NCBI GenBank assembly: GCA_003649495.1
Contig: QMRZ01000002.1
Location: 1 to 33,661, forward strand
Direction of reading: 5' to 3'
DNA length: 33,661 nucleotides
DNA from: Thermoprotei archaeon
GTDB taxonomy: Archaea > Thermoproteota > Thermoprotei > Thermofilales > Thermofilaceae
In this document: positions 1-33,661 of the stretch, piece after piece
Numbering within the stretch: the first letter of the stretch is position 1
How the letters are laid out: each line of letters starts with the position of its first letter
Made by a program: the position numbers and the translations under genes
The notes under the pieces: generated by a model
Database searches by the model: none
Told to the model about the DNA's origin: nothing
The model's input: the letters and a program-made list of their open reading frames with translations, nothing else

Positions 1-778
1 CCTCCCAGCCCATCACTTCATTGTGATCAGCCTCGGGCAGTTCCATGTAGAAGGCGTGATACTTCGCGTTCTCATTTATCTGCGTCTTAAGCCTAAGGCC
101 CAGGGGGCTGTAGGGCTGGTACGAATATATGAGGGGCACTCTATTGTTGAGCTCAGCTGCCACCCTAGCTGGAGCGCTGTCAAGCGGGCTGCCCCTAATC
201 CTCTCAACCAGCTTGCGCGCCCTCTCGGCAGCCTGAGGAGCGTCGATGGGCCCCGTTATGCCAGCGGCCTCAGCTATCCTAAGCACTGCGGCCAGCATGG
301 GTGGCAGCGCGGTGCGGGAAGGCCTGCCCGGGGGTAGCTTGTAGGTGGCAGCCCCTACTCCAGCCGCCAGCTGACCTAGTAGGCCCCCCGATGTCACAGC
401 GACTAGGTAAGCCCCCCTCCTCAAGCCCTCTATTGCCGCCCTCAGGGTCTCCATTGTGTTGCCCGAGTAGCTGACAGCTATTAGCAGAGTCCCCCTACCC
501 ACGTGAGCCGGCACCCTGAGATCCCTGACGACCTCGACCGGCGTACCCCCCCTATCGAGGAGGTAGCTGCGCAGCACGTCTCCCACTATGGCGGAGCCCC
601 CCATCCCAAGCACGGCTACGTTTCTCCACTCACTCGGTATCTTAACTCCCGCCACGCTGGGCGGAAGCTCGATCTCTCCGTACTTCTCGAAGTATTCAAC
701 GAACTCGAGGGGCGAGGAGAGTATCAGGTCCAGCATCCGCGACTTATCATGCTCTCGGACCAAATCCTCAAACTTCAT
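1..778 (-). CDS. Bifunctional phosphoglucose/phosphomannose isomerase (SIS domain), 3' part cut off by window edge
   Basis: Manual minus-strand translation MKFEDLVREHDKSRMLDLILSSPLEFVEYF...VAVLGMGGSAIVGDVLRSYL...VSYSGNTMETLRAA...LNNRVPLIYSYQPYSPLGLRLKTQINENAKYHAFYMELPEADHNEVMGWE; GMGGSAI and SYSGNT are archaeal PGI/PMI SIS motifs. Open to the edge, so absent from the ORF track. Confidence 0.92.
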   Translation of the reverse strand, partial: MKFEDLVREHDKSRMLDLILSSPLEFVEYFEKYGEIELPPSVAGVKIPSEWRNVAVLGMGGSAIVGDVLRSYLLDRGGTPVEVVRDLRVPAHVGRGTLLIAVSYSGNTMETLRAAIEGLRRGAYLVAVTSGGLLGQLAAGVGAATYKLPPGRPSRTALPPMLAAVLRIAEAAGITGPIDAPQAAERARKLVERIRGSPLDSAPARVAAELNNRVPLIYSYQPYSPLGLRLKTQINENAKYHAFYMELPEADHNEVMGWE

Positions 779-914
779 CGGGCCTGAAGAGAGGGGCGGT
801 GTTATTAAGCCTCCGCCTCAGGCAGCAGCGCTGGCGAAGGTTTATGTCAGGCGGCGTAGTGAAGCTACTGAGTAACGTCGCTCGACAGGGGCTTGTACAC
901 CCTCGGGGGAGGAG

Positions 915-1367
915 GTGTTGGTTAGCGAGGTGAGCGTGGAGGACGTCCACCTCAGGCTCCTGCCCAGCGAGGTGGAGGAGGTGGAGGTTGTTGAGAGAGG
1001 CGCTCTAGTGGAGTTTAAGCTCAGGTGGAGGGGGGTGGTGTTCAAGCTAAAGCGCGTCAGGGTGGCAGGCAGCGTGGCTAGAGTGGAGGAGCGGGGTAGG
1101 ATGGTGGAGGCGGTGATAGGCGATGAGTCGGGCAGCGTACGCGTTAGGGCTTGGGATGAGGACGCCGAGCGCCTGGCCAAGCTTAGGCCAGGAGACCTGG
1201 TCGAGGTGCTAGGCACCTTGAGAGTTTACAGGGATGAGATGTACGTGGCGCTCACCCTGCTCCGCAGGATAACGCCTGAGGAGCTGGAGTGGTACCGAGA
1301 GGCTGTGACGAGGGATAGGAGCACGATACTGAGGTACAGGCTCGGCAAGCAGGCTAAGGGCGCCTGA
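915..1367 (+). CDS. OB-fold nucleic-acid-binding protein (RPA/SSB-like)
   Basis: VAGSVARVEERGRMVEAVIGDESGSVRVRAWDEDAERLAKLRPGDLVEVLGTLRVYRDEMYV is typical OB-fold tRNA_anti/RPA-like text. Confidence 0.7.
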   Translation: MLVSEVSVEDVHLRLLPSEVEEVEVVERGALVEFKLRWRGVVFKLKRVRVAGSVARVEERGRMVEAVIGDESGSVRVRAWDEDAERLAKLRPGDLVEVLGTLRVYRDEMYVALTLLRRITPEELEWYREAVTRDRSTILRYRLGKQAKGA

Positions 1368-1407
1368 CACGCCGCCTCTACAGCCTTTAAAATCCGACAG
1401 CACCTTA

Positions 1408-2182
1408 GTGGCGATGCCTTTCCGCTTGGGGCGTGGAGAGCCGGTTATGAAGCCAGATGCGCTCGTGAAGCGGGGGAGCGCACCCTCTGAGCGGGTCCTG
1501 CTGGTCTTCACGAGGTACTCGTTCAGAGTAGCGAGGCGCGTGCTCAGCGGCGTAGAGCGAGTGAGGATCCCAGCCCCCCACTGGGGGGCTCTGAGGGGAT
1601 CGCTGATGGGGGTGAGCGTGTGCGTGGTGGGCTTATACTTCGGCGCGCCAGCCAGCGTCATGACTCTTGAGATGCTGATAGCTGCTGGAGCTCGCTACTT
1701 TGTGGTGGTGGGTGAGGCTGGCGCCATCCACCCCGCCCTCAAGATAGGTGATATCCTGCTACCCTCCTGGGGCCTTAGGGAGGAGGGGACCAGCTACCAC
1801 TACGCGCCCGCAGACCACGTCCCCAGGCCCTCCAGGGACTTGCTAGCCAGGCTCGAGGAGAACCTAAGGAGGCTGAGGGGCAGGAGGAGGATCAAGGTGG
1901 CGGTGGGCGGAGTGTGGAGCACCGACGCGCCCTTCAGGGAGACGAGGGATAAGGTCAGGGAGTACGCTAGGAGAGGGATCCTGGGAGTCGACAGCGTTGA
2001 TGTGCGTCGCAGAGTACAGGGGTGTGGATCTCGCAGTGGCGTTGGCCATATCCGATGAGCTACACGGCGAAGAGTGGAACCCCGGCTTTAAGTCACGTAA
2101 GCTAAAGAGAGCTGAGTCGCTGCTAGTTAAAGCATCCCTGGCGACGCTAGCTAGCTACTCGAGGCATAATGGGCGCTGCTAA
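1408..2182 (+). pseudogene. Purine/uridine phosphorylase family protein with apparent frameshift near 1996-2002
   Basis: ORF 1408-2058 carries the N-terminal phosphorylase fold (VVVGEAGAIHPALKIGDILLPSW); the family C-terminus (ALMCVAEYRGVDLAVALAISDELHGEEWNPGF) continues in another frame (ORF 1997-2182). Confidence 0.7.
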
Positions 2183-2227
2183 AAGCTCACCGTATGCTTT
2201 AAGTCGGCTCACGGGAGCACAGCCTGT

Positions 2228-2518
2228 ATGCCCTCGAAGAGGAGGAGGTCAGAGGAGGCAGGGGATCTTTTATCGTTCCTAGGGGTGGGAGAGGAGAAGC
2301 CAGTAGCTAGGGAGGAGGCGGGAGAGAGAGCCGTGCTCTCTTACATAAGGGGTAGGGGGGGCAGGGTTAGGAGGTCGGAGCTATACGCGTGGGCTAAGCG
2401 GCGCGGGATCACGCCAGCTGTGCTCTATAAGTCTCTGATGAAGCTCATGGAGGAGGGAGTATTACGTAGAGAGTTCGATGAGAGTAGCGAGGAAGTAGTC
2501 TACACCCTATCCTCTTAA
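2228..2518 (+). CDS. Small winged-helix DNA-binding protein (putative)
   Basis: ERAVLSYIRGRGGRVRRSELYAWAKRRGITPAVLYKSLMKLMEEGVLRREFDESSEEVVYTL resembles wHTH; upstream TATA-like gctttaag. Confidence 0.6.
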   Translation: MPSKRRRSEEAGDLLSFLGVGEEKPVAREEAGERAVLSYIRGRGGRVRRSELYAWAKRRGITPAVLYKSLMKLMEEGVLRREFDESSEEVVYTLSS

Positions 2519-2695
2519 TCGCCTCTCACGTGAGTAGCCGTGCTCGGCACGATGTAGCAGCATACCCCGTCAAGTTTGAGTGCTTTGAGAGGTGAGTTTA
2601 ATATCTGTGGGGGGCGTGAAGTGGGTGGGATGAGGAACACTCCTTGGCTGAGCGATGATTGGAAGGGGGTGACCTGACCGCGCTCGGCTGGCACG

Positions 2696-2968
2696 GTGAG
2701 GCAAGTGGGGAGGCGGAGGAAGAAGCCCTATCCACACGACAGCGACATAGCTGAGGCGCTGCTCAGAGTGTTGGTGGAGAAGCCACTGTTACATCCTCAG
2801 GACCTCGTAGATGAGATTAGGAGAGAGCTTGAGGAGCAGGGCTTCTACGCGGGCTTGGTGAACGCTAGGAGAGTGTGGAGGATTTACCGCAGGCTGGTTG
2901 AGAGGGGCAGGATGCCGGACGTGCTAATGGTGATGAGTGATAGCGACTACGGCAGCGAGTACTGTTAG
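2696..2968 (+). CDS. Small conserved basic hypothetical protein, possibly HTH
   Basis: 90-aa ORF, helix-rich DIAEALLRVLVEKPLLHPQDLVDEIRRELEEQGFYAGLVNARRVWRIYRRLVERG. Confidence 0.6.
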   Translation: MRQVGRRRKKPYPHDSDIAEALLRVLVEKPLLHPQDLVDEIRRELEEQGFYAGLVNARRVWRIYRRLVERGRMPDVLMVMSDSDYGSEYC

Positions 2969-3372
2969 ATGAGGCTCCTGATTGCCTCCTCCAGCTCTCT
3001 CATGAGGCCAGGGTAGAAGCCGACAAATCTCCTGTACTCCTCTCCCTTATGGAAGAGTATGAGCGTGGGTATGCTCATCACCCCATGCTCGAAGGCTAGG
3101 TCGCCGTTCTCGTCAACATTTACCTTGACGACCGCGATCCTGGGCGCGTATTTATGCGCTATCTCCTCCACAATAGGCTCCACGGCCCTACAGGGGCCGC
3201 ACCACTCAGCCCAGAAGTCAGCCAGCAGCACATCACATCTCCTCAACAGCTCTTCAAACTCCGCCCTGTTCACGTGGACTACGCCCTTGGGACACTCAGG
3301 ACGCTTAAGTAGCCCCCTCCTGGCGAGTTCCAGGGCCTTCCTCCGGAGCAGGAATTCTAGCTCATCCTCCAT
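2965..3372 (-). CDS. Thioredoxin-like protein
   Basis: ADFWAEWCGPCRAVEPIVEEIA...VKVNVDENGDLAFEHGVMSIPTLILFHKGEE: WCGPC active site and cis-Pro. Confidence 0.95.
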   Translation of the reverse strand: MEDELEFLLRRKALELARRGLLKRPECPKGVVHVNRAEFEELLRRCDVLLADFWAEWCGPCRAVEPIVEEIAHKYAPRIAVVKVNVDENGDLAFEHGVMSIPTLILFHKGEEYRRFVGFYPGLMRELEEAIRSLI

Positions 3373-3460
3373 GCTGCCCTCCCACTCTTGAGAGGGATTT
3401 TAAGCCTTACTCACTGTTTCAGGCGGTCAGCCCCGCCGTTAACCCTAAGGCGCAGCGTCG

Positions 3461-4231
3461 GTGTATAAGCCCATGATAAAGGTCGGCACCTGCGGCTGGT
3501 CTGCAAGGGGTGGCCGTAAGGCGTACTTCCAGCACTTCAACGTCATAGAGGTGCAGGAAACCTTCTACAGGCTCCCCCGGGAGGCCACCGTGAGGAGGTG
3601 GAGGGACCAAGCTCCCCCCGACTTCGAGTACACGGTGAAGGCCTGGCAGGCTATAACGCACCCACCATCCTCACCCACATGGAGGAGGAGCGGCCTCGAG
3701 ATCCCTCCTGAGGCGAGAGGGAAGTACGGCTACTTCAGGCCTACAGATGAGGTGTACGAGGCGTGGAGGAGGGTCAGGAGGGTGTGCGAGGTATTGAGGG
3801 CTAAGGTCTGCGTGTTCCAGACGCCCCCCAGCTTCGGCTTCTCAGAGGAGAATATGAGGAATGTGGAGCAGTTCTTCTCCACTATAGAGAGGGGCAGCAT
3901 CAAGCTGGGGTGGGAGCCGAGGGGCACGTGGAGCCAGCACCTTGATGAGCTGAGGAAACTACTGGAGAGGCTTGACGTGACACACGTTGTGGATCCCCTC
4001 CGGAGGAGGCCGGTCTATGCTGCAGGATTCACTTACTTCAGGCTGCACGGCCTTGGGGGCAGGGAGGTTAACTATAGGTATAAGTACACGGATGAGGACC
4101 TGAAGAGGCTACTCAAGGTGGTTAGAGAGTATGAGAGAGGAGGGGAAGTTTACGTGATGTTCAATAATGTATACATGTTCGATGACGCCTTGAGGTTTAA
4201 GAAGCTCTTAACTGAGGCAGGGCATCCATAA
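3461..4231 (+). CDS. DUF72 (YecE-like) family protein
   Basis: IKVGTCGWSARGGRKAYFQHFNVIEVQETFYRLP...FEYTVKAWQAITH...YFRLHGLGG...VYVMFNNVYMFDDALRF. Confidence 0.93.
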   Translation: MYKPMIKVGTCGWSARGGRKAYFQHFNVIEVQETFYRLPREATVRRWRDQAPPDFEYTVKAWQAITHPPSSPTWRRSGLEIPPEARGKYGYFRPTDEVYEAWRRVRRVCEVLRAKVCVFQTPPSFGFSEENMRNVEQFFSTIERGSIKLGWEPRGTWSQHLDELRKLLERLDVTHVVDPLRRRPVYAAGFTYFRLHGLGGREVNYRYKYTDEDLKRLLKVVREYERGGEVYVMFNNVYMFDDALRFKKLLTEAGHP

Positions 4232-4400
4232 CCTCCAGGCCCCGAGTGAAGTATGGCTGAGCGCCACGCCCCCGCCTAAGCCCGGGCAATAGCCCTCCAC
4301 GTGCCGGATACGGGATGGTTCCAGATAGACGCGTAGGGTAGCTCACGCTTAAGCGGACAAACTTTTAGTCCCAAGAGCGCTGGTATTGTGGGAGCCTCCC

Positions 4401-5078
4401 ATGCCCAAGGTTCGGACTAAGCTCGTGACATGGGATGAGGTCGTTGGGTGGTGCAGGGAGCTCGCCGAGAAGATCGAGAAATCCGGCTATAGGCCTGACA
4501 TCATAGTAGCGATAGCCCGGGGCGGCTACGTGCCCGCCAGGCTCCTCTGCGACTTCCTGGACATCCACGACCTAGTTAGCATCCAGGTCCTGCACTGGGG
4601 CAAAGCGGCTGAGATAACGGCCGTTGCCCACGTCAAGTACCCCTACACCCTGGACCTCTCGGGCAAGCGGATCCTACTAGTCGACGACATAATCGATACA
4701 GGGGACTCCGTGATAGTCGCAAGGGACTACATCACTAAGCATTGGAAGCCTGCAGAGCTCAAGGTAGCGGCCATGCAGTGGATATCCCCCGTAGCGAAGA
4801 TAAAGCCGGACTTCTACGTGGACGAGGTTAAGGAGTGGGTATGGTACCAGTACCCCTGGACTAGAGCTGAGGATACCACGAACTTCTTCGAGAAAATAGT
4901 CAGCGAGAGGGCGAAGGAGGGGAAGACTGAGTGGAGCTTTGACGAGCTAGTAGAGGAGTTTAAGGAGTGGTACGGGATAGACGTGGGCGAGGCCTACTAT
5001 AGGCTAGCCCTGAGGAGGCTCCTCGAGTCCGGCAAGCTGGAGGAGCGCGATGGACGCTTGGTAGTAAAGAGCGAGTAA
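4401..5078 (+). CDS. Phosphoribosyltransferase (COG2236-like) with C-terminal helical/winged-helix-like extension
   Basis: PRPP motif ILLVDDIIDTGDSV; IVAIARGGYVPARLLCDFL. Start at ATG 4401 (MPKVRTK) preferred over TTG 4386. Confidence 0.9.
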   Translation: MPKVRTKLVTWDEVVGWCRELAEKIEKSGYRPDIIVAIARGGYVPARLLCDFLDIHDLVSIQVLHWGKAAEITAVAHVKYPYTLDLSGKRILLVDDIIDTGDSVIVARDYITKHWKPAELKVAAMQWISPVAKIKPDFYVDEVKEWVWYQYPWTRAEDTTNFFEKIVSERAKEGKTEWSFDELVEEFKEWYGIDVGEAYYRLALRRLLESGKLEERDGRLVVKSE

Positions 5079-6010
5079 TGGCTCAGCTCAGGGTATACCG
5101 GGATGGAGGCGTAGTTGTTGAGAAGGGGGGTAAGAGGATACTCCTCGACCCACGAGCCCTCCCCAGGACCAAGCCAGATGTCATTTTTGTGTCACACGCC
5201 CACAGGGATCATTACAGCCTTAGGGCCTTGAGGGCCTTGAGCAGGATTCCAAAGGTTATGAGCAGGGCGACCCGCGACTTGATAGACCCGAGGGGAACGC
5301 TCAGCAACGTGGTGGTAGCTGAGGCTGGCGAGGTAGTGGAGGTTGGCGGCCTAGCCCTAGAGCTATACGACGCTGGCCACGTGCTGGGGAGCCTCCAGGT
5401 GAGGGTGGATCTAGGCGAGAGCGTGGTCTTCACCGGGGACTTCAACCTGGATAGGAGGATTGTGCTGAGGCCCGCCCCCATCCTGAGGGCAGATGTGCTG
5501 ATAATCGACGCCACCTACGGACACCCCAGGTACTGCTTCCCGCCCCGCGGCGAGCTGTACAGGAGGCTGCTGGCGATCGTTAAGCGATCAGTGGAGGCGG
5601 GCGACCGCGCGGTTCTAGCTGCGAGAACCCTGGGGACAGGGCAGGAGCTGACCGCACTCCTCTCACTGTCTGCTAAGCTGACGCCACTCGTGGAGCGCAG
5701 GGTGGCGGCTAGGAATAGGGTGTACGAGAAGTACGGCGAGATACTCGGCAATTACGCGGTGCTGACTAGGGAGCCCCCGCCTGGATCGGCAGCTGTAGTC
5801 CCCCTTTCAGCCAGCTCGAGGGGAGCTATACAGTGCACGGGCTGGGCGATTGAAGCGGGTATCCCCCTCTCCAGTCATTCAGACTTTGACGACCTTGTGG
5901 AATACGTCAGGCGCAGCGGTGCATGTGAGGTTTACGCGGCATATGGCTTCACATCAGCCTTCTCAAGCTACCTAAGGCGCTTCATGGGGCTAGACGCTAT
6001 TCCCCTGTGA
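5078..6010 (+). CDS. MBL-fold metallohydrolase (exonuclease/mRNA-processing-like)
   Basis: VIFVSHAHRDHYSLRALRAL; YDAGHVLGSLQV; VVFTGDFNLD; SSHSDFDDLVEYV. Confidence 0.88.
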   Translation: MAQLRVYRDGGVVVEKGGKRILLDPRALPRTKPDVIFVSHAHRDHYSLRALRALSRIPKVMSRATRDLIDPRGTLSNVVVAEAGEVVEVGGLALELYDAGHVLGSLQVRVDLGESVVFTGDFNLDRRIVLRPAPILRADVLIIDATYGHPRYCFPPRGELYRRLLAIVKRSVEAGDRAVLAARTLGTGQELTALLSLSAKLTPLVERRVAARNRVYEKYGEILGNYAVLTREPPPGSAAVVPLSASSRGAIQCTGWAIEAGIPLSSHSDFDDLVEYVRRSGACEVYAAYGFTSAFSSYLRRFMGLDAIPL

Positions 6011-6048
6011 CACGCTAGAAGATTTTTTAGCGTCCCCGTCATTTCAAG

Positions 6049-6852
6049 ATGATGATAAAACCTGAGGAGAGGGCGGAGATTGGCATCATTGGCGGCTCAG
6101 GGCTTTACGATCCAGAGATTCTCGAGGATGTTAAAGAACTGAAGATATACACCCCCTACGGCCTGCCCTCAGACTTCATAATCGTGGGCACGCTGAAGGG
6201 GAGGAGGGTGGCATTCCTTCCCCGGCACGGGAGGGCCCATAGGGTGCCGCCCCACATGATAAATTACAGGGCTAACATATGGGCTCTGAAGGAGCTAGGC
6301 GTGAAGCGCGTGATCTCTGTTAGCGCGGTCGGGAGCCTCAGGGAGGACTACAGGCCGGGTGACTTCGTGTGTCCTGATCAGTTCATAGACATGACTAAGA
6401 ACAGGGCTTACACGTTCTACGACGGGCCCGTGGTAGCTCACGTGAGCATGGCCGACCCCTTCTGCCCCGAGCTGAGGGAGCTCTGCATCAGGGTCGCACA
6501 GCGCTTAGGGATCACGATGCATGAGAGGGGGACTTACGTGTGCATTGAGGGGCCCCGCTTCTCGACACGTGCTGAGTCTAGGCTGTGGCGCAGCTTCAAG
6601 GCCGACATAATAGGCATGACTCTAGTGCCGGAGGTGAACCTAGCCAGAGAGGTCAGGATGTGCTTCGTTAACATAGCGATGGTCACCGACTACGACGTCT
6701 GGGCCGAGAAGCCGGTCACGGCGCATGAGGTTGCCAAGGTGATGGCCGAGAACGTAGAGAAGGTTAAGAAGCTGCTGTACGAGCTGATACCGGAGATACC
6801 CAGCGAGAGACACTGCCAGTGCAGCAAGTACTTGGACGAGGCCCTCCTCTAG
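6049..6852 (+). CDS. mtnP: S-methyl-5'-thioadenosine phosphorylase
   Basis: [34 protein letters not shown]...[30 protein letters not shown]...[17 protein letters not shown]...[17 protein letters not shown]. Confidence 0.96.
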
Positions 6853-6891
6853 CCCACATCTATTAATATTTTCCCCTGCTCTTACCCTCAC

Positions 6892-8199
6892 ATGGACTAC
6901 AAGGTGAGAGACCTCAGCCTAGCCCCCCAGGGCAGGCTCAAGATTGACTGGGCAGAGGCCCACATGCCCGTCTTAGCTCGCATAAAGGAGGAGTTCGCGC
7001 GCACCAAGCCTCTCGAGGGGGTGAGGATAGGCGCATGCCTCCACGTCACCAAGGAGACGGCTGTGCTCGTTAAGACCCTGATGGCTGGAGGCGCTGAAGT
7101 GTACCTGGCTGCCTGCAACCCCCTCTCAACCCAGGACGACGTGGCGGCCGCTCTCGTGGAGGAGGGCGTTCACGTCTACGCCTGGCGCGGCATGAGCACG
7201 GAGGAGTATTACGACGCCATAGCTCGCGTAATAGCCGCTGAGCCCATGATCACGATGGATGACGGCGGCGACTTAACAGCCCTCCTCCACAAGCTCTACT
7301 ACGGCGATAGAGGCGTTGACGTGGAGGTTGCGAGAAAGGTTCTCGGGGGAAAGACGCGCATAGCTGAGGAGATACTGGGCGGGACTGAGGAGACCACTAC
7401 TGGCGTACACAGGCTCAGGGCTCTAGCTAGAGAGGGGCGGCTCCTCTACCCCGTGATAGCAGTCAACGAATCCAGGACGAAGTTCCTGTTCGACAACAGG
7501 TATGGAACTGGGCAGAGCAGCCTAGATGGGATAATGAGGGCCACCAACCTCCTGATAGCGGGGAAGACTGTGGTCGTAGTCGGCTACGGCTGGGTTGGGC
7601 GCGGCATAGCGATGAGAGCTAGGGGCCTCGGCGCAAGGGTAGTGGTAGTAGAAGTTGACCCCGTGAAGGCCCTGGAGGCCTACTACGATGGGTTCTACGT
7701 GACGAATATGAGCGAGGCGGCGAAGATTGGGGACATTTTCATCACGGCAACTGGGAATAGGGATGTGATAAGGGGCGAGCACATGGCTAAGATGAAGGAT
7801 GGAGCCGTCCTAGCTAACGCAGGACACTTCAATGTGGAGATATCGATTAAAGACCTGGAGGAGATGGCTGTGGAGAAGCGGCGCATACGCCCTAATGTGG
7901 ACGAGTACAGGCTCCGGGATGGGCGCAGGCTCTACCTGCTCGGGGAGGGCAGGCTCGTGAACCTGGCGGCGGCTGAGGGGCACCCCTCAGAGGTCATGGA
8001 CATGAGCTTCAGCAACCAGGCGCTAGCCGTCGAGTACTTAGTGAGGCGGGCTGGGAGGCTTAAGCCGCGCGTATACAGGCTACCCAGGAGGATTGACGAG
8101 AGGATAGCCAGGATGAAGCTGGAAGCACTAGGGGTCAAGCTGGAGAAGCTCACTAGAGAACAGAGGGAGTACCTTAAATCATGGAGGCTAGGCACTTAG
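6892..8199 (+). CDS. ahcY: Adenosylhomocysteinase (archaeal AhcY)
   Basis: [46 protein letters not shown]...[40 protein letters not shown]; leaderless-type TATA upstream (ctattaatattttcc). Confidence 0.97.
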
Positions 8200-8237
8200 G
8201 AGGTAGACTTAAAAGAGCAGCTCAGAGGTGATGAGGG

Positions 8238-9944
8238 GTGGGAGGCCTCAGGAAGGAGAAGTGGATGGTATTCTCCGCGTGGCCCTATGTGAACGCAATC
8301 CCCCACCTAGGCAACATGATAGGCTCGGTACTCTCAGCTGACATTGCAGCACGCTTCCTGAGGATGAAGGGCGCGGAAGTAGTATTCGCTAGCGGCTCCG
8401 ACCAGCACGGGACGCCGGTTGAGGTGGAGGCGATTAAGCGTGGTGTCGATCCGAGGAAGCTAGCCGACGAGATGCACGAGAAGGTGAAGGAGCTTTTTGA
8501 GAAGTGGATGATATCCTTCGACATATACACTAAGACGGAGAACCCAGTGCACGTGAAGTTCGTCAGGGAGTTCTACAGGAAAGTCTACGAGAATGGCTAT
8601 ATATTTGATGATGTCGTTCAAGTCCTGTACTGTCCAAGGGACGGCCTATTCCTACCCGATAGATTTGTAGAGGGCACGTGCCCATACTGTGGTTACCCCA
8701 AGGCTAGGGGAGACCAATGCGACAATTGTGGCAGGCTGCTAGACCCCCTGATGCTGGTGGAGCCGCGCTGCGTGATATGCGGTTCCAAGCCCGTGGTGAG
8801 GGACAGCAGGCACTGGTTCTTCGACCTCCCTAAGCTCGCCGAGATGCTTAGGAAGTACATTGAGGAGAACCCCCACCTGCCGGATAACGCCAGGAACATG
8901 AGCCTACAGATGATCAAGGAAGGGCTAAAGCCCAGGTCCCTCACTAGAGACAACAAGTGGGGCATACCAGCCCCCTTCCCAGGCGCCGAGGGGAAGACGA
9001 TATACGTGTGGATGGAGGCCGTCCTGGGCTACGTGTCAGCGGTGAAGGAGCTGTTCGAGCGGCGGGGCGAGCCTGAGAAGTGGAGGGAGTTCTGGCTGGA
9101 CCCGAACACCAAGAGCGTCTACTTCATAGGGAAGGATAACATACCATTCCACACCATAATCTTCCCCGCCCTCCTCATGGCATCCGGCGAGGGGTACGTG
9201 CTGCCCTGGACCGTCGCGTCCACAGAGTACTTGATGTTTGAGGGTGAGAAGTTCTCGAAGAGCAGGGGGATAGGCATATGGATAGATGAGGCGCTGGAGC
9301 TCCTCCCCGTGGATTACTGGAGGTTCGCGCTGATCGCGATGAGGCCGGAGGTGAGGGATGTAAACTTCACGTGGAGAGGCTTCCAGGAGGTTGTGAACTC
9401 GCTGATGAACGACATCATAGGCAACTTCATACATAGGGCGCTGACTCTCGTCAAGCGGAGGTTCAACTACGTCATCCCAGAGCCGGGCGAGCTGCGCGAG
9501 TGTGACGAGCAAGTACTCAGGGAGGCGTGGGGGAGAGTGGAAGAGGCGGAGAAGTTCATGTACGAGTTTAGGTTCAAGAGGGCTCTCAGTTCGATCGTGG
9601 AGGTGGCATCCATAGGCAATAGGTACCTCAATGAGAGGAGGCCATGGGAGGAAGCTAGGGATGATGCCGCTAAGACATTGTTCGTCGCCTGCAGCCTGGT
9701 CAAGACGCTCGCGATAACTCTGGCGCCGATAATACCATGCAGCGCTCAGAGAGCTTGGGAGATGCTCGGCTATGAGGGCCGCGTCGAAGAGGCTGGCTGG
9801 GATGAGGCAAAGCGGCCCGTGCGCCCGGGGCTCAGGATTAGGGACCCCAAGCCACTATTCAGGAAGATAAGCGATGAGGAGCTTGAAGAGCTCAAGGCCA
9901 AGCTAGCTAGGCTCCGTCAATCAAGGACCTCTCCGAGCAGGTGA
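8238..9944 (+). CDS. metG: Methionyl-tRNA synthetase
   Basis: [23 protein letters not shown]; Zn knuckles CPRDG...[25 protein letters not shown]. Confidence 0.97.
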
Positions 9945-11188
9945 ATTGACGAGTAGCCATTGACCCTAACTTTCACCCACTCTCCAGGCCTCGCGACATC
10001 CGGTATCACAACCGGCTTATACGTATCCGTCCTGGCGACTAGCGTACCGGGCTTACCCTTATCGGTCACCAACGCCTCGACCACCCTGCCCACGTACCTG
10101 GCGTTGACCTCGGCCGCCACCTTTGCTGCAACCTCGCTTAGTATCCGAGACCTCTTCTTCTTCTCCGGCTCCGGGACCTGGCCATCCATCACGTACGCTG
10201 GGGTGAAGGGCCGGAATGTGTAGCGCGCTACATGCACCTTATCGAACCTGAGCTCCTCCACCAACTTTACGCTCCTCATGAAGGCGTCCCACGTCTCCCC
10301 AGGATAGCCGACGATGATGTCCGTCACTACGCTCACCTCCCCCAGCGCGCGCCTAAACCCTTCCACCAGCATCCTGTACTCTGCTATCGTGTACCTCCTC
10401 CTCATCAGCTTCAGGACCGAGTCATCGCCTGACTGGACTGGCAGGTGGAGGTACTTGTAGACCCTCTCATCCCTCATGAGGCTGGCTAGCCTGTTGGCAA
10501 TCCTCTTAGTGAGCCAGGGCTCCATCATCCCCAGCCTGATTCTATACTCCCCATTCACCTCCCCTAGTATCGCCTCCAGCAGGTCTGGGAGGGAGACGCC
10601 TATGTCCAGCCCATAAGCCGCCAGATCCTGGCCAGTCAGGTACACCTCCTTAGCTCCTCTCTTTACGGCGTCGGCGACGAGATCCACCACTAGCTCAGGC
10701 CTTAGGCTCTTCACCCCCCTCCTCACCACGGGCTCAACGCAGAAGCCGCACGAACCAGTGCAGCCACTCTCTATGGGGACCACGTACCTTATTCCGCCCG
10801 CGTACTTTGGGGCTAGCAGCTCTCCTCCATACCTCCGTACGGCGAACACATCCTCACCCCTCAGGAACTTGGAGATCAGGCTGAGGGAGCCGGGCTCTAT
10901 GAGGCTAGCTCCGGGGGCAGCGCTCAGTATCGTGTAGGGACGGACGTTAACTAAGCAGCCCACAACCGCCACCCTAACGCCCAGCTCGCTCAGTGCCCTA
11001 GCCCTCTTGAGCGCTTTATGCTCGCTCTCCGCCCTGACAGCGCAGGTGTTGAGTATGATGGCGTCCGCCTCTTCCGGTCTGTCAACCAGCTGCCCCCCCT
11101 CGGCTACTATCAGCTGTTTTATGGCCTCGCAGAGGGCCTTATTCAGCCAACACCCATAGCACTCCACGTAGACCCTCATTGCCGCCAT
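9917..11188 (-). CDS. Radical SAM tRNA methylthiotransferase (MiaB/MtaB/CDKAL1-like, t6A tRNA)
   Basis: [22 protein letters not shown]...[23 protein letters not shown]...[21 protein letters not shown] (CxxxCxxC)...[23 protein letters not shown]-terminal TRAM-like domain. Confidence 0.94.
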
Positions 11189-11257
11189 CGCTCAGCACTA
11201 CTGACTGGCAGAGAGCACTTAAAATATAGGTCTCGCTCCTAAGGCTAGGCGAGGCCG

Positions 11258-12838
11258 ATGCGTCGCCTGCTACCAGTCCTGGCGCTGCTCTTAGCCTTGA
11301 CCTGCATCGTCAAGGCAGGTGAGGAGGCGACAGTGTCCGTGGATGCCTACCTTGACGCACCCTACCTTGTTGAGAGGATTGACCTGCAGACCCCGCCACT
11401 AACGAGCTTAGCAATCAACTTGACTGGCCATGTGGGCGAGGTGGTGTATGCTGTAGCCTCGGCCGGCGAGTCCCTCTACGAGGGAGAGGTGGGAGAGGGA
11501 GTACTACGCTTCGAGTTCGGGGGGCCCGTGGAAGCAGTAAGCATTGTGCTGGTGATTAAGTGCGTAAACGTCACGGGTAGAGTGCTAGAGATGGAGGCCC
11601 CCCTGCCTCTGGCGCCCCTGAGCCATGCCTCGAGCTACACGCTGCTGTTGCGGAATCTCCCCTCCGAGCCTAATGTAGTGAACTCGACGATTAGCCTGGG
11701 GAAGGGCTTTAGCGAGAAATGGGGCCACTACCTCCGAGGAAACGGCTCCTCGCCTCCTGGAGGACTAGGCCTCGTTAAGCTCTACTCCTACATAACGACG
11801 CCCTCCCCCCTAATAGCGCGTGTCGAGAGGACGATAATAATCGAGGAGGGTGACAAGGCAACAATAATTGACAACTTCACGCTGGTGGGGCTGCTTGACG
11901 AGCCTTCGAGGACTCTGACGCTCACCTACCCCTCCACCGTACAGGTGGGGGCAGTGGAGGGGCTCCTGGGCCCCTATCCCCCTAATGGCTACAGCGTGAA
12001 GGCCCTAGACGAGGGGGTCAGGGTGACGATAAGCCTGAGGGCTCCACCCTACAAGGCCGGCGATAAGGCCTATGTGTGGGTTAAGCTACACGCCACCCTG
12101 AGAAATGAGGGGGGGCGCTATGAGATCCCAGCATTCCTCGGTCTGGGGCATTACGTCCCACTCCTAGAGGTTAGGGTTAAGGTGAGGGGGAGTGCGGAGT
12201 TCCAGGGGCTTAAGCCCTTAGAGGAGTGGGTGGAGGGCGACTACAGGGTATACGATTTCGGCTCATTTAAGCTGGTAGATGATGAGCATGCCCCAGCTCT
12301 CACAGCAACCCTTAAGCTCGCTCCTCAGCGCCCACCCCTGTATGTAGCCGCTGCTGCGGTCCTAATTGCCATGACGGCTGCAGCGGGCTACTTCCTCAGG
12401 GGGAGGAGGATTGAGGAGAGGCGTGAGGCAGTGGTAGCGGCGCTGGAGGCGCCGCCCGAGCTTGTGGGGATACTAGAGGAGAGGCGTAGGCTAATCGAAT
12501 CACTGATGGATAATTGGAGGAGGCTTGAGGAGGGCAAGCTGGGCAGACACGCGTACCGCCAGATATATTCCCGGCTTAAGCGCAGGGAGAATGAGCTTAG
12601 GAGGAGAGCGGCAGCCCTCGCTCGAGAGCTGCCACAAGCAGCTGAACGGCTCAGCGAGTTCGATAGAGCCGCCTCCGCCGCTTTTAGCCGCCTATCAAGA
12701 ATGGAGGAGCTCTTGAGGAGAGCCAGCAGGGGTCTAATTGAGAGGCGGGAGTACAGGAGGAGGATAGCTGAGCTAGAGAAGGAGTTCGATAACTTGCTTA
12801 GGACGCTGGAGGAGGTGATAGACGGCCTTAGAAGCTAA
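11258..12838 (+). CDS. Secreted/type-I membrane protein: signal peptide, beta-rich ectodomain, one TM helix, charged coiled-coil cytoplasmic tail; function unknown
   Basis: N-terminal MRRLLPVLALLLALTCIVKAG; TM PPLYVAAAAVLIAMTAAAGYFLRGRR; then a long charged Arg/Glu-rich tail. TATA-like cttaaaatata at about 11219. Confidence 0.85.
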   Translation: MRRLLPVLALLLALTCIVKAGEEATVSVDAYLDAPYLVERIDLQTPPLTSLAINLTGHVGEVVYAVASAGESLYEGEVGEGVLRFEFGGPVEAVSIVLVIKCVNVTGRVLEMEAPLPLAPLSHASSYTLLLRNLPSEPNVVNSTISLGKGFSEKWGHYLRGNGSSPPGGLGLVKLYSYITTPSPLIARVERTIIIEEGDKATIIDNFTLVGLLDEPSRTLTLTYPSTVQVGAVEGLLGPYPPNGYSVKALDEGVRVTISLRAPPYKAGDKAYVWVKLHATLRNEGGRYEIPAFLGLGHYVPLLEVRVKVRGSAEFQGLKPLEEWVEGDYRVYDFGSFKLVDDEHAPALTATLKLAPQRPPLYVAAAAVLIAMTAAAGYFLRGRRIEERREAVVAALEAPPELVGILEERRRLIESLMDNWRRLEEGKLGRHAYRQIYSRLKRRENELRRRAAALARELPQAAERLSEFDRAASAAFSRLSRMEELLRRASRGLIERREYRRRIAELEKEFDNLLRTLEEVIDGLRS

Positions 12839-12951
12839 TAGTGCCAGCCTCTCTCCAGAATAATTTTAATTCATTTTAGCGGCGTGCTTCCTCGCACTAC
12901 TACACGCTTAACACGTCAAGGCTCAGAGACGGCATCCAGCTAGGCGCATAG

Positions 12952-13818
12952 CTAAGCCTTGGCTTCTGCCCTGATCCAGTACTGGCAGTATGGATCCCCC
13001 CTCGCTATGCACTTGACTTCTCTAGCTGTTACCTCCTCCAGCCTCTCTACATGCCACCTCGCCGCTAGCCACCCCGCTATTAGACCCCTGATGAAGTTGC
13101 CCCTAATCTCCCCAGCACCCCTGAACAGCTCACACTCAAAGCTATCGTAGACCCTGACTACGGCTTCAAGCCTAGAGTCATCAACTCTAATGAAGAAGAG
13201 CCTACCAAAACCAAGCATCTGGAATAAAGCTTCAGCAAACCTAAGCTGAGCAGCCCTATCGCTAACTAGCTGGGAATGATCGGCATACGCCTTCCTCCCA
13301 GCGTCAAAGCCTACTATGTAGAGCAGCTGGCCATAGCCCGAGCCAAACCTCTCCCAGCCACCAGCTATAAAGCCCTCATATACCTCCCTTCTAAAGATCA
13401 CAGCCCTATGATCGAGTAACGTGAGGGGGAATGAGCAGGCATCAACCGCCAGTCCCTCGGCTATTGGTGGAACCACCCATGCCTCGAGGATGTAGGGCAC
13501 GTGGCGTAGCTCACCACATATCTCACTCACAACGCCCTCCCTGCCCTTCATGTCAGCTATCACGATGACCCTGAGGGGCTCAGACGCAGAGATCTTCAGC
13601 TGAAGTATCGAGATGCCACGCTTCGCGAACGCCTCTGCGATACGCCCCAGAATTCCTGGGATACTCAGGGCGGCTGGCTTAAACTGTAAGTAGAATACGT
13701 GAGGGCTGGTCCCGGGCCTGTGAATGAGGCGGCCAACGCCGTATTTAGCTAACTTACGCTCGCTCCACACATTATTAACATAACATCTTGTATTTTTCCT
13801 CTTCTCCCTTAAGATCAT
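12952..13818 (-). CDS. ACT domain - V4R (4-vinyl reductase-like) domain regulatory protein
   Basis: ACT-like IPGILGRIAEAFAKRGISILQLKISASEPLRVIVIADMKG; C-terminal V4R signature IRGLIAGWLAARWHVERLEEVTAREVKCIARGDPYCQYWI. Confidence 0.8.
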   Translation of the reverse strand: MILREKRKNTRCYVNNVWSERKLAKYGVGRLIHRPGTSPHVFYLQFKPAALSIPGILGRIAEAFAKRGISILQLKISASEPLRVIVIADMKGREGVVSEICGELRHVPYILEAWVVPPIAEGLAVDACSFPLTLLDHRAVIFRREVYEGFIAGGWERFGSGYGQLLYIVGFDAGRKAYADHSQLVSDRAAQLRFAEALFQMLGFGRLFFIRVDDSRLEAVVRVYDSFECELFRGAGEIRGNFIRGLIAGWLAARWHVERLEEVTAREVKCIARGDPYCQYWIRAEAKA

Positions 13819-13929
13819 TAGTAGTCTATTCTTGACAACTAGTCTATTTCACAACTTCGAGAAGCCGCTCATGCGTAAATTTCAAGACATAGGTAGAAGC
13901 CGCCTAGGCTCTTCTAGTGATCCGCGTGG

Positions 13930-14035
13930 TGCGGGGGCCGGGATTCGAACCCGGGCAGGCCTACGCCAGCGGAGCCTAAGTCTGGGCCCGGGCAGTGCCG
14001 GTCCGCCCCCTTTGTCCTAGCTCGGGCACCCCCGC
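13930..14035 (-). tRNA. tRNA-Leu(UAG) with 21-nt intron; CCA encoded at 13927-13929
   Basis: Minus strand GCGGGGGTGCCCGAGCTAGGACAAAGGGGGCGG[ACCGGCACTGCCCGGGCCCAG]ACTTAGGCTCCGCTGGCGTAGGCCTGCCCGGGTTCGAATCCCGGCCCCCGCA-CCA: acceptor GCGGGGG/CCCCCGC, T-arm CCGGG-TTCGAAT-CCCGG, class II variable arm, anticodon loop CTTAGGC. Confidence 0.95.
13982..14002 (-). other. tRNA intron, non-canonical position (about 30/31), BHB motif
   Basis: GGGC-GGA-CCGG-cactgc-CCGG-GCCC-AGA: 4-bp central helix GGGC/GCCC between two 3-nt bulges GG|A and AG|A; removal gives GCGGA-CTTAGGC-TCCGC. Confidence 0.85.
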
Positions 14036-14202
14036 CACCTTTACTGCATAGGCAGCATTTCAAAAGCCTTTTCCCCTCCACTCACCCTCATTGACTCACC
14101 ATGGGAGCGGCGGTGTCGACCAAATGCCTTCCGATCACCGCTCACCGTAACTCTGTTCTCTCACTCACCGCCGCCTCTTACCGCCGACAGCGATGTTATT
14201 AA

Positions 14203-14212
14203 GGTTTTTAAG
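14203..14212 (+). promoter_or_regulatory. TATA-like box for the C/D-box sRNA candidate
   Basis: ggtttttaag, about 30 nt upstream of the C box. Confidence 0.5.
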
Positions 14213-14237
14213 AGGGAGGGGGCATTCCTAGACTTGC

Positions 14238-14286
14238 GTGATGATGGTTTCTGGTGCTGAAAAGTGATGTTGGCTTGATTGGCTGA
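14238..14286 (+). ncRNA. C/D-box sRNA (2'-O-methylation guide) candidate
   Basis: C GTGATGA (14238-14244), 12-nt guide TGGTTTCTGGTG, D' CTGA (14257-14260), spacer AAA, C' GTGATGT (14264-14270), 12-nt guide TGGCTTGATTGG, D CTGA (14283-14286). Confidence 0.8.
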
Positions 14287-14289
14287 GCT

Positions 14290-14574
14290 CTACTCTAGGA
14301 GGCGCGAGACTGACACCACGTCGATCTGGCTCACGCCTGGAGCCTCAGCTAACCTCCTCTCAAGGTCTGACGTACCCCCCTCTATATCCTCAGGCATCGC
14401 AACCCAGACGTACACGGCGTTTATCCCGAATGCGACAGGCTCGACTCTAGTTTTGAGGACCTCGTAGGTCTCCGGCGGTAAGCTCCTCTTAATCGCGTCG
14501 ACTATCTTCTCTGGGGGCGTCTCCACGTCCTCCGGCAGCACCCTCACAATAGCTACTACACGACCCACGGCCAT
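14290..14574 (-). CDS. Elongation factor 1-beta (aEF1B)
   Basis: VGRVVAIVRVLPEDVETPPEKIVDAIKRSLPPETYEVLKTRVEPVAFGINAVYVWVAMPEDIEGGTSDLERRLAEAPGVSQIDVVSVSRLLE. ATG at 14574 preferred; GTG at 14577 possible. Confidence 0.93.
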   Translation of the reverse strand: MAVGRVVAIVRVLPEDVETPPEKIVDAIKRSLPPETYEVLKTRVEPVAFGINAVYVWVAMPEDIEGGTSDLERRLAEAPGVSQIDVVSVSRLLE

Positions 14575-14577
14575 CAC

Positions 14578-14754
14578 CTAAGGCCCCACAAAGCCGCACT
14601 TGGGGCACACGTAAGTGTTACCCTGCTTCCTGCACTTCTCGCATCTCCAGATGTCCACTTCTCCACAGTTCGGGCACCTGAACCTCACTCCCCTCTCGTA
14701 GGGTGCTATCGGCTTGTGGCATGACGTGCATATGGGCATCCTCAACAGAGGCAT
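14578..14754 (-). CDS. Small archaeal Zn-ribbon protein (COG2888-like), 58 aa
   Basis: Manual translation MPLLRMPICTSCHKPIAPYERGVRFRCPNCGEVDIWRCEKCRKQGNTYVCPKCGFVGP*; four CxxC motifs; abuts the aEF1B start. Below the ORF-track length cutoff. Confidence 0.93.
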   Translation of the reverse strand: MPLLRMPICTSCHKPIAPYERGVRFRCPNCGEVDIWRCEKCRKQGNTYVCPKCGFVGP

Positions 14755-14790
14755 GAGCCAACTAGGGTTACGAGACTTTATAAGTTTTCC

Positions 14791-15162
14791 CTAGGCCAGG
14801 GCCAGCAGCGGATCTCCCTGCTTAACCACATCGCCAGTCTTCACATAGACCTCGCGGATCCTGCCACGCTTAGGCGCCCTCACCTCCACTCTAGTCTTCA
14901 TAGCCTCCATGATCACTAGCGTGGAGCCGGCGTCCACCACCTCGCCAGCTTTAACCCTCACCTCGACAACACGCCCAGTTATGGGAGCCTGTATCGCTCT
15001 CTCCGCTCTGGCCCCTACTTCGCGGCCAGTAGTTGAGACACTCCTCACTATGCCTGTCTGGAGGGAGCGGAGGAGGGTCTCCAGATCGCTTAAGCCCTCC
15101 TCCACCTCCACCTCAACCTCGTAAACCTCTCCATCCAGTACTACCCTGAACCTCCTCCTCAA
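14791..15162 (-). CDS. Biotin/lipoyl carrier protein (BCCP) of an acyl-CoA carboxylase/decarboxylase
   Basis: IQAPITGRVVEVRVKAGEVVDAGSTLVIMEAMKTRVEVRAPKRGRIREVYVKTGDVVKQGDPLLAL: EAMK biotinylation motif. Confidence 0.93.
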   Translation of the reverse strand: MRRRFRVVLDGEVYEVEVEVEEGLSDLETLLRSLQTGIVRSVSTTGREVGARAERAIQAPITGRVVEVRVKAGEVVDAGSTLVIMEAMKTRVEVRAPKRGRIREVYVKTGDVVKQGDPLLALA

Positions 15163-15319
15163 GGCCCATGCCCTCTAGACAGGTATCCAGCTTGGCCGCT
15201 ATCCTCCATGGGTTTACCGGCGCCCGCGTGACCTGATGGGGCCTGGCATGAGACATGAGCATGAAGCAGGCTACAGCCGCCAATATGGCCAGCCTCTTCT
15301 TAGAATTCAGAGAGCTCAT
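15113..15319 (-). CDS. Small single-TM protein between carboxyltransferase and BCCP (possible OadG/delta-type subunit)
   Basis: MSSLNSKKRLAILAAVACFMLMSHARPHQVTRAPVNPWRIAAKLD...; start overlaps the carboxyltransferase stop as ATGA. Confidence 0.6.
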   Translation of the reverse strand: MSSLNSKKRLAILAAVACFMLMSHARPHQVTRAPVNPWRIAAKLDTCLEGMGLEEEVQGSTGWRGLRG

Positions 15320-16869
15320 ACAGGCGGCACCCCGTGCTTCTTAGGCGGGTGAGGCTTCTTCTCACGCTTAGATAGTAGGAACGCGAGGGTCCTCGCCAGC
15401 ACTTTTCTGGTCTCGCTGGGGAGTATCACATCATCGACATACCCCCTGCTGGCAGACACATACGGGTTAGCGACCTTCCTCCTGTACTCCTCCACGAACT
15501 GCCTTATCATCTCCTCCCTCTCCTCCGGCTCAGCCCGGGCGATCTCGCGCTTGTATATTATCTCTATAGCCCCCTCCGGCCCCATCACAGCTATCTCCGC
15601 TGTGGGCCATGCGAACACGGCATCGCCCCCCAAGTGCTTGCTCCCCAGGGCAATGTAGGCGCCCCCGTACGCCTTCCTAAGGATCACCGTTATCTTTGGG
15701 ACAGTCGAGTTCGCATATGCATACACTATCTTCGCCCCATGCCTTATGACCCCCCGATGCTCCTGAAATGTGCCGGGGAGGAAGCCCGGCACGTCAACGA
15801 GCGTTATTATCGGGATGTTGAAAGCATCGCAGAAGGTCACAAACCTAGCTATCTTGTCGGAGCTATCTATGTCCAGGGCCCCGGCCATGTATGCGGGCTG
15901 ATTAGCCACTATTCCAACAACGTGGCCCGCCAGCCTGGCAAACCCCACGACTACGTTAGGCGCAAACATCTCCTGAACCTCGAGGAACGTGCCTCGGTCG
16001 AATACCCTGGTTATCACCTCCCTGACATCGTAGGGCTCCATGGGGTCGTCTGGTACTATCGAGTTAAGCTCCTCATCCTCCCTCTCGGGATCGTCGCCTG
16101 TATCGACGTATGGCGGGTCCTCGAGGTTGTTAGACGGGAGGTAGCTGAGGAGCCTCTTCAAGAGCTCTATCGCCTCCTCATCACTATTTGCAACGAAGTG
16201 GGCTACGCCACTCTTGGCTGCGTGGACCTCAGGGCCCCCCAACTCCTCGAATGTCACCTCCTCTCCAGTCGCCGCCTTAACAACCTTCGGGCCTGTCAGG
16301 AACATGAAGCTGATCTTCCTGACCATAATTATGAAGTCGGCTAGCGCTGGAGAGTACACAGCACCGCCGGCACAGGGCCCCATGATGGCCACCAGCTGAG
16401 GTACGACTCCGCTAGCCATGACATTCCTGTAGAAGATCTCCCCGTAGCCCTTCAGGGAATCCACGCCCTCCTGTATCCTGGCACCACCCGAGTCGTTGAG
16501 GCCTATAATGGGGATCCCCAGCTTCATAGCGAGCTCTATCAGGCGCGCTATCTTCATAGCATGCATCTCGCCGACGCTCCCCCCCATGAAAGTGAAGTCC
16601 TGAGCGTATATGGCGACCTTCCTCCCATCCACCTCCCCTACGCCTGTGACGACTCCATCCCCGTACGCGATCCTCTCTCTCATCCCGAACTCGGTGGCTC
16701 TATGCGTGACGAAGCGGCCCAGCTCCACGAACGTACCCTCATCCACTAAGAGCTCTATCCTCTCCCATGCAGTAAGCTTCCCAGCTGCATGTTGTCTCCT
16801 GATCCTATCCTCTCCTCCTCCAAGCCTGGCTTGAGCTCTCCTTCGCCTAAGCTCCTCAAGCTTATCCAA
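15316..16869 (-). CDS. Acyl-CoA carboxylase carboxyltransferase / methylmalonyl-CoA decarboxylase alpha subunit
   Basis: RRRAQARLGGGEDRIRRQHAAGKLTAWERIELLVDEGTFVELG...YAQDFTFMGGSVGEMHAMKIARL...GLNDSGGARIQEGVDSL...VDVPGFLPGTFQEHRGVIRHGAKIVYAYANSTVPKITVILRKAYGGAYIALGSK. Confidence 0.96.
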   Translation of the reverse strand: MDKLEELRRRRAQARLGGGEDRIRRQHAAGKLTAWERIELLVDEGTFVELGRFVTHRATEFGMRERIAYGDGVVTGVGEVDGRKVAIYAQDFTFMGGSVGEMHAMKIARLIELAMKLGIPIIGLNDSGGARIQEGVDSLKGYGEIFYRNVMASGVVPQLVAIMGPCAGGAVYSPALADFIIMVRKISFMFLTGPKVVKAATGEEVTFEELGGPEVHAAKSGVAHFVANSDEEAIELLKRLLSYLPSNNLEDPPYVDTGDDPEREDEELNSIVPDDPMEPYDVREVITRVFDRGTFLEVQEMFAPNVVVGFARLAGHVVGIVANQPAYMAGALDIDSSDKIARFVTFCDAFNIPIITLVDVPGFLPGTFQEHRGVIRHGAKIVYAYANSTVPKITVILRKAYGGAYIALGSKHLGGDAVFAWPTAEIAVMGPEGAIEIIYKREIARAEPEEREEMIRQFVEEYRRKVANPYVSASRGYVDDVILPSETRKVLARTLAFLLSKREKKPHPPKKHGVPPV

Positions 16870-16876
16870 GGGGTCT

Positions 16877-17500
16877 TCACCTCAGCTCCTCAACCCAGAC
16901 GTCGTACACCTCCTCTCCCACCTTCACCCTGATAAGCTTGGCTCCCCTCCTCGCCATCTCGCTGGCCAGCCTCAAGTGCCTTAGTATCCTGTCGAGGAGG
17001 CGCTTACACGCCTCCCCATCGCTCTTAGCCCTCAAGTACTCGCTTAACATGCTGTACGGCACGTACCTAGCGGCTAGGTCGTCGAAGCGGCCATTCAGCT
17101 CCTGCACACCCAGGCACGCGCCCGCCCCCACTGCGGCAGCCGCCTTAAGGCCGCTCAGCGCTACGTAAGCCACGCCCCTCAAGGCCTCAACCCGCGCCCT
17201 CTTACGTGGGGGGAGGGGAAGTGCCCTCCACGACCTGTACTCACTCCCCCCGATGAACACCCTAGCGTTCCCCGTCACCGCCATCAGGGTCGGGATCCTC
17301 GACTCGAGCTCCAGCTCGCCCCTCACCTCGAGTGCGGCATTGTCCAGGGGATTGCCAACCAGCGCGTTTGATAAAGTGTACGAGAAGCCGTCGGCGGCAT
17401 CACTCGCAGTGACCAGGCGCGTATCTTGCGCTGAGACTACGACTACGCTCATCGCCCTCCCCTCGACGATAGTCGATATAGTTATAGGCTCCCGCGGCAC
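16877..17500 (-). CDS. Hypothetical protein, unknown family
   Basis: 207-aa ORF co-directional with and 7 nt upstream of the carboxyltransferase gene. Confidence 0.7.
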   Translation of the reverse strand: MPREPITISTIVEGRAMSVVVVSAQDTRLVTASDAADGFSYTLSNALVGNPLDNAALEVRGELELESRIPTLMAVTGNARVFIGGSEYRSWRALPLPPRKRARVEALRGVAYVALSGLKAAAAVGAGACLGVQELNGRFDDLAARYVPYSMLSEYLRAKSDGEACKRLLDRILRHLRLASEMARRGAKLIRVKVGEEVYDVWVEELR

Positions 17501-17548
17501 CCCCTTAGATCCAGCACACGTGGTATAAAAGGGATTCTACCTATCCCC

Positions 17549-18628
17549 TTAATAAAGGTCCTCCCGCCTGAGTCTGTAGAACTCCTCGTGAGGCTCCAGC
17601 TGGTACCAGTAGGCGACGCTGCTGTAGTCCGCGGCCACTTCATTCCACTCTCCATGGGGGGCAGTCACCTCTATCCACTCTCTGAATGGTACTGGGTCGG
17701 GCACGTGGAACCTGTAAGCGGCCACCTCCCCCCTCCTCTCATCCTTGTACACTAGCCCGTGGAAGGGCGCGTTGAAAGCGCCGCCCATGAAGTACCAGCC
17801 TGACAGGAAGTAGTCCTCAGTCCCCGTGGCGCAGTAGGCCACCTCACCGTCAGCGACTATCCTGACGTTCCCCTCCAGGAAGCCCAGCCCTCCCACTATG
17901 GCCTTCTTGAGGCTAAGGCCCCTCATGTAGAGGTAAGTCCCCACGTAGTGGCCTCTTCCCCTCGCCCTCAGGACTAGGTAGGGCTTGCCGGGAGTAGTCT
18001 CCCTCTCCCTGCGCCACCTAGCATGCAGCCGCCCCATGTCCCTTAACTCCACGCCCGTGTAGTAGCCTATTATGTAGTAGAAGGCGGCCACCTCCTCGCA
18101 CCCCATATTCTCGACCTCGATCCTAGCCTTAGCGAATGGCATCGGCAGGAAGCAGTAAAAGCCGCCGCTGCTGAGGCCTAGAGGGAGCGTTAGCGTGTGA
18201 CCCTCCAGCCCGGGCTCCACGGCAAACGCCCTGTGGCCCTGCAGGAAGAAGTCGCCGATGGGGGCCTCCACGCTGGGGTTAGTCTCACCATCCCAGTAAG
18301 CCCTCAGGATCAGGTTCCTCAAGAACCTGCGATCCCTCCCACTCACGGTCATCCACATGCTGACTATCATCCCCGGCTCGTCGAGTTTGAGGAGCTCCAG
18401 CCTCTGACCAGGCTCAATAACGTAGAAATCGATCCGAGCCTCCCTCTCCACGTCTCTCAGCACGCCCTTCCTCCTCCAATGCTCCACCCACTCAGCCGGA
18501 ATCCTCCTCCTCAGGACTTCGAGCTCCTCGCTCGAGATCCTGTGCGTACTGGACACGTATCTTAGCTTAAAGTCCCGAAGCCTCGGCAGGTCTAGCAACA
18601 CGTTAACAGGAGCACATGCCTCGGCCAA
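17549..18628 (-). CDS. DUF2961 / glycoside hydrolase family 172-like protein
   Basis: LRAYWDGETNPSVEAPIGDFFLQGH...PMPFAKARIEVENMG...GLGFLEGNVRIVADGEVAYCATGTEDYFLSGWYFMGGAFNAPFHGLVYKDERRGEVAAYRFHVPDPVPF. Confidence 0.85.
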   Translation of the reverse strand: MAEACAPVNVLLDLPRLRDFKLRYVSSTHRISSEELEVLRRRIPAEWVEHWRRKGVLRDVEREARIDFYVIEPGQRLELLKLDEPGMIVSMWMTVSGRDRRFLRNLILRAYWDGETNPSVEAPIGDFFLQGHRAFAVEPGLEGHTLTLPLGLSSGGFYCFLPMPFAKARIEVENMGCEEVAAFYYIIGYYTGVELRDMGRLHARWRRERETTPGKPYLVLRARGRGHYVGTYLYMRGLSLKKAIVGGLGFLEGNVRIVADGEVAYCATGTEDYFLSGWYFMGGAFNAPFHGLVYKDERRGEVAAYRFHVPDPVPFREWIEVTAPHGEWNEVAADYSSVAYWYQLEPHEEFYRLRREDLY

Positions 18629-18641
18629 ATAGCTTACGAAT

Positions 18642-19415
18642 CTAGCTACGCGCCCACAGTTCTCCAGCTAGCGCCTCCACACTCCTCACGTGCTCAGGAG
18701 GCCCCCTCCACACGAGCACGTAGTCCCGCCCCTTACCCGCGTCGTGCTCGAGCAGGGTGATAATGAGGCGCCTAGCCCACTCCTCTAGGCTGGCCTGAGG
18801 CGGGGGTGGTGGCAAGACCCGCCTAAGCCGCCCACTCTCCAGCCTGTAGACACCATCCCCCTCATCAATTAGCACGAGTGCCCGCTCCCCAGCTCTCAGC
18901 CGCTCAACAGCCTCAACACCTCCGGCAACCAGCAGGAGGGGGCCATGGACAAGCCGCGCTACAGCTCTCCAGATCACGCCCTTCAACCCGGGCTTAACAG
19001 GCATGACCCTCAAGCGCGACTTACCCATCAGGGCCCTCCTCCCCTCCAGCAACAAAGCCCTTAGACGAGGTCTTGAGGCATTCTCCTCAGCGACGTAAAC
19101 CGCCACGCGCGCCTCGCAGCTTGCATCGCCGTCGACGAGGAGGACTAGCCACCCCCTCCCCGCTACGCGGGGGATGGATAGCGGGGCCCTCACCGTGAGC
19201 TCTGAGCGCGGCCCCACTCGCACCTCACTAAGTACAGTGACTGCACAGGTCCTGCCGCCCACCTCCAACTCTATGGCGGGCGTGAGGGAGAGGGGGATAC
19301 TCGACTTATTGCGTAGCACTATGCCTAACTCGGTCTTGGAACCCGCCGTGAGTAGGAGGGGCTTGGGGCGCGCTAGGATCTCAACAAAAGAACTATTGGA
19401 GGCGAGCGGCCTCAC
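18642..19415 (-). CDS. Hypothetical protein with N-terminal Ig/CARDB-like segment
   Basis: LLLTAGSKTELGIVLRNKSSIPLSLTPAIELEVGGRTCAVTVLSEVRVGPRSELTVRAPLSIPRVAGRGWLVLLVDGD; remainder unrecognised. Confidence 0.65.
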   Translation of the reverse strand: MRPLASNSSFVEILARPKPLLLTAGSKTELGIVLRNKSSIPLSLTPAIELEVGGRTCAVTVLSEVRVGPRSELTVRAPLSIPRVAGRGWLVLLVDGDASCEARVAVYVAEENASRPRLRALLLEGRRALMGKSRLRVMPVKPGLKGVIWRAVARLVHGPLLLVAGGVEAVERLRAGERALVLIDEGDGVYRLESGRLRRVLPPPPPQASLEEWARRLIITLLEHDAGKGRDYVLVWRGPPEHVRSVEALAGELWARS

Positions 19416-19429
19416 CGGCCGGCGCTCTC

Positions 19430-19711
19430 TTACTCCTTCTTCTCTAGCACTATCTCTATTGTTGATACTACTCTCTCCTTCCCAGGCTCACCAACCTTCT
19501 CACTCCCAATCTTCACAGAAGTAATGTCGACCTTGCCCTCCATGAACCTCCTAACTATCTCGGCGGCGTCAACGGCCTTCGATATCGACCTACCCCTAGC
19601 CTTGAAGATCACCCTCTTGCTGCCCATAGTGAACTGCGTCACAGCTGCAAGGACGTAGTTGGCGACAGGCTTCTGACCCACCAGTATAGTTCCAGTCTCG
19701 ATCGCAGCCAT
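19430..19711 (-). CDS. albA: Chromatin protein Alba
   Basis: NYVLAAVTQFTMGSKRVIFKARGRSISKAVDAAEIVRRFMEGKVDITSVKIGSEKV; minus-strand TATA TTTATATTC at about 19757-19765. Confidence 0.96.
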   Translation of the reverse strand: MAAIETGTILVGQKPVANYVLAAVTQFTMGSKRVIFKARGRSISKAVDAAEIVRRFMEGKVDITSVKIGSEKVGEPGKERVVSTIEIVLEKKE

Positions 19712-19771
19712 GCCACTACACCTCTGGCTCTGTAGCGCCTTAGTGAGGGGGCCGCGAATATAAATTCTTTA

Positions 19772-21574
19772 CTACTCACGCTCCTCGACCACAGCAGTGT
19801 AGTAGTACTCGCCTATGCTCTTCAGGTACCTATCCAGCCTAGACCCCTCCTTGTTGACTCGAGGCCTCAGAGTCTCGGGATCTCTCCTGAACGTAACGCC
19901 CAGCTCCCGGAGGAACTTGTTGAAACCCTTGCGGAGGCTCAGGGGGGGCGTGGCCTCGCCCCTCACCCCGGGCTCTCCCCCAAACACCATGAGGGAATCC
20001 GCAATGAAGTCCTGTGCCACTACGTCGTGCTCCACAACTAGCGTGGCCACACCCCTCTCCTGAGTCAGCCTCCTAACGACCCTGGCTACCGCGTACCTCT
20101 GTTCCACGTCCAGGTAAGCCATTGGCTCATCCAGCAGGTAGACGTCAGCCTCCCTCCCCAGGGCGGCAGCTATTGCGACTCTCTGCAGCTCGCCACCGCT
20201 AAGCTCTGAGACATCCCTCTCCATCAGCTTGCCCAGCCCCAAAGGCCTTATTAGCTCGCTCTGCACGAAGCTCGACTCAAGGTCAACTCCAGCATCCCTC
20301 AGGACGTCGCGGACCCGCCCCCTCATCTCCTCGCGCGAGATCATCTGCGGCTTATAGCTGATCCTAACTCCTGGCCGAACGCTCACCTCCCCCTCATCCG
20401 GCTCAAGCTCACCTACGAGCATTCTCACGAAGGTGGTCTTGCCTATGCCATTTGGCCCCACGACCCCAACCACCTCGCCTGCGTACATCTCCCCCGCGCT
20501 GACCTTCAGCTCGAAGCCATCAAGCCTCTTCCGAAGATCACTCCACGCGGCGACTACGGCCTCGGGCCTAGGCCTCCTCTCGGGAGGCTTGACCTCGAAC
20601 TTTATCTCGTAATCCCTGAACCTGATGTTCTCCTCCCTGAGGAAGCCGCGTAGGAAGACGTTTATACCCGTCCTAACTCCTCTCGGCAGGCTAACCACCC
20701 CGTAGGCGCCCGGCTCTCCATAGAGTATGTGGACTAGATCACTGACGTAGTCCAGGACTGCCAGGTCGTGCTCCACAACCACGACGTACTTGTCCTCCTC
20801 CGCCAGCCGCCTGATGGCACGGGCCACCCTCATCCTCTCCCTGACATCTAGGTAGCTCGAGGGCTCGTCAAACATGTAGACGTCGGCGTCTCTGCACATT
20901 GCAGCTGCCACCGCCAACTTCTGCAGCTCGCCGCCGCTGAGGTGGCGCACCTCCCTATCCCACACGTTATCCAGCGCCAGGAGATCGCGGACCTCGCTAG
21001 CTACGCCCCTCTCATCAACTCTCTCCAGCACCTCCCCGACTCTCCCCTTCACGTAGCGCGGTATCCTGTCTATCTCCTGGGGCTTCCGCACAGCTCTAAG
21101 CCTGCCCTCAGAGAGCCTCTGGAAGTAGGGCTGCAGCTCGGAGCCCCTGAAGAACCTGACCACGTCACGCCAGTCGACATCCTCGCCCACCCTTCCGAGG
21201 TTGGGCTTGAGCTCGCCTGACAATATCCTAAGGGACGTCGACTTACCCACTCCATTACTCCCTATCACGCCGACCACAACTCCCCTCTTGGGGATCGGGA
21301 GGCGGAATAGCTCAAAGCCATTAGGCCCGTATCTGTGGACTAGCTCCCTCTCGAGCCTCTCCGGCAGATTAACTATGTGAATGGCGCTGAATGGGCACTT
21401 CCTGACGCATATGCCACACCCCACACAGAGACCCTCATCTATCCTAGCCTTCTTGAGCTCCTCGTCCACCCACACGCACTTGGACCCAGCTCTGTTTATG
21501 GGGCAGAATCTGACACACTCCCTGTTACACTTAGAGGGCCTGCAGAGAGTGCGCTCTACTACAGCGATCCTCAA
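19772..21574 (-). CDS. ABCE1/Rli1 ribosome recycling ATPase
   Basis: 4Fe-4S cysteines CRPSKCNRECVRFCPINRAGSKC and CVGCGICVRKCPFSAI; twin ABC domains (GSNGVGKST, LSGGELQKLAVA; GPNGIGKTT, LSGGELQRVAIA). Confidence 0.97.
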   Translation of the reverse strand: MRIAVVERTLCRPSKCNRECVRFCPINRAGSKCVWVDEELKKARIDEGLCVGCGICVRKCPFSAIHIVNLPERLERELVHRYGPNGFELFRLPIPKRGVVVGVIGSNGVGKSTSLRILSGELKPNLGRVGEDVDWRDVVRFFRGSELQPYFQRLSEGRLRAVRKPQEIDRIPRYVKGRVGEVLERVDERGVASEVRDLLALDNVWDREVRHLSGGELQKLAVAAAMCRDADVYMFDEPSSYLDVRERMRVARAIRRLAEEDKYVVVVEHDLAVLDYVSDLVHILYGEPGAYGVVSLPRGVRTGINVFLRGFLREENIRFRDYEIKFEVKPPERRPRPEAVVAAWSDLRKRLDGFELKVSAGEMYAGEVVGVVGPNGIGKTTFVRMLVGELEPDEGEVSVRPGVRISYKPQMISREEMRGRVRDVLRDAGVDLESSFVQSELIRPLGLGKLMERDVSELSGGELQRVAIAAALGREADVYLLDEPMAYLDVEQRYAVARVVRRLTQERGVATLVVEHDVVAQDFIADSLMVFGGEPGVRGEATPPLSLRKGFNKFLRELGVTFRRDPETLRPRVNKEGSRLDRYLKSIGEYYYTAVVEERE

Positions 21575-21586
21575 GCGCGCCTCCCC

Positions 21587-21862
21587 CTACTCGCCCTCAC
21601 TCTCCATAGTCTCCAGGAATACCTCGTAGTACTCCCTTAGCAGCTCCCTCTCCTCCTCAAGTTTCTCCTTCTCCCTCCTCTTGAGGCCCTCAATTACTAT
21701 CAGTTTCTCCCTCTTCTCCTCCGATACCGTCTCCCTAACCCTATACCCCCTCTCCCCCTTCTCCATCTCCCTCCTATAGCCGCACCTCTTGCACACTAGA
21801 TACACGTGCCCCTCTCTACGCTCAGGCGTTAAGAGTGAACCACATTTAGGGCAGAACTTCAC
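21587..21862 (-). CDS. TFS/RpoM N-ribbon-like protein with charged helical tail (91 aa from GTG 21862)
   Basis: VKFCPKCGSLLTPERREGHVYLVCKRCGYRREMEKG followed by an E/K/R-rich helix. The track start at 21934 lies upstream of a minus-strand TATA-like box. Confidence 0.8.
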   Translation of the reverse strand: MKFCPKCGSLLTPERREGHVYLVCKRCGYRREMEKGERGYRVRETVSEEKREKLIVIEGLKRREKEKLEEERELLREYYEVFLETMESEGE

Positions 21863-21906
21863 CCCAATCCCCCAGCAGGCTGGCGCCTTAGGGATGGGCA
21901 GCACTA

Positions 21907-21916
21907 GTATAAATCC
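21907..21916 (-). promoter_or_regulatory. TATA-like box (GGATTTATAC)
   Basis: AT-rich box about 45-54 nt upstream of the GTG at 21862. Confidence 0.5.
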
Positions 21917-22122
21917 TTTACTACCAGCACTCACTCGAGATCCTTAGAGCTGCAAGCTGACCCCCTACTTCACGTTCACACAGCTATGTGACGCGCTCAA
22001 GTACTGTGACCGTGCACAATGATAGACCTCGAAAGCCAGGCACCCCATTTACATGTACGCGTTTGGCTGGAGGCGTGGCAATGACTTTTTAAGTGTGTAA
22101 CCTCCTTTCCTAGGGGGTCAGG

Positions 22123-22863
22123 TTGGCCAGTAAGCCTGAGTATGTGGTGGTCACGGAGGATCTGCACAAGTATTACTTCTTGAGGGGGGAGACCGTCAAG
22201 GCCCTGCGCGGTATAAACCTCAAGATCAGGTACGGGGAGTACCTGTCGATACTTGGGCCCTCGGGCTCCGGCAAGACCACCCTATTCAACATGATTGGGG
22301 CACTCGACAGGCCGACTAAGGGCAAGGTGTACCTCGATGGGAGGGACTTGGCGACCCTGACTCCCCGGCAGCTAGCGTGGGTCAGATGCCACAAGATAGG
22401 CTACATCTTCCAGACGTTCAACCTGATACCAGTGCTGACAGCGCTTGACAACGTGATGGTCCCAATGATATTTGCTGGCGTCCCGAGGCAGGAAAGGGCG
22501 GAGAGGGCTAAGAAGCTTCTGGAGAGGGTTGGGCTTGGTGATAGGCTGTATCACAGGCCTACTGAGCTTAGCGGTGGCCAGCAGCAGAGAGTTGCGATAG
22601 CCAGGGCACTAGCCAACGATCCATCGATAATCCTGGCCGACGAGCCCACCGGAAACCTAGACCTGCAGACGGGGCTGAAGATAGTACACCTCCTCAAGGA
22701 GCTTAATGTGGAGAGAGGAGTAACCGTGATAGTAGCCACTCACGACCTGAAGATGATAGACGTGAGCGACAGGATAGTGTGGATTAGGGACGGAATGGTG
22801 GAGCGTGTCGAGGAGAGGACTGCAATAGAGCTCGGCGCCGAGGAGTTAGAGCTGGAGCTCTGA
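22123..22863 (+). CDS. ABC transporter ATP-binding protein (LolD/MacB-like)
   Basis: [33 protein letters not shown]...[32 protein letters not shown]...[11 protein letters not shown]. Confidence 0.95.
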
Positions 22864-22868
22864 GGCTA

Positions 22869-23414
22869 ATGCTCGACGAGTTTAATCTCGTGGCCTCCAC
22901 GTATAGGGGCAGGGAGAACGAGTTACTGAGCGAGCTATGGTACTTTCTGAGAGATCTGGGGGATCCCAGGGCTAGAGCCAGTACGACAGGCCTCCCAGGG
23001 CTCACGGTCCTCTACACGAAGCTGGATCCTCTCAGAGTTGTGGAGGAAGCTAGGGAGAGAGTGAGGCGTGAGCCCTGGTACTTCAGGTACCTCCTGAAGC
23101 TCGTGCCCATTGAGGTGTGTATCCCAGCTGAGCTGGAGGCTATAAGGCGCGCTGCTCTAGAGCTAGCGGCTAAGAAGCTTAGGGAGGGTGAGACCTACAA
23201 GGTAGAGGTGAGGAAGAGGCTTACCACTCTCTCGAGGAGGGAGCTGATAGAGGCCATAGCCTCGGGCATCAGCAACAAAGTGAACCTTGAGGCCCCAGAC
23301 AAGATAGTGCTGGTGGAGATAATCGGGCGCGTCGCAGGAGTCTCTGTTATTGAGCCCAAATACATACTCTCTGTCCAGAAGCTTAGAAGAGAGTCAGCGG
23401 GAGAGGTACTCTAG
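22869..23414 (+). CDS. THUMP-domain protein (Tan1-like, putative tRNA acetylation adaptor)
   Basis: FNLVASTYRGRENELLSELWYFLRDLGD...YLLKLVPIEVCIPAELEAI...LREGETYKVEVRKRLTTLSRRELIEAIASGISNKVNLEAPDKIVLVEIIGRVAGVSVI. Confidence 0.88.
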   Translation: MLDEFNLVASTYRGRENELLSELWYFLRDLGDPRARASTTGLPGLTVLYTKLDPLRVVEEARERVRREPWYFRYLLKLVPIEVCIPAELEAIRRAALELAAKKLREGETYKVEVRKRLTTLSRRELIEAIASGISNKVNLEAPDKIVLVEIIGRVAGVSVIEPKYILSVQKLRRESAGEVL

Positions 23415-23960
23415 CGCCATCCTGGAGAGCAGGGCTTTCTCCACAGCCTCTGCTAAGTCGCCAGCGTAGGTAGCCTCGAGCTCGCGCTTCTCTAGGCCTA
23501 GGGCCTCGGCCGCCTTAGCTGCTGCCTCTGGGTTACGCCTTAGGGGAACTACTGCCGCCCTGAGCTCCCTGGCCACCTTCTCTAGATGTTCGAGACATGC
23601 ACGCTGACTATCGGCTATGCAGACTATAGCTACCCGTTTAGCCCCTTCGGGGGGCCCCATGAGGGGCAGTGCCCGCGAGATCTCGCGGGTGGCAGCTGCG
23701 AAGAGCATGACTTCAACGTGGAAGCTCCTCGCGGCATTCCGCCCCCTCTTAAACGCCTTCAGCGCGTACTCAGCAGCTGTTAACACGTGCGCAGGGCCAG
23801 CCAGGACCTCGGGGTTTAAGGCTACCGTCTTAACCCCGCTGGGCCCTTCCACAGCTCTTAAGAGTGCTCTCAGGCTGAGGGGCTCTGCAAGCTCGAGTAG
23901 GGCCGCTACGGCGTAGACGGGGCCATCAATCCTCAGCTTGATTGGCTTAACCCCCTCCAC
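23394..23960 (-). CDS. KEOPS complex Cgi121-like subunit
   Basis: LNPEVLAGPAHVLTAAEYALKAFKRGRNAARSFHVEVMLFAAATREISRALPLMGPPEGAKRVAIVCI. Confidence 0.85.
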   Translation of the reverse strand: MEGVKPIKLRIDGPVYAVAALLELAEPLSLRALLRAVEGPSGVKTVALNPEVLAGPAHVLTAAEYALKAFKRGRNAARSFHVEVMLFAAATREISRALPLMGPPEGAKRVAIVCIADSQRACLEHLEKVARELRAAVVPLRRNPEAAAKAAEALGLEKRELEATYAGDLAEAVEKALLSRMALEYLSR

Positions 23961-25104
23961 TGCCCACTCCCTCGAGCACCTCCTCTAGGACGTCAATTGC
24001 CGCACTTACATCAACCCTGATCCCCAGCCTTCTAAGCTCAGCGCCCACCGCAGCTACCAGCGTTATGAGCTCCCTGAGGCCTATGGGGCCCATGTTGCCC
24101 ACCCTAACTATCTTGTCCCTCAAGCCCCCGAGGCCGCCCGCCACGTATATGCCGTACCTGCTAGCCAGAGCTGCCCTCAGAGACCTGACGCTAACTCCCC
24201 TGGGGGGTTTGAACGAGAGCACAGTCCTTGATCTGTACGGCCGCCTTACGAAGGCCACAAACCCCATCTCCTCGAACGCCCTGTAGAGCGCAGCTGCACG
24301 TACCATGTGCATGCGGATCCACCTCTCCAGGCCTCGCTCGAGTATGACCGTAAGAGCGGCTCGCAGCGAGTAGAATAGCGGCACAGCAGGGGTGAATGGC
24401 GTCTCAGATCTCTCCGCGAACTTCAGGTACTTACGTAGATCGAAGTAGAAGGTCGTGGGCTCATCAACGAGCGAGCTCACGGCATCCTCGCTCAGGGAGA
24501 TGAATGAGACTCCCGGCGGCGCGGCCAGGCACTTCTGTGAGGCGCCGGCGAGGACGTCTATGCCCCACTCATCCACATCGAGCTCATCGCCGCCCACGGC
24601 TGAGACGGCATCTACCAGGGTTAGTGCGCCCCTCGACTTCGCCTCCCTACACAGCTCACGCAGGTAGCTGAGCCTAACCCCCGGGGACGTGTCGTTGTAC
24701 ACCATAGCCACTATATCTGGCTGAAACTCCTCTAGCCGCTCTCTCATCTCCTCCAAGCTCGGGGCTGAGCCCACCTCCGCCTCAACCACCGCGACCTCTG
24801 CTCCATGTCTCCTCAGAGTCTCGGCGAGCCTTGCGCTGAACTCCCCAGTGCCCGGGACTAGAGCCCTACGCCCCCTAGCCAGATTAGCGGCTGCCGCCTC
24901 AACCGCGCCCGTGCCTGAGGCTGTGAAAACCACTACCTCGCCCCTCGTCCTTAAAACTCTCCTCAGCTTATCCCTCAGATCCTCGAAGACCTCGTGGAAG
25001 CGGCCAGCCCTGTGGCTAATCATGGGCTTAGCTGCCTCCGCCGCTACTGGCGCGGCTACGTTGACCGGACCCGGCACGAAGAGCAGATCTCCCAGCTCGC
25101 TCAC
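23947..25104 (-). CDS. Class V aminotransferase (alanine-glyoxylate/serine-pyruvate type)
   Basis: LFVPGPVNVAAPVAAEAAKPMISHRAGRFHEVFEDLRDKLRRVLRT...TASGTGAVEAAAANL...LVDAVSAVGGDELDVDEWGIDVLAGASQKCLAAPPG. Confidence 0.94.
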   Translation of the reverse strand: MSELGDLLFVPGPVNVAAPVAAEAAKPMISHRAGRFHEVFEDLRDKLRRVLRTRGEVVVFTASGTGAVEAAAANLARGRRALVPGTGEFSARLAETLRRHGAEVAVVEAEVGSAPSLEEMRERLEEFQPDIVAMVYNDTSPGVRLSYLRELCREAKSRGALTLVDAVSAVGGDELDVDEWGIDVLAGASQKCLAAPPGVSFISLSEDAVSSLVDEPTTFYFDLRKYLKFAERSETPFTPAVPLFYSLRAALTVILERGLERWIRMHMVRAAALYRAFEEMGFVAFVRRPYRSRTVLSFKPPRGVSVRSLRAALASRYGIYVAGGLGGLRDKIVRVGNMGPIGLRELITLVAAVGAELRRLGIRVDVSAAIDVLEEVLEGVGSGGG

Positions 25105-25187
25105 GCCGTAACCCCCCGAGACTGGTATTTTAGGTCTGCCCTGGCTGCAGCGTTAAGGCTTAAATTCCCCGTGGGGACGCGGGGCTC

Positions 25188-26009
25188 GTGAGCCGGAGGC
25201 CCCTGATAACGCTGCTCACTGACTTCGGCTATAAAGACCACTATGTAGCTGCGATGAAGGGCGTCATACTCTCGATATGTCCCGAGGCTAGGATAGTGGA
25301 CATAGCCCATGGAGTGCCGAAGTTCGACGTGAGGGCAGCCGCCTACGTGCTCAGGGGGGCTTATAGATACTTCCCCCCTGGCACGATACACGTCGTAGTC
25401 GTCGACCCGGGCGTTGGCACTGAGAGGAGAGCTGTGGCTGTGAAGTCCAGGAACTACATTTTCATAGGCCCTGACAACGGCGTCCTCTCGCTAGCGCTAG
25501 CGGAGGACGGCGTTAAGGAGGCAAGAGTGATAGAGAATAGGGATCTCATGCTGCCGCGAATCACTTACACCTTCCACGGCAGGGATATATTCGCTCCAGT
25601 TGCAGCCCACTTGGCTAGGGGAGTCCCCTTCAGCTTAGTAGGCAGGCGCTTAGAGCGCCTAAGGGAGCCAAGCTTCACAAGGCCCCTCGTCAGGGGGCGT
25701 GAGCTAGTCTGTGAAGTCCTCTACGTGGATGACTTCGGGAATGCAGCCCTTAACATCGACGAGAGGCTGCTCAGGGAGCTGGGAGTGAGCTACGGGGCGG
25801 AGCTAGCTATTGAGCTGAGAGGTAAGGAGCTTGCTCTGAAGCTACTCCCCTCCTACGGCCACGCTCCTGAGGGAGCCCCCCTCCTCCTTATAAACAGCGA
25901 GGGCTTCCTCGAGATAGCCGTTAACAGGGGCAGTGCTGCAGAAGCCTTCGGCCTCTCACCAGGTTCCAGGCTCAGGATCCGTATCCTATCCCCTCCGCCT
26001 CGACTCTGA
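25188..26009 (+). CDS. SAM hydroxide adenosyltransferase family (DUF62)
   Basis: LITLLTDFGYKDHYVAAMKGVILSICPEARIVDIAHGVPKFDVRAAAYVLRGAYRYFPPGTIHVVVVDPGVGTERRAVAVK...FIGPDNGVLSLA...FHGRDIFAPVAAHLA. Confidence 0.95.
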   Translation: MSRRPLITLLTDFGYKDHYVAAMKGVILSICPEARIVDIAHGVPKFDVRAAAYVLRGAYRYFPPGTIHVVVVDPGVGTERRAVAVKSRNYIFIGPDNGVLSLALAEDGVKEARVIENRDLMLPRITYTFHGRDIFAPVAAHLARGVPFSLVGRRLERLREPSFTRPLVRGRELVCEVLYVDDFGNAALNIDERLLRELGVSYGAELAIELRGKELALKLLPSYGHAPEGAPLLLINSEGFLEIAVNRGSAAEAFGLSPGSRLRIRILSPPPRL

Positions 26010-27033
26010 CTAGGCCATCCTCTCTCTTAACTTCGAAACGCGCGCCGGTTATGTGGCGGCACAGCCATATGGCGGTCTCTGCGTGGCCTGTGAGCTCAGC
26101 TGCACGCAGCACTGACCTCCCTCTGGCTAGCGCCATGTATATTATGAGGTTATCGAGAGCGTGGGGATCGATGGGAGCCCCAGCGCGCAGGGTAGCTGCC
26201 AGCTTCTCGGCGGCCTCCCTGCCCACGACCTCCGCGCGCTTCCCCCTCTCCCCAAGCGCGTCGCCCCCCACGATGCTCTCCTCGGATAGGGCCCATAGAA
26301 CGACGCCGCTCCCCCTCCCCACTGCTGGCGTGTCAACATCAACCCTTATCTCACTCACGTAGCGCCCAAAGCCCTCCCGCCTCAAGTGCTCAACTGCAGC
26401 CCTGGCCTGCCTCTCGGCTACGTGCCTCGGCAGGTTAGCGGCGTACGAGACTCCTGCTATCTCCCTGAGCTCGCCGAGCTCCTCCAGCCTGATGGGCCTG
26501 AGGGGATAAGATGGCGAGGCCACTACCTCCACTAGGCCGCCACCCCTCGGATAGAAGCCCATCCTGAGGAGCCTGACCTCAGCCTTGACGCCAAACCTCC
26601 TGAGGAGAGGGAGGAGGACATGCTGCACGTACTGTATAGGTGGCGACCACTTAACGTTAGTCCCTCCCCTAATCCTCAGCCTAACTCCGCCCTCAGCCGC
26701 CACTAACACTGGGAGGGCCGCCTGTAGCAGGAGCGATATGCTACCTGCCGTCCCGATGTCCACCTCGATGACTCCCCCTCGAGGCCTGCCTCTGGGCTCC
26801 ACCAGGACCTCCATCGAGCCTACGCTGAGGCCCCGCACCTCAGCGTCGACGAGGTCTGCTATCAGCTTCACCGCGTTCAGGTGTTGCGGCCTCAGCCCCG
26901 GGTTAGACCTTTTAGCCCTTATGTTGAACACCCTGAGCCTCTTTCCCAGGAGGGCCGCGAGCGCAACACTGTACCTGAGTAGCTGGCCTCCACCTTCCCC
27001 GAACGACCCGTCCACCTCAACCAGGCCTTTCAT
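25972..27033 (-). CDS. rtcA: RNA 3'-terminal phosphate cyclase
   Basis: VEVDGSFGEGGGQLLRYSVALAALLGKRLRVFNIRAKRSNPGLRPQHLNAVKLIADL...GGTNVKWSPPIQYVQHVLLPLL...FYPRGGGLVEV. Confidence 0.97.
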   Translation of the reverse strand: MKGLVEVDGSFGEGGGQLLRYSVALAALLGKRLRVFNIRAKRSNPGLRPQHLNAVKLIADLVDAEVRGLSVGSMEVLVEPRGRPRGGVIEVDIGTAGSISLLLQAALPVLVAAEGGVRLRIRGGTNVKWSPPIQYVQHVLLPLLRRFGVKAEVRLLRMGFYPRGGGLVEVVASPSYPLRPIRLEELGELREIAGVSYAANLPRHVAERQARAAVEHLRREGFGRYVSEIRVDVDTPAVGRGSGVVLWALSEESIVGGDALGERGKRAEVVGREAAEKLAATLRAGAPIDPHALDNLIIYMALARGRSVLRAAELTGHAETAIWLCRHITGARFEVKREDGLVRVEAEGIGYGS

Positions 27034-27087
27034 GGCGCGTCACCACGCCCTGCTAAGGGAGCGGCGCGGCCAGTTAAATGTTCAGGA

Positions 27088-27666
27088 TTACTGCTCAGCT
27101 AGCCCCCTATTGACCGCACACACTCTCTGCAGGACCGTGAATATCGTGAGGGCTATCAGGACCCACGCAATTACGCGACCCGCCACCTCACTAAATGCGT
27201 AAGCGGCTAGCGCTAGGGCCTTAAGTAAGACTCGCTCCCCCCTTTCCATGAGCCCAACCCCCTTAAGCTGGAGGCCGAGGCCCTCTGCCCTCGCGCGCGC
27301 ATAGCTTACAAGGTACTCCGCCGCTAGGAGCAGGAGCGCGGCAGCAGGCTCCAGGACCCCACACAGCATCATGGCGGCTGTATAGGCGGCGTCGGCGACT
27401 CTATCAGAGGTCGAATCTAGGAAGGCACCGAACCTTGTGGCAGAGCCCTTCCTCCTGGCGACATAGCCGTCGAGAACGTCGAGGGCTGCCGAGGAGAGCA
27501 GCACCAGGGCTACAAGTAGAGGCCCAGCTCCTAGCCAGGCGACTAAGGGGGCTAGGAGGGAGGTTAGGAGCGCAATCGCCGTGAGGGAGTTGGGGCCCAG
27601 AGGCACCCTAGGCCCCACAATCCGGTCGAGCAGGGCCTCAACGGCCCACCTGTACCTATTGAGCAT
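27088..27666 (-). CDS. CDP-alcohol phosphatidyltransferase (archaetidylinositol phosphate synthase-like)
   Basis: SSAALDVLDGYVARRKGSATRFGAFLDSTSDRVADA: CDP-OH-P transferase motif; several TM segments. Confidence 0.92.
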   Translation of the reverse strand: MLNRYRWAVEALLDRIVGPRVPLGPNSLTAIALLTSLLAPLVAWLGAGPLLVALVLLSSAALDVLDGYVARRKGSATRFGAFLDSTSDRVADAAYTAAMMLCGVLEPAAALLLLAAEYLVSYARARAEGLGLQLKGVGLMERGERVLLKALALAAYAFSEVAGRVIAWVLIALTIFTVLQRVCAVNRGLAEQ

Positions 27667-28048
27667 CGACGCCTCCCTTCCTCGCCCTCAGCAGGATTAT
27701 GGCCTGCGCTAAGTCGCCACCCACCTCCTCAAGCGCCTTCCTAGCCTCCTCCAACGTCACGCCGGCCTGCTCGGCCACCAGCTTTACATCCTCCTCAGTG
27801 AACTCCACCTCCTCCTCGCGGGGGACTTCGACCTCACGGCCAACGACCTGATATATCCTCTCACCCTGCACCTCTATGACGGAGACCTTGGGATCCTCTA
27901 TTATCAGATCCCTGTCAGGCAGGGTCATCACAACCTTCTCACACTCCAGCTCACGCACCCTTATCCCCATCCTCCTCATCAGCCTCTGAAGCTCCCTCGG
28001 CGATAGCCTCCGCAACCTCAGCCACCTTCGCCGAGATAAGCGCGCCAA
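27656..28048 (-). CDS. Nascent polypeptide-associated complex protein (NAC, with UBA-like C-terminus)
   Basis: LQRLMRRMGIRVRELECEKVVMTLPDRDLIIEDPKVSVIEVQGERIYQVVG...EFTEEDVKLVAEQAGVTLEEARKALEEVGGDLAQAIILL. True start may be downstream of 28048. Confidence 0.93.
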   Translation of the reverse strand: MARLSRRRWLRLRRLSPRELQRLMRRMGIRVRELECEKVVMTLPDRDLIIEDPKVSVIEVQGERIYQVVGREVEVPREEEVEFTEEDVKLVAEQAGVTLEEARKALEEVGGDLAQAIILLRARKGGVDAQ

Positions 28049-28715
28049 GGTTGATTACCTTTTCCCCCGCCACGATCGTGGCCACTTTGCCTCCCAGGTC
28101 CATGACTCTTAATGCTCTGTCCACGACTACGGAGTCGCTTGTCGCGATGACGTAGCTGGAGGATAGGGATGAGAGGTAGGCATCAGCCCTGCGGCTGGTG
28201 AGGGCCGAGCCGTTAAGCGAGAGGGAGGCCATTAGGCCGCGGGCAGCTCCCGCGAGCTCGCCGCTCTTGCTAACCTGTGCGTCGAAGACTATCAGTACCT
28301 CCTGAGGGCTAGCCTTAGCCAGGTACAGGAGAGTGAGGGAGAGAGCCGTCACAAGGATTGGCGTCACCCTCACCTTCCTAACCGTGGCGGACAAGTCCCT
28401 TATGAAGCCGTCCGTAGCCTCCACCAGCACATCCCCTATCAGGGCAGCTTGGACCGTAGACAGCACGTTGAAGCCATCAACTGCCAGCCGCTCTGGGACC
28501 CGCCTCACCAGCTTACGCCTCCTAGCCGTAGACGTCGTGCTGTCAAACACGCTCCTATAGAGCGCTAGGCGCTCCAGCTTGCTAAGGCCCCACCTGCCAG
28601 TTACGAGATCCAGCGCTACTCTCCTGTCATAGCCCCTCTCGAGCAGATATAGGAAGTCGGCCCCAGCCTCCACTAGCCGCTGAGTTACTGCGAGCTCTAT
28701 TGGCTCAGGCCTCAT
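27951..28715 (-). CDS. DUF434/DUF5616-type archaeal protein
   Basis: ADFLYLLERGYDRRVALDLVTGRWGLSKLERLALYRSVFD...LAVDGFNVLSTVQAALIGDVLVEATDGFIRDLSATVRKVR...SYVIATSDSVVVDRALRVMDLGGKVA. Confidence 0.82.
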   Translation of the reverse strand: MRPEPIELAVTQRLVEAGADFLYLLERGYDRRVALDLVTGRWGLSKLERLALYRSVFDSTTSTARRRKLVRRVPERLAVDGFNVLSTVQAALIGDVLVEATDGFIRDLSATVRKVRVTPILVTALSLTLLYLAKASPQEVLIVFDAQVSKSGELAGAARGLMASLSLNGSALTSRRADAYLSSLSSSYVIATSDSVVVDRALRVMDLGGKVATIVAGEKVINLGALISAKVAEVAEAIAEGASEADEEDGDKGA

Positions 28716-31449
28716 CCCTCGCGACGCCCACTACCACTTCCCTTAACGCCTCCCTGAAGGCGCTAGGGTCGCTCACCCTCCCCATTACTAGATCCGCCAC
28801 GCCGCCTCCCCTGCCCTCGACGCGCGCTAAGACTAGCTTGTTCAGCTCACGCGCGTCAAACCCCTCCTCAACTAGTTCGTCACCCACCTTAATCGCGTAA
28901 ACCCCACCCCTATTCACCAGGCCTACTATGGAGCGGCTCAGCTGCCGAGCTACAGCTAGGGCTAGGTCCCTGACATCGCGCTCCTCCCCCTCCTCCACCA
29001 CCTCCACGACGAGCTTAATTCCCGCCACCTGCTCCGCCTTAGCGGCTAGGTGCGCCGCCTTCAGCTCCAGTAGCTCCCTCCTAGCCTTCTCCAGGCTCCT
29101 CCTCAAGACCCTGAGCTCGCTGACCAGCTGCTCGACACCCTCCACCACCTTATCCTCCTCCACGTTGAGCATGTGAGCCAGCCTGCTGACCGAATCCTCG
29201 AGCCTCCACACGTGCTCCAAGGCCGCCCTGCCGACCTTGAACACCAGCCTCGACACGCCATCCTGAATCCTCTCCACCTTGACCACCTTTATCAGGCCTA
29301 CCTCACCAGTCCTGGAGCAGTGCAGCCCTCCGCACGCCTCAACATCCCAGCCCTCCACCTCGACTATCCTCAGCCTAGCCTCGGGCACCACACCGCCCTG
29401 GTAGAGTATGAAGCCGTACTTGCTCTCAGCAACTGTTCTATCCTCGAAGAAGACCCTGACGGGCCTATCCTCCATCACCACCTTGTTGGCCAGCTCCTCT
29501 ATTGCGCGGATCTCCTCCGGGCTTATCCTCTTGTGATGAGTTATGTCCAGCCTGCTCTGCTCAACTCCCTTCTGCGCCCCCGCCTGCCACACATGCCTGC
29601 CCAGTACCCTCCTAGCCGCTCCCAGTATTATGTGAGTAGCCGTGTGATTCCTCATGAGCGCGAACCTCCTCTCGGCATCCACCACCCCCTTAACCTCAGC
29701 CCCCTCCGGCGGGGGCTGCCCCTCACACTCGTGGAGGACCACGTCGCCCACCTTAATCACCCGCACTACCCTACACTTCCCCCCTTCCCACTCGAGGACG
29801 CCTGTGTCATGGGGCTGGCCGCCTCCCTCCGGGTAGAAAGCAGTGCTATCGAGGACCACCATCCTGCCAGCCGTCCTGAGGACCCTCGCCTTAAACTCAA
29901 GCCTCCTCGGGTCCTCGTAGTACAGCCTCCGCGTGGGGGGCAACCCCTCAGCCAGCTTCCTAGCCTCCTCCTCAATCGCGGCCGGCTTAGGCGGCGCTAC
30001 CTCGTGCTTTGAGGCCAGCGATGAGTAGAAGTCGGGGGGTACCACGACCCTCACCCCCACCCTAGCCGCCTCCTCCGCCACAAGCTCAGGGGCTACGCCG
30101 TGTGACTCGTAGAGCTCGCTCAATTTCTCGGGAGGTACCTCCCTGAGCCCCCTCCTGACGAGCTCTCTAAGCAGCTTCCTCACAACCCTCTTGCCGTGCC
30201 TTAGAGCGTCTTGATACCTCCTCTCCTCGTAGCTCACTATGTCGAGTATCTCCCCCTCAAGCTCGGCGTACTCGGGGAAGTCATCCCTCCAGGCCTTCAG
30301 CTGCATGCTGACGACCTCGGCTAAGGGGATATCGAGGCCAGCCCTAGCCATGTGCCTGAGGGCCCTCCTGATGAGGAGCCTAGCTAGATAGCCCGCGCCG
30401 ACATTCGAGGGGACCACGCCATCGCCTATCATCCAGAATATGGTCCTCGAGTGGTCAGCGAGCGCGTAGAGGGACTGATAGGGCATTAGCATCTTCTCGA
30501 GCTCCCTCCTCTCCACCCCGAGCTCTCTAGAGATCTCATCTAGGACCCTCACCGAGAGTGCTGGCTTCTTGAAATCCAGCTTACCCGACTTACGCGCTAC
30601 TGCCTCCAGGACCGCTGGGTCGAGCTGCTCTAACCCCGCCTCCCTCCTCAGCGCGTCTAGCACCCGCGGGAATACGGCATCGTAGATGGTGGGGGAACCC
30701 CTGAACAGCCAGAGGAGCCGCTCAAGCCCGTAGCCAGTATCCACTATCCTGTTCCCCATCTCTACGAGCCTGTCATCCACCACCTTGTAATGCATGAATA
30801 CGAGGGTAGCTACCTCAAGCCCTCTCACGAGAACCTCGTAATCCTCTCCCGCGTTCCCCCCACCGCTCCACCAGTCGAACTTGAACGTTATCTCCTCGGG
30901 AGGTATGTTGAAGGCCTCAGTCAACACTCTGAACGCATACTCTACAGTCTCGTTAGCCCAGTAGACATTCCTGCCCCCTATGTTGAAGGCATGGTGGGCC
31001 ATCATCTCGAAGCCCGTCATGTGCCTCCCGGTTCTCCCCACGTTGTCCAGGTCCGTCAGCCTGATGCTGGGCTGCGATATCACCAGGGGGTTAGCCGGCG
31101 GCTCCACGAGGCCCTCAGTAACCCACGGCTGGAAGTCGTATATCGACGCCCCGACCAGGTAGACGTCATCCCTCCACCTAGCGACAACTGGGTACCTCCC
31201 AACCCTCGTGTGCCCCTCCTCCTCGAAGAACCTCAGGAAGCGCTCCCTAACTTCGCGCGGGCTGGCGGCGCCCCTCAGGGGGCGCCCTATGAACTCGTAG
31301 TCTACGCAGGGCTGGTCGCCGCACACATCCCTGTCCGGGTCAAGCGTCCAGAACTCACTGCCACACACCCTGCACTTCTTCAGCGTGAACCCCCTCTCCC
31401 TGAAGAAGGGGAGTCGTAGGAACTCCTCCCTTCTCACGCGATCCCCCAT
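28705..31449 (-). CDS. alaS: Alanyl-tRNA synthetase
   Basis: FFEEEGHTRVGRYPVVARWRDDVYLVGASIYDFQPWVTEG...MRNHTATHIILGAARRVLG...CGGLHCSRTGEVGLIKV. Confidence 0.98.
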   Translation of the reverse strand: MGDRVRREEFLRLPFFRERGFTLKKCRVCGSEFWTLDPDRDVCGDQPCVDYEFIGRPLRGAASPREVRERFLRFFEEEGHTRVGRYPVVARWRDDVYLVGASIYDFQPWVTEGLVEPPANPLVISQPSIRLTDLDNVGRTGRHMTGFEMMAHHAFNIGGRNVYWANETVEYAFRVLTEAFNIPPEEITFKFDWWSGGGNAGEDYEVLVRGLEVATLVFMHYKVVDDRLVEMGNRIVDTGYGLERLLWLFRGSPTIYDAVFPRVLDALRREAGLEQLDPAVLEAVARKSGKLDFKKPALSVRVLDEISRELGVERRELEKMLMPYQSLYALADHSRTIFWMIGDGVVPSNVGAGYLARLLIRRALRHMARAGLDIPLAEVVSMQLKAWRDDFPEYAELEGEILDIVSYEERRYQDALRHGKRVVRKLLRELVRRGLREVPPEKLSELYESHGVAPELVAEEAARVGVRVVVPPDFYSSLASKHEVAPPKPAAIEEEARKLAEGLPPTRRLYYEDPRRLEFKARVLRTAGRMVVLDSTAFYPEGGGQPHDTGVLEWEGGKCRVVRVIKVGDVVLHECEGQPPPEGAEVKGVVDAERRFALMRNHTATHIILGAARRVLGRHVWQAGAQKGVEQSRLDITHHKRISPEEIRAIEELANKVVMEDRPVRVFFEDRTVAESKYGFILYQGGVVPEARLRIVEVEGWDVEACGGLHCSRTGEVGLIKVVKVERIQDGVSRLVFKVGRAALEHVWRLEDSVSRLAHMLNVEEDKVVEGVEQLVSELRVLRRSLEKARRELLELKAAHLAAKAEQVAGIKLVVEVVEEGEERDVRDLALAVARQLSRSIVGLVNRGGVYAIKVGDELVEEGFDARELNKLVLARVEGRGGGVADLVMGRVSDPSAFREALREVVVGVARDEA

Positions 31450-31476
31450 CTAACGCCTTATAGTTGCTTAAAGCCT

Positions 31477-32373
31477 TTAGCCGAATTCCGGCGATTGGCT
31501 CTTGACCAGCTCGTACAGGGCCCTAGCCTCAGCGCTAGCCCTGGCGAGCGCCGCCTCGAGAGCCCCTGGGACCGGGATTGCCGCCGATACCGCCAGCGCC
31601 ATGGCTTCGAAGTGTGCCTTAGCCACGAGGAGGTCGGCCACCTCCCTGACGGGGAGACAGGCGTTTAACGCCAGGTTGACCGCCCTGCTGTGAGCCTCAG
31701 CCACCATCTCCTCGTAAGCCTCGGGCTCGACCTCGACCTCTTCCGGCTCGACAGCCCTCCCGTCCACTAGCAGCACTTTGACTTGCAGCGACATCTCTAT
31801 TGGCTTAAGCCCCATCTTGTTGAGCAGCTCTGCGAGCTCCGGGGATATTGTATCGCCCTTCCTAGCCACCACAGTGTCGCTGGCTACCCAGATGCTGCCC
31901 TCCTGTATCCTTATCGGTATCCTCAGCTTGTTGAAGAGGCTTATTATCGGGCCCGGCGCGAAGCCGGTGTTGCCTGAGGGTATCACGATGTCGCTAGTCG
32001 CCTTATCGCCGGGCCTGGCCTCCCTGCTCACCTTATACCTCCTCAGGAACAGTAAGGTGGAGAAGGGGTTCTCGTCAGTGAAGATGGCAGCGTTCTGGCC
32101 CTTCAGCTTCTCCTTTAAGGCCAGCAGCCCCGGCTTCTCATCTGCCACCTTCTCCAGCGCCTTGGCGAATAGCGTGTTCTTAATCACCTTGAGGACTGCG
32201 CCACGCTCCCTCAATGCCCTCCTAGCCTCGTGGAGAGCAGGCGCCGGGACCCCCACTATGTCCACTAACAACACGTACTTGTAGCGCTTGAGCAGGCTCG
32301 CGTACTCCTCAATCCTCTTAACCTTACGCTCGGGGTAAGGCCTCGTCCTGACGTAGCCGACAACCCTGCTCAA
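31477..32373 (-). CDS. Ribosomal protein L10 (aP0)
   Basis: KRIEEYASLLKRYKYVLLVDIVGVPAPALHEARRALRERGAVLKVIKNTLFAKALEKV...VIPSGNTGFAPGPIISLFNKLRIPIRIQEGSIWVASDTVV. Confidence 0.96.
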   Translation of the reverse strand: MSRVVGYVRTRPYPERKVKRIEEYASLLKRYKYVLLVDIVGVPAPALHEARRALRERGAVLKVIKNTLFAKALEKVADEKPGLLALKEKLKGQNAAIFTDENPFSTLLFLRRYKVSREARPGDKATSDIVIPSGNTGFAPGPIISLFNKLRIPIRIQEGSIWVASDTVVARKGDTISPELAELLNKMGLKPIEMSLQVKVLLVDGRAVEPEEVEVEPEAYEEMVAEAHSRAVNLALNACLPVREVADLLVAKAHFEAMALAVSAAIPVPGALEAALARASAEARALYELVKSQSPEFG

Positions 32374-32374
32374 C

Positions 32375-33019
32375 TCACTTCACCCTGACAGGCGGCCCCA
32401 TAGTCAGCTTCACATAAATCTTCTCTATGTTATAGGGCCTGAACCGGCTCAGGAGGAAGTTCAGGACCGCCATCGCATTCTCGGCAACCTCCTTGGGATC
32501 CTGCTCCTCGCTGCCTATCCTGCACATCACTTGAGGCTGATCCCTGAGCCTGATCCTGATAGACCTCTTAGCCCTGTCTATCAGTGGCTTAATGTCAACC
32601 GTTGGCGGCACAGGCTGCGGCATCTTGCCCCGGGGCCCCAGGAACCTTCCCAGCAACCTGCCCACCAGCGGCATCATATCAGCCTGCGCTATGAAGACGT
32701 CATACCTCTTAGCGAGCTTCTTAGCGTCCCGCTTGCTGGCAGCCACCTTCTCCAGCTCCTCCCTAGTAATCACCGCGTCAGCCCCCGCCTCCCTAGCTCT
32801 AAGGGCCATGTCACCATCAGCTATCACCGCCACCTTGGACAGCTTGTTCGGCGGCGGGTTAGGGAGCGCTATCAGCTGTACAAACCTGTTCTCAGGCTTC
32901 CTGACGTCTACATCCCTCAGCTTAACTATCAGCTCATAGCTCTGAGTAAACCTCCTCGGCTTAGCCAGCTTCTTAGCCTCCTCAATGGCCTTAACCAGAG
33001 CCTCGACCTCCACGCTCAC
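32375..33019 (-). CDS. Ribosomal protein L1
   Basis: RFTQSYELIVKLRDVDVRKPENRF...MPLVGRLLGRFLGPRGKMPQPVPPTVDIKPLIDRAKRSIRIRLRDQPQVMCRIGSEEQDPKEVAENA. Confidence 0.97.
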   Translation of the reverse strand: MSVEVEALVKAIEEAKKLAKPRRFTQSYELIVKLRDVDVRKPENRFVQLIALPNPPPNKLSKVAVIADGDMALRAREAGADAVITREELEKVAASKRDAKKLAKRYDVFIAQADMMPLVGRLLGRFLGPRGKMPQPVPPTVDIKPLIDRAKRSIRIRLRDQPQVMCRIGSEEQDPKEVAENAMAVLNFLLSRFRPYNIEKIYVKLTMGPPVRVK

Positions 33020-33525
33020 CCGGCCCCCACCTCACCCTCGTACTTGGATATCAGGTCGTCGTAGACCCCCTCCTCCACTTCCCTAATCACCTCCTTCGGG
33101 CTCTTACCCTCAACCCTCACCCCCATGCTCTGGCACGTGCCCAGGACGCACTTCACAGCTCCCTTAAGCGTCTTCGAGCCTATGTCTTTCATCTTCATCG
33201 CAGCTATCTTCACCACCGCCTCCATCGAGATGTTCCCGACGAACTCGTGACCTGCCTGCCCCGACCCCTTCTCAGCCTTCACCTCCCTTATTATCAGGGC
33301 CGCGGTCGTCGGCGTCCCAACCTCCACCTCAAAGGTCTTCTTCTCGAGATCTACAGTGACCTTGACGGGCACCCTCATGCCCGCGAAGTCCTTCGTCAAC
33401 TCATTGATCCTCTTAACAACCTCTAGCACGTTGATTCCGAGGGGGCCCAGGGCCGGCCCTATCGGCGGGCCGGCCGTCGCCTTACCCCCATCCACTAGGA
33501 ACTGGAAGGACTTGGTCTTCGCCAT
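33016..33525 (-). CDS. Ribosomal protein L11
   Basis: FLVDGGKATAGPPIGPALGPLGINVLEVVKRINELTKDFAGMRVPVKVTVDLEKKTFEVEVGTPTTAALI. ATG start at 33525 preferred over GTG 33534. Confidence 0.97.
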   Translation of the reverse strand: MAKTKSFQFLVDGGKATAGPPIGPALGPLGINVLEVVKRINELTKDFAGMRVPVKVTVDLEKKTFEVEVGTPTTAALIIREVKAEKGSGQAGHEFVGNISMEAVVKIAAMKMKDIGSKTLKGAVKCVLGTCQSMGVRVEGKSPKEVIREVEEGVYDDLISKYEGEVGAG

Positions 33526-33535
33526 CAGCCCCACC

Positions 33536-33661
33536 TCACTTCAGCGGCAGGAACATTGAGGAGCGTGTCGCCTTAAGCCCAGGCTCGCCGTGCTTCACCT
33601 CCTTGCAGGTGGGCGAGAACTCGCCGAGGTAATGACCTATCATCTCCGGCGTTATCTCCAC
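33536..33661 (-). CDS. Ribosomal protein S19 C-terminal part, cut off by window edge
   Basis: Manual minus translation [41 protein letters not shown], matching the archaeal S19 C-terminus; open to the edge so absent from the track. Confidence 0.9.

Follow-up and report, generated by a model that had tools for sequence, protein, structure and literature searches.

The window, by which we mean the whole stretch of 33,661 nucleotides (33.7 kb) analysed here, carries at 14238-14286 of the plus strand an element with the architecture of an archaeal C/D box sRNA. The terminal box C (GTGATGA, consensus RTGATGA, 14238-14244) is followed by the 12-nt D' guide TGGTTTCTGGTG (14245-14256), the internal box D' (CTGA, 14257-14260), a short D'-C' spacer of 3 nt (AAA, 14261-14263), box C' (GTGATGT, 14264-14270), the D guide TGGCTTGATTGG, also of 12 nt (14271-14282), and the terminal box D (CTGA, 14283-14286). 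A 2-bp GC/GC basal stem adjoins boxes C and D, and the mature sRNA is predicted to extend over 14236-14288 of the same strand, in keeping with the match to our family model (14236-14289) and with the Rfam matches, which begin at 14234 or 14235 and end at 14288 or 14289. A TATA-like promoter element (ggtttttaag, 14203-14212, plus strand), which would direct transcription, is situated about 30 nt 5' of box C. When the sequence was read again, the boxes, guides and spacer that an earlier sequence-only reading had given were exact to the base and its TATA-like box was found where it had been placed; its proposal, an archaeal C/D box sRNA of symmetric build that has a promoter-like element to itself, is supported.

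The gene called aEF1B in that reading occupies 14290-14577 of the minus strand, with its stop codon 3 nt from the end of box D, and the description of the sRNA as convergent with aEF1B was right for the window's genome. Several other elements were observed in the window. Another C/D-like sRNA, whose boxes are degenerate, is located at 14118-14170 of the minus strand (GTGAGAGA-ACAGAGTTACG-GTGA-GCG-GTGATCG-GAAGGCATTTGG-TCGA); in 23S, the guides of this RNA match GUAACUCUG and CCAAAUGCCUU in the helix 69-71 region, and its relatives adjoin aEF1B in several genomes (L004, L011, L014, L019, L021, L029). Downstream of it on the same strand is a tRNA gene (13930-14035, Leu-like, with an apparent intron), which was missed by ARAGORN and scored 33.7 bits with the Rfam tRNA model. 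A weaker C/D-like element (ATGAGGA ... CTGA ... CTGA), obtained with a loose pattern, is present at 2630-2677 of the plus strand, and its guides have weak rRNA matches only.

A strict C/D regular expression matched the window once, at 14238-14286, and gave no match in 100 dinucleotide-preserving shuffles. The closeness of the element to the stop codon of aEF1B (3 nt), and the 7-8-bp outer stem that the 81-nt region can form in fold prediction, would also suit chance C/D-like words in the 3' flank of aEF1B, or a 3' UTR element of that gene such as a terminator. However, the absence of the strict pattern from all 100 shuffles and the conservation of the element elsewhere, away from aEF1B, argue against this origin, and the fold energy of the 81-nt region was no better than that of shuffles (z 0.60), so we consider its probability practically negligible; a structured 3' UTR or terminator was rejected for want of a fold signal. 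The Rfam search at gathering cut-offs reported nothing for the element. At a lax threshold the best Rfam C/D model was snoPyro_CD (RF00095), the C/D box sRNA of Pyrococcus, which aligned end to end with 32.5 bits, under its gathering score of 45 bits (E 4e-5 in a search of 421 bases). The element resembles snoPyro_CD in its boxes, which align over the whole length, but differs from it in the guide sequences, and it represents an RNA gene that Rfam overlooks at its cut-off.

Both guides were scanned against the 16S and 23S rRNA of relatives, with 23S genes from 17 relatives (two of them incomplete) and with E. coli numbering mapped on the K-12 23S. Because the window's own genome, an 81%-complete draft placed by kinship in the family Thermofilaceae, has no assembled 16S or 23S rRNA, the targets were read from the relatives' 23S. 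The D' guide forms 10 Watson-Crick pairs with 23S ACCAGAAACC, with one G-U pair beyond and a G-G mismatch adjoining box D', and its N+5 nucleotide is the A set off in GACC-A-GAAACC (A825 in the 23S of G003, E. coli C673). The D guide forms 10 Watson-Crick pairs and one G-U with 23S CCAAUCAAGC, and its N+5 nucleotide is the U set off in CCAA-U-CAAGC (U943 in the 23S of G003, E. coli U790). An A-U pair stands at N+5 for both guides. These are the nucleotides that the sequence-only reading had derived, the last A of CACCA (GACCA in the rRNA, the mismatch being only the one beside box D') and the last U of CCAAU. The check which that reading had suggested, a search of the organism's own rRNA, failed on the unassembled rRNA of this genome, and succeeded with the 23S of relatives. 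16S was rejected as the target, since both guides match it less well (9.6 and 8.2 vs 10.3 in 23S).

Both target sites are identical in every Thermofilaceae 23S covering them, and in the 23S of more distant classmates all differences fall outside the ten pairs or on the last pair of the D guide. The two targets are 118 nt apart in domain II of 23S; PMC4644070 counts the domain II helices 35/35a of 23S among the archaeal methylation hotspots. A shuffled single guide scored as well in 12/400 and 8/400 trials, so that either match, taken singly, would arise by shuffling with a probability of 2-3%, which would leave room for a genuine but orphan C/D sRNA, or one that targets tRNA or another RNA, with rRNA matches due to chance. 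Since the two targets lie within 118 nt of each other and are conserved, a chance match is unlikely. Moreover, almost every matching nucleotide is invariant across 15 copies of the sRNA, and other genomes carry each guide in different sRNAs; on these rRNA comparisons we regard an orphan or a guide for other RNAs as highly improbable. The earlier suggestion of new targets or an orphan guide gives way to two guides that each form 10 bp at a conserved site of 23S rRNA; the apparent orphan becomes a guide for which two 23S targets can be named.

When the two guides were each searched for as a pattern, relatives gave paired matches, each within a full C/D element, and the pattern matches L134, L140, and L142 were rejected as lacking the box architecture. 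With a sequence model, the double guide was detected in 12 of the 17 family genomes, several of genus g6 among its carriers, and also in G017 and G021 of the order and G061 of the class, the G061 copy, which is no part of the model, being recovered at 49.2 bits; G180, of the same phylum, has a variant copy whose D' guide carries one change (44.5 bits). The model did not detect the double-guide sRNA in the other 5/17 family genomes, two of which are at least 93% complete. The sRNA defines a double-guide family in Thermofilales. A full sRNA copy was also observed at 5653-5700 of L141, a MAG contig titled Woesearchaeota (B72_G16), whose genes look untypical for Woesearchaeota; no wider range is claimed from it, because the contig is possibly misbinned.

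In the 15-copy alignment the guide cores GGTTTCTGGT (D') and GCTTGAT (D) are invariant, as are GATGA of box C, TGA of box C', and CTGA of box D, while box D' keeps GA and varies in its first two bases, and spacers and flanks vary. The two nucleotides adjoining box D differ among members, and the D guide is one nucleotide shorter in two of them, in which the methylation would therefore shift to the neighbouring C. In 13/15 members a TATA-like hexamer starts between -33 and -28 relative to box C (base shuffles: mean 0.4, maximum 3 members). Within this family the window's copy has one of the lower model scores (55.1 bits, family range 54.7-63.2), the nearest thing to a sign, and not a direct one, that it might be a decayed pseudogene in the window's genome. 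Yet each of its four boxes equals the consensus or comes close to it, the target matches of both guides are intact and the TATA-like box is present, and such decay is hardly credible.

Among the member loci tested, aEF1B is near the sRNA only at the window's locus, and hence we attach no conserved meaning to the convergent arrangement. Conservation at the syntenic locus, which the sequence-only reading had offered as a means of refutation, is a poor test because the conserved RNA occupies other loci in relatives: strong conservation of the RNA was borne out, and conservation of its place was not. Synteny with aEF1B was likewise rejected as a conservation test, the aEF1B of relatives being sometimes adjoined by another C/D sRNA.

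The same genome encodes the proteins of a C/D RNP, with adjacent genes for fibrillarin (E 2.7e-100) and Nop5 (matched as Nop, E 8.4e-77) on contig C9, and to our knowledge L7Ae is universal in archaea. Judging from the sequence, we put at about 94% the probability that 14238-14286 is a genuine, ordinary, stand-alone archaeal C/D box sRNA gene whose product guides 2'-O-methylation at two domain II sites of 23S. Expressed from the promoter-like element onward, the transcript would fold into a C/D k-turn and a C'/D' k-loop and would be bound by L7Ae, Nop5, and fibrillarin. The D' guide would then direct 2'-O-methylation of the A in GACC-A-GAAACC (E. coli C673), and the D guide that of the U in CCAA-U-CAAGC (E. 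coli U790). Because both guides match conserved 23S sites, the sRNA most likely directs two ribose methylations in ribosome assembly.

One long-range helix of domain II consists of the strands ACCGAGC and GCUCGGU, whose pairing is backed by compensatory changes to ACCGGAC/GUCCGGU in L034 and to ACCGGGC/GCCCGGU in L045 and L046, and the two target stretches reach into the ends of these strands. While bound, the sRNP would keep several base pairs of the helix from forming, and because the ends of both strands are overlapped, binding of the sRNA may delay or chaperone the closing of the helix in 50S assembly. A chaperone role for archaeal C/D sRNAs is proposed in PMC4644070, with which this reading is in line. 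A further and tentative step, which we think unlikely but worth stating, is that selection acted on the two guides jointly, for keeping the ACCGAGC/GCUCGGU strands apart and then releasing them, the sRNA being mainly an assembly chaperone whose pairing of guides was fixed in Thermofilales, with both guides split between sRNAs in other orders.

Each guide was also found with other partners. In f9 (probably Pyrobaculum-like) and some f13 genomes (L162-L164, L167, L169), the C/D sRNAs share the D guide of the window's sRNA, as GCTTGATT adjoining box D with the same 23S target, but differ in the D' guide, ATGGGAACG, whose complement in 23S, CGUUCCCAU, lies about 30 nt upstream of the D target; one f13 genome (L173) has GCTTGATT and ATGGGAACG in swapped positions. 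The C/D sRNAs of other Thermoproteota families (L178-L183) share GGTTTCTGGT with the D' guide of the window's sRNA, but carry it as the D guide, one nucleotide before the D box and with the same 23S target, and with a different D' partner, GGCTAGAT, which matches 23S AUCUAGCC just downstream of the D' target of the window's sRNA. These sRNAs clearly illustrate the re-pairing of guide modules across Thermoproteota with their targets unchanged, and guide-module exchange is described for archaeal C/D sRNAs in PMC4644070. Compared with the sRNAs of that seven-species catalogue, as far as its text presents them, the window's sRNA has the same boxes, two guides and short D'-C' spacer, the same close dual targets near a 23S hotspot region and the same exchanged guide modules, and is no different in kind.
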